A stretch of 64,000 bases of DNA from Nitrospira sp. Its GTDB lineage: Bacteria; Nitrospirota; Nitrospiria; Nitrospirales; Nitrospiraceae. This document shows, in pieces, positions 1 to 64,000 of the stretch. Position 1 is the stretch's first letter; each line of letters begins with the position of its first letter. The stretch spans positions 674,001 through 738,000 of the forward strand of contig JARFXO010000002.1 in NCBI GenBank assembly GCA_029194665.1, given 5' to 3'. Both the position numbers and the translations under genes were made by a program. The notes under the pieces were generated by a model, which did not search any database, was not told the origin of the DNA, and was given only the letters and a program-made list of their open reading frames with translations.

Positions 1-176
1 TGTCTGGATTGTACTCACCCACAGCACGGCCTGCCCCATGATCGCAGTAGCGGTTTCAGAATCCCTATTCGGTAAACCACAGTTGGGGTTCGCGTTTTCA
101 GGGGACAAGGCTCACCGCGTCCGGCGACAGGTCCGAGAGGAGCAGGTGGCTGAACCCAGGCAGCAAAGAGTCGTCA

Positions 177-734
177 CTATTTCGTCCTGGGCGGCGGATA
201 ATTTTTGAACGCTTTTTTAATCGCCTTCTCGGTCAGTTGGATGTTCTCTTCCACGCCTTCTCTCAGCTCGGCCACCATGGTGGCTCGCCACACCAGTGCC
301 TTGTTGGCCGGCTCGACCAAATCTGTAATCAATGTCCCTTCTCGATACTCGTACGACAAGTCCCCGGTGTAGCCGCTGCCCCAGCCATATCCGTCTCCCC
401 AGCTGGACGCCGGAGCGCTGGGCCTGCTTTGCACTTGCTGTTTGTCTTTCACACCCACCCAGTAATGCACCAACAAATCCGGGTGCTGATCGAGGCTGGT
501 CTGCGTCAACCCTTTCTGCCGAAGTTCCCGCTCGAGCATGCTCTCGAGTCGATCTCGAACCAGGGAGTTGTCCAGTCGCCCGCTTTGATTCAGGTCCGTC
601 ATTCCGGAAAACGCAAATGTCTTGAACCGGCTGAAATCGACGGTCGAATCGAAGTCGGTCCTGACATCAATCGCGCTACACCCTACGGCACAGGCCACGA
701 ACATAGCCGCCGCTCCGCTCCACCATCCCTGCAT
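177..734 (-). CDS. DUF4136 family lipoprotein
   Basis: The protein has about 185 residues. The ATG at 734 is chosen over longer upstream frames because an AAGGAG ribosome site sits about 8 nt before it and it opens directly into a signal peptide with lipobox A-V-G-C (Cys19). After the lipobox the sequence follows the DUF4136 pattern: an 'Asp-phi-ser' start, a 'DFSRFKTFAF' strand, a helix of basic residues, and a late 'LITDLVE' and 'VWRA' strand. DUF4136 proteins are small envelope lipoproteins of unknown function. A Gly/Tyr/Trp-rich stretch (GDGYGWGSGY) lies in the middle. It is probably transcribed alone; lspA ends 227 nt upstream on the same strand. Confidence 0.8.
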   Translation of the reverse strand: MQGWWSGAAAMFVACAVGCSAIDVRTDFDSTVDFSRFKTFAFSGMTDLNQSGRLDNSLVRDRLESMLERELRQKGLTQTSLDQHPDLLVHYWVGVKDKQQVQSRPSAPASSWGDGYGWGSGYTGDLSYEYREGTLITDLVEPANKALVWRATMVAELREGVEENIQLTEKAIKKAFKNYPPPRTK

Positions 735-960
735 AGTGCAACTCCTTTCTCGAACTCGCATGGCTCCTGTCGAGCACGTGCCGGGAGCTCCCTGCCCCAC
801 CCTATAACGCACTCTGCCACAAGGAAGAGGCCGACTCCGGCACCCCTCGCTCGCGATGGTGCCCTCTGTATAGGCTGGAATCGCTCAGGAGTCAACGGCA
901 AGCCGGGAGAGATGTTTGAGACATTCCGCAAGGAACAATTCAGCCGGCCGTCAGCCACTA

Positions 961-1479
961 TCAGCGGCTTACACACCGTGGGGAACTCCGTGACAGCTCG
1001 AGCACAAGCAACCATACGCCGATCGTAATGCAGACATCGGCCACGTTGAAAATGCCGGTGCGGACGCTGCCGATGCCGACATTCATGAAGTCAATGACGC
1101 GTCCATCGTGGAGCAGGCGATCCAAAAGATTGCCTATGCCTCCGCTGAGCACGAGGCTCCAAGCAGTGACGGAGAACGGCGACATCTGCTTGGCGCCGAA
1201 GAGCACGATTGCCATTCCGACAAGACACAGCGCAGGGAACACTTGGAAGAGAATGACTCGTAGCCCCTCGGAAAACCCGCTGCCGAGACTCAAGAAGGCC
1301 CCCTTGTTCTGGGCATACTCCAGGCGAACAGTATCGTGGAGCCATGATCGAGGGGACTCGAGGGCTAAGTATTGCTGAGCGACATCTTTGGTGAGTTGGT
1401 CGCAACCGACGCAGCCAACGAGCAGTAGAAGAATCAACAGGTCTCGTTTGAACCGCACAGTTGAGAGCCTGACGTTCAT
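961..1479 (-). CDS. lspA: Lipoprotein signal peptidase (signal peptidase II)
   Basis: Inner-membrane aspartyl protease that removes signal peptides from prolipoproteins after diacylglyceryl transfer. It has about 172 residues, the usual family size, and four hydrophobic segments. Both catalytic-Asp blocks are visible: 'GGIGNLLDR...VIDF' and 'FNVADVCI'. The conserved 'N-K-G-A-F' block near residue 60 is also present. The start is uncertain: ATG at 1479 is used here, and an in-frame TTG at 1491 has no better ribosome site. Many lipobox proteins in this window (DUF4136, DUF2959, Pal, CpoB-like, PEGA and NlpC proteins) are presumptive substrates. Confidence 0.93.
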   Translation of the reverse strand: MNVRLSTVRFKRDLLILLLLVGCVGCDQLTKDVAQQYLALESPRSWLHDTVRLEYAQNKGAFLSLGSGFSEGLRVILFQVFPALCLVGMAIVLFGAKQMSPFSVTAWSLVLSGGIGNLLDRLLHDGRVIDFMNVGIGSVRTGIFNVADVCITIGVWLLVLELSRSSPRCVSR

Positions 1480-1557
1480 CCTAAGTTTCAAGGAAGTGGC
1501 TCAGCCATTTCTTCTCCAGCGCTCGTTCCCCTCTACTGCCGACCGTTCGAGCGAGCA

Positions 1558-1791
1558 TCAAGACGACTCGACCTTGCGGGGACGGCCGACAGGCAATTTT
1601 CCCTTTCTCTTCTTGAACCGTTTCCCTTTTTCCAGCGTCTTGAGCGCGGATTGGATCGCCGTCTCGACGACGCCGGTGAGCGTCAGCTTGGGGCTCCAGT
1701 AGACGACGGTTCGCAACCGCTCGACCATGTCGGCAGAAAGAGACAGCGTGACCCTTTCCTTTCGCTTCGTGGTCTGCCGTTTCTGTTTCAT
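1558..1791 (-). CDS. Small basic ribbon-helix-helix-like protein
   Basis: The protein has 77 residues and starts at an ATG with AAGGAG 8 nt upstream. Residues 14-50 read like a MetJ/Arc (RHH) fold: a short strand 'VTLSLS' followed by two helices, 'ADMVERLRTVVYW' and 'LTGVVETAIQSALKTLE'. The tail is very basic and ends in 'GRPRK', an AT-hook-like minor-groove motif. This suggests DNA binding, but no partner toxin lies next to it, so an antitoxin role is not supported. It could also be a host regulator. Confidence 0.6.
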   Translation of the reverse strand: MKQKRQTTKRKERVTLSLSADMVERLRTVVYWSPKLTLTGVVETAIQSALKTLEKGKRFKKRKGKLPVGRPRKVESS

Positions 1792-2017
1792 GTGATCATC
1801 TCCTTCACAACGTGGCTGATGCCCGCATTCGCTGTTTATACTTGCATATCATGCTCTATTCCATACACGCAAGTGGACTTTGCGGTCCGGCCATTTGCCC
1901 GTAGAATTCCAGTCTAGGGTCTTTCCCACTGCACGCTCATCAGGTATGATGCGAAGTCCCCAGGCGACTTTCCTGGGTCACCGACCTTTCGACCCCACTC
2001 CGCGTAGCGAGGCGATC

Positions 2018-2674
2018 ATGTTGCGATTCTTTCTGGCCATCATGCTGATGTTCATGCCCTTGAGCCTGTCTTCCTGCGACAAAGCCTATCTGGCGACGAT
2101 GGAAAAGATGGGCTATGCCAAACGCGACATTCTTAGCAGTCGCGTCAAATCGGCGAGGGATGCGCAAGAAGACGCGAAGAAAGAGATTCAGAGCACCCTT
2201 GAGCAATTCGGCAAGGTGGTCTCCTATGAAGGAGGAGATCTGGAAGCCACCTATAAGAAACTGAACGGTGAGCTGGAGACAAGCGAAGACAGTGCCGAGG
2301 CGGTCCGGAAGCGCATCGCGGACGTCGAAAGCGTGGCCGATGCACTCTTTTCGGAGTGGGAGAAAGAGCTCGGTCAATACTCGAGCGCCGACCTGCGCCG
2401 GAAAAGCCAGGCCAAACTCACTCAAACAAAGGGCCGCTACCGAGAGATGCTTGCGGCCATGAAGCGAGCGGAGCAGCGGATCGAACCGGTCCTCAAACCC
2501 CTGCGCGATCAGGTCCTCTACCTGAAACACAATTTAAACGCGCGCGCTCTCTCCGCCATCAAAGGAGAACTCGTCAAGGTGGATGCGCAGGTCGATCAGC
2601 TGGTCAAGGACATGAACCGTTCCATCGCCGAAGCCGACAAGTTCATTCAGACAATGGAAAAGGAAGCGGACTGA
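2018..2674 (+). CDS. DUF2959 family lipoprotein
   Basis: The protein has 218 residues. The ATG at 2018 is preferred because it begins a signal peptide ending in lipobox L-S-S-C (Cys20); the longer frame upstream has no signal sequence. The mature part is almost wholly helical and charged ('ESVADALFSEWEKEL', 'LRRKSQAKL', 'AMKRAEQRIEPVLKPLRDQVLYLKHNLNA'), which matches DUF2959, a conserved coiled-coil envelope protein of unknown role. It lies 27 nt upstream of the metallopeptidase gene and is probably cotranscribed with it. Confidence 0.82.
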   Translation: MLRFFLAIMLMFMPLSLSSCDKAYLATMEKMGYAKRDILSSRVKSARDAQEDAKKEIQSTLEQFGKVVSYEGGDLEATYKKLNGELETSEDSAEAVRKRIADVESVADALFSEWEKELGQYSSADLRRKSQAKLTQTKGRYREMLAAMKRAEQRIEPVLKPLRDQVLYLKHNLNARALSAIKGELVKVDAQVDQLVKDMNRSIAEADKFIQTMEKEAD

Positions 2675-2701
2675 GTGTGTACTCCGTGAGGGAGGTCGCC
2701 T

Positions 2702-3562
2702 ATGCGCATCGACGACCAACGCGAAAGCGACAACATCGAAGATCGTCGCGGCATGGGCCCGGCCCGTATGGGGAGAGGCGGCCTCGGCATCGGTACCGTT
2801 GTGCTGGCGCTCGCAGTCAGTTACTTCACGGGCGTCAATCCACTGACCGTGCTGAATCTCCTCAGCGGTGTCCAGAGTATGACCGAGCTGTCCGCGCCAT
2901 CCGAATCCGGCCCGGTCGGCGCCCCTCAAGACCAACTAGGCAAGTTTGCCTCCGTCGTCCTTGCAGACACCGAAACGACCTGGCGGAGTCTTCTCGGTCC
3001 TCGGTACGAGGAGCCGCGTATGGTGCTCTTTTCAGGAGCCGTGCAGTCGGCCTGCGGCACGACGTCGTCGGCTGTTGGACCGTTCTATTGCCCCAACGAT
3101 CACCGGGTCTATTTGGACCTTGCGTTCTTCGACGAAATGGCGCATCGTCTAGGGGCGGCGGGTGACTTTGCTCAGGCCTATGTGATCGCCCATGAGGTCG
3201 GCCATCACGTGCAAAATCTCCTCGGCGTCGCCGAAAAAGTGCATCGCCTCCGACGGCAGGTGTCTGAAGTGGAGGCAAACGCGCTTTCGGTCCGGATGGA
3301 ACTCCAAGCCGATTGTTATGCCGGTGTCTGGGGCTATCACGCCAATCGTGAACGAAATTTGATCGAACCTGGGGATTTCGAGGAAGGACTCCGGGCGGCA
3401 GCGGCCATTGGTGATGATCGATTGCAAAAGATGTCTCGTGGCCATATTCAGCCGGAAAGCTGGACCCACGGCTCATCTGAACAGCGGATGACCTGGCTCA
3501 AGCGCGGGCTCGAGTCCGGTGATCCGTCTGCCTGCAATACATTCGACGGGAAACGACTATGA
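2702..3562 (+). CDS. ypfJ: Neutral zinc metallopeptidase, YpfJ family
   Basis: The protein has 286 residues and a GGGAGG ribosome site before the ATG. The N-terminus is polar and Arg-rich ('DDQRESDNIEDRRGMG'), followed by one membrane segment at about residues 28-45 and a periplasmic zinc-dependent domain. The zincin motif H-E-V-G-H starts at residue 164, with 'HHVQNLLG' after it. Downstream 'ELQADCYAGVW' supplies the third ligand region typical of this family. 'ACG...GPFYCPND' is also diagnostic. Its 3' end overlaps the next gene by 4 nt (ATGA), implying translational coupling. The physiological substrate of YpfJ proteins is unknown. Confidence 0.92.
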   Translation: MRIDDQRESDNIEDRRGMGPARMGRGGLGIGTVVLALAVSYFTGVNPLTVLNLLSGVQSMTELSAPSESGPVGAPQDQLGKFASVVLADTETTWRSLLGPRYEEPRMVLFSGAVQSACGTTSSAVGPFYCPNDHRVYLDLAFFDEMAHRLGAAGDFAQAYVIAHEVGHHVQNLLGVAEKVHRLRRQVSEVEANALSVRMELQADCYAGVWGYHANRERNLIEPGDFEEGLRAAAAIGDDRLQKMSRGHIQPESWTHGSSEQRMTWLKRGLESGDPSACNTFDGKRL

Positions 3563-4005
3563 GCGACGTACCAGCTCAGACTCAGAGTGGTGCCTTAGCC
3601 AAGGCTCTGGGATCACTCGCGTCCGACCCTCCCTGGGCGGCCAAGTCGTTCCTCGCAGCCAGCGCGACGACCGCCGCCGGGCTCGGCGCTTGGCTCACCG
3701 ACATGATGTCGCCGGCCCTCGCCCGTGGGGGGGCCAGCTTTCTCGGCGGATTCTTGATCGGCTGGGCATTCCGAAAAACCGTGAAACTTGCTCTGTTGCT
3801 CGCCGGCTCATTGCTGGTGCTCATCGCCGTCCTCAAGACAACCGGGTGGATTCACTTGGATTGGACCTTGATCCAAGCGGATACGGCTCGCACGCTTGAT
3901 TGGGCTCGAGGCAAAGCGCAGAGTTTCAAGGAGGTGATGGCCGGCTACCTCCCCGCCGCCGGCGCCGCCGGCGCCGGAGCAATTTTTGGGTTGCGAAAGA
4001 AGTAA
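3559..4005 (+). CDS. FUN14-like small membrane protein
   Basis: The protein has 148 residues and is translationally coupled to the metallopeptidase (ATGA overlap). Residues about 45-100 hold glycine-rich membrane segments with 'GGFLIGWAFRKTVKLALLLAG' character followed by 'TTGWI', the layout of bacterial FUN14 domain proteins. The C-terminus has an amphipathic helix and a short Ala/Gly membrane segment ending in basic 'LRKK'. The function of FUN14 proteins in bacteria is not established. The family call rests on pattern resemblance only. Confidence 0.6.
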   Translation: MSDVPAQTQSGALAKALGSLASDPPWAAKSFLAASATTAAGLGAWLTDMMSPALARGGASFLGGFLIGWAFRKTVKLALLLAGSLLVLIAVLKTTGWIHLDWTLIQADTARTLDWARGKAQSFKEVMAGYLPAAGAAGAGAIFGLRKK

Positions 4006-4161
4006 CTTCCAGCAGGCTTCGGAAAAATGTGAATGCGGGGCTTTGTATGGAGCTTCTTTCTTAGAGGTTGATCTCGTTCATTCATGCGACACCTTCCCTA
4101 ACCGTCCCGGTCCATGAGTTTGCCGGGCGTTTGTCGAATTCTTTGGCACGCTTCCGAAAAC

Positions 4162-4557
4162 CTACATCCCTTGGCCGATCTGCTCCCGAATCCACTGAAT
4201 CAAGCCGTCTTTCCCCATTTCACCGGCAGCAACCTGAAGCGTAACGAACTCTAGGCCTTTGGGGTCAGGAAGCGGTTGGGACCCGTTCACTTTGAGAAAA
4301 GCAAGAGCAGACAGAACTGCCGCACGTTTGTTTCCGTCCAGAAAAGGATGATTCTGAGCAATGTGGAACAGGTAAGCCGCCGCCATCGCGGCGAGATCTT
4401 CATGAAGGTAGGTCCCACCAAACTGTTGACGAGGCATCGCGACGGCAGCGTCCAGTAAGCCATGGTCCCTCACCCCATGGGAACCGCCGTCCATCTCAAT
4501 GGTATCTGCGTGGAGCAACAGGACGTCGGCCACGCTGAGAAAGACTGCATCCTGCAC
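4162..4557 (-). CDS. doc: Fic/Doc-family toxin (death-on-curing type)
   Basis: The protein has 131 residues, the size of Doc toxins. The Fic catalytic loop H-P-F-L-D-G-N-K-R begins at His70. Fic enzymes transfer AMP, or in Doc phosphate, from a nucleotide to a protein hydroxyl; P1 Doc phosphorylates EF-Tu. Here the loop has the canonical Gly (DGN) rather than Doc's 'DAN', so AMPylation is as likely as phosphorylation. It lies 3 nt after the antitoxin stop on the same strand, forming a classic type II module. No internal inhibitory helix motif is seen, so inhibition should come from the partner. Confidence 0.88.
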   Translation of the reverse strand: MQDAVFLSVADVLLLHADTIEMDGGSHGVRDHGLLDAAVAMPRQQFGGTYLHEDLAAMAAAYLFHIAQNHPFLDGNKRAAVLSALAFLKVNGSQPLPDPKGLEFVTLQVAAGEMGKDGLIQWIREQIGQGM

Positions 4558-4560
4558 GGA

Positions 4561-4788
4561 TCAATCCGCCAGGCGCTTCAGCATCGGCCCGTACCGTTTA
4601 CGAAGATCCTTGATGATCGTTTTCATTCGCTCAGGACCCACACCGACATTAGCCGGCGTGACAACGAGCGCGTTCCCATTCACGGTTACTTGTAGAGGGG
4701 TCTCCTCTGTGATCCCAAGCGCCTGCATGACAGGCTTTTCGATGATCAGCGCCGCGCTGTTCCCATGCTTCTGCAATTTCTTGATCAT
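4561..4788 (-). CDS. AbrB/MazE-type antitoxin of the Fic module
   Basis: The protein has 75 residues. 'KLQKHGNSAALIIEKPVMQALGI' and 'LQVTVNGNALVVTP' form the swapped-hairpin DNA-binding fold of AbrB/SpoVT/MazE proteins. The basic C-terminal helix ('MKTIIKDLRKRYGPMLKRLAD') would be the toxin-binding tail. It precedes the toxin gene by 3 nt, so antitoxin is made first. Autoregulation is expected by analogy with other modules; no operator was identified. Pairing of a Doc-like toxin with an AbrB-type partner rather than Phd is a known but less common arrangement. Confidence 0.8.
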   Translation of the reverse strand: MIKKLQKHGNSAALIIEKPVMQALGITEETPLQVTVNGNALVVTPANVGVGPERMKTIIKDLRKRYGPMLKRLAD

Positions 4789-4872
4789 TTCTTACCTTAC
4801 GTCCTTACAATGTTAATACACTGCATTATTGATGTCCAGCATGGAGACAACAGAAGCGGAATCAGTGCTGGG

Positions 4873-6438
4873 TCAGGCTCCACTCAGTCTCACCGGTCCA
4901 TGAGTTTGACGGGCCTGTTGGAGTTCTTTCACATGCTTCCGCAGGGCCTGGCCTAAAATAGAACGTTCGACTTCTCGTTTAAATCGCTCACTCTCACGCT
5001 CGACCTGTTCGATCGATTCGGTCAGTTGTCCGACTAAGCGCCGACCCGAACCGGTGAGCCACCCGAGATGGTGATCGGCGTACTGCAGGTCTCGTAGCGA
5101 GTAGCGGACGGAGGCGACCTCCTCTAAACAACGAAACCGCGCTCGCTGCAAGTCTCGCTGTGCAAGACCGGCCTTCTTCCATCGTGCCGACCCGTCCCGT
5201 CCCGAAGCCCAGGACGAAAGCCGCTGGAATAAGAGTGCACCCATGGTGAAGGTAAAGGTCGCGTGAAGAATGCCACGCAACGGCCGGAGGCTCCGCCGCC
5301 ACGGCGAGTAGAAGATCTGCCGGTTGTGGTCTCCACGATACATGACATACTTTCTTAATAAGAGGTTCAAATGATGATGGCTGTTTTCATGGATTAAGTC
5401 ATCAATCAGATCGAGATTGTCACGATCGAAACAGTTGATGAATGAGAGTCCGGGTCGATGCCGGTAGCTGAAGCTGACTACCCCCTTCGCCTGCAACGGG
5501 ACAATGCGGGAGGTCAAGAGTGCCAACACATCATGGCCTTCAGACCATGCGAGCCGGATGGTCTGCCAGGCGCGGCCAATGCGTTCGACTTGCTGCCGAT
5601 CAGTGGCCTTCACCGTTCTCGGCTGGCGATCCTTCCCATAGACAAGGGTCGGCCCGACGGTGATTGGACTGTTGTCGGTTTGAACTGCAACCATTGGTGG
5701 ATGGTAGGCCCATTGCCATCGACCCATTTCTCCCCATCTCAACCAGATTGAGGAAACTATCTTGCCGGTCTTCGCTGTGATCCCGGTCGGCTCTATTCGA
5801 AACGCGACACGTCCTGACGACTGCCTCAATGCTCGCTGTACATCATGCGGCGCTGAGCACCATGCTCCATCGAGGCCTACGGAGAGCGTTCCCGCTGCTT
5901 CGCTGCGTTCGAAGTTATCCACCAGCAATCCCGACAGATCCCATGATCTCATCTTCCTCTGACCGCACCTCTTGATCAACGACGCGGGATCAAACCAGAG
6001 AGACTCCTGGGTCAATTCCTGCGCCAATCGTCGGCACAGCGCGAACAGCCGCTTCTCCAATCCACCTGCTTGAGGTTGGCCCGTCGGAAAAAGATCTTCC
6101 AGGTAACCATGTTCAAAAAACTTCTCCCGACATTCGTCCAACAACTGTTCTGCAAACTCAGGCCGATCCTGTTCCTTCTTGAGCTGCCTGAGCACATCCA
6201 AGAAATACACGAGGTCATTCAGCGTCTCGATCCATCCGACAACTTTCCAGTTGGAATAGGCCTCCAGTTTGAGGTTTGAGTGGAGGCTGTCAAAGAATCC
6301 GGTCTGGAGTCCCAATTCACTGGCCAGATCAGCATAGTCGGCATGCAGTTCTTGGCACAGGTCGATCAACAACCGCCGCATCGAGAGACGAAACTCATCC
6401 TGCAATTGCGTGAGCCGCTGCGGATCGAGAAGGAGCAT
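4873..6438 (-). CDS. HExxH-motif protein, putative 2-oxoglutarate-type peptide beta-hydroxylase
   Basis: The protein has about 521 residues from ATG 6438; an in-frame ATG at 6555 would add 39 residues, and neither has a strong ribosome site. The diagnostic block is 'HENSHHHLNLLL' (His350), followed about 25 residues later by 'YSPWRRSLRPLRGILHA'. This order, HExxH then S-P-W-R...R-P-L-x-G-x-L-H, is what I recall for the aKG-HExxH peptide beta-hydroxylase group, originally described as HEXXH putative peptide-modification proteins. Those enzymes hydroxylate peptide side chains, often near RiPP clusters. No RiPP precursor is evident nearby. It is divergent from the NFACT gene. Confidence 0.68.
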   Translation of the reverse strand: MLLLDPQRLTQLQDEFRLSMRRLLIDLCQELHADYADLASELGLQTGFFDSLHSNLKLEAYSNWKVVGWIETLNDLVYFLDVLRQLKKEQDRPEFAEQLLDECREKFFEHGYLEDLFPTGQPQAGGLEKRLFALCRRLAQELTQESLWFDPASLIKRCGQRKMRSWDLSGLLVDNFERSEAAGTLSVGLDGAWCSAPHDVQRALRQSSGRVAFRIEPTGITAKTGKIVSSIWLRWGEMGRWQWAYHPPMVAVQTDNSPITVGPTLVYGKDRQPRTVKATDRQQVERIGRAWQTIRLAWSEGHDVLALLTSRIVPLQAKGVVSFSYRHRPGLSFINCFDRDNLDLIDDLIHENSHHHLNLLLRKYVMYRGDHNRQIFYSPWRRSLRPLRGILHATFTFTMGALLFQRLSSWASGRDGSARWKKAGLAQRDLQRARFRCLEEVASVRYSLRDLQYADHHLGWLTGSGRRLVGQLTESIEQVERESERFKREVERSILGQALRKHVKELQQARQTHGPVRLSGA

Positions 6439-6669
6439 GGCGGAACAACTAGGCGTGAAGTGCCGGGAGGACTCTAGCGTAGCGGGGGAGAGGACGCAAG
6501 CAGGCTCTACGATGATGCCGGATCTCTCTCGTGCTTGCGGGTTCTTGCGGCACATCGTAGAGTGGCGGCTTGAACACTCGTCCTTGCGTCAAGAAGCTTG
6601 TGACGTGATGCGACGCATGGAGAAAATCGGAGCAGGTCGCGACGGTCGCACCGACGTTGGAATTGACCC

Positions 6670-8112
6670 ATGGCGTTGAAGGCTAACGAACTCATGCAGG
6701 TGGTTCATGAGATTTTTCCCATCCTGCGTAGAGGATGGTTCCAAAAAATTCATCAGCCGACCGCCCGTACCTTGTTGTTCGAGGTTCGTGTGCCGGGGCG
6801 GACACATCGGCTCTTGATCTCCTGCGAACCGCAAACCACTCGCTTGCATATCGCGAGCCATTCACCGCCTAATCCCCCGACGCCTCCCCCGTTCTGTCAA
6901 TTCCTGAGAGCCCATTTCCAGGGAGCGAGAATCGACGACATTCACCAAGTTGCGAATGATCGCATTGTTGAAATTCAAATCACCGGCAAGGAAGGGTCGC
7001 GCACGATCCTGTGTGAACTGACCGGAAAGAAGGCCAATGTCTTGGTCCTCGATGCCGAGCGACGAGTCCTGAGGGACCTTGCCGGTCAGCGAGCCCTTGT
7101 CGGACAACTCTATGCACCACCGGCCACTCGTGAGATCGGTCAAGAAAGAGCACCGGTTCGGTTCTCGCGAATTGACGGCTCCTTGTTTCCTATTTCAGCG
7201 GAAATCGAGGCGTTCTACCAGCACCAGGATGCGGCACGGGAGGTCGCCCAGGCTAAGGACTTATGCATACGATTCCTCAGGAAGTCACTCAAGAAACAAG
7301 TACGATTGATCGAGGCCTGGCAGAACGACCTATCAAGAGCCACCGCCTATCGCGACTATGCCCGATATGGAGAATTGATCAAGAGCAACCTCGGCGCGAT
7401 CGCGAAGGGAGTCACTCAGGTTGAGATGACAGATTATTTCGACGATAGGCTTCCCACCATCACGATTCCGCTCGACCCTATGAAATCGGCCCAGGACAAC
7501 ATGGATGACTACTTTCGGAAGCATCGCAAATTTCTGGCCGCTGAACGTGAACTCACGCCACGGATCGAGCGAGCCGAGCAGGATGTGTGTAGAATTCGCC
7601 AAGAGATCAAGGAGATCGAGCAAGGAATCTGGATCACGCCTGCCATCCCGCCTTCTCCTTTGAATGCGAGGACCATCGCGCGATCAACCAGGGACAAGAA
7701 CCAATCGCCCGACGCTCAACGCCGTGGCCCATTTCGCCGCTTCACCTCGACAGATGGACTGCCGATCTTCGTCGGACGCAATGCCCGAGAGAACGACGAG
7801 TTGACGTTCGGTCTGGCCAAGAGCGACGATCTCTGGCTGCACGCCCGTGGGACGCCGGGCTCTCACGTCGTCGTGAGATTGAGCAAAGGAACCGATCCCC
7901 CACCCGACACTCTCATTGACGCCGCCATGTTGGCGCTTCTCTACAGCGATCTCAAGAAAAGCGGCAAAGGCGATGTGATCTACACGCGGCGCAAATGGGT
8001 CAAAAAGGCGAAGGGCCAGGCGCATGGAGCGGTTGTCGTGACGCAGGAGAAATCGCTGCACGTCAGTCTTGATAAGACTCGCCTTGAGACGCTCAAAAAC
8101 CGGGCACCATGA
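6670..8112 (+). CDS. NFACT family protein (RqcH / fibronectin-binding-like)
   Basis: The protein has 480 residues. The N-terminal NFACT-N domain contains Asp97-Arg98 ('ANDRIVEIQI'); in Bacillus RqcH an Asp-Arg pair is, from memory, at the same numbers and needed for tailing. A central helical/coiled-coil part (about 200-330) is followed by NFACT-R from about residue 360 ('TSTDGLPIFVGRNARENDELTF...DLWLHARGTPGSHVVVR'). RqcH binds 60S-like ribosome obstructed subunits and adds alanine tails during ribosome rescue. The protein is about 90 residues shorter than typical RqcH, so one of the middle domains may be reduced. It starts 231 nt from the divergent HExxH gene. Confidence 0.85.
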   Translation: MALKANELMQVVHEIFPILRRGWFQKIHQPTARTLLFEVRVPGRTHRLLISCEPQTTRLHIASHSPPNPPTPPPFCQFLRAHFQGARIDDIHQVANDRIVEIQITGKEGSRTILCELTGKKANVLVLDAERRVLRDLAGQRALVGQLYAPPATREIGQERAPVRFSRIDGSLFPISAEIEAFYQHQDAAREVAQAKDLCIRFLRKSLKKQVRLIEAWQNDLSRATAYRDYARYGELIKSNLGAIAKGVTQVEMTDYFDDRLPTITIPLDPMKSAQDNMDDYFRKHRKFLAAERELTPRIERAEQDVCRIRQEIKEIEQGIWITPAIPPSPLNARTIARSTRDKNQSPDAQRRGPFRRFTSTDGLPIFVGRNARENDELTFGLAKSDDLWLHARGTPGSHVVVRLSKGTDPPPDTLIDAAMLALLYSDLKKSGKGDVIYTRRKWVKKAKGQAHGAVVVTQEKSLHVSLDKTRLETLKNRAP

Positions 8113-8200
8113 TGCAGCCAGATCGTCACGCGACATGTAGAAATGGAAGTTTTTCTCGCCCTGTACTGGCTTCGGCCTTATGATTGGCGAGAGAACTTCC

Positions 8201-8707
8201 ATGCACGGTCAGCAGGATATCCCATCACCAGAAGCTCCACCGACCATCCTCGTCGTCGACGACGAACTCTCAATCATCAAACTTTGCAAGGCTCTTCTTG
8301 AAGGAGCGGGGTTTACCGTCCTCGAAGCCGACAACAGCTCCGACGCTCTCAAGATCTGTACGCAGCATCAAGGGCCGATCGATTTACTTTTGACGGACCT
8401 CGTCTTACCCCCTCCAGCCTTTCAACTGTCGTCATCCTCCAACCAATTCCCGCACGTCAACGGTCATGAGCTGGCGGTTCGCGCGACCATGATCCGCAGC
8501 GGTCTCCACATCATCCTAATGTCGGGGAATCCTGATAAGGAGCTGAACAGTCATGGGATCAGGCGGGGAACACTTCCGTTCTTGGCTAAGCCGTTCGAGC
8601 GTGACCGCCTGATCACCCTCGTCCACAACGTCCTCGCACAGCCGGCGACGACCCTTGCAGTAGAAAGGCGGCCATGCGCCGCCAACGATACCGACTGGTT
8701 CGGCTGA
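8201..8707 (+). CDS. Stand-alone response regulator receiver protein
   Basis: The protein has about 168 residues. Start 8201 follows a GCGAGAG-like ribosome site; 8180 is an in-frame alternative. It consists of one REC domain: acidic pair in 'LVVDDE', phosphoacceptor Asp in 'LLLTDL', Ser in 'ILMSG' and Lys in 'FLAKPFE'. There is no output domain. Directly after the phosphoacceptor strand, where most receivers read 'MPGMDG', there is an insertion of about 15 residues rich in Pro/Ser ('PPPAFQLSSSSNQF') before 'VNGHEL'. No histidine kinase is adjacent, so it may be a phosphorelay or protein-interaction output. Confidence 0.88.
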   Translation: MHGQQDIPSPEAPPTILVVDDELSIIKLCKALLEGAGFTVLEADNSSDALKICTQHQGPIDLLLTDLVLPPPAFQLSSSSNQFPHVNGHELAVRATMIRSGLHIILMSGNPDKELNSHGIRRGTLPFLAKPFERDRLITLVHNVLAQPATTLAVERRPCAANDTDWFG

Positions 8708-8722
8708 GCCCAATGCGACAGG

Positions 8723-9385
8723 CTACGCATGCTCCGTCATGAACCATCCGGCGATCGATAACCGCCGATGTTGACCGGCCGTGGGATCCACGCGACAGAC
8801 TCGATGGTATCGAGGGACGGTAAACATGACCAGCGATCCAGGGCGAGGTTCGATACAGTGGGTCGGCGCCAGACTAATAGGCCCTCCATCCTGATCTGCT
8901 CGCCGCTCATAGATGATCAATTCCCCACCCCAATCGGGCTGCCATTCCTCATGAAAGTAGGTGACGACGGCAATCCGGCGCTGCAAGGCTCGACGGCCCT
9001 TTACGAAACGACCCTGGTCCGTGTCGTCATGGGTCAAGAGGCAGTCCCCGGCTGAATACGAGTAGTAGTTGAATCCCGCATGGCGCCCGATGATATCCGG
9101 AAAAGATTCGATATGGTCTCGAATGCAGGAGAGCTGTAGCCGCGACAGAAATCGCTGAGCCTCACCTGAGCTAATTTCAGCTTTTGCCCAGTTCCCGGAA
9201 TTCGGAAAGTCTTCTCGAGCGTTCGGGAGATCCGAAAGACTTTTCCAGACAGCCTGATTCATTGCTGATCGAAAACATTGCCGCTCTTCTGACGACCAAA
9301 AGTTCTCCACGACCAGCACAGGGCTGCTCTGAAATGAGAAGGAGGATAATTCAGCCAGTCCTCTTGCCGCTTGCGCAACATTCAT
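8723..9385 (-). CDS. 2OG-Fe(II) oxygenase
   Basis: The protein has 220 residues with the double-stranded beta-helix of prolyl-4-hydroxylase-type dioxygenases. The iron facial triad is readable: His and Asp in 'LLTHDDTDQ' and a distal His in 'VPRYHRVCRV'; 'HRRLSIAGWF' supplies the 2-oxoglutarate-binding Arg region. 'WGGELIIYE' is the usual strand between them. Related enzymes hydroxylate protein side chains, including ribosomal proteins, but the substrate here is unknown. It converges on the response regulator (15 nt gap). Confidence 0.85.
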   Translation of the reverse strand: MNVAQAARGLAELSSFSFQSSPVLVVENFWSSEERQCFRSAMNQAVWKSLSDLPNAREDFPNSGNWAKAEISSGEAQRFLSRLQLSCIRDHIESFPDIIGRHAGFNYYSYSAGDCLLTHDDTDQGRFVKGRRALQRRIAVVTYFHEEWQPDWGGELIIYERRADQDGGPISLAPTHCIEPRPGSLVMFTVPRYHRVCRVDPTAGQHRRLSIAGWFMTEHA

Positions 9386-9458
9386 GCTTCTTCACAATCT
9401 TTAGGATGAATCATGCCGGCTATCAGCCTCGGTCTATTATCCTCCAGTTCTATCGAGC

Positions 9459-9500
9459 AAAAAAGAAGGGGCTGCCATCATGACAATGGCAGCCCCTTTC
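9459..9500 (-). terminator. Rho-independent terminator of the RRM gene
   Basis: An 11-bp perfect GC-rich stem (9468-9478 with 9486-9496, 7-nt loop) is followed on the minus strand by a T-rich tract (complement of the A-run at 9459-9467). It lies 17 nt past the stop codon of the RNA-binding protein gene. Confidence 0.88.
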
Positions 9501-9516
9501 TCATCTGTCGATAGAA

Positions 9517-9849
9517 TTACCAGCGATCGCGCTTCCCGCCACCTCCGCTCCGACCACCACCACCACCGAATCCACCACGCCCCCCGCCGCCTGTGCGCGG
9601 TTCTTGAGGACGTGCTTCATTGACTGTCAAAGTCCGGCCACCCATGTCCGACCCATTGAGGGCGGTGATGGCTGCTTGCGCCTCGGAATCCGACGACATT
9701 TCCACAAAGCCGAATCCACGAGATTGGCCGGTGAATTTGTCCGTGATGATTCGCGCCGAGGCCACTGCGCCATGGGCTCCGAATAAGTCACTCAATTGCT
9801 GCTCGGTCGCCGAATAGGGCAACCCACCGACATAGATCTTCGAACCCAT
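9517..9849 (-). CDS. RRM-domain RNA-binding protein with Gly/Arg-rich tail
   Basis: The protein has 110 residues. The ATG at 9849 is set by a strong AAAGGAGG 6 nt upstream; the frame extends further but without a ribosome site. A single RRM holds RNP2 'IYVGGLPYS' and RNP1 'RGFGFVEM'. The C-terminus is an RGG-like, glycine-rich tail ending 'GGGGKRDRW'. This is the architecture of bacterial cold-inducible RNA-binding proteins (cyanobacterial Rbp type), thought to act as RNA chaperones. It has its own terminator and stands alone. The 241 nt upstream, up to the insertion sequence, holds no other gene. Confidence 0.93.
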   Translation of the reverse strand: MGSKIYVGGLPYSATEQQLSDLFGAHGAVASARIITDKFTGQSRGFGFVEMSSDSEAQAAITALNGSDMGGRTLTVNEARPQEPRTGGGGRGGFGGGGGRSGGGGKRDRW

Positions 9850-10074
9850 CGGGGTTCCTCCTTTAAGATAATGACATTGTCTTGAACACGAGGAACGGGG
9901 AAGGAGCGGGCCGAAGACGCGATCGATGCAGCGACTTAGGTCTGACTTCCGACAAGATTCCCGGACAAGGCAACATCGGCATTGTGGGTCTCTTCTGAAT
10001 AGAAACTCAGCATCGCCGAGACCCAGGGCGACACGAGCCGAAGCTAGACTAGCACAGGGATTCGACAATTACAA

Positions 10075-10090
10075 CCATACTCCCCGACTC
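10075..10090. repeat. Left copy of 16-bp target-site duplication
   Basis: Identical to 11509-11524 on the other side of the ISNCY element. The unoccupied site can be rebuilt by removing one copy and the element. Confidence 0.9.
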
Positions 10091-11508
10091 TGTCAACCCA
10101 ATTTAGAAATGTCCTCTTCTTCCCAAAGTAGAAATGTCCGGTTTATGTTCCGACCACCGCCGCGTGTTCTCCTCGTTTCGGCAACAGCCGCTTCCTCCAC
10201 GGATGGTCCAGCTTCGGCGCGACCGGGCGCCGGGGTCGCCGAACCGCGTTGACGTCCACTCCGGGGGCCGAGGGCCGCACCGCGATCGCATGAAAATCGA
10301 GCGCCCGCCCCTGGTGCGTGAGCCGCATCGTCCCATCGAGCCATTGTTCCACCAGGACGTGCCGCGCCCGAATCGTGCCGTGAATTTGATAGAGTTGCCT
10401 CTCATGCGCAATCGTGAAGTCCTTGCGCACACATCGAGTGGTCTTGAGACACACGCTCCCGTCCAGCTCTCGGGCCGGTGGCGTCGGTCGATGCAGATCG
10501 GCGGACTGCGCCGGTGCCACGGCAAAGCGCCGGTTGTAGATGGGCAGATACCCCTCCACGAAGCGATTGGCGTCCTCAATGGTCGCGATCCCGGCCAGGC
10601 GCAGCTCTTTAACCAGTCGATCTTGAAAGGTTTTGAAGAGCCGTTCCACCCTCCCCTTGGCCTGGGGGGAGTGCGCCGCGATCAGCTCAACCCCCAGCTC
10701 GTCCAGCGCCCGTCCGAACTGACTCAGAGGTTCCTCCCCGGCCAGTTGCTCCGCCACCGTGGGCTCAGCCGGCGACTGGTAGGTCGTATGCTTGTCCGCA
10801 TAGAGCGCCAGTGGCAACCCATAGCGCCGCCCGTAGCGCTGAAAACTGTCCATCGCCGGGATCGTGCCCTCGTACTCATAGAACCGGGCAAACACGCGAC
10901 TGCTCGCATCGTCGATGTACGCCATCAGGACACACTGCGGGCCGCGCCCCTCCAACCAATCATGATGGGAGCCATCCAGTTGCACCAGTTCCCCAACATG
11001 CGCCTTCCGCGCCCGCCAGGCCCGATGCGGGCGCTTCCGCCGCCGAAAGTGCGTCACCCCCTTCGCCATCAGCCAGCCCCGCAGCGTCTCGGCGCTGACC
11101 TCGAGTCGGTGCCGTTCCGCTAGCTTCTCCGTCGCCAACGTCGGCCCAAAATCCCCATACCGCTCTTCGTACAGCTTCAAGATCTTCGCCTTCCTCTGCT
11201 CGGGAATCCGCCGGTTCGACGGCTGCCCGCGTCCGCGATGGACGAGCCCCTGGTCGCCTTCCTGCTCCACTCGTCGCAGGAGGCGCCGGATCTGACGCTC
11301 CGTCAGCCCCAATAGCTCCCCCGCCTTCTCCTGGGTGATCTGCTTCTCCAACGCTTGGCGGATCACATGGACCCGCCGCAGTTCCTTCCCACTCATAAGT
11401 ACTCTGTCCTCTCCGACCATCCCGTCCTCCTTGTGAGAACGGGCAGTCTATCAATGAAGAGGACATTTCTACTGTGGTGAAACCGGACATTATCATGTTG
11501 GGATTACA
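10091..11508 (-). mobile_element. ISNCY-type insertion sequence (IS1202-like), intact
   Basis: The element is 1418 bp. Its ends are imperfect inverted repeats that both begin TGT, share CCCAA, and reach AATGTCC (17 of 24 matching). It is bounded by a perfect 16-bp direct repeat, CCATACTCCCCGACTC, at 10075-10090 and 11509-11524. Long target duplications are a hallmark of the IS1202-like ISNCY group. Each end also carries a second AATGTCC box: 10104-10119 and 10129-10145 on the left, 11456-11471 and 11479-11492 on the right, with the two box types in opposite order. It sits just past the stop of the ABC permease gene. The single transposase frame is uninterrupted. Confidence 0.9.
10143..11420 (-). 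CDS. ISNCY family transposase
   Basis: The protein has 425 residues and starts at an ATG with AAGGAGG upstream. The N-terminal helix-turn-helix domain ('ITQEKAGELLGLTERQIRRLL') is followed by a DDE integrase core: first Asp in 'VQLDGSHHDW', second in 'LALYADKH', and Glu in 'SPQAKGRVERLFKTFQDRL'. The C-terminal beta-barrel-like part ('YQIHGTIRARHVLVEQW') is typical of the group. The frame fills the element from end to end and is intact, so the copy may be active. Confidence 0.92.
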   Translation of the reverse strand: MVGEDRVLMSGKELRRVHVIRQALEKQITQEKAGELLGLTERQIRRLLRRVEQEGDQGLVHRGRGQPSNRRIPEQRKAKILKLYEERYGDFGPTLATEKLAERHRLEVSAETLRGWLMAKGVTHFRRRKRPHRAWRARKAHVGELVQLDGSHHDWLEGRGPQCVLMAYIDDASSRVFARFYEYEGTIPAMDSFQRYGRRYGLPLALYADKHTTYQSPAEPTVAEQLAGEEPLSQFGRALDELGVELIAAHSPQAKGRVERLFKTFQDRLVKELRLAGIATIEDANRFVEGYLPIYNRRFAVAPAQSADLHRPTPPARELDGSVCLKTTRCVRKDFTIAHERQLYQIHGTIRARHVLVEQWLDGTMRLTHQGRALDFHAIAVRPSAPGVDVNAVRRPRRPVAPKLDHPWRKRLLPKRGEHAAVVGT

Positions 11509-11524
11509 CCATACTCCCCGACTC
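11509..11524. repeat. Right copy of 16-bp target-site duplication
   Basis: Identical to 10075-10090. The target is itself part of a short local repetition of the ACTCCCCGACTC motif that continues to the permease stop codon. Confidence 0.9.
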
Positions 11525-11531
11525 CCCGATG

Positions 11532-12323
11532 TTACTCCCCGACTCGAACCAGAAGCCCTTGGTCCTTACAATAGGCTACCGTCCGATAGAACCATGCGAC
11601 GACGCCGACGAGCAACGCCGCGTTCAGGCAAACCGCCCAGGCAAGGTCCCCAACTGGTGGTGCGCCTGCACCTAAGACAGTCCGCATCCCCTCAAAGACA
11701 TGTGCTGCTGGATTCACCATGGCGATCATCTGTAGCCACGTGGGCAACACTTCCATCGGATAGAAAACACAGGAGATCGGCTGGAAGAGAAAGACCATGC
11801 TCCAGGCGAGCACCTCAGCCTCTTGTCCGAACCTCATGATGAGTGAAGTCGTAAACACGCCGATAATCCAGCCGGTCATGACCAAATTGAGTACGAACGG
11901 CATTAGCCATACCCCGACGATCAGGATGTTATACGAATAAAACAAGAGGGCACAGCCCACCATGACAATCGAGACGATCGTCACCTTCATCACACTCATC
12001 GCCATCGTGGCTGTCAAAAACTCGCTCGGTTTCAACGGGCTGGCGAACAGATTCATCAGGTTACGCGCCCAGAGCTCTTCGAGAAAGGAAATCGTGATCC
12101 CCTGTTGCGATCGAAACAGCATGTCCCATAGGATCAACGCGCCCAAGAAAAAAGTGACGAATCCCGGGACCTGGCTTTGGTATCGAGCGAGATAGAGCGT
12201 GATAAACCCCCAGATCACGAGATCCAGGAAAGGCCAGTAAAAAATTTCCATGATGCGGGGCAAACTGCGTCGGTAGAGGTACAAATGCCTGACGATCAAT
12301 GCCGTGATGCGGTGCAGTTTCAT
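11532..12323 (-). CDS. ABC-2 type transporter permease
   Basis: The protein has 263 residues with six hydrophobic segments of the ABC-2 class. 'RQSQQGITISFLEELWARNLMNLFASPL'-like sequence (residues about 70-98) and 'FQPISCVFYPMEVLPTWLQMIAMVNPAAHVFEG' are the conserved permease blocks. It pairs with the ATPase encoded at 12918-13661 in the same direction. Ribosome-site sequence GGGAAGG overlaps the end of the fold-back repeat that separates it from the upstream gene. The ISNCY element lies 23 nt past its stop. Substrate unknown; exported polysaccharides, lipids or drugs are typical for this class. Confidence 0.9.
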   Translation of the reverse strand: MKLHRITALIVRHLYLYRRSLPRIMEIFYWPFLDLVIWGFITLYLARYQSQVPGFVTFFLGALILWDMLFRSQQGITISFLEELWARNLMNLFASPLKPSEFLTATMAMSVMKVTIVSIVMVGCALLFYSYNILIVGVWLMPFVLNLVMTGWIIGVFTTSLIMRFGQEAEVLAWSMVFLFQPISCVFYPMEVLPTWLQMIAMVNPAAHVFEGMRTVLGAGAPPVGDLAWAVCLNAALLVGVVAWFYRTVAYCKDQGLLVRVGE

Positions 12324-12334
12324 CGGCAGGGCCT

Positions 12335-12524
12335 TCCCGCATTATTCATGACAGTTCGTCGCGAAATCGCCAAGCCGCGTCGTGAGACCGGCGCACGGAG
12401 CTCGGAGGACCTGAGGCGTACTCGTGCAGTACGTCGAGGGTCCGAGGGGCGAGCCCGCCGGCCGCAGGCTCGTCGGAACAGCGGATCGGCGATTGCAGCA
12501 GAAGCGTTCATGATTAATGCGGGA
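12335..12524. repeat. 190-bp fold-back (MITE-like) repeat inside the ABC operon
   Basis: Terminal inverted repeats of 17 bp (12335-12351 and 12508-12524) match at 16 positions, beginning TCCCGCATTA and ending TCATGA. Internally the sequence is itself a large imperfect palindrome, with a central stem around GTACT-cgtgc-AGTAC. There is no reading frame of its own and no clear target duplication. It sits between two genes of an ABC transporter operon, supplies the stop codon of the upstream gene and touches the ribosome site of the downstream one. It could be a non-autonomous element, an RNA hairpin or both. Confidence 0.72.
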
Positions 12525-12921
12525 TATGATCATGTCCATCGTGGCAGCCTCCGCATTCCCGATGGACACCAAGCAGGTCCTCCATGAGGTGCCGGACCCC
12601 CGCAGTCAGGTGCGTCCCTGCCCGTTGTCCGTCGGGCATTCGGCGTAACCAAAGGACCCCCAATACAGTCGGCATCCCCATCAGTCCAACTGCGAATACT
12701 GCGTTCATCCGTTCAAGATGACCCATCCACGCCACAAGAACGACTGCCAAGGCAAGCGGCACAGATCCTCCCACCAGACTCATAAAGAGAACACGCCGGC
12801 CGCAAGTTCCTCGGCTCAGACCGACCAGGCTGATCACCGACCAAAAGAGACCCCAGGCTGCACTGAGTGCAAGCCCTCCCGTAAGGAATCCGACTACCGC
12901 GTCGATCAAGACATCTGTCAC
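12514..12921 (-). CDS. Small integral membrane protein of the ABC operon
   Basis: The protein has 135 residues and about four membrane segments ('AVVGFLTGGLALSAAWGLFWSVI', 'LFMSLVGGSVPLALAVVLVAW', 'AVFAVGLMGMPTVLGVLWL'). The GTG start overlaps the ATPase stop by 4 nt, so the two are coupled. The C-terminal tail is rich in Cys and His ('CGGCHDGHDHIPH'), suggesting metal binding. Its last two codons and the TAA lie inside the inverted repeat of the neighbouring fold-back element, so the original tail may have been different. I do not recognise the family. Confidence 0.7.
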   Translation of the reverse strand: MTDVLIDAVVGFLTGGLALSAAWGLFWSVISLVGLSRGTCGRRVLFMSLVGGSVPLALAVVLVAWMGHLERMNAVFAVGLMGMPTVLGVLWLRRMPDGQRAGTHLTAGVRHLMEDLLGVHRECGGCHDGHDHIPH

Positions 12922-13661
12922 GATGAGACCTGTCCTTGCTCCCGTGCAAACTTCAAGAATACCTCTTCCAGGTCCGCCTTCCCGAATCGGTCGACAATGT
13001 CTTGCGCCGTGCCCTCCGCCACGATGCGTCCCCGCTGAAGAAAGATGATGCGATCCGACATTTCTTCCATTTCACGCATGTTATGTGACGTGTAGAGAAT
13101 GCTCAAGCCGGATGATCGCCGCTCTTCTTTCAGCAACGATCTGATCTTGTCGGCGATATCGGGGTCCAAACTCGCCGTCGGCTCATCAAGAAAGAGGATG
13201 CGCGGTTCGGTCAGAAACGCTTTGGCCAAGGTGAGTCTCGTCATCTGACCAGACGACAACTTGCGGGTAATCTTGCCGCGGAACTCCTCCATCTCCAGCT
13301 TCTTGACGATGTCGTTGACGCGCCGAGCGATATCCGAAACCCCGTAGAGCCGCGCCACGACCCATAAATTCTCTTCGACCGTAAGCGACTGGGGCATGGA
13401 GATGTAGGTAGACGAAAAGTTGACCTGCTGCAGGATCTCCTCACGATGAGTCGAGAGATCCAGATCGAACATGTGAATAGAGCCGGCCGTAGGGGTCACG
13501 AGTCCCAACAACATCTGTATGGTAGTGGTTTTCCCGGCTCCGTTCGGCCCCAGCAGCCCCAGGATTTCTCCCGGTCTGATCTCAAAGGACACTCTATCGA
13601 CCGCGGTAAAATCGCCGAACCGCTTGGTCAGGTCCGACGCTTTCAATACTGGAGTAGCCAT
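12918..13661 (-). CDS. ABC transporter ATP-binding protein
   Basis: The protein has 247 residues from ATG 13661. It shows Walker A 'GPNGAGKTTT', the Q-loop, signature 'LSSGQMTRLTLAKA', Walker B 'ILFLDEPTASLD' and the switch 'LYTSHNM'. This is the exporter-type ATPase that partners ABC-2 permeases. Its stop overlaps the next gene (GTGA), so ATPase, small membrane protein and permease form one transcription unit, interrupted only by the fold-back repeat. It lies 15 nt downstream of the NapC-like cytochrome gene. Confidence 0.93.
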   Translation of the reverse strand: MATPVLKASDLTKRFGDFTAVDRVSFEIRPGEILGLLGPNGAGKTTTIQMLLGLVTPTAGSIHMFDLDLSTHREEILQQVNFSSTYISMPQSLTVEENLWVVARLYGVSDIARRVNDIVKKLEMEEFRGKITRKLSSGQMTRLTLAKAFLTEPRILFLDEPTASLDPDIADKIRSLLKEERRSSGLSILYTSHNMREMEEMSDRIIFLQRGRIVAEGTAQDIVDRFGKADLEEVFLKFAREQGQVSS

Positions 13662-13676
13662 CACGTTGACGAACGA

Positions 13677-14387
13677 TTAGTTGAAGAGCAAAGCGCCGCT
13701 GATCTTCTCCGGAATATGGCAGGTCTCGCATTTGCGGTCCAACGTTTTCCCGCCATACTGTGTCTTCCCATCATGGCAGCGAAAACAGTCGTTGAGCGCC
13801 CTTGCGCGGAGGTGAGAGCCTTCCGGATGAGGCGGATACCAAGGTTTGCTGTCGGCCGACACATGTCCGCGTGGAATGACGATGGGATAACCCTTGATGG
13901 GTTCATCATGCACGACACCGGAATGACAGGTCGTACACCCTTCACCCTGTCCACGGGCTCCGAAAGCCTCCATATGCCGGCCATGGCTCATGACCAACCC
14001 CACCTCTTTCACCGGCGACGGAAGATCGCGCGGCGCCGTTTCAGACACACGAAGGATGTGACGATGGCAACCGAGACAGACTCCGGAATCCACTCTTGCC
14101 TTGAGATTGTGCGCATCGGTCGGCGTTCCAAGTACATAAATCGTCGCATCTTTGGCTCCCGCCAAGACCTTGTCGGATAACCAGCCTTGAATCCCAGGCC
14201 TTACATGACAGGCAACACAGGTGACTTCCTTATGGGAAGACTTGGTCCAGCTCTCATAGGCAGGGGCGATGGTGTGGCATCCGGCACAGAATGTCGGCTG
14301 ATCCGTGAGCGGAATCGCAATTCCACCCAGAGCCAAGGCTCCGGCACCAAGGCTCACCACGAGCGTGGCCTTAGACTTCCAGCTCAT
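13677..14387 (-). CDS. Six-haem NapC/NirT-like c-type cytochrome
   Basis: The protein has 236 residues with an N-terminal membrane anchor (about 7-28) and then six CxxCH haem sites: CAGCH, CVACH, CLGCH, CTTCH, CFRCH and CETCH. NapC/NirT proteins carry four haems and pass electrons from quinol to periplasmic reductases; the first part here ('FCAGCHTIAPAYESWTKSSHKEVTCVACH') fits that family, and the extra haems are added towards the C-terminus. It overlaps the end of mobB by 17 nt, so it is cotranscribed with molybdenum-cofactor genes. A role in quinol oxidation for a molybdoenzyme is an inference from this context. Confidence 0.88.
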   Translation of the reverse strand: MSWKSKATLVVSLGAGALALGGIAIPLTDQPTFCAGCHTIAPAYESWTKSSHKEVTCVACHVRPGIQGWLSDKVLAGAKDATIYVLGTPTDAHNLKARVDSGVCLGCHRHILRVSETAPRDLPSPVKEVGLVMSHGRHMEAFGARGQGEGCTTCHSGVVHDEPIKGYPIVIPRGHVSADSKPWYPPHPEGSHLRARALNDCFRCHDGKTQYGGKTLDRKCETCHIPEKISGALLFN

Positions 14388-14889
14388 GCTCCCGGCGTCT
14401 ACGAGGGAACTGCTTGATCAAGAGGTCGGCGACCCCGGCCACATCGTCCAGATGCAGCACGGGCACTGGTAGATCGAGTGGCTTGTCGGAGACGACCGCG
14501 AGAAGGCCGTCGGAAGAGTGCGCAATTTCACCGGGCTGATCTCGAACGATGACGATCTTCGGATACCCTTCGCTTTTCCACCCTTCGGCGATAATGAGAT
14601 CATAGGAGGCGTCCAGGAAACGATCGCGCACTTCCTCCACCTTCAGCTGTTCGGAAACATCGGCAAACAAGGCGAGACTGCCCTTCGCTACCACCACAAC
14701 AGTACCGGCACCGGCACGCTTATGGCGCCAACTATCCTTCCCTTCCGTATCAAGATCAAACCCGTGGCCGGCATGTTTCACCGTCGCCACACGGTATCCG
14801 GCCTTGACCAACTCGGGGATGAGGCGTTCGATCAAGGTTGTTTTACCGCTGTTCGACCGGCCGATAAAGGAAACAATTGGAATGGACAT
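14371..14889 (-). CDS. mobB: Molybdopterin-guanine dinucleotide biosynthesis protein B
   Basis: The protein has 172 residues. The P-loop 'GRSNSGKTTLIERL' and the 'VKHAGHGFDLDTEGKDSWRHKRAGA' block are diagnostic of MobB, a GTP-binding helper of MobA in making bis-MGD cofactor. It lies upstream of the six-haem cytochrome and 152 nt from moeA, both in the same direction. It supports the presence of molybdoenzymes, as expected for a nitrite oxidiser. Confidence 0.95.
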   Translation of the reverse strand: MSIPIVSFIGRSNSGKTTLIERLIPELVKAGYRVATVKHAGHGFDLDTEGKDSWRHKRAGAGTVVVVAKGSLALFADVSEQLKVEEVRDRFLDASYDLIIAEGWKSEGYPKIVIVRDQPGEIAHSSDGLLAVVSDKPLDLPVPVLHLDDVAGVADLLIKQFPRRRREHELEV

Positions 14890-14935
14890 ATCGTGACCGT
14901 TACGTGATTTAACCTAGTGTAGCATACCAGAAACA

Positions 14936-15011
14936 CGTTCGTGGTGAGCTTGTCGAACCATGAACGGAACTGCCTGATATCACACACCCTTCGACAAGCT
15001 CAGGGCGAACG
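14936..15011. repeat. REP-like inverted repeat between moeA and mobB
   Basis: Two 24-nt arms (14936-14959 and 14988-15011) are inverted copies matching at about 18 positions around a core TTCGACAAGCTCA. The loop is 28 nt. It lies in the 152-nt gap between cotranscribed genes. It is an intergenic extragenic-palindrome type repeat, possibly an mRNA stabiliser or attenuator. I recall similar CTTCGACAAGCTCAGGGCGAACG strings in other genomes, but copy number was not checked. Confidence 0.7.
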
Positions 15012-15041
15012 AACCCTCACAAGAACTTCTGGGACGCAACG

Positions 15042-16340
15042 CTAGCAGCAGGAGAGCCGATTACCTCCGGAATGGCCATGCTCGGTATGAACGGGCCATG
15101 CCTCACCGCTCAATAATTGAACGACCACCTCGTCGCCGGGATTCAGACGCTCAACTGCCACCGGCACATCGATAAGACAATTCGCTTTCACCATAGATGT
15201 GAGAATACCAGATCCTTGGTCTCCGGTCGTTCGAACCTTGAACACACCTTCTTCCTGCGTGAGAATGCCTCGCAGGAAATGCCTCCGATCGGTCCGCTTG
15301 GAAAATCGTTCCTGGAATATGGCCTGAACCACCGGACGTCCATAGCTCCGACACCCACTCATTTTTAGTAATGCGGGCCGAACCAATTGCTCAAACGTCA
15401 CCATCGACGAGACCGGATTCCCTGGAAGGCCGAAGGCAAGCTTTCCCTGAATCTTGCCGAACGCCAACGGCTGGCCGGGTCGGATGGCGAGTTTCCAAAA
15501 ATTCATCTCGGCGCCGAGTTCACGGAACACCGCTTTGGTGAAATCATAATCACCCATCGACACTCCACCGGACAACACCAACATGTCGGCATTCAACCCA
15601 TGTGAGATCTTTTCTTTAAGGGCCATCGGCGTATCCCGCGCAATGCCGAGCAATAACGGAATGCCCCCCGCTTCCTGCACCGCCGCGGCCATTCCGTAAC
15701 TGTTGGAATTGATGATCTTCTCCTCGCTGAACCGTTCATCCAAGTCAGCCAATTCGTCACCAGTCGAAAGGATCGCTACTCGCGGCCGCTGGTAGGCGAA
15801 CAGGAACGACTTCGCAAGAATCGCCAACATCCCTGCCTCGCTGGGACGGATTCTGCTCCCTTTCGCGATAATGCGGTCCCCTTTTTTGACGTCCTCCCCC
15901 TGCGGTCTAATGTTGGCTCCTTTTGGTTCCACCTTAAATACGCGGACCGAATCAGCTGCATGCTCCGTGTCTTCGACCTTCAGGACTGTATCAGCCCCTT
16001 GGGGGATCGGGGCCCCCGTCATGATCCGGATGGCCTGACCAGAACCAACTGCTTTTGACGGCATCATCCCTGCTGGGACATCTTCAATGACCGAGAGACT
16101 GACTGGTTTCTGAATGGCTTGCTCCTGCTTGATATCCTCCCATCTGACGGCAAACCCATCCATCGCTGAGTTATCCCACGGCGGGTTGTCTCGCTCCGCG
16201 ACAATGTCCTCACCCAGGACACGGCCCAAGGCGTCGAGAATCGAGATTTTTTCGAGACCCAACATCGGCGCAGCATCGAGCACCACTTGTTGCGCCTCGT
16301 GGAGTTGGGTCAATCCGGTCATGGCATCCACAGCTTTCAC
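15042..16340 (-). CDS. moeA: Molybdopterin molybdotransferase
   Basis: The protein has 432 residues, slightly longer than E. coli MoeA (411). It inserts molybdate into adenylated molybdopterin. Visible blocks: 'RDNPPWDNSAMDGFAVR', 'GSGQAIRIMTGAPIPQGADTVLKVED', 'STGDELAD', 'SNSYGMAAAVQEAGG', 'LSGGVSMGDYDF' and 'FGLPGNPVSSMVTFEQLVRP'. Its GTG start overlaps the mrp stop by 4 nt; an in-frame ATG lies six codons further in. It is part of the leftward tatC-mrp-moeA-mobB-cytochrome series. Confidence 0.95.
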   Translation of the reverse strand: MKAVDAMTGLTQLHEAQQVVLDAAPMLGLEKISILDALGRVLGEDIVAERDNPPWDNSAMDGFAVRWEDIKQEQAIQKPVSLSVIEDVPAGMMPSKAVGSGQAIRIMTGAPIPQGADTVLKVEDTEHAADSVRVFKVEPKGANIRPQGEDVKKGDRIIAKGSRIRPSEAGMLAILAKSFLFAYQRPRVAILSTGDELADLDERFSEEKIINSNSYGMAAAVQEAGGIPLLLGIARDTPMALKEKISHGLNADMLVLSGGVSMGDYDFTKAVFRELGAEMNFWKLAIRPGQPLAFGKIQGKLAFGLPGNPVSSMVTFEQLVRPALLKMSGCRSYGRPVVQAIFQERFSKRTDRRHFLRGILTQEEGVFKVRTTGDQGSGILTSMVKANCLIDVPVAVERLNPGDEVVVQLLSGEAWPVHTEHGHSGGNRLSCC

Positions 16341-17305
16341 TGGCTGCCCCCCTTCAGCAATCCTGTGGCCGTCCGCCCCATTTTCACCAGCGATGCGCCT
16401 TTTTTACAGAAGGCTTCAACCTGATTGGCGATACGATGATAGGCTTCGGCCGTCGGCTGGTCGGAGTTGAACAGCGCATAGGGTTCACCCGCGTCCGACT
16501 GTGTGACCACGTCCGGATCGAGCGGAATCCGCCCCAAAAACGGGACTCCCATATCGAGCGCCGACGCTTCACCACCGCCCTTCCGGAAGACATCAATATG
16601 GGTATGGCAGTTCGGGCATTCGAGCCCGCTCATATTTTCCACGATGCCGATGATCGGTACCTCGCTGTCCTTGCAAAACGTGACGGATTTTCTGGAATCA
16701 AGGAGTGCCACTTCTTGTGGCGTCGTAATAATCACGGCACCGCTCACCGTGCCGAGCAGATCGATCGTCGTGACCGACTCGTTCCCCGTTCCCGGCGGGA
16801 GATCGATCAGGAGAAAATTCAAATCCTGCCAATCGACACCGCCGAGGAGCTGATTGATGAACTCGTACTTATAGGCATCGCGCCAGATAATCGGATCGTC
16901 TGAGTTCTGCAGGAGAAACGACATCGAGGCAATCTTCAAATTGTACGCTTGAAAGGGAATAATCCCTCCGGAGGTGCTGATCTTCAGCTTCTGTCCTTCC
17001 GCGCCGACCATTTTCGGAATGTTGGGGCCGTGAATATCCATATCGCAGATGCCGACATGCCATCCCTTAAGGGCGAGGCTCACCGCAATGTTCGTCGTAC
17101 ATGTGGTTTTCCCCACACCTCCTTTATTGCTCATGATGAGGACTTTGTGCTCGATGCGCTCCATCCGTTTGGCGACCAACCATCTGCTATGGCCTTCTTT
17201 ATCCTTTTGGCACCGTTCGTTCTCGTCGCAGATGGCGCAGGCCCACAGATAGGTGCAGGCATCTCCATCATTTCCAGTATTGATAACGTTGAGTTCACGT
17301 GCCAT
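16337..17305 (-). CDS. mrp: Mrp/Nbp35-family Fe-S cluster carrier ATPase
   Basis: The protein has about 322 residues from ATG 17305; the frame is open further upstream but would overlap tatC. It has the deviant Walker A 'SNKGGVGKTTCTTN', switch regions 'DMDIHGPNIPKM' and 'LIDLPPGTG', and the C-terminal 'CPNC' cluster ligands. Mrp proteins assemble and transfer Fe-S clusters. The N-terminus carries an extra Cys set (C-x5-C-x2-C-x5-C, 'CTYLWACAICDENERC'), resembling the N-terminal cluster site of eukaryotic Nbp35 and unusual for bacterial Mrp. Coupled by overlap to moeA. Confidence 0.9.
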   Translation of the reverse strand: MARELNVINTGNDGDACTYLWACAICDENERCQKDKEGHSRWLVAKRMERIEHKVLIMSNKGGVGKTTCTTNIAVSLALKGWHVGICDMDIHGPNIPKMVGAEGQKLKISTSGGIIPFQAYNLKIASMSFLLQNSDDPIIWRDAYKYEFINQLLGGVDWQDLNFLLIDLPPGTGNESVTTIDLLGTVSGAVIITTPQEVALLDSRKSVTFCKDSEVPIIGIVENMSGLECPNCHTHIDVFRKGGGEASALDMGVPFLGRIPLDPDVVTQSDAGEPYALFNSDQPTAEAYHRIANQVEAFCKKGASLVKMGRTATGLLKGGSQ

Positions 17306-17348
17306 AAGGTTTCTTTTCTGCGACCATTGCCGTCGATCGCTCTCGTCG

Positions 17349-18290
17349 TTAGTCGTGTCGTCCTCCGGGTACGCTGACATAGTCGTCGCCGGAGGATTTC
17401 GGCGTGGACATGCCCGAAGCAGTCCCTCCAACCCCTGCGCCGGCCATGGCGACCGTCGGAATACCGGCCTGATGACTTTCAGCAGATGTATTCTTGCCAA
17501 AGCACTTTGCACCGAAGATGCCGACCCAGTACAGGAGAAACATGGGGCCGGCCATAAGCGTCTGATTGAACGGGTCCGGTGTCGGAGTCAGGATCGCGGC
17601 AATGACAAATGATCCCAACAACGCCCACTTCCAATACTGAATCAAAAACGGAGCATCGACCCAGCCCAACTTTGCCATGAGCGTGATGGCCAACGGTACT
17701 TCAAAGATCAGCCCGAAGACCATCAAAAACCACAGGGCAAACCCGACATACTGGGCGATCGAGATTTGCGGTACGAATCCGGCGTTCACCCCGTACGAAA
17801 TCAAAAAATTCAACGCGAATGGAAGCACGAAAAAAAATGAGAATCCGGCCCCCGCGTAGAACGCCAACGCGCTTATACAGACGAACGGCCCGACAAACCG
17901 TCGCTCTTGCACGTGAAGTCCCGGAACGACGAATCTCCAGATCTCAAACAAAAGATAGGGCATGGCGAGCACGATAGCGAACAGGCCCGCTACCTTGACG
18001 TTCTGCCAGAGTGCCTCCGCCGGCGCGAGGAACACGAACGGCACCGTCGGCAAATCGGTCGGTTCCCAGGTTAATTTGCTCGGCACGAACATACTCTGGA
18101 GTGGAACCCGCAACCACTTGACCAATGTATCGGCATAAAAAAACGTCCCCATGAACAGGACCGCCAGAGCGATCACCGCACGTGTGAGCCGGACTTGGAA
18201 CTCCACGAGGTGCTCCATGACCGGCATCTTCTTGTCTTCCAGCGGCTTGAAGACCGAATCTTGCAGCCACCGGTTCAGCTTATTCAGCAC
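17349..18290 (-). CDS. tatC: Sec-independent protein translocase TatC
   Basis: The protein has about 313 residues and six membrane segments. 'MPVMEHLVEFQVRL' (the MxxxxHLxELRxRL signature), 'FVFLAPAEALWQNVKVA', 'PYLLFEIWRFVVPGL' and 'AAILTPTPDPFNQ' are diagnostic of TatC. The GTG at 18290 is preferred as start (CGAGG upstream); the frame could begin at TTG 18338. The C-terminal tail is long and Gly/Ser-rich. TatC recognises twin-arginine signal peptides on folded proteins, including many molybdoenzymes, which fits the moeA/mobB context. No tatA/B gene is in the window. Confidence 0.95.
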   Translation of the reverse strand: MLNKLNRWLQDSVFKPLEDKKMPVMEHLVEFQVRLTRAVIALAVLFMGTFFYADTLVKWLRVPLQSMFVPSKLTWEPTDLPTVPFVFLAPAEALWQNVKVAGLFAIVLAMPYLLFEIWRFVVPGLHVQERRFVGPFVCISALAFYAGAGFSFFFVLPFALNFLISYGVNAGFVPQISIAQYVGFALWFLMVFGLIFEVPLAITLMAKLGWVDAPFLIQYWKWALLGSFVIAAILTPTPDPFNQTLMAGPMFLLYWVGIFGAKCFGKNTSAESHQAGIPTVAMAGAGVGGTASGMSTPKSSGDDYVSVPGGRHD

Positions 18291-18364
18291 ACAGCCTCGT
18301 GCGTTTCGGAATCCGTCGATCGGCCTTCCGGCAATCAACAGATCGACAGATGCTCCTGCGCCTT

Positions 18365-19873
18365 CTACCTCGGATTAATCGCCACGAACAGGCTGTTTCC
18401 TTGTCGATTGACCAACAGCACGGCGACTTCGTCCTTCTTGATCTTTTCCGCGGCCTTTTGATAATCACCGAGCGTCTTGATCGACTCGTGATTGACTTCT
18501 TGAATCACGTCACCACGCTGGAGTCCGGCTGCCTCTGCCGGTCCACCAGACTCGACCGACGTGATGACCACTCCCGCCGTCTTCGCGGAAATGTTCAACT
18601 GGCTCATCAACGCGTTGTCCAGCGTCTGGACACGCAATGACGCGAGCACATTGTCCGGAAGCTTCATCGTGTCTCCCGACTCCTTCGGCGGCGCCGGTTC
18701 TTTCCTGGCCAGGATTTCATCCGACGGGCGTTCGGCCACCTTCACGACGAGCAGCTGCTCCTTGCCTTCGCGCAAGACTTTGATCTGGGCGTCCTTTCCT
18801 ACCATCGTTCTTGCGACGAGGTTGCGCAGCTGGCTGACACTTTGAACGTCCTTCCCGTTAAATGCCACGACCACATCGCCTCGCTTCACGCCGGCGGCAT
18901 GAGACGGGCCGTTTTCATTGACATCACTGATCAACACACCTTTCCGCTGCTCTGGAAGCTTGAACGATTTCGCTAAGGCCGGCGTAATTTCCTGGATCGC
19001 GACGCCCATCCATCCGCGTACGACCTTGCCCGTTTTCTGCAGACTCTCCACGATGTCGAGCGCGATGCTGCTGGGAATCGCAAACCCGATCCCTTCCGAT
19101 CCCCCGGTTCGCGAGAAGATCGCGGTATTGATACCGATGAGATCTCCATTCATGTTGACGAGAGCCCCGCCTGAATTTCCGGGATTGATCGCCGCGTCGG
19201 TCTGAATGAAATCTTCGTAGTCGGCGATTCCGACATTCCCACGCCCGAGGGCGCTGATGATGCCGAGCGTGACGGTCGAACTCAAGCCGAACGGGCTTCC
19301 AACCGCCAGCACAAGATCCCCCACCTGTAATTTGTCGTACTCAGCCCACCGCAGCGACGGCAGATCCTTGGCGTCAATCTTGACGACCGCCAAATCCGTC
19401 TTTGGATCTGTGCCTACCACCTTCGCCGAAAACTCGCGCCGATCGCTGAGGGTCACAGTAATCTGAGTGGCTCCCTCAACGACGTGATTATTGGTCACGA
19501 TGAACCCGTTGGAATCCAAGATAACGCCCGAGCCCGCACTCTGATCAGGGCGGCCGTGCGGCGTGGGTGGACCATGCGGAATCGGCGGAGGGGTCGGCAA
19601 TTCTCCTCCTCCAGGCTCATCCCCGGGGGGAGGGGCTCCGAATGGACCGGGAGGAGCCCCTCCTCGCCTCCGGCTCCCTTCTCCTCCGCCCGTCACCGCG
19701 ATATTCACAACGGCCGGCGTGGTCTTTTTCACGATATCCGAAAAGCCTTGAGCCCATGCTGGAGGGACCCCTGCAGCTGATGCCGATGACACGCATCCAC
19801 TGCCGGATAGAGCCCATACAATTAGTCCGCTGCCGAGAAGGATCTTCGTCGCTTGCTGACTCCAGTTTGCCAT
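18365..19873 (-). CDS. degP: HtrA/DegP-type periplasmic serine protease
   Basis: The protein has 502 residues from the ATG at 19873 (GGAGGAA 7 nt upstream). The signal sequence contains 'SGSGCVSS', a possible lipobox. A Gly/Pro-rich linker (about 65-105) precedes the trypsin-like domain. Catalytic triad: His in 'TNNHVVEG', Asp in 'KTDLAVVK' and Ser in 'NPGNSGGAL'. Two PDZ domains follow ('[18 protein letters not shown]...' and '[19 protein letters not shown]'). It degrades or refolds misfolded envelope proteins. It is divergent from the caspase-like lipoprotein gene across a 270-nt gap, which should hold both promoters. Confidence 0.95.
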
Positions 19874-20143
19874 AACTGAATTCCTCCAGGATGTGACTCT
19901 CATCGAGAGTGCTATTGGGAACGAGCATCTTCACCTGATCGAACACTCCATATTACACTACTCTTTCAATAGGCTTCAAAGAGGAAAAGGCCTCCTCTCT
20001 CATGACTTCCACCATGAGGAAGACCAATGAATAACTCTCAGCCGATTTTGTCCTTGTTCTGCCTCTGCCGGCCGATTGCTTTCGCTTGATGTTTCCAGTA
20101 CGGTGACGGACGGTCCGAGGGAGCTTTTTCACAGGGCAAGACA

Positions 20144-22009
20144 TTGTTTCTAGGAAACCCGATCAATCGCAGTGGGCATGCGGCAGGGGCATGGATCGGA
20201 TGTGCGCTTCTCCTGCTGACTGCTTGCGTCAAACACCTTGCGTTTCCCCCGCTGGGAGAGCCGTTACCCGCCAGTGCCAAGCTGGAAATTCCCCCATCGA
20301 TCAAAGCCCTGACGATTCGCTACAGCGATTCCTGTGGGCAGCTCCAGGAAATTCCGCTGGGGGATCGCCTGGAGGAGGCTTTACGTGAAGGAATTCGTCG
20401 AACGTTCAAGACGACCTTTGACGAAGGAGCCGGTGACACCGCCACACCCGATTATGTCATTCAAGTCGACCTTGTCGATTCGTCCTTTGACTTGAATAAG
20501 GAGGCACTGTATGACCGAGCCCCTGCGGTCCTACACCTCAACGCAATCGCTCATATCCACGACCGGACCAGAGCGTTGCTCCGTCAAACAGACATCAAGA
20601 TTGTCCGTCAGGAACGGTTGCGACTCGAACAGCTCTCGAGGAACTGCAACTATATCATCGAACCATTCATCCGCGACGCCGCCATCGTTTTTGCAACACA
20701 GGTCTCTCTGTATGCCAGGCAAGTTGTAGCCGGCCAGTCTCCCTCATCTTCGGTCGAACCGAATCCCCTGCCCTTGGTAGGTGTGGGCTCTTCGGAATCG
20801 GCACCCTCAGCAACCCCACCTACTCCTGCTTCAGCTGCTTCGAACCTTCGATTCAAGGCAACGCTCCTCGACGAGAACAGCGATCTGATTTTCGCAGCAG
20901 GCGAGCATGTGCGGGTGCGTGTGGATGTCGTCAATACGGGAGGACAGCTGGTGGAGAACGCTTCCGCCTCGCTCACCGGAACTCCCGCAGTCATTGAAGG
21001 GTTTCCCACGGCCCGCTTGAAGATCCCGCCTCTGCCGCCCGGCCAAACAAAATCTCTGGAATTCATGGCGACGTTGCCCGTCACCGTCCAGGCAATACAG
21101 GCCGAGATTCATGTCAACGTGGTCGAGGCTGGAGGAGCCGCAGCGCAACCCCAAACCCTCTCGTTGACCATTCAGCCGGCTCGTACCGGTACGGACAACG
21201 TGAACCCCACTCCCGCGCCGACGCTGGGCTTTCACCAGCCTCAGACCTTCCTCGTCTCTATTGGGGTCGGCGCCTATCGCGATTCCAAGCTCACGCGCCG
21301 CCACTACGCCGTGACGGATGCAGAGACGGTCGCGGCCTATTTTCAGTCGCTCGGCGGCATACCCCCGTCCAACATGCGGCTGTTACAAAACCACAAGGCG
21401 CTCTATAGCGATATCAACGAAGCCTTGTTCGGCTGGCTCCCATCGCATGCGACCATAGATGCCGTCGTGATCGTCTATTTTTCTGGACAGGCGATGGTGA
21501 CGCCGACCGGCGACATCTTGCTGGCCTCCTATGACGGCACTGCTGCAGACTCGGCGCGACTTTATCCGCTCGACGACCTTCGGTCGGCCTTCGCCAGGCT
21601 CAAGGCCAAACATGTCATCTTCTTGTTTGACGGCCTGGTGTCCAGACTTCCGGACAATGCCAAGAGCAAGACCGCTTCACCCCGCTGGGACCTGGGGGGA
21701 GAAAATACGCTCGGGCTGATCGGAGGCGAAGACTTTATGAAGGGACTGGAAGACGACCAGCACCGCCACGGCCTCTTCACCTACTACCTCTTGAAGGGAC
21801 TCCGAGGAGAGGCCGATACCAATCGGAGCGGAACGGTTACGCTGGGAGAACTCGCCGGCTACGTGCGCCAGAAAGTCGTCTGGGCGGCAAAGTCTCAGTT
21901 CAACCAGGAACAACGGCCCTTGTTGGTTCCTCCGCTCAAACCGGACGACACTGCCGCATCGCTTGTCCTGACCGCACTTCCTTCGCTCACCTCTTCGGAA
22001 TCGCCCTAA
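20144..22009 (+). CDS. Lipoprotein with degenerate caspase-like (C14) domain
   Basis: The protein has 621 residues; a TTG start is the only plausible one before a signal peptide with lipobox L-T-A-C. Residues about 40-200 form an unknown domain; about 225-345 look like a CARDB-type beta-sandwich ('VRVRVDVVNTGGQLVENASASL'). From about 365 on there is a caspase/metacaspase fold: 'FLVSIGVGAYRDSKLTRRHYAVTDAETVAAYFQSLGG', then the strand that normally ends YFSGHG reads 'IVYFSGQA' and the one that normally reads DACHSG reads 'LFDGLVSR'. Catalytic His is therefore Gln449 and Cys is Leu498. It is probably a pseudo-enzyme, such as a scaffold or ligand sensor. Not frameshifted. Confidence 0.8.
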   Translation: MFLGNPINRSGHAAGAWIGCALLLLTACVKHLAFPPLGEPLPASAKLEIPPSIKALTIRYSDSCGQLQEIPLGDRLEEALREGIRRTFKTTFDEGAGDTATPDYVIQVDLVDSSFDLNKEALYDRAPAVLHLNAIAHIHDRTRALLRQTDIKIVRQERLRLEQLSRNCNYIIEPFIRDAAIVFATQVSLYARQVVAGQSPSSSVEPNPLPLVGVGSSESAPSATPPTPASAASNLRFKATLLDENSDLIFAAGEHVRVRVDVVNTGGQLVENASASLTGTPAVIEGFPTARLKIPPLPPGQTKSLEFMATLPVTVQAIQAEIHVNVVEAGGAAAQPQTLSLTIQPARTGTDNVNPTPAPTLGFHQPQTFLVSIGVGAYRDSKLTRRHYAVTDAETVAAYFQSLGGIPPSNMRLLQNHKALYSDINEALFGWLPSHATIDAVVIVYFSGQAMVTPTGDILLASYDGTAADSARLYPLDDLRSAFARLKAKHVIFLFDGLVSRLPDNAKSKTASPRWDLGGENTLGLIGGEDFMKGLEDDQHRHGLFTYYLLKGLRGEADTNRSGTVTLGELAGYVRQKVVWAAKSQFNQEQRPLLVPPLKPDDTAASLVLTALPSLTSSESP

Positions 22010-22735
22010 ACCTCTCCCAATAAGGCAATACGCGGGCCGCCAAGGTCATGTTTGCAGGACGGGAAATGCAATGGTATCGTTCATGCCATGAAAACAACCA
22101 TCGATACTGCCGGTCGTGCGGGAAGCAGGACTGCATCCAGGCAGCGATGCTGGAGATCCGCTGGAGACAAGGACTGATTGAAATCGAACCGGCATCGCTT
22201 CCCGTCAAGTTGAAGCAACGTGGTCAGTTTCTTATTGCGATGCCGGATCATCCGATCGAGCAACTCACGAGCGAGACTGTCGAGCGGGCACGCCGACAAC
22301 TCATCTGCAACAGGCGGGCTTCCTCTCATACATAGCGACACAAATAACGCCGCATTATAGGCTATAAAACACAGTATTCATGCGGTTTTTCTGTTGCAAA
22401 AGCGGCAACACTTAGCACGTCGTGTTTAGACCGGTAGTAGCGGGAACCGGCTCGCAATGCACGATACAAGATCCGACAAAAAGTTTTGTTCTCGTGCGAT
22501 ACACAACTCTCGGGCGAGCTCCGAGGCGGGGCGATTGCCACTCTCGAGCAACTGTACGGCTTCGCGTTTGAACTCTGGTGAGAACTGCCTGCGCGCACCC
22601 ATCGAACACCTCTCGGGGAGATCCTGTCTCCATTCCAAGGCGTCTGTCAACTCCGGGCCAGCTCAATCCGGCCCCGACCTCCACGGTCGAGAACAATTCC
22701 GCGAAATGCATGAGGCGGTTAACGAGCAATTGAAT
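22010..22735. other. Gene-poor stretch with transposon debris
   Basis: Between the caspase-like gene and the TIR-like gene. The only recognisable item is a short IS3 orfA fragment at 22426-22602 (minus). Open frames of 60-105 codons exist on both strands but overlap one another and show no motif. The stretch probably marks an old insertion or deletion boundary of the accessory island. Confidence 0.5.
22426..22602 (-). pseudogene. IS3-family transposase OrfA fragment
   Basis: Starting at the ATG at 22602 (GAGAGG upstream), 'ARRQFSPEFKREAVQLLESG' and 'ASELARELCIARE' are the N-terminal helix-turn-helix of IS3 OrfA proteins. Homology stops after about 38 residues and the frame closes 20 codons later. 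The rest of orfA, all of orfB and both ends are missing. Confidence 0.75.
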
Positions 22736-23350
22736 CTAAATCGGCACACACTCTTTTGCCGCCAATAAGATGTCCGCCCACGGAATGTCGTCAATCCACG
22801 TTTTAGCCAGTGCGTCCTTTTTTTGTGCGAAGTTTGGCAGAGCTGCCAAGACTTCCCGTGGGTCCGGTGTGTCGACGGCGTCCGGCCGTGTCTTGAGCCA
22901 AGACATGACCCGCGTAACGATCATGTCGACGGTGCCGTTGTGGAACTTTGGATCAAAGCCGGCGAGATCGGAAACAAACTTGGCGTATTGATGACCCTGC
23001 GGAACTAGCAACAACCAGTCATGCTTTTGCGCCTCGTCGATTGCTGTATAACGGCGGGCAATCGCAATCCCCAGTTCAAGCGGCATGTTGAATCGCGCCA
23101 ACTGCTCGGTGCCCTCGCCTTTGCAGCGCGACAGATCATGGATGGAATACTTGGAAGCACAAATCGCTCTGGTGATTCTTTCCATGCGCGGCTCGGCAAC
23201 ACTGCCAGACTCAAGCGCGCTGCGCGGCACGAAGCCGCAGCACACGGTGGCGAACACGATGGCGTCGAATAGAGGGGCGAATTCAGCATCGTAGGGACAG
23301 TTTATGAAAACCGACAGCTTGGGATCGATTGGGGAACTAGCATGCGCCAC
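22736..23350 (-). CDS. TIR-like / deoxyribosyltransferase-like fold protein, putative defence partner
   Basis: The protein has 204 residues and a GTG start 6 nt after the TIR gene stop. It opens with 'SVFINCPYDAEFAPLFDAIVFATVCCGFVPRSALE', then 'RMERITRAICASKYSIHDLSR' and 'FNMPLELGIAIARR'. This pattern (strand, Cys-Pro-Tyr-Asp, long helix, later 'S.Y.IHDLSR' and 'N.P.ELG') belongs to a family I have seen as uncharacterised, often in defence islands; its fold resembles TIR and nucleoside deoxyribosyltransferase domains. The catalytic Glu candidate is in 'PLELG'. The C-terminal third is helical. No named function is claimed. Confidence 0.65.
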   Translation of the reverse strand: MAHASSPIDPKLSVFINCPYDAEFAPLFDAIVFATVCCGFVPRSALESGSVAEPRMERITRAICASKYSIHDLSRCKGEGTEQLARFNMPLELGIAIARRYTAIDEAQKHDWLLLVPQGHQYAKFVSDLAGFDPKFHNGTVDMIVTRVMSWLKTRPDAVDTPDPREVLAALPNFAQKKDALAKTWIDDIPWADILLAAKECVPI

Positions 23351-23356
23351 GTGAGG

Positions 23357-23863
23357 TTACCAGGCAGCCTCACGTTTTTTGATGCGCTGGGCGAGGTCCT
23401 CGACGGTTTTCAAGCGCTCTCGCAGTTTCGCCGTATCCTTCGCCATTACAGTCTCAGGCGTCACGACTTGACTTTGAAGCGCCTGGATTACGGCGCTCCA
23501 ACCCCTCGCCGCATCAGGCAAGCGCAGCGCGTGAAAACGAGCCAAGAAACTCGGGAGCGCGGCGTCGCCAATCACAACCGGTATCAACAACTTCGTTTGA
23601 TCCGCCCAATACGCCTCCAACGTGTAGCTCCACTCATGGTCCTGATATTTCGTTGGCGCTTCATCGCTAGCAACCAGGACGATCACGGCGTCTGCAGACT
23701 GGATCGCCTCTTCTGTCACCTCTTGCCAGTTCGGTTCGGTCTTTAATTCTTTCGATTCGCCCACTACTGAAAAGTTATTCTGGCGCAACGCATCAATTAA
23801 ACTCCGCGCCGCCGCCTCATCGCGCCCGGCGTAGGAGACAAAAAGTTTTTTGGCTTGTCTCAT
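23357..23863 (-). CDS. TIR domain protein, putative NAD-consuming effector
   Basis: The protein has 168 residues from ATG 23863 (GAGG upstream). The TIR domain spans about residues 6-130: 'KLFVSYAGRDEAAARSLIDALRQNNFSVV' (box 1 and helix A), 'ADAVIVLVASDEA' (strand C/D), 'HEWSYTLEAYWADQTKLLIPVVIGD' (helix with candidate catalytic Glu) and 'FHALRLPD'. A basic coiled tail ('DTAKLRERLKTVEDLAQRIKKREAAW') follows. Bacterial TIR proteins often cleave NAD+ or make cyclic ADP-ribose signals in phage defence. It is first in a two-gene unit with the TIR-like protein. Flanking transposon debris and toxin-antitoxin genes support an accessory island. Confidence 0.85.
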   Translation of the reverse strand: MRQAKKLFVSYAGRDEAAARSLIDALRQNNFSVVGESKELKTEPNWQEVTEEAIQSADAVIVLVASDEAPTKYQDHEWSYTLEAYWADQTKLLIPVVIGDAALPSFLARFHALRLPDAARGWSAVIQALQSQVVTPETVMAKDTAKLRERLKTVEDLAQRIKKREAAW

Positions 23864-24269
23864 CACTGAACCTCAGACATTACTCTTGTGGCGCTCAAAC
23901 TGCCCATGCACAAATTCTGCGCCGCCAGGTGCGTGATGTCAATAAGCGCCGCAGTGAGCCCAGAGCCTTCGAGTAACCCGGCCACGTGAATACATCGATC
24001 GGTGATTCACATTTTTGGGTCAGATCTTGAATCGTGCATGGCGCAGGAATACCGATTCCATTTTGTCATCCAGCGTTAGCTGCAAAGGGCAACGTCCCTC
24101 CGGACGCAGCTCCCCTTTGTCCTCCGCTGACCGATCGACAGGTCACTTTCTTATTCTTCTGCAGCTGGAACCTGCCTCCCCACTCTTGACCTCATAAAAT
24201 GTTTGCTGTACTTATTTGTACAATTTGTTCAGTTAGAGTTTTCTGAGCCCCTTGATAACGGAGAGAACC
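23864..24269. other. Intergenic stretch between TIR operon and phd-relE
   Basis: 406 nt with no supported gene. It contains a small hairpin (GTGAAT at 23986-23991 with ATTCAC at 24005-24010) and, at 24080-24120, a stem built on AAAGGG/CCCTTT and CGTCC/GGACG. The final 70 nt are AT-rich and should hold the promoter of the antitoxin gene; the start of the TIR gene faces the other way. Confidence 0.5.
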
Positions 24270-24524
24270 ATGCCTCATCTGCCTGCCAGTAAAGCGAGGC
24301 AGGGATTTGCGGATACGATCAACCGGGCAGCATACGGAAAAGAGCGTGTCGTGGTGCGGCGAAGGGGAAAAGACATCGCTGCGGTGGTACCAATTGATGA
24401 TTTGCGGTTACTCGAAGAATTGGAAGATCGGATCGACCTTGCCGACGCGCGAGCCGCTCTGGCTGAGACGAAGAAAAGGATGGCAAGATCACTCGATGTC
24501 ATTCTGAAAGACCTCGGCCTTTAG
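24270..24524 (+). CDS. Phd/YefM-type antitoxin
   Basis: The protein has 84 residues, with the ATG preceded by GGAGAG. 'LPASKARQGFADTINRAAYGKERVVVRRRGKDIAAVVPIDDLRLLEELED' is the Phd/YefM fold: an N-terminal DNA-binding dimer with the 'VVVRRRGKDIAAVVP' hairpin, then a helical toxin-binding tail. It lies 9 nt before a RelE-type toxin frame. Autorepression is expected from the family. The antitoxin is intact although its toxin is not. Confidence 0.88.
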   Translation: MPHLPASKARQGFADTINRAAYGKERVVVRRRGKDIAAVVPIDDLRLLEELEDRIDLADARAALAETKKRMARSLDVILKDLGL

Positions 24525-24533
24525 TCCTTCCCA

Positions 24534-24791
24534 ATGGCCTACTCCATCCTCCTCACCCCATCTGCCGAACGGCAACTCACGTCTCTGACCGATTCGGTTT
24601 AGAAACGCATCGTCAAACGGCTCAAGTCACTCCGTGAGAACCCGCGACCCCAGGGCGTGAAGAAACTGGCCGGTGAAGCGGACCTCCATCGAACCCGAGA
24701 AGCTGATTACCGAATCATTTACACGATTAAAGACATGGAGCTCATTGTCCTCGCCGTCAAGATCGGCGACCGCAAAGAAGTGTACCGCTGA
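24534..24791 (+). pseudogene. RelE/ParE toxin interrupted by an amber codon
   Basis: From the ATG at 24534 the frame reads 'AYSILLTPSAERQLTSLTDSV', then TAG at 24600-24602, then continues in the same frame without any shift: 'KRIVKRLKSLRENPRPQGVKKLAG', 'LHRTREADYRIIYTIKD', 'LIVLAVKIGDRKEVYR' and a TGA at 24789. The read-through product would be 86 residues, the normal RelE length, and has the family's C-terminal basic 'R.ADYRI.Y.I' core. A single substitution (for example from CAG) explains the stop. The toxin is presumably silenced unless the stop is read through. Confidence 0.88.
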
Positions 24792-24900
24792 CAAGAGCCC
24801 GGCGGGACAGGCTTCTCCTCCGCCCGCCAATAGATGCTACGCCCTCCAGCCTCTCCGCCTCGTGAGTTTGTCATCAGCCCGTGGAATGGCGGCAGACCGA

Positions 24901-25494
24901 CTAGCGCGTTTTGCTGGCGGTGGGCGGAACCCAGGGATATAGGCGGGGAATCCATAGGGTTAGGACGATTGCGATGATAAGCGAAGCGGTCGTCCCGATG
25001 GTGAATTGAGTCCAGGTGTTGGGCCGAATGGCACCAAGCGATACGATGACCAGCAGTATGGGAATGTCCAAGAAGTGCGTGAAGGTTGGCACCTGTTCTT
25101 GCCGAGCACGGGTAAGCTCTGGCGTGGCGCGTCCCTGGACTAGTGCCTCATTCGTCAGGCGACGGAGCCGCATGAAATAGAGTCGAGTGACCGTATTGCC
25201 TTCGATGAATTCAAACGCAAATAGAAAGATCATCCCCGCCAGCCACGGCTGCTGCACGAATCCCCACCCGCCCCAGACCTGAGCCGTCATCCACGCACCT
25301 GAGACCAGGAGAATGATAGCGCCGGGTACCACAACTCCATCATAGAACACGGCAATGTTGCGCACGGCCTCGGCGAAGAGCGCGAGGTCTCGAATTTGCC
25401 GCGACCGCAGATCAGCAATCCACACTCCAATCAGGCCTGCTCCAATGAGCATCAGGCCGACTAAATGTGCAAACCGGAGGATCGAATAAGTCAC
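24901..25494 (-). CDS. DUF2269 family membrane protein
   Basis: The protein has 197 residues. The GTG at 25494 is preferred (AAGGAG 4-5 nt upstream) over a longer frame that begins with low-complexity Arg-rich sequence. Four membrane segments are visible: 'ILRFAHLVGLMLIGAGLIGVWIADL', 'VVPGAIILLVSGAWMT', 'WLAGMIFLFAFEFIEG' and 'IGTTASLIIAIVLTLWI'. The first His and the order of segments match DUF2269, a family of predicted integral membrane proteins of unknown role, possibly haem-binding. Transcribed leftward, alone. Confidence 0.75.
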   Translation of the reverse strand: MTYSILRFAHLVGLMLIGAGLIGVWIADLRSRQIRDLALFAEAVRNIAVFYDGVVVPGAIILLVSGAWMTAQVWGGWGFVQQPWLAGMIFLFAFEFIEGNTVTRLYFMRLRRLTNEALVQGRATPELTRARQEQVPTFTHFLDIPILLVIVSLGAIRPNTWTQFTIGTTASLIIAIVLTLWIPRLYPWVPPTASKTR

Positions 25495-25819
25495 AGGCTC
25501 CTTCCTTCTCTCCAAGCCTAAGAATATGCACTCGTCTATCCAAGAAAAGAAGGCACCCCAAGAGTCGTATAGGGGCTCGCTTTCCACCATCCAAAAGCCG
25601 CCACGCCTTCCGGCTTTTCTTGCTAGACGGTTCTCACACAGCCTGCGTCTTGACCGCTCCTCATTCCCCCTACGCAGAAAACAACGGCTGTGAAGCCGTT
25701 GAAGCCAGCACCGTCGCCGCGTCTCGACAAGAGAAGAGGGTGGGGAGTTGCCTCTCCACCCTCTTTCAATCTGCCACATTCAGCGGAGGCAATACCTCTT
25801 CCCTGCTGAAGCGCCGCTC
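25495..25819. other. Intergenic stretch downstream of the repeat-protein gene
   Basis: 325 nt without a gene. It holds the promoter region of the DUF2269 gene, a perfect 7-bp hairpin AACGGCT-gtga-AGCCGTT at 25683-25700, and the terminator hairpin annotated at 25735-25764. Confidence 0.6.
25735..25764 (-). terminator. Terminator-like hairpin after the repeat-protein gene
   Basis: A 13-bp stem (25735-25747 with 25752-25764, one G-U pair) closes on the tetraloop TTGC. The T-tract on the minus strand is weak (TCTTCTCTT). Its sequence is nearly the same as the hairpin at 27927-27952. Confidence 0.7.
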
Positions 25820-27658
25820 CTATGGGTTGGTTACTTGTAAATGAATACTCCCCGTATCAGTCATGGCAGGATTGATGGTAATCGTGTAGGTGTCCGATGT
25901 GGCCAATGTCACAGAATTCAGGTTGAAGCTCGCCGCTGAGCTCGTTGCACCAGCCTGCAAGACGCCACTCGGCGTGTAGAGGTTCACCGTCACGTTGCCG
26001 AGCTTGTTGTTGGTAACCTTGATCGTAACCTGTTGGTTTGCCGTGCCGGAAAACGTATAGCGACCGTTCTGGCCGGGTCGGCTGATCATAATCTGCCTCG
26101 GGGCGGCATTCGTCTTCAGTGAATCTGATACCTCCGTTGAGAGTGTCAACGTCATGTTACCAGTGTAGGTACTGCCTGGACGGACGAGGACGGTATAGGT
26201 ACCGGTTGTAGGCAAGGGGTTTGGGATTTCGAGCGCCCCACCCGCCGTACCCACGGCCGTGGAGGTGAGAGTGGTGCCGTCCGGACTCACGAGCGAAATA
26301 GAGCTCGACGTAAGCCCCACGGACGTGAGCCCAAGACTCACCCATTGCCCGGCATTACCGTTGAACGTATACCGAGCCGTCTTGCCTGCCTTGTTGAGAC
26401 TCACCGGCACTGGTGCTCCATCGATCGCGATCGTGCCTGTGGCTGGAGAAGACAGAGACAGTGTCATGCTGCCGGTGTGGTTGCTGACCGGGTCCACCAC
26501 GATCGTATACGTCCCAGTTTCAGGCAATGCCGTGGCAGGGTCGAGGCTACCGCCGCTGGGACCAATCGTCGTGGACGCCAACTTGCTGCCATCCGGTTTC
26601 ACCATCGACACGGTGCTCGATGCAATCGAGACTTCCGTGATACCGAGATTGACCCACTGACCCGCCGTCCCGTTGAATGTGTAGAGCGCTCGCTGGCCCG
26701 GTACGGTCAATGTCGGCGTCACCGCCACTTGATCGGTCATGATGGTGCCGGCGAGGTCCGGAGCATTATAAAGCGCAAGCTTTACATGGCCGGTGTAACT
26801 CAGTTCCGGATCGATCAGGATCGCATAGGTTCCAGAAGTCGGAAGGACTTGCGCATCGGCCACGGCACCTGCGTGCGCGAAGGAGGTGGGCTGACCCAAG
26901 AGACTTCCATCCGGCTTGAGGATGGAGACGTACCCGCTCCGGATTGTCACGTCACTCAATTGTAAGCTGACCGCTTGGCCGCTGGTACCCGAAAACGTGT
27001 AACGGGCATTCTGTCCGCTTCGGCTGATGGCAATCGACACCGCCGAGCCCTGAGGGACGATGTTCCCCTCCAGCTCGCTTGAAACCGTGATCGTGAAACT
27101 CCCAGTATAGGTACTGAGCGGGTCGAAGAAAATCGTGTAGGTCCCCGTCGTCGGCAATTCCACGAGATCCACGCTACTGCCGTTCATCTCGCTGGAAGAG
27201 ATGGTCGCCCCTGAATCAGCCGTAAATTGGTACGCTGTCATCGATGTCAAGACCTGTGTCTGTGAGGAGAGTGGCCGATTGCCCATGGTCGCATAATAGT
27301 TCCTGACTGCAGTAGGCTGTCTGGCAATCAATCCGCCATCCGGCCCATAGACCGACACCTGGAACTGTGTGAGCGTGACACCGCTGAAACCAAGATTGAT
27401 TCGTTGGCCAGCCGTACCTGGAAAGGTCATTACACCCTTCTTGTTCGGAGTGGCAATCTTTACCGTAACCGGCTCCCCTCCGACAGTGATGCGACCGTTG
27501 TATTCGATGTCTGCTGCCGCGACGCCTGGCGGTGGGGCGGTATCTCCGGCGTAACTTCTGTCAGTGGCAGTACTGGAAATGATTCCTGTTGACCCAAGCA
27601 CAAGCGTTACTGTTGCCACTCCTACCCGGCACTTCACCCACGGCCATAGGCTGTACAT
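25820..27658 (-). CDS. Secreted protein of tandem PPC-like beta-sandwich repeats
   Basis: The protein has 612 residues from the ATG at 27658 (AGGAGG 8 nt upstream). A signal peptide is followed by about five repeats of roughly 100-110 residues. Each repeat contains 'G(K/Q)NARYTFSG-A-GQ-V-L' near its start, then 'V-SLVSPDG-L', and ends 'LPTTGTYTI-VDP-S-YTG-MTLTLS'. This resembles bacterial pre-peptidase C-terminal (PPC) domains, normally appended to secreted enzymes; here there is no catalytic domain, so it is a pure repeat protein, perhaps an adhesin or surface-layer component. It is bracketed by twin hairpins. Confidence 0.75.
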   Translation of the reverse strand: MYSLWPWVKCRVGVATVTLVLGSTGIISSTATDRSYAGDTAPPPGVAAADIEYNGRITVGGEPVTVKIATPNKKGVMTFPGTAGQRINLGFSGVTLTQFQVSVYGPDGGLIARQPTAVRNYYATMGNRPLSSQTQVLTSMTAYQFTADSGATISSSEMNGSSVDLVELPTTGTYTIFFDPLSTYTGSFTITVSSELEGNIVPQGSAVSIAISRSGQNARYTFSGTSGQAVSLQLSDVTIRSGYVSILKPDGSLLGQPTSFAHAGAVADAQVLPTSGTYAILIDPELSYTGHVKLALYNAPDLAGTIMTDQVAVTPTLTVPGQRALYTFNGTAGQWVNLGITEVSIASSTVSMVKPDGSKLASTTIGPSGGSLDPATALPETGTYTIVVDPVSNHTGSMTLSLSSPATGTIAIDGAPVPVSLNKAGKTARYTFNGNAGQWVSLGLTSVGLTSSSISLVSPDGTTLTSTAVGTAGGALEIPNPLPTTGTYTVLVRPGSTYTGNMTLTLSTEVSDSLKTNAAPRQIMISRPGQNGRYTFSGTANQQVTIKVTNNKLGNVTVNLYTPSGVLQAGATSSAASFNLNSVTLATSDTYTITINPAMTDTGSIHLQVTNP

Positions 27659-27926
27659 AATCACTCCTCCTAATTATAAAAACCGCCGGCTCTTGGTGGT
27701 TGCCACCTCGTTTGAGTTTGCCTTGCGACGCTCGATTGACGCGCGGACTCTACCCTTTTTTATGTCTGTGGCGCAATCCCCCTAGGCATCATTTAGCCGA
27801 TTATCTGTATGATCCCCCCAACTGGGGGATTAGGCGATCCAAAGCCCACTTGCCCCTTGATATGAGGAAATATGCGGGGTTATCCAAGCAAACAAGAGGG
27901 CTAGACGTGCCGGCGGCAAAAAAAAG
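27659..27926. other. Leader region of the repeat-protein gene
   Basis: About 270 nt with no gene. It contains a strong hairpin at 27812-27830 and ends at the terminator of the cytochrome gene. The promoter for the repeat-protein gene must lie here or upstream. Confidence 0.5.
27812..27830. promoter_or_regulatory. Perfect hairpin upstream of the repeat-protein gene
   Basis: ATCCCCC-caact-GGGGGAT, a 7-bp perfect stem about 155 nt before the ATG at 27658. It could be an operator or a leader RNA hairpin. There is no adjacent T-tract, so a terminator role is unlikely. Confidence 0.4.
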
Positions 27927-27952
27927 AGGGTGGAGAGTTGCCTCCCCACCCT
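27918..27952 (-). terminator. Rho-independent terminator of the cytochrome c gene
   Basis: A stem (27927-27937 with 27942-27952, one mismatch, loop TTGC) is followed on the minus strand by seven or more T residues (complement of the A-run at 27918-27925). It lies 32 nt after the cytochrome stop codon. Confidence 0.85.
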
Positions 27953-27983
27953 GTCTTACAGCTCACCGAAAGCTTCTCAGAGA

Positions 27984-28430
27984 CTACTCGGCCTTACAGA
28001 AGCTCCGTTCATAGTTGATGATCGTCCAGGCTTCTTCCTCCGTGATCGCGGCGGGGATCAAGGAAACCATGCCCGTTCCGGCGCTGCCGTTCTTAATAAC
28101 CCAGAAAAGCTCGCCGTCCTTCCGTTTCTTGTGGAACTTGCAATTGGTGAAATCCCGCGGGCTTGGGTTCAGGATCTTCCCGGCTTCGCCCTGGCCGTCC
28201 CCGGCCTTGCCATGACAATTGAAGCAGGTGCCCTTTCCTTCGTATAACGCCTTACCCTTGGCGATACTCTCCGGGCTGGAAGCGACCGGATTCTTCAGAG
28301 CTTTTGCGTCCGCTGCTTGATCGGGCGGAACACGAGGCTTCAAAGGATCTTTTTCCTCAGCCCCAACTACTGCGACCGAGAGAAAGACAACTGCTGCAGT
28401 GACTCCTAAAAGCTTGGACAGATACCCCAT
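27984..28430 (-). CDS. Monohaem cytochrome c
   Basis: The protein has 148 residues from the ATG at 28430 (GGAGGA upstream); the frame is open 28 codons further but without a signal peptide. The signal peptide 'LLGVTAAVVFLSVAVVGAEE' directs export. One haem site, CFNCH, sits in 'GKALYEGKGTCFNCHGKAGDGQG'; 'GTGMVSLIPAAITEEEAWTIINYERSF' contains the distal Met ligand region and the last helix. This is a class I soluble cytochrome, likely a periplasmic electron carrier. Single gene with its own terminator. Confidence 0.92.
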   Translation of the reverse strand: MGYLSKLLGVTAAVVFLSVAVVGAEEKDPLKPRVPPDQAADAKALKNPVASSPESIAKGKALYEGKGTCFNCHGKAGDGQGEAGKILNPSPRDFTNCKFHKKRKDGELFWVIKNGSAGTGMVSLIPAAITEEEAWTIINYERSFCKAE

Positions 28431-28784
28431 CACACATCCTCCTTTGTATTGAACACACTGAGCCTGAATGACACTCCAGGCCGCCGACTTGTCTTCATGA
28501 TTTTCAAGAGCCAAGTAAAACGCACGAACTATACCAACGCCTCTGAATTCCTGTCAAGAAAACATCCCTGCCTCCATCACTCATCTCGTCTTCTTGCTAC
28601 ATGAATAAATGGAGATCAAACCTCATGCCAACACCGACGCAAAAAGACGCAAGAAAATGTCGGCATTTATATTGCCAACGATACAATCTAAAAATCAAAG
28701 GACCAACGAGGCGGCGCTTGATCGGATTAGCAGCGGAAGGTAGGGGCGAGCAGATTGACCGAATGTGATGGGAGGGGCGTGGTC
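28431..28784. other. Intergenic stretch between rodZ and the cytochrome gene
   Basis: 354 nt with no supported gene. It should contain the cytochrome promoter near its left part (the cytochrome gene reads leftward from 28430) and the 3' end of the long rodZ transcript. No hairpin with a T-tract was found at the rodZ end. Confidence 0.5.
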
Positions 28785-29711
28785 CTATCGTTTCAACACA
28801 ATGTCCCGGGCAACTTTTCCACTTGGTCCGAAGGGCTTTTGAGGTTTGCCGTTTAACTCGGCCTTCACTCCTCCGGCGTTTCCAAGGGTTAAGATGAATT
28901 GGTCCTGTCCTTTCCAATGGGCTTTTTCGCCTGGTCGTAGCAACGACTCCTGAGGACTCCCGTTATCGATCTGCACGACGACCCAGCTCAATTCTGTCGC
29001 TTCCAAGTCCAGTACCAGCTGACCGTCCCCAAAACGCTCCGTTGCGTTCAGACCGATACCGGCTAACGGGCCATCACTGCCGGGAGAGGCCGGCGTCGCT
29101 GTAGAAACCGTTTCCGGCTCTGATCGAGAGGCTGTGCCAACAGGGGTACCAGATTCCTGTCTCGGTGAGGCCTCGGTCGGCCTTGCCGATCCAGCGGGTG
29201 TTTCGGTCGGCTTCGGAACCTCTGCCGTACGTTCAGGATCTCGGGCCGCCGAGGCTGGAACCTCTTTCGTCGCTTGTGTCGCGCGTTTCGTCGCAGGCCC
29301 TTGTTCATGAGTCCCACGCCGAAAGACTGACGATTGCTCTCGACTGAGAAGAAAGATCAGCGTCAGTACGGCGAGACTGATGGCAATCGTCACCGCTTTT
29401 CGATTGGACTGACGCTTGCGGTCTTCTTCAATCTGTCGCACCTTGAGTCGTTCACGCTCGTCCTGTTTCTCGTAAAAGGAGCCCGCCGATTGGATAAAGC
29501 GGTGAATCGCATCTTCCTCATCCAAACCCAGCGATCGGGCATAGGAACGTACAAACCCCTTGGCGAAGACTTGGTCGGGTAACTTGGCAAAATTACCATC
29601 CTCGAGCGCCTTAACGAAATCCGTGCGAATGCGGGTTTTCGACGCCACCTCATCAACGGTCAACCCTTTGGTCTCTCGGACTTGCCTGAAGAATTCGCCG
29701 ACCGACTCCAT
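28785..29711 (-). CDS. rodZ: RodZ-like helix-turn-helix membrane protein
   Basis: The protein has 308 residues. An N-terminal HTH_25 domain ('SVGEFFRQVRETKGLTVDEVASKTRIRTDFVKALEDGNF', with 'FAKGFVRSYARSLGLD') is followed by a basic stretch, one membrane helix (about 106-122), a long Pro/Thr/Ser/Glu-rich periplasmic linker and a C-terminal DUF4115 domain ('LVLDLEATELSWVVVQIDNGSPQESLLRPGEKAHWKGQDQFILTLGNAGGVKAELNG'). RodZ links MreB to the cell-wall elongation machinery. It is the last gene of the long leftward block, 7 nt after the TPR lipoprotein gene. Confidence 0.9.
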   Translation of the reverse strand: MESVGEFFRQVRETKGLTVDEVASKTRIRTDFVKALEDGNFAKLPDQVFAKGFVRSYARSLGLDEEDAIHRFIQSAGSFYEKQDERERLKVRQIEEDRKRQSNRKAVTIAISLAVLTLIFLLSREQSSVFRRGTHEQGPATKRATQATKEVPASAARDPERTAEVPKPTETPAGSARPTEASPRQESGTPVGTASRSEPETVSTATPASPGSDGPLAGIGLNATERFGDGQLVLDLEATELSWVVVQIDNGSPQESLLRPGEKAHWKGQDQFILTLGNAGGVKAELNGKPQKPFGPSGKVARDIVLKR

Positions 29712-29718
29712 AAGTCTC

Positions 29719-30399
29719 CTACTTCAATCGCGCCAAGAGTTCCGCTGCCGCTCCCGCCAGCTCTCCACCTTTATCCAAGGTAGCCACCTTCTTCAACGTT
29801 TCCCGCGCTCTGTTCGTATAACCCAATTTATAATACACCCGACCAAGCTCAAGATGAGTCATTGCGGGCGGAACACTTGGAGGGCTTGCCGACGCCGCAT
29901 CTTCCAGCGCCTCCATGGAACCGTGAAGATCGCCCTGGTGTGCCAGTGCGCGACCGAGATGATATCGAGCCAAGTCCGGCGTCGGATAGAGGGGATTCGC
30001 CAGGGCCTGCCGATAGGACTGGATCGCCTCGTCCCACCGATCCTGATTGGCTAGAACTTGCCCCAAATACGTATGCGCTTCAGAATAGGTTTCATCGATT
30101 TTGATCGCCGCGCGGAATTGCTCTTCTGCACTGGACAACTTGCCCTGCAGCGCATACACATGTCCCAGTGCGTATCGTGCCTCCTTATTGGCCGGATTCA
30201 ACTGGACTGACTTCTGGAATGAGACAAAAGCCTTTTGGCGATCTCCAGGGAGACTGGCGACACCCTCCTGATAATGCCCTTGCGATTTTTGCAGCACTTC
30301 CTTGTCGTTCGCACAGCCTCCCAACATACTTATGAGTCCTAAACACACCAGGAGACGCTGGTCTCGCCGCCGATGGAACCATTGATCGCGACTGGTCAT
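29719..30399 (-). CDS. TPR-repeat lipoprotein (PilF/NlpI-like)
   Basis: The protein has 226 residues. A signal peptide with lipobox L-G-G-C precedes about five tetratricopeptide repeats, for example 'KEARYALGHVYALQGKLSSAEEQFRAAIKID', 'SEAHTYLGQVLANQDRWDEAIQSYRQAL' and 'LARYHLGRALAHQGDLHGSMEALEDA'. Such lipoproteins serve as scaffolds, e.g. pilus-secretin assembly or cell-wall enzymes. The start overlaps the kinase stop by 4 nt. Position next to rodZ suggests an envelope role. Confidence 0.85.
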   Translation of the reverse strand: MTSRDQWFHRRRDQRLLVCLGLISMLGGCANDKEVLQKSQGHYQEGVASLPGDRQKAFVSFQKSVQLNPANKEARYALGHVYALQGKLSSAEEQFRAAIKIDETYSEAHTYLGQVLANQDRWDEAIQSYRQALANPLYPTPDLARYHLGRALAHQGDLHGSMEALEDAASASPPSVPPAMTHLELGRVYYKLGYTNRARETLKKVATLDKGGELAGAAAELLARLK

Positions 30400-31310
30400 T
30401 GAACATCCTCAAAGTGCGTGAGTCGTTTAAACTCGGCGAACCGAGCCTGAATCTCTTTGTAATCCAGGATGCGCAATCGGTCAAGACTAAAGGATTCTAC
30501 GGTAAATGACGCCATCACGCTCCCAAAAATGATGGCCTGTCTCATGGCCTCCGGAGACCGGTTACCTGTCGCCGCCAAGTAGCCCAGAAATCCCCCGGCG
30601 AAAGTATCTCCGGCACCGGTCGGATCGCGGACGTCTTCGAGCGGAAAAGCCGGTGCGCCGAAAATCTGCTTTTCGTTGAACATGAGCACGCCATACTCGC
30701 CCCGCTTGACGATGAGATGCTTGGGTCCTCGTGAAAGCACGAGTTTCGCCACCTTCACCAGATTAGAATCTTGTCCGAGTGCGCGCGCCTCGCCGTCGTT
30801 GATGATCAGAATATCCACCTTCTCCAACACCTTCCAAAGCGCCTCGCGCTGGCCGTTGATCCAGAAATTCATCGTGTCACAGGCTACCAATGCTGGCCGT
30901 TCCACCTTGTACAGGACATCGAGCTGAAGCTCCGGATGGATGTTGCCCAGGAACAGCACGTCCGGGGCACGATAGGCTTCCGGGATCTGAGGGCGAAAGG
31001 TTTCGAACACATTGAGCTGCGTATCCAAGGTATGGGCTTCGTTTAACTGGTGCGTGTATTCCCCCTTCCAGCGAAAGGTCGCTCCTGGGCGGCGTTCCAG
31101 ACCGGTAAGATCAATCCCACGGCTTTTGAGAAACGCGATATGCTGGTGGGGGAAATCCTCTCCAACCACGGCAATGAGTGCGACTGACGTGAAGAAGCTG
31201 GCCGCCGTTGAGAAATACGTGGCCGACCCTCCAAGAATCTCGGTTCCTTCGCCGAAAGGAGTTTTGACCGTATCGAGTGCAACCGATCCCACGACCAACA
31301 GTTTCCCCAT
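30396..31310 (-). CDS. PfkB-family carbohydrate/nucleoside kinase
   Basis: The protein has 304 residues. The N-terminal 'LGGSATYFSTAASFF' and C-terminal 'DPTGAGDTFAGGFLGYLA' blocks, with catalytic Asp in GAGD, identify the ribokinase/PfkB fold. Sequence such as 'FRWKGEYTHQLNEAHTLDTQLNVFE' is typical of a subgroup often placed next to mtnP. Its gene starts 3 nt after mtnP, so a substrate derived from methylthioadenosine phosphorolysis, or adenosine itself, is likely, but specificity cannot be read from sequence. Confidence 0.85.
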   Translation of the reverse strand: MGKLLVVGSVALDTVKTPFGEGTEILGGSATYFSTAASFFTSVALIAVVGEDFPHQHIAFLKSRGIDLTGLERRPGATFRWKGEYTHQLNEAHTLDTQLNVFETFRPQIPEAYRAPDVLFLGNIHPELQLDVLYKVERPALVACDTMNFWINGQREALWKVLEKVDILIINDGEARALGQDSNLVKVAKLVLSRGPKHLIVKRGEYGVLMFNEKQIFGAPAFPLEDVRDPTGAGDTFAGGFLGYLAATGNRSPEAMRQAIIFGSVMASFTVESFSLDRLRILDYKEIQARFAEFKRLTHFEDVQ

Positions 31311-31312
31311 GA

Positions 31313-32212
31313 CTAATGGACTCCTTTCTTCAGTGCCAGCGCACGGTCAATCAGCACGGCGAGCTTCTTCCGAACCGCTGTAGGGATTCGGTTCGGCACC
31401 GTCAGAATGGCATTGTCCAACGCCCGATGGCAGGGGCAGTCTCTCGGATCGACGAAGGACGGCACCACCAGGCGGAGTATCTGTTTGGCTAGAGCCACGT
31501 TCCGATGAAGCGTCCCCAATACCGCTTCCACCGTGACCGCCTCTTCCGTTTCATGCCAGCAATCGTAATCGGTCACCAGCGCCAAGGTCGCGTAACAGAG
31601 CTCCGCCTCACGCGCCAGCTTTGCTTCCGGCATGTTGGTCATGCCGATCACATCGACGCCCCATTGCCGGTAGAGTCGTGATTCCGCTTTCGTCGAAAAC
31701 TGCGGCCCCTCCATGCAGAGGTAGGTCCCGCTGCGATGCAATTTGGCGCCGACCCTTTCTCCAGCCGCCAGAAGCGCCTGTCCGAGTTCGGCACAAATCG
31801 GCTCGCCGAAGGCGACATGCGCCACGACTCCGTTGTCAAAAAATGTCGAGACGCGCCGCTTTGTGAGGTCGATGAACTGGTCAGGGACAACGACGTCGCC
31901 CGGGTGAATCGATTCCTTCATGCTGCCGACCGCGCTGATCGAAATCACATGAGACACTCCCAGAGACTTGAGCGCAAAAATGTTCGCGCGGTAGTTGATC
32001 CCGCTCGGATTCAACCCATGCCCCCGCCCATGCCGCGAAAGAAATGCGACTCGAATTCCATCGAGCAAGCCCACGGTGATCGCATCGGAAGGAGCCCCGA
32101 AGGGTGTACGGACTCGGATGGACCGAGCGGAAGTGAGCCCTTCAATATCATACAGCCCGCTTCCCCCGATCACCCCGACGGTCACCCGCCCATCTTGTCT
32201 TTTTCTCTTCAT
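31313..32212 (-). CDS. mtnP: S-methyl-5'-thioadenosine phosphorylase
   Basis: The protein has 299 residues. It splits methylthioadenosine with phosphate into adenine and methylthioribose-1-phosphate (methionine salvage). Seen: 'GVIGGSGLYDIEGL', 'FLSRHGRGH...PSGINYRANI', 'ISAVGSMKE', 'CMEGPQFSTKAESRLYRQWGVDVIGMTNMPEAKLAREAELCYATLALVTDYDCW'. The 'Asp in TDYDCWH' marks 6-aminopurine specificity. It sits 12 nt after miaA and 2 nt before the kinase gene. Confidence 0.93.
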   Translation of the reverse strand: MKRKRQDGRVTVGVIGGSGLYDIEGLTSARSIRVRTPFGAPSDAITVGLLDGIRVAFLSRHGRGHGLNPSGINYRANIFALKSLGVSHVISISAVGSMKESIHPGDVVVPDQFIDLTKRRVSTFFDNGVVAHVAFGEPICAELGQALLAAGERVGAKLHRSGTYLCMEGPQFSTKAESRLYRQWGVDVIGMTNMPEAKLAREAELCYATLALVTDYDCWHETEEAVTVEAVLGTLHRNVALAKQILRLVVPSFVDPRDCPCHRALDNAILTVPNRIPTAVRKKLAVLIDRALALKKGVH

Positions 32213-32224
32213 GCAGATCCTTTC

Positions 32225-33226
32225 CTAAGAGACCGGCAGCAACGCCGCAGGCTGTTTCTGTTGTCCAAGATCCCCCACAAATTGGTCGATGAGTGTGATT
32301 ACTCGTTCCGCCGTCCGCTCGTACGGCTCGCTGTCCTCGATCGACAGCCACACAACTCCCGCTTCACTTCGAAACCAAGTCATCTGCCGTTTCGCAAAAC
32401 GTCTCGTGTCGCGCTTGAACCGACGCACCATTTCGGCGTAATCACACTCATTCGCCAAATGAGCTCCGATCTGGCGATAGCCGAGACCTTTCATCGAACC
32501 GAGCTCGCGCCCGTATCCCCGGCCAAGCAATAATCGAGTCTCTTCTACCATCCCATGAGTCAGCTGCCAATCGATTCGTTCTTCAATCCTTCGATACAGG
32601 GTCTCTTTCCTTCGCTCAAGGCCTATCAGAAGAGCGGAAAACGGAGTCTCGTGAAACCCGTGTTCGGCTTGCATGGTCGACAGTGGACGCCCGGATAGCC
32701 GAAAGACTTCTAACGCCCGCATGACCTTGGATTCATCATTCGGATGTAACCGTGCTGCCGTTTCAGGATCAACGCGCATCAGCTCGGCGTAGAGACCAGT
32801 TCGCCCCCACTCGTCTCTCGATTTCGTGAGGTCTGCCCTCACGTGGGGATCGGCCTGGGGCGCTGGACACAACCCTCTCAGCAAGGTTCGGATATACAAC
32901 CCCGTTCCCCCCACCACGAAAGGCAACCGGCCTTCACTGTATAAGCGTTCGATTTCCCCCACCGCGACCCGCCGATACCAACCCGCATTAAACGTTTCGC
33001 TGGGGTCGACCAAGTCGATGAGTCGGTGCGGCACCGCCTGACGCTCCTCGGTGGTTGGCTTATCCGTTCCAATGTCCATCCCGCGATACACTTGACGGGA
33101 ATCCGCCGCCAGCACCTCCGTCTCAAAGTATTTGGCCACGTGTATTGCAATCCCACTCTTACCGACGGCCGTCGGACCGAGCAGCGCGACGAGGGGACGG
33201 TAGTGGAGTAACTGATCTGATCGCAT
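32225..33226 (-). CDS. miaA: tRNA dimethylallyltransferase
   Basis: The protein has 333 residues from the ATG at 33226. It prenylates A37 of tRNAs reading UNN codons. Seen: P-loop 'LLGPTAVGKSGIAIHVAKYF', 'ADSRQVYRGMDIGTDKPT', 'PFVVGGTGLYIRTLLRGL' and 'IGLERRKETLYRRIEERI'. The C-terminal part has 'GYRQIGAHL' and 'KRDTRRFAKRQMTWFR'. It follows mutL (91 nt), the classic mutL-miaA neighbourhood. The ribosome site is weak and an upstream in-frame start at 33277 is possible. Confidence 0.95.
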   Translation of the reverse strand: MRSDQLLHYRPLVALLGPTAVGKSGIAIHVAKYFETEVLAADSRQVYRGMDIGTDKPTTEERQAVPHRLIDLVDPSETFNAGWYRRVAVGEIERLYSEGRLPFVVGGTGLYIRTLLRGLCPAPQADPHVRADLTKSRDEWGRTGLYAELMRVDPETAARLHPNDESKVMRALEVFRLSGRPLSTMQAEHGFHETPFSALLIGLERRKETLYRRIEERIDWQLTHGMVEETRLLLGRGYGRELGSMKGLGYRQIGAHLANECDYAEMVRRFKRDTRRFAKRQMTWFRSEAGVVWLSIEDSEPYERTAERVITLIDQFVGDLGQQKQPAALLPVS

Positions 33227-33317
33227 GTCACGCGAACGCCGCCGAGCCGATACTCTGCCTATCTGCCGAGACCACATCTCTCCATCGAATATCCATCGCC
33301 TCCACCTGAACCATCAG

Positions 33318-35090
33318 CTACCAGCCGACTCGTCCGAACATTTTCTCCAGGTCTGTGATGCCGAGTCGGAACGACGTTCTCCGCCCGTGCGGACAGGTTG
33401 TGATCTCCCCTTCGGTGCGCCATTCCTCAACCAGAGCTTTGATTTCATCCGGTTTCATCGATCTGCCGGCCCGAACCGCGCCATGACACGCCAACGATGC
33501 CAGGACCGACCGCACTCGTGCCTCCACACTAGACGCACTGTCCCACTGTGTAAGGTCCTCCAGGAGATCCTGCAAGAACGTGGTCGGATCGATCTTGCCC
33601 AGACCGACCGGAATCGCTCTGATCAAGACGGTTGAGGAGCCAAATGGTTCTATTTCCATCCCCAATTGCTGCAGATCATTTTGGTAACGTTGAAGCAAGG
33701 CCGCCTGAGGTGGCGACAGTTCCACCGGATCGGGAATCAACAGAGGCTGGGCCTGGATACCACGGGTCGTCCATGCTCGATACAGTCGTTCAAACAGGAC
33801 CCGCTCGTGAGCCGTGTGTTGATCAATCACCGTCAAATCTCCCCCGACTTGAGCGATAAGGAATGTCCGATTGATCTGCCCCAGCGCAGTTACCTCAGCT
33901 GAAGGCACTTGAACATAGGGCTCCGCCGCGTCGCTCACCAACGGCAATTGAGTTTTAGAACCGGGCTGTAGGGTGGCCGATTCCGCTTCAACGGATTCAG
34001 CCGCGGGAAGAGTTGTCACGGGGGAATCCAAGGTCCGTTGCACGGAAGGTTCTATGAGCGGAGTCTTTCCAGGTTCATCCGCCTTCCCACCACTCAAGGC
34101 TTGGCGCACCGCACGCCGTACGAGTTGGTGGATCAGCTCATTGTCCGAAAATCTCACTTCCCGCTTGGTCGGATGGACATTGACATCGAGGCGGTCCGGA
34201 TCAATTTCCAGAAACAACACGAATCGCGGTTGGCTCCCCTTGGCGAGGAATGAACTATACCCTTCCCCAACGGCATGAGAGATTGCGGCGTTGCGCACAG
34301 GGCGACGGTTCACGAACAACTCTTGCGGTATGCGAGCGGATTTTGCATGAACCGCATCGACGATGTACCCCCTGACACAGGCTCCAGAGAGCGAGCCCTT
34401 GATCCGAAGACATTGGTCGAGAAAGGTGCGTCGATAGACCTGGGCGATCCGATCATCCTCCGACAGCGCAGACGGGTAATTGAAGATCTCCTCGCCATTG
34501 TGCGTCAAACGAAAATGGACTGACGGCCAGGCGAGCGATGTCTGCTGTACGACCCGGCTGACATGCAAGAACTCCGTGAGGGTCGACTTCAGGAACTTCT
34601 TCCGGGCCGGCTGATTGTGGAACAGCTCTGCAACCTCGATACGTGTTCCCGTGATCGGAGGAGCTTCGGCGATTCTCTCGACCGCTCCCCCGACGACTTC
34701 CAGCTCGGTCCCTACTTCGGCGAAACGAGTCGCCGTCATCAACCGAACATGGGCGACAGCGGCGATGCTCGGCAAGGCTTCGCCACGAAAACCCATCGTT
34801 CGGATAGACCAGAGATCCAGATCGGACCGGAGCTTGCTCGTGGCATGCCGCTGAAAAGCGCACGGGGCATCTTCCCGACTCATGCCCTCCCCGTCATCGC
34901 TCACCCGAATCAAGACAAGCCCTCCGTCCCTCACATCGATCGTGATGCACCGACTCCCCGCATCGAGACTGTTCTCGATGAGCTCTTTGACAACCGTCGC
35001 CGGACGTTCGACCACCTCTCCCGCTGCAATGCGGGCGATGACCTCTTCCGGAAGAGTACAGATCTTGCCACTGCCGTCGGCTCTCAGCAC
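33318..35090 (-). CDS. mutL: DNA mismatch repair protein MutL
   Basis: The protein has 590 residues. The N-terminal GHKL ATPase shows 'KELIENSLDAG', 'DDGEGM' and 'GFRGEALPSIAAV'. The C-terminal dimerisation domain has the endonuclease motif D-Q-H-T-A-H-E-x4-E ('IDQHTAHERVLFE') plus 'ACHGAVRAGR' and 'CPHGRRTSFRL', so it is of the nicking, MutH-independent type. The linker (about 330-400) is Ser/Pro/Glu-rich. It lies 63 nt downstream of the cpoB gene in the same direction. Confidence 0.96.
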   Translation of the reverse strand: MLRADGSGKICTLPEEVIARIAAGEVVERPATVVKELIENSLDAGSRCITIDVRDGGLVLIRVSDDGEGMSREDAPCAFQRHATSKLRSDLDLWSIRTMGFRGEALPSIAAVAHVRLMTATRFAEVGTELEVVGGAVERIAEAPPITGTRIEVAELFHNQPARKKFLKSTLTEFLHVSRVVQQTSLAWPSVHFRLTHNGEEIFNYPSALSEDDRIAQVYRRTFLDQCLRIKGSLSGACVRGYIVDAVHAKSARIPQELFVNRRPVRNAAISHAVGEGYSSFLAKGSQPRFVLFLEIDPDRLDVNVHPTKREVRFSDNELIHQLVRRAVRQALSGGKADEPGKTPLIEPSVQRTLDSPVTTLPAAESVEAESATLQPGSKTQLPLVSDAAEPYVQVPSAEVTALGQINRTFLIAQVGGDLTVIDQHTAHERVLFERLYRAWTTRGIQAQPLLIPDPVELSPPQAALLQRYQNDLQQLGMEIEPFGSSTVLIRAIPVGLGKIDPTTFLQDLLEDLTQWDSASSVEARVRSVLASLACHGAVRAGRSMKPDEIKALVEEWRTEGEITTCPHGRRTSFRLGITDLEKMFGRVGW

Positions 35091-35153
35091 GGCACGATGC
35101 TCCTCATGAGCGAGAAGGCGGTGATGGGGCGGGGCGTCGCGCCAAGGCGACGA

Positions 35154-35915
35154 TCATCGGATTTCGGCCAACTTATACCTTGCCAACTTCGATTCGTCCG
35201 ATGAAGGGAACTCTTCAAGCACTCGCTTCAGATTCTTTCTCGACCTACCGAGATCGCCGGTCTCGGCCGTCGCCAGACCAAGCTTATACAGCGCCGCGGG
35301 GACCTTTTCGTTTCCTGGATATTCCGTCACGAGAGAGTCGAAGGTTTGGATGGCCCGCCCATAGTCTTTCAAGTTGTAATACGATTCTCCCAGCCAATAT
35401 TGAGCGTTCGGAGTCAGAGACGTCCCGGGAAAATCCTTGATGAACCGTTGGAACCCTGCGACCGCAAGCTCGTATTTCCCGCTGAGATAATCATTATATG
35501 CCAGATTGAAAGCGGACGTCGGCGTGATCCCGGATACCGCCACCGTCGGCTCTACCGATTGAGTCTGTTTGACAGGCCTCGAAGCACGAGACTCTATCGA
35601 CGAATCCGGCTTGGCGGATGCCTGACCGGCAGCCTCTTCCAGCTTTGCCAACCGGCTTTCAAGTTTTTGAAAGCGTGCCGTCAGGTCATCGAATCGCGGT
35701 TTCGCAGAATCCGCATCCTTGCTCCGCTCTACGGCATCCAATCGTCGCATCGCGGCATCCACCCGTTGGTGATCCTGGTCTTGCGTTCGCGAGACAGTCG
35801 AAAGCTGATGGCGCATTTCCAGAAAATCGGCATGCTTGGCACAGCCAACTAACAGGATTGTCGATGCCAACAATCCCCAGACTGCAGAACCGGACACGAG
35901 TGTACGGACACACAT
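35154..35915 (-). CDS. cpoB: Tol-Pal accessory protein CpoB (YbgF)
   Basis: The protein has 253 residues with lipobox-like 'LLVGCAKHADF' after the signal segment. A central coiled coil ('HQRVDAAMRRLDAVERSKDADSA...LEEAAGQ') precedes a C-terminal TPR domain: 'AFNLAYNDYLSGKYELAVAGFQRFIKDFPGTSLTPNAQYWLGESYYNLKDYGRAIQTFDSLVTEYPGNEKVPAALYKLGLA'. CpoB couples Tol-Pal constriction to cell-wall synthesis. It starts 4 nt after a second, longer paralogue, an unusual tandem pair. Confidence 0.9.
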   Translation of the reverse strand: MCVRTLVSGSAVWGLLASTILLVGCAKHADFLEMRHQLSTVSRTQDQDHQRVDAAMRRLDAVERSKDADSAKPRFDDLTARFQKLESRLAKLEEAAGQASAKPDSSIESRASRPVKQTQSVEPTVAVSGITPTSAFNLAYNDYLSGKYELAVAGFQRFIKDFPGTSLTPNAQYWLGESYYNLKDYGRAIQTFDSLVTEYPGNEKVPAALYKLGLATAETGDLGRSRKNLKRVLEEFPSSDESKLARYKLAEIR

Positions 35916-35919
35916 AGTG

Positions 35920-37320
35920 TTACCGCACCTCCTTGAGTTGAGCCAGTTTGTCCGAGGCTTTTCCTGCCTCAGCAGTTTTCGGGTAGAGGGTGACTACTTG
36001 CTTAAAGGCGGACGACGCTCGCTTCCTATCTTTTAGCGCCAAGTACGCATATCCTTTTCTTAAGATTGCAGCAGGCACCTTTTCGCTGCCGGGATAGTCG
36101 ATCTCCACTTTATCGTAGGCATCGATCGCTCTCTGGAACTCTTTCTTACCGAAGTGCGACTCCCCCAACCAAAAGCGAGCATTCGGCGCGAGGGTAGAGT
36201 TTGGATAGTCATCCAGAAATCCGGCAAATCCCTGCCGAGCGCCTTCCAAATCCCCGTCTCGAAACAAGCCTAACACCTGCTCATAGCGAACCCGATCAGG
36301 CGGATCGGCACTGGCCTGAACCGGTTCAAATTTCGGTGATTCTTGGGGAGGAACGATCGTTGTCGCGCCTCCCGTCGTCTCCGGCCCAACGGACAGCCTT
36401 GAGGCCTCCCCCCCATCCGGCATGGACTCATTCGACCCCACAGCAGACTGTTGCACCGGTTTGTGAACCTGTTGGAGAGGAGCGGACCTATTTGATACCT
36501 GCTCAAGACTTTTCGCCAAGGCATCGATTCGACTATCCTGCTCGTCAAGGCGAGCCGTAGCTTTTTTCCCGACCGCTTCAAGCGCCTTCGTGATGGACAT
36601 CACGCTTCGGTTGACTTCCTCCGCATGGGTCACCCTTATTTTTGAATCGGCGTCGATTCTCGATGTGAGCTGCTTCGCGGTTTGCTCGTGCTCGCCCACG
36701 CGATCATTCAGACCGGTCAGCGCCTCCCGAAACCCCGTCAGCGCCTGATTGAACTGGGTGAACTTTTGGGAGCTCTGCTCGATCTTATTCTGGTGCTCCG
36801 TCAATTCCTTTTGGTGCCCTTCCAGCTTGACATCGACGCGTTTTGCCAACCCCTCGTTCGTGCGTTGGACGACGTCAATGACCTCTTTTTTCAACGTCTC
36901 CATGGCCTTCGAGAGCTCGTCCAGCCGAGCCGATACCTTCGCGTCCTGCGTCTCGAAGCTCTTCTGCATCCACAGATAACGCGTGCTGCTGTCGGATTCC
37001 AGCTTGGCTGCCAACTGTTCCAGTTTTTTTGTCTGCTGCTCCAACTGGGCTGACCGATGCTTAAAATCTTCCTGTTTGCTCTGGAGCTCTCGTGCCTGGT
37101 GCAGAGCCTTGTCGAGCTCCCCTCGCAGCTGCGGCAATTCATGTTCGCGTAAGGTCGAAATTTCCTGGTTCTGCCTGGCCCTGGTCTGAGACAGCTGTTG
37201 CTGAAGATCTTTTTCGGCTTTTTTCAGATCGGACTGCTGCGCGACACACCCCGGCAAAAGGAGACCGCCCACAGCTAGGCCGAGAAGCATCCCATATCTT
37301 GTTCGTAGTTGAGGCGTCAT
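35920..37320 (-). CDS. Long CpoB/YbgF-like lipoprotein with extended coiled coil
   Basis: The protein has 466 residues with lipobox L-P-G-C (Cys25). Residues about 28-290 are an almost continuous coiled coil rich in Lys/Glu/Gln, then a Pro/Ser linker and a C-terminal TPR domain nearly parallel to that of the next gene ('LFRDGDLEGARQGFAGFLDDYPNSTLAPNARFWLGESHFGKKEFQRAIDAYDKVEIDYPGSEKVPAAILRKGYAYLALKDRKRAS'). It is a paralogue of CpoB that has gained a long periplasm-spanning rod. It lies 64 nt after pal in the operon. Confidence 0.87.
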   Translation of the reverse strand: MTPQLRTRYGMLLGLAVGGLLLPGCVAQQSDLKKAEKDLQQQLSQTRARQNQEISTLREHELPQLRGELDKALHQARELQSKQEDFKHRSAQLEQQTKKLEQLAAKLESDSSTRYLWMQKSFETQDAKVSARLDELSKAMETLKKEVIDVVQRTNEGLAKRVDVKLEGHQKELTEHQNKIEQSSQKFTQFNQALTGFREALTGLNDRVGEHEQTAKQLTSRIDADSKIRVTHAEEVNRSVMSITKALEAVGKKATARLDEQDSRIDALAKSLEQVSNRSAPLQQVHKPVQQSAVGSNESMPDGGEASRLSVGPETTGGATTIVPPQESPKFEPVQASADPPDRVRYEQVLGLFRDGDLEGARQGFAGFLDDYPNSTLAPNARFWLGESHFGKKEFQRAIDAYDKVEIDYPGSEKVPAAILRKGYAYLALKDRKRASSAFKQVVTLYPKTAEAGKASDKLAQLKEVR

Positions 37321-37384
37321 GTCCTGAGCTCCGAACGACCACCGACAATCGGGGCTCGTTCAGGCGAACGGCTCTGCCATCGCA

Positions 37385-38110
37385 TTACTTCCCTGTCTTG
37401 ACAACGAGATGTCCACGGCGATTCTGCGAGTAGCAAGATTCCGTATGTTCCGTGCAGAACGGCCGTTCTTTGCCGTAGGAAACGACCGACAAATGAGTGG
37501 GGACCACCCCCAGTTCAACGAGATAATTCCGAACAGCCTTCGCGCGCTTTTCACCCAGCACCAAATTATAGGCTGAGGTGCCCCGCTCGTCACAATGTCC
37601 TTCGATTTTCAGCTGTGCGTACGGATTCGATCTGGCCCATTCCGCATTGCCGGAAAGGGCATGGCGTCCCTCATCGGTGATCGAAAAGCTATCGTACGCG
37701 AAAAAGACATCCCGAAGTCCAGCCGCCACGGACGCCACCTGCTCCGCACGAATTTCAGCCAACTGGCGAGCGGCCGCGCCGGAATCTGCTTTTGCGATCA
37801 CCCCGTTAGAGCGGCCGGCACCGCCTTGACTACCTCCATTGCCGCCATTTCCCGCTAACCGCTCTTCGGAAGGATTGCGATCCAACCCTCGTAGGCTATT
37901 CGCATCCTCACGCCCAGAGAACGACGTATCGGGAAAACTTGAACTGGTTCCTTCTTTGGCCCCCCCCTTAGCCATCTCTCCTCTGGCCATCTCTTCCTGC
38001 AAAGCCTGGGTATCTCCTCCTGATCGGACCGCCTTCTTCGAGCAGGCTGGAATTCCCAGCACGATGATACCAAGAATCAACGGCAAGCAGCTGGCTGGCG
38101 ACGTTTTCAT
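37385..38110 (-). CDS. pal: Peptidoglycan-associated lipoprotein Pal
   Basis: The protein has 241 residues, with lipobox I-P-A-C and a polar, low-complexity linker (about 25-125) longer than in E. coli Pal. The C-terminal OmpA-like domain has 'VFFAYDSFSITDEGRHAL', 'KIEGHCDERGTSAYNLVLGEKRAKAVRNYLVELGV' and 'VSYGKERP', containing the peptidoglycan-binding Asp and Arg. A late 'HTESCYSQNRRGHLV' matches Pal. Pal anchors the outer membrane to the wall and binds TolB. Confidence 0.95.
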   Translation of the reverse strand: MKTSPASCLPLILGIIVLGIPACSKKAVRSGGDTQALQEEMARGEMAKGGAKEGTSSSFPDTSFSGREDANSLRGLDRNPSEERLAGNGGNGGSQGGAGRSNGVIAKADSGAAARQLAEIRAEQVASVAAGLRDVFFAYDSFSITDEGRHALSGNAEWARSNPYAQLKIEGHCDERGTSAYNLVLGEKRAKAVRNYLVELGVVPTHLSVVSYGKERPFCTEHTESCYSQNRRGHLVVKTGK

Positions 38111-38188
38111 TAGCTTCCTTTCCTCCTATGAAATATCGTCCTTTTTCTTACAGCGAAGGACGATTGCCGTCAATGCCTTCCTGGATAT

Positions 38189-39529
38189 TTACGATGCCGG
38201 AGACCAGGACGGTGCGCTATTGTGAGTTCCGATAAATGTAATGCGCTCGAGATCTTTACCGTCCGCATTGATCATGTAGATCTGACTCTTCCCGTCCACC
38301 GTCGAGCTGAAGACTAGATGCCGACCATCCGGAGACCAGGACGGAGAATCATCCACTCCCAGTCCTGTGGTTAATTGAAGATGTTTCTGGCCATCGGGGG
38401 TGATCACACACAGTTTGTACTCTTTCTTGGAAGTCCTGCACACGTAGGCGATCCAATTTCCTCGAGGAGACCAGGCCGGCGCCGCGTTGTAGTCTCCATC
38501 GAACGTCAAGCGACGCACGTTGGATCCATCCGCGCTCATAAGGAAAATTTGTGGTCCGCCGCCTCGATCGGACGTAAATGCAATCTCGCGCCCCGAGGGA
38601 GACCACGAGGGAGATAAGTCCCCGGCCGCATTCGTGGTGAGTCTCTGAACGGCTTTCGTACGGGTATCCAAACGATATAACTCGGCGTTTCCTTCATGGC
38701 TTGAGGCGTAGGCCAGCGCATTCCCATCGGGAGAGAAAACCGGAGTGATGTTCAACCCTCCTTGCGCGACGAGTGTCCACCGTTTTCCTGTGGCAAGCTC
38801 GATCATGTCGATATCCTGCGTGTTCCGATTACGGTACGTCGTGAAAACTAAAAACCGTCGGTCCGGCGACCAACGAGGCATCAGGTTCAAGAACCCGTCG
38901 GCAGTCAACTGACGAGGCTCGTATCCATCGTAATCCATCACGAATAACTCGCGAGCCGTTCCCAGCTCCGAGACATAGGCGATCTTCGTCCGGGCGATTC
39001 CCGGTTCTCCCGTATAGCGAAAGACCAACTCATCGGCAAAACGATGGGCCATGAGGCGGACCACCGATGTCGAGCCGACATATCGCTTCCCTCCCACGAC
39101 TTCGTTGCTGCCCGTATCATACACGTACCCATCCATACTGAGATCGGCGTCCTTGCTACCATTCTTGATTCCCGCCTTACCCCAGACAATGACTGATACC
39201 CCGTTCTCGGCGGCTTGTTTGAAAGAAGCATCAGGCTCTGCCCCGAGCTGAGCGACCTTGACGCCAAGACTCGGCAAATCGACAAGTGCGAAGACCTGCG
39301 AGCGTCGCACATCCGCCTTGAGTACTTCTTCGATACGCGTACCCAGCTTCACACGTCCCTCGGGTGATTCCAATCCACCCACGTTTTCAATCGCGACGAT
39401 CCCTAGTGGAATCTTCTGAAAATCCGGTCTAGTTGCTTCAAGAAAGACGTCGGCGGCACCGGATTCAATGATCCAAGCGACGCCGATGGACACACACAGA
39501 ATCACAAACACCACAGCTCGGAAGGTCAT
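38189..39529 (-). CDS. tolB: Tol-Pal system beta-propeller protein TolB
   Basis: The protein has 446 residues. A signal peptide is followed by the N-terminal alpha/beta domain and a six-bladed propeller whose blades repeat 'W(S)PDG(R)-L-F(S)', e.g. 'PRWSPDRRFLVFTTYRNRNTQDIDMIELATGK', 'PSWSPSGREIAFTSDRGGGPQIFLMSADG', 'PAWSPRGNWIAYV', 'PSWSPDGRHLVFSSTVDGKSQIYMINADG'. Periplasmic partner of Pal and TolA. It begins 3 nt after the tolA stop. Confidence 0.95.
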   Translation of the reverse strand: MTFRAVVFVILCVSIGVAWIIESGAADVFLEATRPDFQKIPLGIVAIENVGGLESPEGRVKLGTRIEEVLKADVRRSQVFALVDLPSLGVKVAQLGAEPDASFKQAAENGVSVIVWGKAGIKNGSKDADLSMDGYVYDTGSNEVVGGKRYVGSTSVVRLMAHRFADELVFRYTGEPGIARTKIAYVSELGTARELFVMDYDGYEPRQLTADGFLNLMPRWSPDRRFLVFTTYRNRNTQDIDMIELATGKRWTLVAQGGLNITPVFSPDGNALAYASSHEGNAELYRLDTRTKAVQRLTTNAAGDLSPSWSPSGREIAFTSDRGGGPQIFLMSADGSNVRRLTFDGDYNAAPAWSPRGNWIAYVCRTSKKEYKLCVITPDGQKHLQLTTGLGVDDSPSWSPDGRHLVFSSTVDGKSQIYMINADGKDLERITFIGTHNSAPSWSPAS

Positions 39530-39532
39530 GGT

Positions 39533-40642
39533 TTATCCTTGCGGCTCTCCGACCGTAAAAGTGAAGTGGGCGTCCAAATACGGATCACCGATATCAGATG
39601 GAAACATAGGCAATGGGTTTGCACTGAGAACCGCTCGTTTCCCGGCTAGATCATAGTACTCGTTTCCTGAGGATTGCTCGATCATCACACCGGTGACCGA
39701 GCCGTTCTTATGAAGTCTGAACTGTACGATAACGACGTAGGCTTGGCCGGTCAGATCCATCGGCGGAGCATTCCAGGAATTACTGATTCGCTGCCGCACA
39801 AGCGCAAGGTACGCGCTGGATCCCTGAGTCATCCCTGAAACCTTCAATGTGGTATCGACGGCCTTGACGTTCTGGACCTTTGCTTCGACTTGAGGGGCAG
39901 GTTTTGACGATATTTCCACCGGGGGCGCTGCTTTGGGCACCTCAAGTTTTTTGATTTTCTTCAGTTCCTCATCCAGTTCCTTCGCCACATCTTCGGTCAG
40001 AGAGGAGGGCTGAGCGGAGGCAACCAGCCTCTTGGGGGGTGTTTCCTTGGTTTCCGTGAGGACTGGTACATCGGGCAGCTTGATCACCGGCGATTTCCTT
40101 GGCCTGTCCTCCGGACTGATGTCGCCGCGCTTCGGGGCATCCGGAGGCAACTCAATATCTTTCATGATATCGCGCATGAGATCATTCGACGATTTTGCTG
40201 GAGCGACCGGAGGAGGAGGGGGTGCGGCCGTCACGGGAGGAGGAGACACAGGCGCCATTTTCACGGGAGGAACCGATTTGGGTTTATCAACAGGTTTAGG
40301 GTGCTCGATGGGCTTGGGTTGCTCGATGGCTTTGGCGACGGCTCTGGATTGCTCGTTAGGTTTAGTCTGTCGTACCGGCTTAGGTGGTTCAACCTCTTTT
40401 TTACTCGTCTGACTTTTCGGCGGTTCAACAGCCTTCTCAGGAAGCGTCGGCAGACTTGCGAGGGAAATCTCAATGGACGCCAGGGGTCGTTCGCCATGTC
40501 GTGGCAGGCGAACCCAGCCCACCATCGCCAGCATGCCGACATGCAGCACCAGAGAGACGACGACGGCAAAACCTAAGCGGCGAGTCAGCGTCGCCTGCCA
40601 TTCATCATCCGAGACCATGCCGGCCGATGCCCAAGCCTGCAC
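39533..40642 (-). CDS. tolA: TolA/TonB-type energy-transducing protein
   Basis: The protein has 369 residues. The GTG at 40642 is preferred (AAGG 6 nt upstream, 13 nt after the tolR stop); an ATG at 40618 is possible. One membrane helix near residue 25 ('LGFAVVVSLVLHVGMLAMVGWV') is followed by a long Pro/Lys/Glu-rich periplasmic arm (about 60-270) and a C-terminal TonB-like domain ('AYLALVRQRISNSWNAPPMDLTGQAYVVIVQFRLHKNGSVTGVMIEQSSGNEYYDLAGKRAV'). It transmits proton-motive force from TolQR to TolB/Pal. Confidence 0.92.
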   Translation of the reverse strand: MQAWASAGMVSDDEWQATLTRRLGFAVVVSLVLHVGMLAMVGWVRLPRHGERPLASIEISLASLPTLPEKAVEPPKSQTSKKEVEPPKPVRQTKPNEQSRAVAKAIEQPKPIEHPKPVDKPKSVPPVKMAPVSPPPVTAAPPPPPVAPAKSSNDLMRDIMKDIELPPDAPKRGDISPEDRPRKSPVIKLPDVPVLTETKETPPKRLVASAQPSSLTEDVAKELDEELKKIKKLEVPKAAPPVEISSKPAPQVEAKVQNVKAVDTTLKVSGMTQGSSAYLALVRQRISNSWNAPPMDLTGQAYVVIVQFRLHKNGSVTGVMIEQSSGNEYYDLAGKRAVLSANPLPMFPSDIGDPYLDAHFTFTVGEPQG

Positions 40643-40655
40643 TGTGGACCTTATC

Positions 40656-41099
40656 CTACTGGTTGGGTTGGGATGGCGTATCCTCACTGACGCGTTCAGG
40701 TCCGGTGGGATCAGTCACCATACCGAGTTTTTCGATGCCTGCCTTTTTGACTCCATCCATCACCTGAACCACAATTCCATATGGCACGTCGCGGTCGGCG
40801 CGTAAATACAATGAGACATCGGCATGCTCTTCCTTCATCACGCGCAGCCTTCGCTCCAGCTGAGCCACGCTTACCTGATCTTTGTCGAGATACAGACGTT
40901 GATCCTTTTCGATCGTCAACACCGCCCGAATCTCGGGCTTGATCGTGTTCGACGCTGAAGCCGGCAACGTGATGTCCATGCCTCGATAGAGCATCGGTGC
41001 CGTGACCATAAAAATCACCAGGAGCACCAGCACAACGTCCACGAGCGGAATCACGTTGATCTCCGCTAAAAATCGACGCTGCCTCGTCTCAAAGATCAT
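40656..41099 (-). CDS. tolR: TolR/ExbD-family protein
   Basis: The protein has 147 residues. One membrane helix carries the essential Asp: '[26 protein letters not shown]'. The periplasmic domain ('[46 protein letters not shown]...[35 protein letters not shown]') is typical. Coupled to tolQ by an ATGA overlap. Forms the proton channel with TolQ. Confidence 0.95.
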
Positions 41100-41797
41100 C
41101 CCTTCACTCCAACGGGAACCGGAGCGATAGGTCTCGTTTGGGCTGGAATCAAAGCGAGGAGCTCCACCACGACCGAATCCATGTGCATTGCGGCGCGTCT
41201 GATACGTACGAGAAAATAATTATAGGCGACCACGGCAGGAATCGCGGCAAACAATCCGGCTGCGGTCGCGATCAAGGCTTCGGAGACGCCGGGAGCCACA
41301 GCCGCAATGCTGGCTGTGCCTTGTGTGCCGATTTCCCGGAATGAGTCGATAATACCCATCACCGTTCCCAAGAGGCCCACGAACGGACAGATATTTCCGG
41401 TCGTCGCAAGAAACGGGAGAAACGATTCCAGCTTGGCGATCTGACCTTGAGCAAGATGGGCCGCCGTCCGCTCCATCACATGTCGATCATACGCGACGGA
41501 ACCGTTTTCATTCACCTCGGTGGGAATGTAGCCGATCCGTTGAATCACGGCATGAAAAATCTTCGCGCAGGGACTCCCAATCGTCTGCTGCGCATGCCGA
41601 GTGACTTCCTCCACATCTCTGGCCCGCAGCAACAGGGTCATGAAATGACGATCTTTTGCATCAGCGGTGCGAAATACGGCCAATTTGTAGAAGATGATGG
41701 CCCATGACGTGATCGAAAAGCAGACCAGGAGCAAGAGAACCACCTTGGACACGATCCCGAGCGACAGAACGACTCCTAGTGGGCCGGTTTGAAACAT
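41096..41797 (-). CDS. tolQ: TolQ/MotA-ExbB family proton-channel protein
   Basis: The protein has 233 residues with three membrane segments. The first is '[24 protein letters not shown]'; the last two enclose '[35 protein letters not shown]' and '[29 protein letters not shown]', diagnostic of the family. First gene of the Tol-Pal block; 73 nt separate its start from the tRNA-Asp 3' end, and its promoter should lie there or read through from the tRNA. Confidence 0.95.
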
Positions 41798-41870
41798 ACG
41801 AGTCTTTACTCTCCCTCCTCAGCGCGCATAATTTCTTGGCAAAGTGGAGTGTACCAAACTCTGAAGATAA

Positions 41871-41948
41871 TGGCGGGGCCGACGGGATTTGAACCCGCGA
41901 CCTCCAGATTGACAATCTGGCGTCCTAACCAGGCTGAACGACGGCCCC
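41871..41948 (-). tRNA. tRNA-Asp (GTC)
   Basis: A full cloverleaf can be folded: 7-bp acceptor stem GGGGCCG/CGGCCCC, D arm, anticodon stem CCAGA/TCTGG with loop TTGTCAA (anticodon GTC), T arm with TTCGAAT, discriminator G, and an encoded CCA. Confidence 0.97.
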
Positions 41949-42081
41949 GCAAAACCTATCACTGGCAGAACAGCAGCACGATAAGACGAAATCGTTGGTC
42001 GCCGATCAATTCCCGCGTGTAGGAACAGGCTCTCCGCCCGGCAAGCTCACTTCCTGTCTCTGCGTACCAAATATCTCCGAG

Positions 42082-42157
42082 TGGTAGGCGGAACAGGGAT
42101 TGAACCTGTGACCTCTGCCTTGTAAGGGCAGCGCTCTCCCAACTGAGCTATCCGCCC
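42082..42157 (-). tRNA. tRNA-Val (TAC)
   Basis: Cloverleaf with acceptor GGGCGGA/TCCGCCT, D arm GCTC/GAGC, anticodon stem CTGCC/GGCAG with loop CTTACAA (anticodon TAC), T arm ACAGG/CCTGT, discriminator A, and an encoded CCA. It lies 133 nt upstream of tRNA-Asp on the same strand and downstream of xerD. Confidence 0.97.
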
Positions 42158-42264
42158 GATTTTCTTAGCAACCTCTGCGGAGCCTATCAAGTCCGTGCTT
42201 CCTTGTCAACGTGTTTGCGCGCTGTCGTCCGGTTCCACAATATCCCAGTTCCTAACTATGGACG

Positions 42265-43221
42265 CTATGGCTGCTTCATCGAATTTTCCACACGGGTCCG
42301 CCGCCGGCCGGGCTGCCGTGGGAAATATCGGCGATGGATTTGTTTCAGTCGGCTGCTTTCCACATGCGTATAGATTTGAGTCGTCGCGATATCTGCATGC
42401 CCCAACATGGATTGAACGACTCGTAGATCGGCCCCGCCTTCCAGCAGATGCGTGGCAAAAGAATGCCGCAACATGTGCGGCGAGATCGGCTTGGAAATAC
42501 CGGCACGTCGTGCTCGGTGCAGCAGCAGCTTCCAAAATCCCTGTCTGGTGAGTCCTCGTCCTCGCCGGCTGATGAACAGGACGCGGGATGATCGCTGTTT
42601 GAGTAGAGTCGGTCTTACACGTTCCAAGTAATCCACCAACATCTTGCCCGCAGTCTGTCCGATCGGGACGATTCGCTCCTTGGCACCTTTTCCCACAACT
42701 CGTACACAGCCCAGATTCACGTCGATCTGCGACAGGGTAAGCCCGACAAGCTCCGACACTCGAAGACCAGCCGCATACAGCAATTCCAGCATCACACGGT
42801 CGCGTTGATCCTCGGCGCGATCGCGAGCCGGTAGTTCCAGCAACGCCGTCACTTCTTGATGCGTCAGCGTCTTCGGAAATCGGACCGGTCGACGAACCGC
42901 CGTCATGTCACGGAGCGGGCTCGTCTCCAGGAGGTTTTCTCGAACCAGAAAGCGATACCACCCTCGCATCGCCGAGACTAGGCGGGCAATCGATGAGGCC
43001 GCGAGGGCCTCCTGCTTGAGCGATGCGAGAAAGGATCGTATCGTGTGCGGTGGAACGGAGTCTCCTATACTGAGCTGATGCTTCCTCAAGTATCGCTGCA
43101 ACCTAAAAAGGTCGCGCCGATAGGACTCGATCGTATTGGTCGCCAGCCCGCCTTCAATCCGCAGCTCGCTGAGATACCGTTCGAGAAGCGGGTCCAGCAA
43201 TGCTACCGTTGGTTCAGCCAT
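42265..43221 (-). CDS. xerD: Tyrosine recombinase XerD-like
   Basis: The protein has 318 residues. An N-terminal SAM-like core-binding domain ('LLERYLSELRIEGGLATNTIESYRRDL') is followed by the catalytic domain: Arg in 'YAAGLRVSELVGL', Lys in 'VVGKGAKER', H-x-x-R in 'SPHMLRHSFATHLLEGGADLRVVQSMLGHADIATTQIYTH' and nucleophile Tyr in 'IYTHV'. It resolves chromosome dimers at dif with XerC. XerC versus XerD cannot be settled from this sequence alone, but the 'LRHSFATHLLEGGADLR' block suits XerD. Confidence 0.92.
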   Translation of the reverse strand: MAEPTVALLDPLLERYLSELRIEGGLATNTIESYRRDLFRLQRYLRKHQLSIGDSVPPHTIRSFLASLKQEALAASSIARLVSAMRGWYRFLVRENLLETSPLRDMTAVRRPVRFPKTLTHQEVTALLELPARDRAEDQRDRVMLELLYAAGLRVSELVGLTLSQIDVNLGCVRVVGKGAKERIVPIGQTAGKMLVDYLERVRPTLLKQRSSRVLFISRRGRGLTRQGFWKLLLHRARRAGISKPISPHMLRHSFATHLLEGGADLRVVQSMLGHADIATTQIYTHVESSRLKQIHRRYFPRQPGRRRTRVENSMKQP

Positions 43222-43346
43222 GGCCGTCGGATGAGGAACTATAGCGAACTCCCGTTATCCGTACAATGACACCGGCATAGTTCTCCTTGACAGGTTGCAT
43301 CCTTTCCGATAGTAGTCTGCCTACGGCCTACCACCGGCCGGACGTA

Positions 43347-45323
43347 ATGCTCGCCCACGCTCATAACCCTTCCTCCATCTCCCCATGGTCGCCGCTGATG
43401 GTCGCCATCGCTCTTGCACTGATGCTCGGTGCCGGCCTCATGCCGACTCAATCGGAGCAGGCAGAAGCGGCAGAACCCGCGAAAGTCCTTCCTCCGAATC
43501 CGCCGGTCTTGAACCAGGCCAAACACCTGATCGAGAAGGGCGATCCGGAATCAGCCGTCACGATCCTGCGTCGATTCCTGACGACCACTCCCCCGCCTGA
43601 ACACCTCGATGATACCTACCTGCTGCTGGGTGCCGCGCTCTACGGAATGAAGGACTATGGAGAGGCGCTCCGCTACCTGAACCAACTTCAGACAGAGTTT
43701 CCCGAATCCGACCTCGTGGACCGAGGCAAGCTCATGATGGCCCGCACCCATGCCGCTATGGGGAATATCGACCTCGCCTTGCCGTTGCTGGCGCAAGTAC
43801 GGACAACGACACAGGACGACGCAACCAAACGTGAGGCACAGCAGCTGACGGCCGAGGCCTTCGCTCAAAAAAAGGATTATGTCCGGGCCATCCATACCTT
43901 GCTGGAGGGAATGGCCGGCAGCTCCGATGCACAGATGGCGGAGACACGGGAGCAGATTCGCCAATTCATCACGGAAAAGTTGGACAAAAAAGGGTTGACC
44001 CGGATGCGGGATGCTTATCCCCGTTCATATCCCGGCGACCTCGCGTCTCTTCGACTGATCGATTACTACATCGGGCGAAACGAAGACCACTTGGCAGAAC
44101 GGGAGACCCGACATTTTCTCGCTGCGTTTCCCGCTCATCCCTCCGCCCCGAAGGCTAGCGAAACGCTGGAACTCATCAAGTCGAGGTTGAAGGCAAATCA
44201 GTATTTTATCGCGGCCATCCTTCCGTTGTCGGGACAATTGTCCAGCTTCGCCAACGACGTCCTGGAGGGAATTCAGTTGGCGGTGGAACGGGCTCGCGAG
44301 CAGCCAGGAACTCCATCCATTGGGTTGGTCGTGAAGGATCATGATGCCGACCGGCAGGGCTTTTTGGACGATCTCTCGGCGCTGCTCAATGACGACCGTC
44401 CGCTCGTCGTCATCGGGCCGATGCTGTCAAAAAACCTTCCCGTCATGGCCGAAATGGCGCAAAAGACCAGGATCCCGCTGATTACACCAACGGCCACACT
44501 TCCCAATGTCCGCCGGTTGGGCAGCTATCTTTTCAGCACGGCGTTGACGTATGCCATGCAGGCCGAGCGTATCGCGACTTATGCAGCGAAAGAACAGGGC
44601 TATCGACGGTTCTGCATTCTCCACCCCGACACGCTCTATGGGCGAGAACTTGCCCGACTCTTCGCACAGGAGGTGCGCCGGCTGGACGGTGAGATCATCT
44701 CCATCGAAATGTTCAAGGAAGGAGAAACAGATTTTGGCCCGCAGATCCAACGGCTCAAGGCAGAGGATCTGAAAAAGTATGGACTGGCGGTTCCGGTCGA
44801 CGTGCCGCGACAGCCCGGCAAACCACTCGGCCGAAACGAAAAGCGTGTTCTTTATACTCCGGGGTTTGACGCGATCTTCATCCCCAGTCGTTCACACGAG
44901 ATCGGTCTCCTCGCCGCACAGCTGGCGTTTCATGACATCAAAGTCCCGCTGCTGGGCACTAACGGTTGGAACTCTCAGGACTTTGCCCGCACCGCCGATC
45001 GGACAGTCGACGGCGCAACATTCGTGGATGGTTTTTTTGTCGACAGCCCGAATCCTGCCGTGCAGGAGTTCGTGCAGCGGTACCATAAGCGCTTTCAATC
45101 AGCCCCGTCGCTCTTCACCATGCAGGGCTATGATGCAGCCAGAGTCGTCATCGAAGGAATCCGCCAAGGGGCAACCTCCGGCGAAGCGCTTCACGACTTC
45201 CTCATGACCCAGCACAACTTGCCGACACTCGCCGGGCCTGCCGATTTCGGACCAGACGGCACCCTGCACCGACCGCTCTTTCTTCTGCAGGTGAAACAAG
45301 GTAAGTTTGTGCAATTGGATTGA
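43347..45323 (+). CDS. LpoA-like TPR / periplasmic-binding fold protein
   Basis: The protein has 658 residues from ATG 43347; a TTG at 43287 is possible. A signal segment is followed by TPR-like helices (about 55-270) and a type I periplasmic-binding domain (about 290-650): 'IAAILPLSGQLSSFANDVLEGIQLAVERA', 'VVIGPMLSKNLPVMAEMAQKTRIPLITPTAT', 'FCILHPDTLYGRELARLFAQEV', 'SLFTMQGYDAARVVIEGI'. The combination matches LpoA, the outer-membrane activator of PBP1A, although no lipobox is seen. It precedes the M50 protease by 6 nt. Confidence 0.8.
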   Translation: MLAHAHNPSSISPWSPLMVAIALALMLGAGLMPTQSEQAEAAEPAKVLPPNPPVLNQAKHLIEKGDPESAVTILRRFLTTTPPPEHLDDTYLLLGAALYGMKDYGEALRYLNQLQTEFPESDLVDRGKLMMARTHAAMGNIDLALPLLAQVRTTTQDDATKREAQQLTAEAFAQKKDYVRAIHTLLEGMAGSSDAQMAETREQIRQFITEKLDKKGLTRMRDAYPRSYPGDLASLRLIDYYIGRNEDHLAERETRHFLAAFPAHPSAPKASETLELIKSRLKANQYFIAAILPLSGQLSSFANDVLEGIQLAVERAREQPGTPSIGLVVKDHDADRQGFLDDLSALLNDDRPLVVIGPMLSKNLPVMAEMAQKTRIPLITPTATLPNVRRLGSYLFSTALTYAMQAERIATYAAKEQGYRRFCILHPDTLYGRELARLFAQEVRRLDGEIISIEMFKEGETDFGPQIQRLKAEDLKKYGLAVPVDVPRQPGKPLGRNEKRVLYTPGFDAIFIPSRSHEIGLLAAQLAFHDIKVPLLGTNGWNSQDFARTADRTVDGATFVDGFFVDSPNPAVQEFVQRYHKRFQSAPSLFTMQGYDAARVVIEGIRQGATSGEALHDFLMTQHNLPTLAGPADFGPDGTLHRPLFLLQVKQGKFVQLD

Positions 45324-45329
45324 TCACTC

Positions 45330-46070
45330 ATGAATTCTCTCTCACAGATCCTGCACACAATCTCGTATATGGGGCTTCCCTTGTTGTTCGCGATGGTGCT
45401 CCATGAATATGCGCATGGATGGATGGCGGAGAAATGCGGCGATTCGACCGCAAAGCGTGAAGGACGACTCACCATTAATCCACTGGCCCATATCGACCCG
45501 TTCGGCACCGTCATCTTACCGCTGATCTGTTTGATGTTGCCCGGGAGCTTTCTGTTTGGATGGGCCAAGCCGGTTCCGATTGATCCTCGGAATATGCATC
45601 AGCCTCGACGTGACATGGCGCTCACGGCGGCTGCCGGACCCGGGATGAATCTACTGCTCGCCGTCGCGAGTGCCTTGCTCTTGGCATTGCTCCTCACGTT
45701 CGAACCAACGTTGTCGCTCCGTAAGACTGCAGAAGCGGATGCTTCGTCAGACTTTTTTGCGGCCATGTTTCTGCGCCCGATCGCCATCATGGCGCTGTAT
45801 TCCGTGATGATCAATGTGTTGCTTGCACTGTTCAACCTGCTTCCGATCCCACCGCTCGACGGCGGACGAATCCTGACGGCGGTGCTGCCGCCGAAACCAG
45901 CAATGGCCTTAGCGCGGTTGGAGCCTTATGGCATGCTCATCCTGGTGGGGCTCATCGTGTTCGACAAAGAACTGGGCGTTATCCATACGATCACCGGAAC
46001 CTTCGCCAGGGGTCTGTCCGGTACGATCTTGTCGACCGCACTCAGCCTTCGCCCAGGAGTAGCAGAATGA
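45330..46070 (+). CDS. Site-2 protease family (M50) membrane metalloprotease
   Basis: The protein has 246 residues. The zinc motif 'LHEYAHGW' (His25, Glu26, His29) lies in the first membrane segment, and 'NLLPIPPLDGGRIL' provides the second metal-binding motif. Four to five membrane segments. Small members of this type (YwhC-like) are widespread; the substrate is unknown. Overlaps trpS by ATGA, forming an LpoA-like/M50/trpS unit. Confidence 0.9.
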   Translation: MNSLSQILHTISYMGLPLLFAMVLHEYAHGWMAEKCGDSTAKREGRLTINPLAHIDPFGTVILPLICLMLPGSFLFGWAKPVPIDPRNMHQPRRDMALTAAAGPGMNLLLAVASALLLALLLTFEPTLSLRKTAEADASSDFFAAMFLRPIAIMALYSVMINVLLALFNLLPIPPLDGGRILTAVLPPKPAMALARLEPYGMLILVGLIVFDKELGVIHTITGTFARGLSGTILSTALSLRPGVAE

Positions 46071-47059
46071 CCACAGCACGCAGACGAGTCCTCAGCGGCA
46101 TGCAACCCAGCGGCCTCATGCATCTCGGAAACTACCTCGGTGCCTTAGAAAACTGGAAGACATTGCAAGAACAGTATGACTGCTACTTCTTCGTCGCCGA
46201 TTGGCACGCGTTGTCGACGAATTATGCCGACACCAGCCGCATTCGTACGTTCGTGCGTGAGATGCTGATCGATTGGCTGGCCGGCGGCATCGATCCGGAA
46301 CGATCCACCATCTTCATCCAATCTCGCATTCCTGAACATGCCATCCTCCACCTCCTGCTCGCGATGATGACTCCCATCTCGTGGCTCGAACGCAACCCGA
46401 CCTATAAGGAGAAACAAGAAGAAATCAAAGAGAAAGATCTCACGACTTACGGGTTTCTCGGATACCCAGTCCTGCAGGCGTCCGACATCCTCTTATACAA
46501 ACCCGATTTCGTTCCGGTGGGAAAGGATCAACTGCCGCATCTCGAGCTGACGAGAGAGCTCGCCAGGCGATTCAATGACATTTACAAAACAGCCGTATTC
46601 CCCGAGCCGAAGGAACATCTGACCAAGTTTCCCAAGGTGGTCGGTACCGACGGCAGAAAAATGAGCAAGAGTTACAATAATACGATCAACCTGTCGGACA
46701 CCGAGCCGGTCGTCAGGCAAAAACTCAAAACCATGGTCACCGATCCGGCACGCGTCAGACGGACCGATCCGGGCAACCCCGATCTCTGTCCCGTCTACGA
46801 ATTCCATAAGATCTATTCTCCACAGGCGATTCAGGACCAGGTCAATAAGGACTGCCGAACCGCCGCGATCGGCTGTATCGACTGCAAAAAACTCGTGGCG
46901 GACCGCATGGTGGAGCAGTTGATACCGATCTGGGACGCCCGCACGAAGCTGACTCAACATCCGGCTCGCGTTGAAGAAATCGTGGAGGCCGGCAGCAAAC
47001 GAGCGGCTGCGGTCGCCGGTGCAACCCTACATGAAGTGAACGAGGCCATGAAAATCTGA
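46067..47059 (+). CDS. trpS: Tryptophanyl-tRNA synthetase
   Basis: The protein has 330 residues, the usual class I TrpRS size. 'LSGMQPSGLMHLGNYLGALENW' carries the HIGH-type motif (H-L-G-N) and 'DGRKMSKSYNN' the KMSKS loop. 'QSRIPEHAILHLLLAMMTPISWLERNPTYKEK' and 'YPVLQASDILLYKPDFVPVGKDQLPHLELTRELARRFN' are diagnostic of the Trp/Tyr class. Coupled to the M50 gene by a 4-nt overlap. Essential gene. Confidence 0.97.
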   Translation: MTTARRRVLSGMQPSGLMHLGNYLGALENWKTLQEQYDCYFFVADWHALSTNYADTSRIRTFVREMLIDWLAGGIDPERSTIFIQSRIPEHAILHLLLAMMTPISWLERNPTYKEKQEEIKEKDLTTYGFLGYPVLQASDILLYKPDFVPVGKDQLPHLELTRELARRFNDIYKTAVFPEPKEHLTKFPKVVGTDGRKMSKSYNNTINLSDTEPVVRQKLKTMVTDPARVRRTDPGNPDLCPVYEFHKIYSPQAIQDQVNKDCRTAAIGCIDCKKLVADRMVEQLIPIWDARTKLTQHPARVEEIVEAGSKRAAAVAGATLHEVNEAMKI

Positions 47060-47170
47060 CCCAATTCCGCCTCCCGTGCCCCACCTGCAAGATTTGCGAA
47101 TCCGCTAGAAGAACGACCTGGTCGGTGAAAAAATGCCCCGCAGGATAGCTATCAGCGAGGAGGGGCCGCT

Positions 47171-47593
47171 ATGACGCACTGGACCGGCCAATTACGACTG
47201 GGGAACATCGCTCTGCTCGTGGGACTTGTCTCGCTCCCCGGCTGTGGGACCTGGTGGCATGGCGATCATCAGTCCGTCACGATCTTCACGACACCACTCG
47301 ATGCACAGGTCGTGGTCGACGACCGCGTCCACTTGCTGGCACCAGGCACGGTCTCTCTCAACCGAAAAGAAGACCACCAAGCCGTTGTCACCAAAGATGG
47401 TTATGAACCAAAGACCATGACTCTGACGAGAACCTGGTCCTGGTGGATCCTTGGCGATATCTTCGGTTGTGCCATCATTTTCTCATCGGCCTGCATTGCC
47501 ACCGACAAAGACGACGGTGGCTACTACACCTTCGACGACAAGGTCTACGTGACGTTGGAACAGAAGACCACCAAATTGCCTCCCTATCAGTAA
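47171..47593 (+). CDS. PEGA-domain lipoprotein
   Basis: The protein has 140 residues, with lipobox L-P-G-C. The mature part begins 'SVTIFTTPLDAQVVVDDRVHLLAPGTVSLNRKEDHQAVVTKDGYEPKTMTL', the PEGA beta-sandwich pattern (small domain seen in surface proteins). A membrane-like segment 'GCAIIFSSACIA' follows. Outer-membrane or periplasmic; function unknown. A GCGAGGAGGGG ribosome site precedes the ATG. Confidence 0.78.
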   Translation: MTHWTGQLRLGNIALLVGLVSLPGCGTWWHGDHQSVTIFTTPLDAQVVVDDRVHLLAPGTVSLNRKEDHQAVVTKDGYEPKTMTLTRTWSWWILGDIFGCAIIFSSACIATDKDDGGYYTFDDKVYVTLEQKTTKLPPYQ

Positions 47594-47744
47594 CCAGTCC
47601 ACTTAAGTGGTCACCTGTATTTCTGCTTCCCTCAATGTTTGAGAAAGGTCTGTGCGTGTTTTTCATAGGTTCGGTGAGTCTGCGCGATTTCTTGACTTGT
47701 GGTATGGTGTTGCGACCGGCAGATGGGCATTCCGGTGGAGACGT

Positions 47745-48053
47745 ATGATTCAGTCTTGGCAATACTGGTCAGCTCTGGTCTTCTGCCTGGTCATCACATC
47801 ATCGGTTTTGTTGGCCGCCGATCCGCCCTGCGACAAGTATCCACCGGCCAAGCAATCACGCTGTACCGAGATCTGGAAAGACCTCAACCAGGAAGACGGG
47901 CCGGTTATCGCCCAGTTTGGGCTCGATCAACAAAAACGGCGCGATGAAGGGAAGATCGATGCCAAGCAACATCTCGCCGAGAACATGACCTTCATCAAAC
48001 AATCGACTGAAAAGCGGATCGAACGACTCAACGAGCGCATGGCCAAGGAGTAG
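47745..48053 (+). CDS. Small secreted protein with signal peptide
   Basis: The protein has 102 residues from the ATG at 47745 (GGAG upstream); the longer frame has no better start. A signal peptide ('YWSALVFCLVITSSVLLAADPP') is followed by a charged, helical mature part ('EIWKDLNQEDGPVIAQFGLDQQKRRDEGKIDAKQHLAENM') with two cysteines. Not recognised. It converges with the DUF151 gene (3 nt apart). Confidence 0.65.
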   Translation: MIQSWQYWSALVFCLVITSSVLLAADPPCDKYPPAKQSRCTEIWKDLNQEDGPVIAQFGLDQQKRRDEGKIDAKQHLAENMTFIKQSTEKRIERLNERMAKE

Positions 48054-48056
48054 CCG

Positions 48057-48563
48057 CTACAGTTCCGCGCCTTTCTCTTTTTCAGGGGTTTCCCCGATTG
48101 ATTCCAGCAAGTCACGCCCTACAAGAATCGGTGCCTTGAAATACACGGCCAGTGCAATGGAATCTGACGAACGGCTGTCAAACACCTTGACCTGGTCCTT
48201 GAATCTCACCGTCAATGCCCCATAGTATGTACCGCCCTTTAGCGTGATAACCGTCTGCGTCACCGTTCCACCGTATGCGTTCAAGATCGTGTGCATGAGG
48301 TCGTGCGTCATGGGCCGAGGCAGCTTTTCCCCGCTCAAGGCACTCTGAATCGATAGCGCCACTGTGAGGTCGACAAAAATCGGGATCGTCCGTCCTTCGG
48401 CCCGCAGTAGCACCACGGGGCCATGGTCCGACATACGGACCGTCACCTCGGCAATTTTCACGAGATCAGAATGAGAGCGGAAGGGTTCTTCGCCCTGGAC
48501 GACAGAACAAACCGGCACCAACCAGAGCAGCGCAACGAGAGTCACCACCTTGCATAAAGCCAT
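48057..48563 (-). CDS. Bifunctional nuclease family (DUF151) protein, exported
   Basis: The protein has 168 residues from ATG 48563 (GGGAGGG upstream). A signal peptide precedes the BFN fold: 'RTIPIFVDLTVALSIQSALSGEKLPRPMTHDLMHTILNAYGG', 'YYGALTVRFKDQVKVFDSRSSDSIALAVYFKAPILVGRDLLE'. The 'DSRSSDSIALA' motif is the hallmark of DUF151, related to a reported nuclease. Most members are cytoplasmic; an exported form is less usual. It lies 17 nt after the MBL hydrolase gene in the same direction. Confidence 0.85.
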   Translation of the reverse strand: MALCKVVTLVALLWLVPVCSVVQGEEPFRSHSDLVKIAEVTVRMSDHGPVVLLRAEGRTIPIFVDLTVALSIQSALSGEKLPRPMTHDLMHTILNAYGGTVTQTVITLKGGTYYGALTVRFKDQVKVFDSRSSDSIALAVYFKAPILVGRDLLESIGETPEKEKGAEL

Positions 48564-48580
48564 GGTCCCTCCCCATGCCG

Positions 48581-49219
48581 TCACACCCGGACAAACTGAT
48601 TCGATTCCTTTTCCACACCAATTTCGGTGTCCATTCCATGACCGGTCACGACGGTCGTCGCCTCGTCGAGGGTATAGAGTCGTTCGCGAATAGACTCTTC
48701 AATGGCTTCGAAATCGCCGCCCCACAAGTCGGTCCGGCCGATACTTCCCCGGAAGAGCGTGTCTCCGGCCAACAGAAGTTTATCGTTCGGCACATGAAAG
48801 CTCATCGATCCAGGCGTGTGACCCGGAGTATGGAGCGCCACGATCGGCACCTGCCCCAACATCACCTTTTCGTCATCGGCAAGCCAATGGTCCGGAGGCA
48901 GGGCCGGCACATAGGAGACCCCAAAAACCCGACATTGGAGTTCGAGGTTTTCCCAAAGCTCGAGATCATCCTGGTGCAAGCAAATCGCCGCGCCGGTCGC
49001 TTTTTTGATCTCGCTGGAAGCCAGAAAGTGATCGAGATGGGCATGCGTATGAAGAATACGGCTGACGGTGAAACCCAGCCGCTCCACTTCCTGGAGGATT
49101 CGCTCCGGTGCGCCGCCCGGATCGATAACGACCGCCTGCTTCGTGATAGGATCGCCGATGATCGAGCAGTTGCAACCGAGGGGTGGAACCGAAAAGGTCT
49201 TCCGAATCAAGGCAGTCAT
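48581..49219 (-). CDS. MBL-fold metallohydrolase (glyoxalase II-like)
   Basis: The protein has 212 residues. The zinc-binding 'LHTHAHLDHFLASSEIK' (HxHxDH), 'TPGHTPGSMSFHVPNDKLLLAGDTLFRGSIGRTDLWGG' and a late 'VVTGHGMDTEIGVE' are the metallo-beta-lactamase motifs. The size is that of small glyoxalase II-like hydrolases acting on thioesters or persulfides; the substrate is not determined. First of a two-gene unit with the DUF151 protein. Confidence 0.9.
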   Translation of the reverse strand: MTALIRKTFSVPPLGCNCSIIGDPITKQAVVIDPGGAPERILQEVERLGFTVSRILHTHAHLDHFLASSEIKKATGAAICLHQDDLELWENLELQCRVFGVSYVPALPPDHWLADDEKVMLGQVPIVALHTPGHTPGSMSFHVPNDKLLLAGDTLFRGSIGRTDLWGGDFEAIEESIRERLYTLDEATTVVTGHGMDTEIGVEKESNQFVRV

Positions 49220-49458
49220 GATATTGGCATGCTACCGTTCAACGAGCTAGAAGCGCAAGCTAGGGACGAGCTTCGACAGAACCATCCGTTCCAGCACACC
49301 TCGTCATGTCTCGGCGGTAAGGAATCTGTCTCTTACGACCCGATCATACCGGCCCTAGTCTCTACCTGAACAGATGAAGCAAGATACGTCCGAATACTAC
49401 ATGGACAAGTTGAGATGAACCGTAGATAATCCCACCACTTTCTTGGGAGGACTATCGC

Positions 49459-50169
49459 GTGCGCAACGAAACGTTCGCTGATCCATGGTCGCTCGGCATC
49501 TGGGCCGTACTGGTGGTGGTTACCGCCGGCTGCGTTCCGGACGATAATTCCGTTCGCATCGAGAACGAGGCCCTCAAGAAGCAAGTCGCCAAGCAAGAAT
49601 CCCTCCTGAGCTCGTTATTGGACGGGAATAAAGTGATGCAGCAGCAGATCGATCTGCTCAATCAAGAACTCCGGGATGCGAAGAGCACCGTAGAAGCCAC
49701 GAAGACGGAAGCCAAACAACAGACCGAGCAACTGGAATTGCAGCTGGCCGAGACCAAACGAATGATGGCAACACAGATGACGGAATCCCTCAAAGTCGAG
49801 GAGAAAGGCGCACAGTCTGACACGCTCCCTCGGCCTATGCCGACCGTTGCCAAGGTCGTCGAAGAGGCATTGGCACGCAACGGGTATCAGTTGAAGATCA
49901 GCGTCAAGACCGATCAACGTGCGGTTTATATCACTGAGCGTAAGATCTCCAACCCGACGTCGCTCGAAGTGACGGGCTCGCGGAATCAGTACCTTGTTTC
50001 CCTCCAAGCCCTTCCCGACAATCTGACGAAACTCGGCGTGAAAGCTGAATTCGAACGGGTCGCACAGGGGGGCCGCATCTTAAGCGTCAGCCGCGAAGAA
50101 ATGAGCGAAATCGAGCACCGCCTCATCAACGAAATCAACAAGGCGCTCGCCAATCCAGCCAAGACATAA
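49459..50169 (+). CDS. Coiled-coil lipoprotein
   Basis: The protein has 236 residues with a GTG start and GGGAGGA 7-8 nt upstream. Lipobox T-A-G-C, then a continuous coiled coil of about 85 residues ('ENEALKKQVAKQESLLSSLLDGNKVMQQQIDLLNQELRDAKSTVEATKTEAKQQTEQLELQLAETKRMM'). The C-terminal 100 residues form a mixed domain ('VVEEALARNGYQLKISVKTDQRAVYITERKI...RNQYLVSLQAL'). The family is not recognised. A surface or periplasmic rod is inferred. Confidence 0.75.
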   Translation: MRNETFADPWSLGIWAVLVVVTAGCVPDDNSVRIENEALKKQVAKQESLLSSLLDGNKVMQQQIDLLNQELRDAKSTVEATKTEAKQQTEQLELQLAETKRMMATQMTESLKVEEKGAQSDTLPRPMPTVAKVVEEALARNGYQLKISVKTDQRAVYITERKISNPTSLEVTGSRNQYLVSLQALPDNLTKLGVKAEFERVAQGGRILSVSREEMSEIEHRLINEINKALANPAKT

Positions 50170-50241
50170 GTTCGTCACACAACGATCACAATCCCCCGTT
50201 TTCTTGGTCCGGTTGAGGCCTCGTGCTAGCATTTCCCTCCG

Positions 50242-51801
50242 ATGACTTTGTCGACCAGCGTGCACGATCTCCGCACTTTGATCCGCTCTTCCCATCCTCT
50301 CGTCGTCATTGAAACGGTCGAGGAGGAGCGAGTCCTGGCCTTACTACAGTCGGTGACCGCACAGGAACGCATGCCGCTCTTCGAGTGGTCCGTCACCAGA
50401 GGGCTCACCCGCTCAGCCGAAGGCTCGACACTCAGTAGGATAACCGCGACCCCCTTGGCTGTCCTTCAACATCTTCATGGCCTGACGGTAGAAGCGGTGT
50501 TTTGGCTCAAGGATCTTGGGCCACATCTGCAAGATCTCGCTGTCTGCCGACAACTTCGGGAGGTTGCAGCCATCTACAGCCGATCACGAGCCACCTGCCT
50601 GTTGACCGGTCAGCCGATCACGCTGCCGTTGGACCTCGACAAGATTGCGGTGCGACTCGATTTGAAACTGCCGGATCGAGACGAGCTACGGTCGATGTTG
50701 CGCGGCTTGCTCCAATCGTTGGGACCTCGAACGACTACTCGTCCGCGGTCCGCGACTCTCGCGCAAAGCGTGCTCACTTCGATCAGCGACACCAAGACAG
50801 CTGAGAACGACCTCTCGGCTAAGGAGTCCGACGCCATCCTCCGTGCTCTCCAGGGCTTGACGCTTCATCAAGCGCGTCAGGTTGTGGCTGAATGCCTCGT
50901 CGAGGACGGGACGCTCTCTGCCGAGGATGTACAAACAATCTTGAAGCGCAAAGTGCAGGCGATCAAGGACGGCGGCCTTCTGGAATACTATCCCTTGGAG
51001 GATAATCGATTTGAGTTAGGAGGCTTCACCAATCTGAAGTCTTGGCTGGAGCGCGCCCAAGTCGGATTTACAGCCGAAGCCAAATCGCTCAATCTCACTC
51101 CGCCTCGCGGGATCATGTTGGTCGGCGTACCTGGCTGCGGCAAATCGCTCGCGGCGAAGGCTATCGCGCGGGAATGGAAACTCCCGCTCCTGAAACTCGA
51201 TGCCGGCCGGTTATTCGATAAGTTCGTCGGCGAATCGGAAAGGAATTTTCGCAAGGCGATCGAGATGGCGGAATCCTTATCCCCGATCGTCCTCTGGATC
51301 GATGAAATCGAGAAAGCGATGGTCGCAGGTGGAGGAAGCGGCGAGGCTGATGCGGGGTTGAGTCGGCGACTCTTTGGCGCGTTCCTCACGTGGCTCCAGG
51401 AAAAACAGCAGGATGTTTTTGTGGTCGCCACGGCCAACGATCTGTCGTCGCTGCCCCCCGAACTCCTACGCAAAGGGCGGTTCGATGAGATTTTTTTCGT
51501 CGATCTGCCGGACGATGCAGAACGAGAAGCCATCTGGAAGATTCACCTCGGCCTGCGCAAGCAGGACAGCCAGAAGTTTGATCTCGGCAAGATCGTCAGC
51601 GCGAGCGACGGCTTCAGCGGGTCGGAAATCGAACAAGCAGTGGTAGCAGCCCTCTATCGAGCGCTGCACCAAAAAACCCTGCTGACGACCGATCTGCTCA
51701 TCGAAGAATTAACCCACACAGTACCGCTCTCCGTCACCCGGCGTGAAGACATCGGTGCACTCCGACAGACAGCCGAAGGCCGATTTGTGAACGTGCGGTA
51801 A
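50242..51801 (+). CDS. Ycf46-like AAA ATPase
   Basis: The protein has 519 residues. The N-terminal ~240 residues ('LRTLIRSSHPLVVIETVEEERVLALLQ') are a degenerate first ATPase-like domain, as in Ycf46. The C-terminal AAA module has Walker A 'GVPGCGKSLAAKAIA', pore-adjacent 'FDKFVGESERNFRKAIEMA', Walker B 'IVLWIDEIEKA', sensor/Arg-finger region 'ATANDLSSLPPELLRKGRFDEIFFVDLP' and the lid. Ycf46-like proteins are linked to inorganic carbon or photosynthesis regulation in algae and cyanobacteria; the role in other bacteria is open. Confidence 0.9.
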   Translation: MTLSTSVHDLRTLIRSSHPLVVIETVEEERVLALLQSVTAQERMPLFEWSVTRGLTRSAEGSTLSRITATPLAVLQHLHGLTVEAVFWLKDLGPHLQDLAVCRQLREVAAIYSRSRATCLLTGQPITLPLDLDKIAVRLDLKLPDRDELRSMLRGLLQSLGPRTTTRPRSATLAQSVLTSISDTKTAENDLSAKESDAILRALQGLTLHQARQVVAECLVEDGTLSAEDVQTILKRKVQAIKDGGLLEYYPLEDNRFELGGFTNLKSWLERAQVGFTAEAKSLNLTPPRGIMLVGVPGCGKSLAAKAIAREWKLPLLKLDAGRLFDKFVGESERNFRKAIEMAESLSPIVLWIDEIEKAMVAGGGSGEADAGLSRRLFGAFLTWLQEKQQDVFVVATANDLSSLPPELLRKGRFDEIFFVDLPDDAEREAIWKIHLGLRKQDSQKFDLGKIVSASDGFSGSEIEQAVVAALYRALHQKTLLTTDLLIEELTHTVPLSVTRREDIGALRQTAEGRFVNVR

Positions 51802-51806
51802 CATCG

Positions 51807-52637
51807 ATGTCATTCTTCCTGCTCATAGTTCCTCTTGCGATTGCGAGTCTCGTTGGCTGCACCAAGCCGGCGCAGAAACTGAACAGGGAGACTGTTGCTC
51901 CATCAATCTCAGCGGATAAGATGGAGTCTCGCGAACCATCAGCGCTGTCGCAGTCTTCTGCGACAGCGGCCATAGTGGATCCTTCAACTTCGTTCCAAAC
52001 AGCTCTTCCCAGCCGATCGGCCATCGTTGATTCCGCAGCAAGGCTCGTCGGAGCACGGACCATCACAAGCCAGGGCAAACGTATTGCCTACGATTGTGCC
52101 GGGGTGACCCGCGCTATCTTCTTGGAGCACGGCATCGATTTGTATCGTGGAGGTTTTAATGATCCGAAGGGAAACGGCGTCCGGCTCATCCACAACCACG
52201 TACTCCAGCATGGAACACTTCATCGAGGATCGAACGTCAGTCCAGGCGATCTTGTATTTTTCGACAACACGTGGGATTTCAACGGAGACGGCAAGGTGAA
52301 CGATCCTCTGACCCATGTGGGAGTCGTCGAACGGCTGGAACCAGACGGCACCGTGGTTTTCATCAGCCGCGTCGGCAAGGCGATCGCGCGTTATCACATG
52401 AACTTGGACCATCCGCATATCCATAAGACCGCCCAAGGCCTGGTGCTCAACGACTACATGCGGCGGAAACTTGCTACCGACCCCGACCACGCGGCCCGCC
52501 TGACCGGTGAGCTGTTTTCCTCCTACGGAAACCTTTTAGACCATCGGAAAAGCATTTTCTCGGGCGACTCAATTGCCTGGACTCAGAGCCGACAGCGAAC
52601 TTCCGTCTCTCCATCCTCAGCCGTACATGAACGATGA
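51807..52637 (+). CDS. NlpC/P60-like lipoprotein endopeptidase
   Basis: The protein has 276 residues with lipobox L-V-G-C. Catalytic Cys in 'IAYDCAGVTRAIFLEHGID' and His in 'DPLTHVGVVERLEPDGTVVFISRVG' fit the NlpC/P60 cysteine peptidase fold, which cuts cell-wall peptides. 'GDLVFFDNTWDFNGDGKVN' contains a calcium-binding-like DxNxDGK loop, an unusual extra. It follows the AAA gene by 5 nt. Confidence 0.8.
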   Translation: MSFFLLIVPLAIASLVGCTKPAQKLNRETVAPSISADKMESREPSALSQSSATAAIVDPSTSFQTALPSRSAIVDSAARLVGARTITSQGKRIAYDCAGVTRAIFLEHGIDLYRGGFNDPKGNGVRLIHNHVLQHGTLHRGSNVSPGDLVFFDNTWDFNGDGKVNDPLTHVGVVERLEPDGTVVFISRVGKAIARYHMNLDHPHIHKTAQGLVLNDYMRRKLATDPDHAARLTGELFSSYGNLLDHRKSIFSGDSIAWTQSRQRTSVSPSSAVHER

Positions 52638-52836
52638 CGCTGGCTTCGGTCATCCCCATGGCAGTCCAACTCGACCGGAACACCTGGGATTTGACAGAGA
52701 AATCCAACATCACAATAGATTTCTGCCGCCACTACAGAACAAGCCCATGATGTCCGATAAGAAACATATCGTGGCGTTAACATTGCGGACGGGCGCTGAA
52801 TCCCAATTCTTCCTTTGACCTGGTAATATTGTTTCT

Positions 52837-53268
52837 ATGGCTATCTCATCGAGACAAACACATGTTCGAGAAACCAATCCGCTCCGTCGAACCCTCACGG
52901 ATGTCCGGCATGGACTCTTAGGACTGCATAAAGCTCTGATTGTTGCTGAACAAGTGACGTATGAGCGGATTTATGGACGGGTTGATTCCACAGGCCAACT
53001 CTTACAGCTGGTGATGAATGATCCGTGGTTCACCTGGCTGCATCCGCTTTCCAATATGGTGGTCCGCATCGACGAATTGCTCGACGGGAACGACCAGCTG
53101 CTCGTCGACGATGTGGCACTACTGTTGACCGAAGTGCGGGCTCTGATTCGCCCCTCAGAACTCGGTGACGGATATGAACGGAGCTACTATGAGGCTCTGC
53201 AGCGCGCTCCCGACGTCGTCCTCGCGCACTGCGAAATGAAGAAGCTGCTGACGCTGCCATCGGTGTAG
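52837..53268 (+). CDS. Conserved hypothetical protein
   Basis: The protein has 143 residues, soluble and mostly helical: 'LTDVRHGLLGLHKALIVAEQVTYERIYGRVDSTGQLLQLVMNDPWFTWLHPLSNMVVRIDELLDGN' followed by 'VRALIRPSELGDGYERSYYEALQRAPDVVLAH'. No motif or cofactor site was recognised. It looks like a helical-bundle protein. It converges with the membrane-protein gene on the other strand. Confidence 0.6.
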   Translation: MAISSRQTHVRETNPLRRTLTDVRHGLLGLHKALIVAEQVTYERIYGRVDSTGQLLQLVMNDPWFTWLHPLSNMVVRIDELLDGNDQLLVDDVALLLTEVRALIRPSELGDGYERSYYEALQRAPDVVLAHCEMKKLLTLPSV

Positions 53269-53342
53269 AACCTACGCTCGCTCTTCAACGTGCCACGAGT
53301 GGCGGCCCACAAGGACCGGCAACTCATAGTCGACAATCGCTC

Positions 53343-54443
53343 CTACTCCACTCCCGCGGAAAACCGGTGAATCAAACAGAGGTCGGCGACCGCCACACAT
53401 TCGAGACCGAACGGGAGATACCCCGTGTAGCCGAGCAAGGGCATCTCGAACAGCTGGAATCGATGGACGAACGGAATGGCGTACTCCCAACGAGCAAGAC
53501 TCTTCCAGTTCCAGAGTTCCCAAAAGAATCCACAGACCAGGGCTGCCAGCGCCGGCACCCATAAGTTTCGCCAATCGCCTTGCGCGAGTGATGACAGCAC
53601 TGTCGGTCTCTCGGCTAGTGCCTGAATAGCGACAATCATCAGGAGTGGTCCAACCCAGACGAACGGAAAGAGATAGGCAGGCCAAAGTCCGATCCCGAGG
53701 AGTCCCAGACAGGACAGGATCAATAGCAACCAGCTCGTCGGCTTCAGATTCTTTGGGCGTATCGGTCTGCGGAGTTCCATACCCGCACCGGCGCCAGAAT
53801 ACGAGGTCAGCAGCTCAGCCGTGCTGAGGACGGCCGGCAGCACCGTAGAGAACGGGAGCGTGGCTCGCAAGAAGTATTCGAGCGACGACAGTTCGGCGAC
53901 GCCGGCGTAATACCAGTTCTGCACGAAGCGATTCAGGTACTCGAAGATCCACCAGAATGCGGCGCTTAGGGGAAACAGCGACAGGAAGTAGCGAGGGCGG
54001 TGGAGCATCATGGATCGGCCGGTGCGGGTGAATGTGGCAGCGTTCACGGTCACGATGTAGCCGAGCCACAGCGGCGTGAAGGTATGTTCCTGAACAGCGG
54101 CCATCCAGGGGAAGCGGGTCCAAGCCAGCACCCACCAGAGGCATGTCCATCCGACTCCGAGCCAACCCCACCAGGGAAACGATGGGCGATAGTGCTGAGT
54201 TGGAGGGGATGACGGGCGAAGGTTTACGAGCACGATTCGGAGAAGAATCGGCCCAACTGCCAGAGCGATCAGGAGTGTCAGAGCAAGGAACACCGGCCAG
54301 GAGAACGGTTCGTGTTGGATGTAACTCGTGCGGGGAGGAAATTCGAGATAGCGGCCGATCGGCTCACCAGCCAGCAGCACGCCGAGCAGCGGGAGCCCAA
54401 GCACCAGCGCAAGGAAGAGGCAGATGATGCCCGCCCGAGTCAT
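53343..54443 (-). CDS. Polytopic integral membrane protein
   Basis: The protein has 366 residues and about ten hydrophobic segments separated by short loops, e.g. 'IICLFLALVLGLPLLGVLLAGEP', 'WGWLGVGWTCLWWVLAWTRFPW', 'LSLFPLSAAFWWIFEYLNRFVQNWYYAG', 'WVPALAALVCGFFWELWNWKS'. Trp and Tyr are abundant, and the pair 'FWWIFEYLNRFVQNWYY'/'GFFWELWNWKSLARWEYAIP' repeats a pattern across the two halves, suggesting an internal duplication. Family not recognised. Transcribed with the DUF5069 gene (11 nt apart). Confidence 0.75.
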   Translation of the reverse strand: MTRAGIICLFLALVLGLPLLGVLLAGEPIGRYLEFPPRTSYIQHEPFSWPVFLALTLLIALAVGPILLRIVLVNLRPSSPPTQHYRPSFPWWGWLGVGWTCLWWVLAWTRFPWMAAVQEHTFTPLWLGYIVTVNAATFTRTGRSMMLHRPRYFLSLFPLSAAFWWIFEYLNRFVQNWYYAGVAELSSLEYFLRATLPFSTVLPAVLSTAELLTSYSGAGAGMELRRPIRPKNLKPTSWLLLILSCLGLLGIGLWPAYLFPFVWVGPLLMIVAIQALAERPTVLSSLAQGDWRNLWVPALAALVCGFFWELWNWKSLARWEYAIPFVHRFQLFEMPLLGYTGYLPFGLECVAVADLCLIHRFSAGVE

Positions 54444-54454
54444 CCCTTGCGCCT

Positions 54455-54892
54455 TTACATTCGCCCTTCATCCAGTTCAATCACATCGGCCCAGGTCGTA
54501 ACAGACGGCAGGGAACTGACGGCGACTCCACGCTTGTTGGCGATGTCTTGAAGGCGGCCTTGAAAGCGTTGACGAGCCGCATCATCCTTTGGACCAGAGA
54601 CAAGCAGCCCTTGCGACCATTGCGCGATCTCCTGGTCGGACGGCTTGCTGCTGTTGGCCTTCACCCAAGCAAGCAGTTCCTCGTCCGTCCCACCGGCTAA
54701 TACGCGCTGTTCAAAGGCCTTCGCATCGATGCCCAGGAAATCGACCAGATATTTATCGAACCCAACCGTGACGTAGTTGTAGTCCTGAATCTGCCCGGCA
54801 TGGCGCAGACGAATCTTGTCGATAAAACGCCCGAGGTGAGCAATGCCGCCGAGTAAGACTTTTGGACTGCGAGGATAGGTTGGTTGTGACAC
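54455..54892 (-). CDS. DUF5069 family protein
   Basis: The protein has 145 residues. It begins 'YPRSPKVLLGGIAHLGRFIDKIRLRHAGQIQDYNYVTVGFDKYLVDFLGID', with 'VLAGGTDEELLAWVKAN' and a late 'TWADVIELDEGRM'. The P-R-S-P...L-G-G...H-L-x-R-x-I-D-K pattern identifies DUF5069, a soluble family of unknown function. Upstream partner of the membrane protein gene. Confidence 0.82.
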   Translation of the reverse strand: MSQPTYPRSPKVLLGGIAHLGRFIDKIRLRHAGQIQDYNYVTVGFDKYLVDFLGIDAKAFEQRVLAGGTDEELLAWVKANSSKPSDQEIAQWSQGLLVSGPKDDAARQRFQGRLQDIANKRGVAVSSLPSVTTWADVIELDEGRM

Positions 54893-55039
54893 GGTTTAGT
54901 TCTCCCTATGTGAAGATTCAACGCAAGATACAAGTAGGGAACCGTTAAAGTTTAGAGTAGCTGAAGAAAGAAAGGCAACCTGGTCCGGCTGTCAAGTTTT
55001 TCTCGTCACGGCCGATACATCAGTAGCAGTGAGGGTGAT

Positions 55040-55405
55040 ATGCAGCTCCGGTGCAGCCTCAGAATCCATGTACGATATCCAGCCAGCGTGCAGACCGATG
55101 ACAGCGCAGCAGAAGGCATACTCTTCGATCTCTCCGCGACAGGCTGCAGAATGCAAAGCAACGTGGCACTGACTCCTGGAAGCTACCTCGCGCTGCACTT
55201 CGAGGTTCCTGAAACAGAATCTGCTCTTGCTGTGGAAGTCTCAATTGTGCGCTGGCACAAAGCCAACCAGTTCGGCATTGAGTTTCTTCGGTACGCACAG
55301 GGTGATCGTGACAGGATCGCGGATCTCGTCGAAGGTTCCGACGTCCCTGCCATTTCTAATCACGCTGAGCATGAAGACCTTACACTCAGAGCTGTCGCCG
55401 CATAA
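55040..55405 (+). CDS. PilZ domain protein
   Basis: The protein has 121 residues, start ATG with GAGGGTG upstream. 'RCSLRIHVRYPASV' provides the Arg-rich N-terminal loop (RxxxR) and 'LFDLSATGCRMQS' the (D/N)xSxxG motif of PilZ; 'EVSIVRWHKANQFGIEF' is a later strand. PilZ proteins bind cyclic di-GMP and act in motility or polysaccharide control. The IS nest begins 130 nt past its stop. Confidence 0.82.
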   Translation: MQLRCSLRIHVRYPASVQTDDSAAEGILFDLSATGCRMQSNVALTPGSYLALHFEVPETESALAVEVSIVRWHKANQFGIEFLRYAQGDRDRIADLVEGSDVPAISNHAEHEDLTLRAVAA

Positions 55406-55638
55406 GCCGTCTCTCCCCCCTATCGCGGTCGTTCGCCAGCTCCATCTCACCTCATTTTTGCAACTCGATCCAGCAAGGCTGAGCAGACTTTTGGGAGCTT
55501 CGTAGATTGGGACCGTAACGGCAGTTCGGACTGTTCTAGGGAAGGCCTGATTTATTCCCAGCTCGTGATGGACTAAAGGGAGTGCCTCACCCATGTGGGG
55601 GCATGCCGTGCATCAACCTAAAAACGGCAGTCAACGTG

Positions 55639-56036
55639 TCATGTCGGGGCAGTTTTTGAGATCAACAGGGTCGGAGGACCCGCTGTCGTACGCATGAATG
55701 TGGCGAATGCACGGGTGAGCATCGCACGCAGGCGGTCGGCATCGGTCCACTGCTCCGCAGTCGCTTTGAGGGTCCGCAGAAAGCCCGCCAAGTTCGACAG
55801 CACAGCTTGGATGGCCGAGCGCTTCGCGTGCAGGCTGGTGATGGTCAGGCGCGTGTGTCCCGCGTGGTGAGTTTGCGTGGCGACGCCACGCAGCAACAGC
55901 GGCCGGCTGGAGATCGCCTCGAAGTGCTTGTGTGGCTGGGCGAGCTGCACGAACAACGTCCACCAGTTGTAGATCAACGCCACCATCCGTGCCATGAGCC
56001 GGCAGCGCGCCAGATCCTGCGTGGTGAAGCCGCCCC
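55639..56036 (-). pseudogene. IS1380 transposase, C-terminal part
   Basis: The open frame runs from the IS3 junction through 'GFTTQDLARCRLMARMVALIYNWWTLFVQLAQPHKHFEAISSRPLLLRGVATQTHHAGHTRLTITSLH' to a stop at 55639. It is the direct continuation of the N-terminal part at 59559-60347; the two were separated by the IS3 insertion. Conserved 'YNWW...F..L..P..H.EA..SRP.LL' is typical of IS1380. Confidence 0.88.
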
Positions 56037-56096
56037 TGTGCTAGGCTCGAAAAAGTGGACGCCTTCAACCTACAATGAGAGGTCTGGAGGTGTGAG

Positions 56097-56387
56097 ATGG
56101 AACAGGTGCCGCGACAGCAGTATACAAAGGAATTCAGGGAGCAGGCAGTGCGGCTGGTCCTGGAACAGCCGTTGACGATTCCGGAGGCCGCCAGACGCCT
56201 GAGCATGTCGGGCAGGACGCTCGAGGGCTGGGTGTGTCGAGCTCGGCAGGGCCAGCTCGCGACGCTGGGCGAGAGCCGACGGCCCGTGACGGAGCTGGAG
56301 GCCGAGGTGTCTCGGCTCAAGCGCGATCTCGCTGAAGCGCGGATGGAGCGGGACATCCTAAAAAAGCTGTCAGCGGTCATGCAATAA
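56097..56387 (+). pseudogene. IS3 OrfA, truncated at its 3' end by IS21
   Basis: 96 residues as read. 'QYTKEFREQAVRLVLEQPLTIPEAARRLSMSGRTLEGWV' is the helix-turn-helix and 'ELEAEVSRLKRDLAEARMERDILKK' the leucine zipper. The final residues and the TAA at 56385 come from IS21 sequence, so the native end and the frameshift site (the A6G run at 56360-56366) are cut off from orfB. Confidence 0.9.
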
Positions 56388-56441
56388 TCCCCAGATGTGG
56401 TCAATGAATTCTCCCCACCCTCTCACCGAAGGAGGGATGTG

Positions 56442-57776
56442 ATGGAACTTGACGATAGCAAGGAGACAACGATCATACCGTCCCAGGTAGACCACACTCG
56501 GGAGGTATGTATGGTGGATCAAGAGCGGTGGGCGGAGATTCGACGGTTGCGTCATGAAGAGCGGGATCCATTTCAGGGATTGCGCGGCGGTTGGACCTGG
56601 ATCGGAAGACCGTGCGGCGCAGTCTGCAGCAGACGACGTGGCAACCCTATCGCCGAGCGGCGATGACGGAGACGCTGCTGACCGCCCATGCCGACTTTGT
56701 GCGGACCCGTGCGTCGCAGGTTAATTATTCGGCGCGGATTCTCTATCAGGAACTGCGAGCGAGCCACGAGTACATCGGCAGTTATGAGACGGTGAAGCGA
56801 GGGGTGGCGCCGCTGCGTGAGGGTCAGCTGCAGGCGGAGCGGGCCCTCCTCCGCTTTGAGACACCGCCGGGCCAGCAGAGTCAGATTGATTGGGGCCAAG
56901 CCACCGTGCCCTTCCGCGCCGGCCCGACGGTGGTGCACGTGTTCGTGTTGACGTTGGGGTTCAGCCGACGTGGGTTCTATTACGCCTGTGCCGATGAGCG
57001 GCTGGCGCAGTTTCTCGAGGCCCATGAACGGGCTTTTGCGCATTTCGGTGGCCACACGCGAGAGCATCTGTATGACCGACCGCGAACCGTCTGTTATGCG
57101 GATGAGACGGGGCGGCGGCTCTGGAATCCCACCTTCAAAGCCTTCGCCGACTATTGGGGCTTTGAGCCGCGCGTGTGTCGGCCCTATCGGGCCCAGACCA
57201 AGGTAAGGTCGAATCCGGCGTGAAATATCTGAAACGGAACTTTCTGCCGGGACGAACGTTTGTCGATCTGGTGGACTTTCAAACCCAACTTGACGAATGG
57301 ACCGCGACAATTGCCGACCGCCGCATCCATGGCACGACGCATGAGGAGCCACTCGTCCGGTTTGCGCGAGAACGCAACCACCTGGTCCCGCTGGCGGACC
57401 AGCGCGCCTTCCAGCAGGAGGCGCGCGTCTCACGGATCGTGGCCGAGGACTATTTGGTCAGCCTGGCGACGAACCGCTACTCCGTGCCCTTCCGGCTCAT
57501 TGGTCAGCGGGTTGAAGTGCAACGACGGGGGACACGGTCCACATCTTTCACCGTGACCAAGAGATCGCGACGCACCCGGTGCTCCCGGGCCAGCACCAAT
57601 TCCGAATCCAGCCCGAGCACGGCCCTGGAGCCAGTGCGCGTCTCGCCCGCCACCGTCGGTCCACGGTGAGCGATCGGTCCCCTCGCCCCGATGCCTTGCC
57701 GGAGGTCGAAGTGCGGGATCTGGCCTGGTACGAGGCGGTGTGTGAGCGCACGGCGTCGCAGGAGGGGCGGCCATGA
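56442..57776 (+). pseudogene. istA: IstA transposase with three single-base frameshifts
   Basis: The IS21 integrase can be followed through four successive frames: 'VDQERWAEIRRLRHEER' up to about 56565; 'LDRKTVRRSL' to 'VCRPYRAQTK' (about 56575-57200), with 'QSQIDWGQATVPF' holding the first Asp; 'GKVESGVKYLKRNFLPGRTF' to 'QRVEVQRRG' (57205-57530), which supplies the Glu region; and 'LPGQHQFRIQPEHGP' to the TGA at 57774. Each junction is explained by loss of one base, always in a G-run (about 56563, 57202, 57527). Last codon overlaps istB (ATGA). Confidence 0.88.
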
Positions 57777-58555
57777 ACGCGGCGCAACTGGAACGGCTCC
57801 GTGACCAACTCACGCGCCTACGGCTCTTGAAGAGTCGGGAGCGGCTGGAGGCCCTCTTACAAGAAGCGGCCGTCAAGGAGCTGCCCTATGCCGACTTCCT
57901 CGACCAGGTGCTCGGCGAAGAAGTCGCGTCCAAGACCGCGAAGAACATTGCGATGCGGACGAGTTTGGCGCGATTTCCATTCGTCAAGAGTCTGGAGGTC
58001 TTCGACTTCAGCTACCAGCCTTCGTTGGATAAGAAGCAGATTCAGCAGGTGGCGACCTGCCACTTCATCGAGCACGGCGAGAATGTCGTGATCTTGGGGC
58101 CGCCCGGTGTGGGCAAAAGCCACCTGGCCATCGGGCTAGGGCTGCAAGCCATTGCCCAGGGCTATCGGGTGTTGTTCACGACAGCCGCCGCCATGATCGC
58201 TACGCTGACTCGGGCGCTCACGGAGAATCGGCTGGAGGACAAGCTGAAGCTCTATACCATTCCCCGGTTGCTGATCATTGATGAGATCGGCTATCTGCCC
58301 ATTGACCGCACCGGGGCCAACTTGTTCTTTCAGCTCATCTCACGCCGCTATGAGAAGGGGCCGATGATTTTGACCAGTAACCAGAGTTTCGGGGCTTGGG
58401 GCGAGGTGTTTGGCGACCGGGTGCTGGCGACTGCGATCCTGGATCGGGTGCTCCACCACGCGATCACCATCAACATCCGGGGCCATTCCTACCGGCTGAA
58501 GGAGAAACTCAAAGCCGGACTTGTGCGGGTCGAAGAAGCGTCAACGACAACCTAA
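57773..58555 (+). CDS. istB: IstB helper ATPase of IS21
   Basis: The protein has 260 residues and is intact. Walker A 'LGPPGVGKSHLAIGLG', Walker B 'RLLIIDEIGYLPI' and sensor 'PMILTSNQSFGAWGEVFGD' are the IstB/DnaC-like AAA+ motifs. IstB remodels target DNA and activates IstA. ATGA overlap with istA. Without a working IstA this copy could move only with help from another IS21. Confidence 0.95.
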   Translation: MNAAQLERLRDQLTRLRLLKSRERLEALLQEAAVKELPYADFLDQVLGEEVASKTAKNIAMRTSLARFPFVKSLEVFDFSYQPSLDKKQIQQVATCHFIEHGENVVILGPPGVGKSHLAIGLGLQAIAQGYRVLFTTAAAMIATLTRALTENRLEDKLKLYTIPRLLIIDEIGYLPIDRTGANLFFQLISRRYEKGPMILTSNQSFGAWGEVFGDRVLATAILDRVLHHAITINIRGHSYRLKEKLKAGLVRVEEASTTT

Positions 58556-58604
58556 CGGGGTGGGGAATTTTCGATGACCATAACTGGGGCAATTTGGATG
58601 ACCC

Positions 58605-59518
58605 TTGACAAAAAGCCACCGCGTACGTTGCGAAGGCGCAGCTGCCCGGTACGCGCTCATGAGGACGCTGCGTCTCCACTACCCGCTGAGTCTGTTGTGT
58701 CGAGTGCTGGAGGTATCCCGAAGCGGCTACTATGCCTGGCAGCATCGGCGGCCGTCGAAACGCGCCCAGGAGAATGTGCGGCTAGAAGTGGCGATCCAAG
58801 CTGCCCATGTGCGCACCCGGCACACGTATGGCCCGGAGCGCCTCCAGGCGGAATTGCGTGCGGACGGCTTCCCCGCCGGGATTGGGCGCATCAAGCGGCT
58901 ACGCAAGAAACTGAGCCTCCGTTGCAAGCAGGTGCGCCGGTTCACGACCACGACGGATTCGAAGCACGCGCTGCCGGTGGCGGAGAATGTCTTGGCCCAA
59001 ACGTTTGTCGCCACGCGCCCGAACGAGACCTGGGTCACCGATATCACATATATCCCCACGGCAGAAGGGTGGTTGTATGTGGCGGGGATCAAAGATCTGT
59101 ATACCTGTGAGGTAGTCGGGCATGCGATGGAGGGCCGCATGACGACGGACTTGGTAAGGCAGGCGCTGGTCATGGCACTGGGGGCGAAACGTCCGCGCCC
59201 GGGACTGATCCACCACTCCGATCGTGGCTCGCAGTATTGTGCCCAGGACTATCAGGATCAGCTGCGGCAGTTCGGCCTGATCCCGTCCATGAGTCGGAAG
59301 GGGAACTGCTATGACAACGCCCCGATGGAGAGTTTCTGGGGACGCTGAAGAATGAACTGGTGCATCATCGTCGCTACGAAACCCGTGAGCAGGCTCGGCG
59401 CGAGATCACGGAGTATATCGAGCTATTCTCTAACCGGCAGCGGCGACATTCTCGACTCGGGAATTGCTCGCCCGCGGCATTTGCCCAGCAGTGGGCCCGT
59501 CAGCAGTCGGCGGCGTGA
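58605..59518 (+). pseudogene. IS3 OrfB transposase with one frameshift
   Basis: HTH-like region, then an rve core: Asp in 'RPNETWVTDITYIPT', Asp in 'LIHHSDRGSQYC', Glu in 'RKGNCYDNAPMESFWG'. The frame then hits TGA at about 59347, but in the -1 frame it goes on 'TLKNELVHHRRYETREQARREITEYIELFSNRQRRHSRLGNCSPAAFAQQWA' to the TGA at 59516. One G lost from the G-run at 59338-59341 explains the break. The 5' end is fused to IS21 sequence. Confidence 0.88.
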
Positions 59519-59558
59519 GGCTGCGACTCATGGCGTCCACTCTTGACAACCGGGGTCA

Positions 59559-60347
59559 CCCCAGCCCCACTGATTCTTCAGCTCGTCGAAGGTGTGTTCG
59601 GCATCGGCCCGATCGCGAGAGAGCTGGGCGAGGGCAAGGATCTCGTACGGGGTTGAGGTGACCAGCACGGCGTACTCGTACCGCTTGGTCGGCCCCTCGC
59701 TCTCTATGAAGTCGAACCACTCCTGATCGTCGTCCGTTCCAGTCATCAGCATCTCGCCGGTGAGTGCCCGGCGCAACACCACCACGCGTCGTGCACGGCT
59801 CCAGCCTGACAGCCTCAGCCTGTCCTCGACCCCTTCCCAACCCTGTCCCGCCTCTTCCCATGCGGTGGAGCGGAACCACGTCTTGATGAGGGCCTTCACG
59901 TTCTTCGTCAATCGCAGCTTGGTGAGATAGGGCTGGTCGAGCCTCGGCCTCGCGGAGCACCGATTCGTTGCCAAAGGCCACGTCCCCTCGGAGCACAGCG
60001 GGGTGCGCCTCCTTCGGCAAGGCATCCAGCCAGGCCCAGATCCCCGGCATGCTATGCAGCGGGGCCGTCTCATTGCCCGGCAGCACATCCACCGCTAACG
60101 CGAGCCGCGTGGTGGCCAGCACCGCGCGTTTATCCGACGCGTGGTTGCTGTGGCAGGTGAGCGGGCAGTCCGCTACCCACGCCTCGAACAGGCCACTGAC
60201 CTTGAGAAACTCGATGAAGAACGGCAACTGGCCCAGTGGGGTCACGGCTGCAGCTGGATCCCACTCGACATGGATGCGCCCTCCAAACGTATCGAGCGCG
60301 ATCGCCCCGTTCTGTCCTGCCAATGCCTTGCGTGTTGCTTCACCCAT
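59559..60347 (-). pseudogene. IS1380 transposase, N-terminal part with internal deletion
   Basis: Starts 'MGEATRKALAGQNGAIALDTFGGRIHVEWDPAAAVTPLGQLPFFIEFL', then jumps from 'HASDKRAVLATTRLAL' to 'DVLPGNETAPLHSMPGIWAWLDALP', skipping about 110 residues that normally hold the first catalytic Asp. A further frame change near 59940 is needed to reach 'QPYLTKLRLTKNVKALIKTW...QGWEGVEDRLRLSGWSRARRVVVLRR...DRADAEHTFDELKNQWGW', which ends at the IS3 junction. The element was therefore defective independently of IS3. Confidence 0.87.
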
Positions 60348-60476
60348 TCGGTGACTCTCTTTGTGCGAAGAAAGATGCCGCTAATCCGCCTCCAGCAAGG
60401 CTATCCCGGAGCAGGCCGCTGCTTCAACTGCCGTTTCTAGGATCAATCGACGTTTGCCGATGTCCGTTTGAACGGT

Positions 60477-60900
60477 ATGGCAAGCTCACCTGGTCGGCAG
60501 CGATTTCTCGATGAGATGAACCGCGCCGTGCCGTGGGCGGAACTGACCACCGCCATTGGACCGGTCTATCCCAGGCCCGAGCGAGCTGGTCGACCCCCGG
60601 TGGGTATCGCGCGCATACTGCGCTTCCATTGTCTGCAACAGTCGCATCCGTCAACACGCTCCTTATGCGTAAAGCTTCGTCTCGACCAAAGCCCAGCGGC
60701 ATCGGCCCCTGAGTGAGACCGAACGAGCCCGGAACCGCGTAAAGGCCAAAGTCCGAGCCGAAGTCGAGCAGGTATTCTTGGGACCAAACGGATCTTTGGA
60801 TGGTCCACAGTCCGCTATTGCGGCCTAGCGAAGAGCACCCTGGCTGCATATCAGCTACGTGTTGGGGAATCAGTCGTGGCGGCACGACGGCTATCGGCAG
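60477..60900 (+). pseudogene. IS5-family transposase remnants
   Basis: The N-terminal piece 'GRQRFLDEMNRAVPWAELTTAIGPVYPRPERAGRPPVGIARILRFHCLQQ' (60477-60645) and a C-terminal piece in two frames, 'KAKVRAEVEQVF' then 'KRIFGWSTVRYCGLAKSTLAAYQL' (about 60738-60880), are the two ends of an IS5-type transposase. The catalytic middle has been deleted. Confidence 0.78.
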
Positions 60901-61063
60901 GGTCCTAGCAGGGAGGTGCGAACGCGAGCGTGGGCAGCCTGAAGGCGGACAAGCCCTGACAACGACGCTTCCGGCCCATCGCAGTCCAAGACAGATAGCC
61001 ATGGTTGAGCAATCCAAAAACACATTGATCAGCGCAACGACGAACTACTCAGACGTTCCCTAG

Positions 61064-61577
61064 TTTTCCTTCTCGGTCAGGCCACGGGTTTTCGTTGCTC
61101 TCGCGAAACATTTTCTTCTTCAGAGCCGGACTATCGGTTTGTTTGACCGCGCCTGGGAGCGATGGGGTGGGCGACGCAATGATTCGGCTGAGACTCCTGA
61201 AAGTGGGCGCTGCTCAGATGCGCAAGACCTGTCGTTCCTGCAGCAGGCCTGGCAAAACGCGGTGGGCGAGGAAGTAGTATCGAAGCGAAAAGCCTCATAA
61301 TCCTCCCTTCGGTATCTGATCCGATACACTGGCGTATCTCTTTCGATACGCTCCGCGCGTGTCACATCGCATCCAGCTCTCTTAAGTTGGCGGAATTTAC
61401 GCATTCTCATCATTTCTCCGTACGGCACCTGGTTTGCTAGGTAGGAGCACGTACACGACCGGCGAGGCCGTCGGTTGTTTCTTTCGACCATGTCAGTCAA
61501 TCCGCCGCATCCTCTGCCGCTTGGCAAGAAGTCGCGTATAGCTTTCGACGACATGATTCTAACTGAGGAGGGCGACT
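61064..61577. other. Non-coding stretch upstream of the giant gene, with paired palindromes
   Basis: 514 nt between the IS nest and the ATG at 61578. A minus-strand frame at 61120-61554 is open but has no recognisable motif and poor composition, so it is not called. Two adjacent palindromes, GTATC-tgatcc-GATAC (61312-61327) and CGTATC-tctttc-GATACG (61333-61350), lie about 230 nt upstream of the giant gene and could be operators. This stretch should hold its promoter. Confidence 0.45.
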
Positions 61578-64000
61578 ATGAGTGCAGCGATGACATTGTT
61601 TCGCTTGAGCGGTGAGGGACAGGACCTCTTTGACGGCTCCGTGAACGGGATTGCCGTCGTAAAGCGCGTGAACGCGAAGGTGCTCAACGGCGACGGAGGC
61701 GTGTCCATTGATCGAGGCTTCGTCGACATGGCGCGGCACAAGGACCTGGACGGCCTGCAATCCTTCACCATCGATGCGGTCATCACCGCAAAAAGCGTGG
61801 GTGGAGCGCGTCAAAACATTGTCGAAGCGCAAACTCCTTCCGTGGCAATGTTCATCGAGGCGAACGGCAAGTTGATGGGGTCAGTGCACACGGCGGCCGG
61901 ATGGGTGGCACTGGACAGCGGCGCCACTCTCATCAAGGCGGGTGTGCCGCAGCGGGTCACGTTCACCCGCGATGGCGCCGGCAAGACCGAATTGCAAATC
62001 GATGCCCGCACGGTGGGAGGCGGAACGGCGCCCGGTGTCATCACGAACGTGGGGACGTCGGGCTTTCGCGTGGGCATGGGAATGGACGGCCGGACGTTCC
62101 CCTTTGCCGGAACCGTCACCGACCTGAGCATTCGCCAGGGGGTCGTGACACAGCAGTTTTTCACGTCGAAACAGCAGGAAGGGCAACGTCTGGAAACTTT
62201 AGTCAAACAAGCAGGCGTGATCAAAAAGATCGCCGTGCGTCTGCTTCCGGATGAAAGCCACGCACGGCTGCAACACGTCAAAGACATCATGCACGCGGCC
62301 GGGGTAAAGGCGCTCAGCGATCTCGATACCTTGCCGGTCCGGCAAGCCACGCCGCTCGCATGCGGCCAAGTTCTCGTCGCTCCCAAAAAGCAACCAACCG
62401 TGAAAGTCAAGTGGAGCGATATTGCAAAACAATTTCGATCGGGCGATCTCACCACGCGCCGTGAAGTGCTCGCTACTCACCTCACGAACCAAAACAGCAC
62501 GGCCTTCTTGAGCAAGCTCCCGGTGCAGCCAACGATCCACCTGCGCGAAACCCCGGGCCCCGAGGATGTGGAGACAAGAGACCTCTCCGCTCCAAGCGAC
62601 CCAGTGACTTCACGCGCTTCCCGGCTTGGCTTGCCGATCCGCATCACGGGCACGACGGTCAATACCACGACTCTCCTGAATTTCACCAACAACAAACTAA
62701 CGGCAATCACGCCGGGATTGCTGGACAAGCTCAAGACCAAGAAGCCCTCGGATTGGCCGACCACCGCCATAGCCATCGCTCAAGTCATGGAGTTGCGGAC
62801 GATTCCGATCGACAGCGCCGTGGTCATCGCGGGCACGCTCGATCTGACTGAGCAGCGATTGGTCGTGGAACCGAACGTCTCGACCCTCTATATCATTGCT
62901 GAGAACGTCATCTGCGGCAACAATGCAGCGATCACCTGGCGCCGACCCGGCGGCTCTACGCCGGCGCGTGCCGACAATCCGGATTTGAACGGCCGGGATT
63001 TCCCCGGCGTGCAAACCAAACACGATTCGCGAGACGGGCTGGACGGCGGGGACGGCATGCCGGGCCAATCCGGGACAGCAGGCGCAGCGGGGCGCCACGC
63101 ACCCAACATTGAAATGTGGGTCAAGAACATGACCGGCCTGCCGAATCTCGACTTTAACGGCGAGGACGGCATTCAGGGGGGGCGCGGCCAGCGCGGCGGT
63201 CGCGGTGGTCGCGGCGGCGGTGGCCATACAGGAAAACGCGTTTGGCTCTTTGGCTGGCATTGCACATCAGAAGGCGGCGACGGAGGTGACGGCGGAAACG
63301 GGGCGCGCGGCGGCGACGGCGGCCGAGGGGGAAACGGCGGGAATGCAGGCACCATTTCAATCGGCGTCTTGACCGGCACCCTCGCGAATACGGTGGTGAA
63401 CAAATCGTTCAAGATCAAGAACCAGGGCGGGCGCAAGGGTCCCGGCGGGTCTGGCGGCGCCGGCGGGTCTGGTGGGAGCGGCGGTCAGAGCGGGAACGGG
63501 GAGACTTGTCATGACGCCAAGAACGGCCATCCCGGCGCGCAAGGCCAGCCAGGCGCGCAAGGCCCTGCCGGGTTCAGCGACGGCAGTGATGCGCAGGTGA
63601 CCTTCTTCGAATTCAGCCAGGCGGCATGGGACGATCTGATGACGCGGCCCTGGATCACCCAATTGAGCCCGACTGACGTATTTCCCGGCGACACCCTTAC
63701 GATCCGTGGCAGCCGTTTCACGACGAACGATCGGGTGATGCTCGGCGCATCAGCGCTCGCTCCAACGGTCAACGCCGATGAGTCGATCTCCATCGCGATT
63801 CCTCTCACAATCACCGGCGGCGAACAACAGATCTTCGTGCGTCGGGCCGACGGAACGGAAAGCAATCGGTTGAATCTTGGGATCAAACCATTGCTCGATG
63901 TGCTGACCGATCCCCTGGCGCAGGGCAGCACCGTCAACCTGACCGGCAGGGCTTTCACGACCGGGGCTACCGTGCTGTTCAACGGTGGAACCATTCCCGC
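61578..64000 (+). CDS. Giant LamG-like / collagen-like / IPT-TIG protein, 3' end beyond window
   Basis: From an ATG with GGAGGG upstream the frame stays open for at least 807 codons to the window edge. Residues about 40-190 look like a LamG/concanavalin domain ('FTIDAVITAKS', 'VTFTRDGAGKTELQID', 'FPFAGTVTDLSIRQG'). Residues about 195-465 are of unknown type. About 470-675 are glycine-rich, with collagen-like GxxGxx runs ('GLDGGDGMPGQSGTAGAAGR', 'GRKGPGGSGGAGGSGGSGGQ', 'GHPGAQGQPGAQGPAG'). From 692 there is an IPT/TIG domain ('LSPTDVFPGDTLTIRGSRF') and a second one begins at about 771. No signal peptide is visible. Every minus-strand frame in this span is a shadow. Confidence 0.82.
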   Translation, partial: MSAAMTLFRLSGEGQDLFDGSVNGIAVVKRVNAKVLNGDGGVSIDRGFVDMARHKDLDGLQSFTIDAVITAKSVGGARQNIVEAQTPSVAMFIEANGKLMGSVHTAAGWVALDSGATLIKAGVPQRVTFTRDGAGKTELQIDARTVGGGTAPGVITNVGTSGFRVGMGMDGRTFPFAGTVTDLSIRQGVVTQQFFTSKQQEGQRLETLVKQAGVIKKIAVRLLPDESHARLQHVKDIMHAAGVKALSDLDTLPVRQATPLACGQVLVAPKKQPTVKVKWSDIAKQFRSGDLTTRREVLATHLTNQNSTAFLSKLPVQPTIHLRETPGPEDVETRDLSAPSDPVTSRASRLGLPIRITGTTVNTTTLLNFTNNKLTAITPGLLDKLKTKKPSDWPTTAIAIAQVMELRTIPIDSAVVIAGTLDLTEQRLVVEPNVSTLYIIAENVICGNNAAITWRRPGGSTPARADNPDLNGRDFPGVQTKHDSRDGLDGGDGMPGQSGTAGAAGRHAPNIEMWVKNMTGLPNLDFNGEDGIQGGRGQRGGRGGRGGGGHTGKRVWLFGWHCTSEGGDGGDGGNGARGGDGGRGGNGGNAGTISIGVLTGTLANTVVNKSFKIKNQGGRKGPGGSGGAGGSGGSGGQSGNGETCHDAKNGHPGAQGQPGAQGPAGFSDGSDAQVTFFEFSQAAWDDLMTRPWITQLSPTDVFPGDTLTIRGSRFTTNDRVMLGASALAPTVNADESISIAIPLTITGGEQQIFVRRADGTESNRLNLGIKPLLDVLTDPLAQGSTVNLTGRAFTTGATVLFNGGTIP

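Follow-up and report, generated by a model that had tools for sequence, protein, structure and literature searches.

Here, we show that the frame that leaves the right edge of the window, a stretch of 64,000 nucleotides (G000:C2:674001-738000) from a host genome of 4.8 Mb that is 99.5% complete, is an intact gene for a protein of 1,346 amino acids, which we read, with a probability of about 0.5, as a horizontally acquired stand-alone multidomain protein acting as an enzyme on a stalk. According to this reading, an N-terminal jelly roll would bind a glycan or surface, a disulfide would hold the strand/GGX domain together as a rigid polyglycine-II bundle, TIG domains would act as spacers, and a C-terminal region with C930, H1031 and Asp or Asn at 1069 would cut or cross-link extracellular material as a cysteine enzyme. 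The chassis would be reused, with an SGNH hydrolase tail in Priestia plasmids, and the protein would leave the cell independently of a Sec signal, or through lysis. Modular lectin/TIG surface-type proteins are already known, but the C-terminal family is uncharacterised, and we found no literature on such a protein. If the reading is correct, it brings to light a carrier architecture whose enzymes can be swapped, together with an uncharacterised enzyme family, and it places a signal-less surface-type protein in both Bacillota and several Gram-negative lineages, with an export route that is directly testable.

Gene and domain architecture

The initial annotation, made from the window alone, described an open frame of at least 2.4 kb that ran off the edge. 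The frame starts at 61578 on the forward strand, occupies 61578-64000 of the window and continues to a stop codon at window-equivalent position 65618 (G000:C2:735578-739618), with no stop or frameshift just past the edge. The annotated 'giant' is indeed a long multidomain protein, although the label is generous for 1,346 amino acids. A ribosome binding site (GAGGAGGG, 61565-61572, forward strand) lies 5 nt ahead of the ATG. Stop codons in frame, a few codons 5' of the start, exclude a longer N terminus and therefore a missed N-terminal signal. At the same base composition, 1,346 stop-free codons are expected by chance with a probability of about 1e-18, and the whole frame is kept in three relatives in end-to-end alignment. 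The gene is real and intact; the complete frame rules out a pseudogene or an edge artefact, and none of the relatives found has a decayed frame.

Residues 1-190 (61578-62147, forward strand) have no Pfam match by sequence, but in the AlphaFold model (pLDDT about 60-83 over most of residues 60-150) they are predicted to fold as a jelly roll. Compared with the PDB, the model of residues 2-189 superposes on jelly rolls of concanavalin type with Z 12-13 and about 140-176 aligned residues. AbnA domain 4, NanB CBM40 and the neurexin/laminin LG domains have this fold in common with residues 1-190 at the same Z, although identity to concanavalin/LamG-type modules is only 7-16%. By predicted fold, the N-terminal part is hence a member of the concanavalin/LamG-like superfamily, and the earlier LamG-like label survives as a statement on the modelled fold but not as a Pfam assignment. 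Clostridial neurotoxin binding domains also appear in the comparison list, among many lectins; they share only the common jelly roll, which implies no relation to toxins. The jelly roll is followed by a conserved helical motif (residues 215-255, PDESHARLQHVKDIM..AGVKALSDLDTL; 62220-62342, forward strand), which in alignment A2 is common to the window protein and the Priestia chassis protein described below. Among relatives the jelly roll is 56% identical, and the linker of residues 311-395 alone is near neutral.

In the strand/GGX domain (residues 396-680; 62763-63617, forward strand), beta strands alternate with glycine-rich runs. Runs of GGX occupy residues 540-549, 566-575, 578-589 and 623-637, in a region of low model confidence, and two cysteines, C562 and C644, lie in the same domain. 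The initial annotation called this segment collagen-like. Collagen-like proteins have long uninterrupted Gly-X-Y repeats that are usually proline-rich. The glycine segment is real, but its repeat pattern rules out collagen: it is mostly GGX, in short runs of at most nine consecutive GXX triplets with strands between them. Repeated GGX runs have been described in glycine-rich PPII (polyglycine-II) bundles, such as those of phage S16 gp38 and the snow flea antifreeze protein (PMC13243192); in such bundles, several GGX segments are packed next to one another. Neither of these has a sequence match to the strand/GGX domain, and from the likeness of the runs we infer that the domain is a candidate polyglycine-II bundle. 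Matches of the GGX residues to PDB sequences (histone acetyltransferase, WASP family and others) reflect composition.

The same domain also occurs on its own, in a 351-residue protein of a Pseudomonadota genome (L042:1222-2277; profile search, E 7e-25). The N terminus of this protein, MSILARSIAFAAMSFVGFQSAYAQ, resembles a Sec signal, which suggests that the strand/GGX domain may be extracytoplasmic. The Priestia protein retains both Cys 562 and Cys 644; in the stand-alone protein the first cysteine has an aligned counterpart and the second lies a few residues off. From these positions we infer that a disulfide may pin the domain.

Two IPT/TIG domains follow, as the initial annotation had proposed. 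The first (residues 691-760; 63648-63857, forward strand; Pfam PF01833) is modelled with a pLDDT of about 90 and reaches a best Z of 13.4 against the PDB, and the second (residues about 775-850; NCBIfam CoaZ_rpt_PGGG, NF058597) starts at 63900 on the same strand and runs past the window edge at 64000. Pfam PF01833 scores 38.3 bits against a gathering score of 20.9, in two stretches within residues 691-850. A match to eCIS_core within the second domain (E 0.16) is below the cut-off and was taken as chance. The best PDB sequence match for the first domain is the extracellular enzyme cyclodextrin glucanotransferase (PDB 4jcm, 1a47), in which a TIG domain likewise sits beside an enzyme; that enzyme has another catalytic domain, and the window protein differs from it in lacking a signal peptide.

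Searches of Pfam, NCBIfam and PDB sequences return nothing for the remaining 490 residues (857-1346), all past the window edge. Residues 857-1130 are the best conserved part of the protein, with a mean identity of 78% and Ka/Ks of 0.09-0.34; the folded domains are under purifying selection, with synonymous sites partly saturated in the Ka/Ks estimate. Three residues, C930 (GFCTSL), H1031 (SHCVMPY) and D1069 (VWDCN; Asn in Dyella), occur in invariant order in all four sequences. Papain- and transglutaminase-like cysteine enzymes carry Cys, His and Asp or Asn in this order, with the Cys at a helix. In the low-confidence model C930 is inside a predicted helix and D1069 at the end of a predicted strand. 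Motif and fold class together suggest that the region is a candidate papain/transglutaminase-like cysteine enzyme, although the motif may be coincidental, given that four sequences about 80% identical keep many residues. The AlphaFold model of the region, with three sequences in the alignment, has a pLDDT of 20-45 over the catalytic candidate and no confidence over about residues 857-1200, and the last 150 or so residues are a moderately confident beta domain.

Relatives and a shared chassis

A scan of genome contigs with short seeds, which detects close relatives only, found three full-length relatives, in Dyella marensis (L004), a proteobacterial MAG (L005) and a Sphingomonadales MAG (L006), with identities to the window protein of 68%, 71% and 66% over the whole length; the three lineages are unlinked. 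Among 295 sampled genomes of the window's phylum, the gene is present in the window's own genome and absent from the other 294. With the chassis profile no further carrier was found among 196 relatives; the C-terminal-region profile returned only itself and two weak partial matches in 398 Pseudomonadota genomes, and the full-length profile only itself and one TIG match in 369 genomes of Dyella's class. No relatives were found in phages, viral contigs or plasmids other than those of Priestia.

The gene was probably acquired horizontally. Across the four loci, blastp and blastn of the 8-kb flanks found no common neighbour gene, immunity gene or flanking DNA, and GC3 varies by carrier (0.75, 0.90, 0.97 and 0.79). 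It therefore seems that the gene moves, or is lost, on its own as one unit. In Dyella marensis, at L004:6663-9686, the neighbours of the orthologue are an XVIPCD type IV effector that binds peptidoglycan and a lipoprotein, the probable immunity partner of the effector.

More distantly, seven Priestia plasmids carry a protein with the same chassis, which consists of the helical motif, the strand/GGX domain and both TIG domains. It is 32% identical to the window protein in A2, with tblastn E-values down to 4e-10. The Priestia protein (WP_286676976.1, SGNH/GDSL hydrolase family) likewise has the two-cysteine form of the strand/GGX domain and no signal peptide, but it lacks the N-terminal jelly roll and has, in place of the Cys/His/Asp region, a terminal SGNH hydrolase domain in which GDS, GGIND and HPN motifs occur; this domain scores below the curated Pfam cut-off, and the record is annotated SGNH/GDSL. 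No spore promoter (sigma-K -10, CATANNNTA) is found 5' of the Priestia gene at that place. Because the Priestia version of the chassis has an SGNH hydrolase as its tail, the 'giant adhesin' probably serves as a carrier of exchangeable enzyme tails. A broader proposal is that of a mobile single-gene family built on one chassis of helical motif, polyglycine-II domain and two TIG domains. Its members would exchange their C-terminal enzymes, one of which would be a cysteine enzyme not yet described, and would share a Sec-signal-independent exit from monoderm and diderm cells, with the helical motif as a possible export tag; we consider this quite doubtful as a whole.

Proposed export and alternative explanations

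The initial annotation noted that the protein has no signal peptide, and this is borne out: no 19-residue window exceeds a hydropathy of 0.6 in the N-terminal 60 residues, and in-frame stops lie shortly 5' of the ATG. No Sec signal peptide is found in any other member, including the monoderm Priestia counterpart. A type I or type IX route and adjacent export genes, both raised earlier, find no backing. Neither an anchor nor a conserved adjacent export gene is present in the gene or its neighbours at the loci, and Pfam and NCBIfam searches return no RTX repeats or C-terminal sorting domain of these systems, bearing in mind that T1SS signals can be cryptic. In addition, a signal-less chassis relative in a monoderm argues against a route restricted to Gram-negative cells. 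A T6SS route is ruled out for the host, in which the 99.5% complete genome has no sheath VipB and one Hcp only. Judged by its domain types, the protein would be exported by a Sec-signal-independent route or released on lysis.

The protein was put forward as an adhesin or matrix component. It is indeed intact and multidomain, of an extracellular type and lacking a Sec signal, and a lectin-like fold, TIG domains and a glycine-rich stalk would all suit such a role, as would the exopolysaccharide-type functions among genes further downstream. However, the directly downstream genes are old backbone outside the island that carries the gene, the Priestia counterpart is an SGNH hydrolase, and the most conserved stretch lies past the window in the enzyme-like C-terminal region, with its invariant Cys, His and Asp or Asn. 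The protein is hence probably not mainly an adhesin or fibre, and a plain adhesin or matrix component with a structural rather than enzymatic C-terminal region is unlikely. A frame that is decaying or misassembled is extremely improbable. One-base deletions do occur in G runs of the adjoining IS copies, but the gene keeps an open frame across all 1,346 codons, relatives in three other genomes can be aligned with it from end to end, and the full-length frame already refutes this reading.

Two further alternatives concern the route out of the cell. The protein could be a cytosolic, signal-less cargo or effector that a contractile injection system packs into its phage-tail-like particle and then injects or releases. 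The host genome does have a phage-tail-like contractile locus (G000:C1:472000-491500, L047) with two sheaths, a gp19 tube, gp25, a spike OB domain, a gpD hub, two baseplate J proteins and an AAA ATPase with a winged-helix domain, and none of the members has a signal peptide. The Dyella gene, moreover, is divergent beside the XVIPCD effector and its probable lipoprotein partner, and the equivalent slot in the relative G200 holds an Hcp gene. Set against this, the contractile locus is on another contig, unlinked to the gene, no such sheath was found in the Sphingomonadales genome, the host has no VipB and no neighbour is conserved between loci, which leaves a contractile cargo distinctly unlikely. 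We judge it very improbable that the protein stays in the cytosol or is set free by lysis, with no export system devoted to it, as a store or an inner-cell scaffold might be. This would account for the missing signal, anchor and linked export gene, but every domain type that can be recognised is one usual in exported proteins, the N terminus of the stand-alone strand/GGX relative resembles a signal, and the two strand/GGX cysteines are kept across phyla. The enzyme on a stalk remains our preferred reading.

Genomic context

The island starts at 55405, fills the window to 64000 and has its right boundary at window-equivalent position about 66069, with other or shorter DNA in syntenic relatives. 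Downstream, the DNA matches genus relatives from a few hundred bases past the gene onward. In the close syntenic relative G507, the backbone flanks that match 55335 and 66069 are only 1.6 kb apart and the gene is absent, whereas the slot measures 7.6 kb in G200, with other genes that include Hcp and a PIN-like toxin, and about 3 kb in G494. The gene therefore belongs to about 10.7 kb of strain-specific DNA, an island within a variable slot. The G200 slot (L031:7312-14563), a variable hot spot, holds a GIY-YIG-like frame and a CBM-bearing protein in addition to the Hcp gene and the PIN-like toxin.

The IS hot spot reported in the initial annotation is present beside the gene. On the left side of the island, an IS3-type element (56037-59558, forward strand) is split by an IS21-type element (56368-58610), with matches to HTH_Tnp_1, rve and IstB and with intact copies elsewhere on the contig; a decayed transposase-like frame lies on the same side. 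Taken from 56365 to 58610, the IS21-type element is lodged between the two frames of the IS3-type element, with an apparent 4-base target duplication, and a copy 99.7% identical is found in the relative G512. Compared with intact copies on the same contig (L003:9788-12033 and 13173-14447), the IS21-type (56368-58610) and IS3-type (58610-59558) copies are missing four bases, all of which fall in G runs, and have zero substitutions in about 3.2 kb. By this pattern, the missing bases look like homopolymer assembly errors rather than decay.
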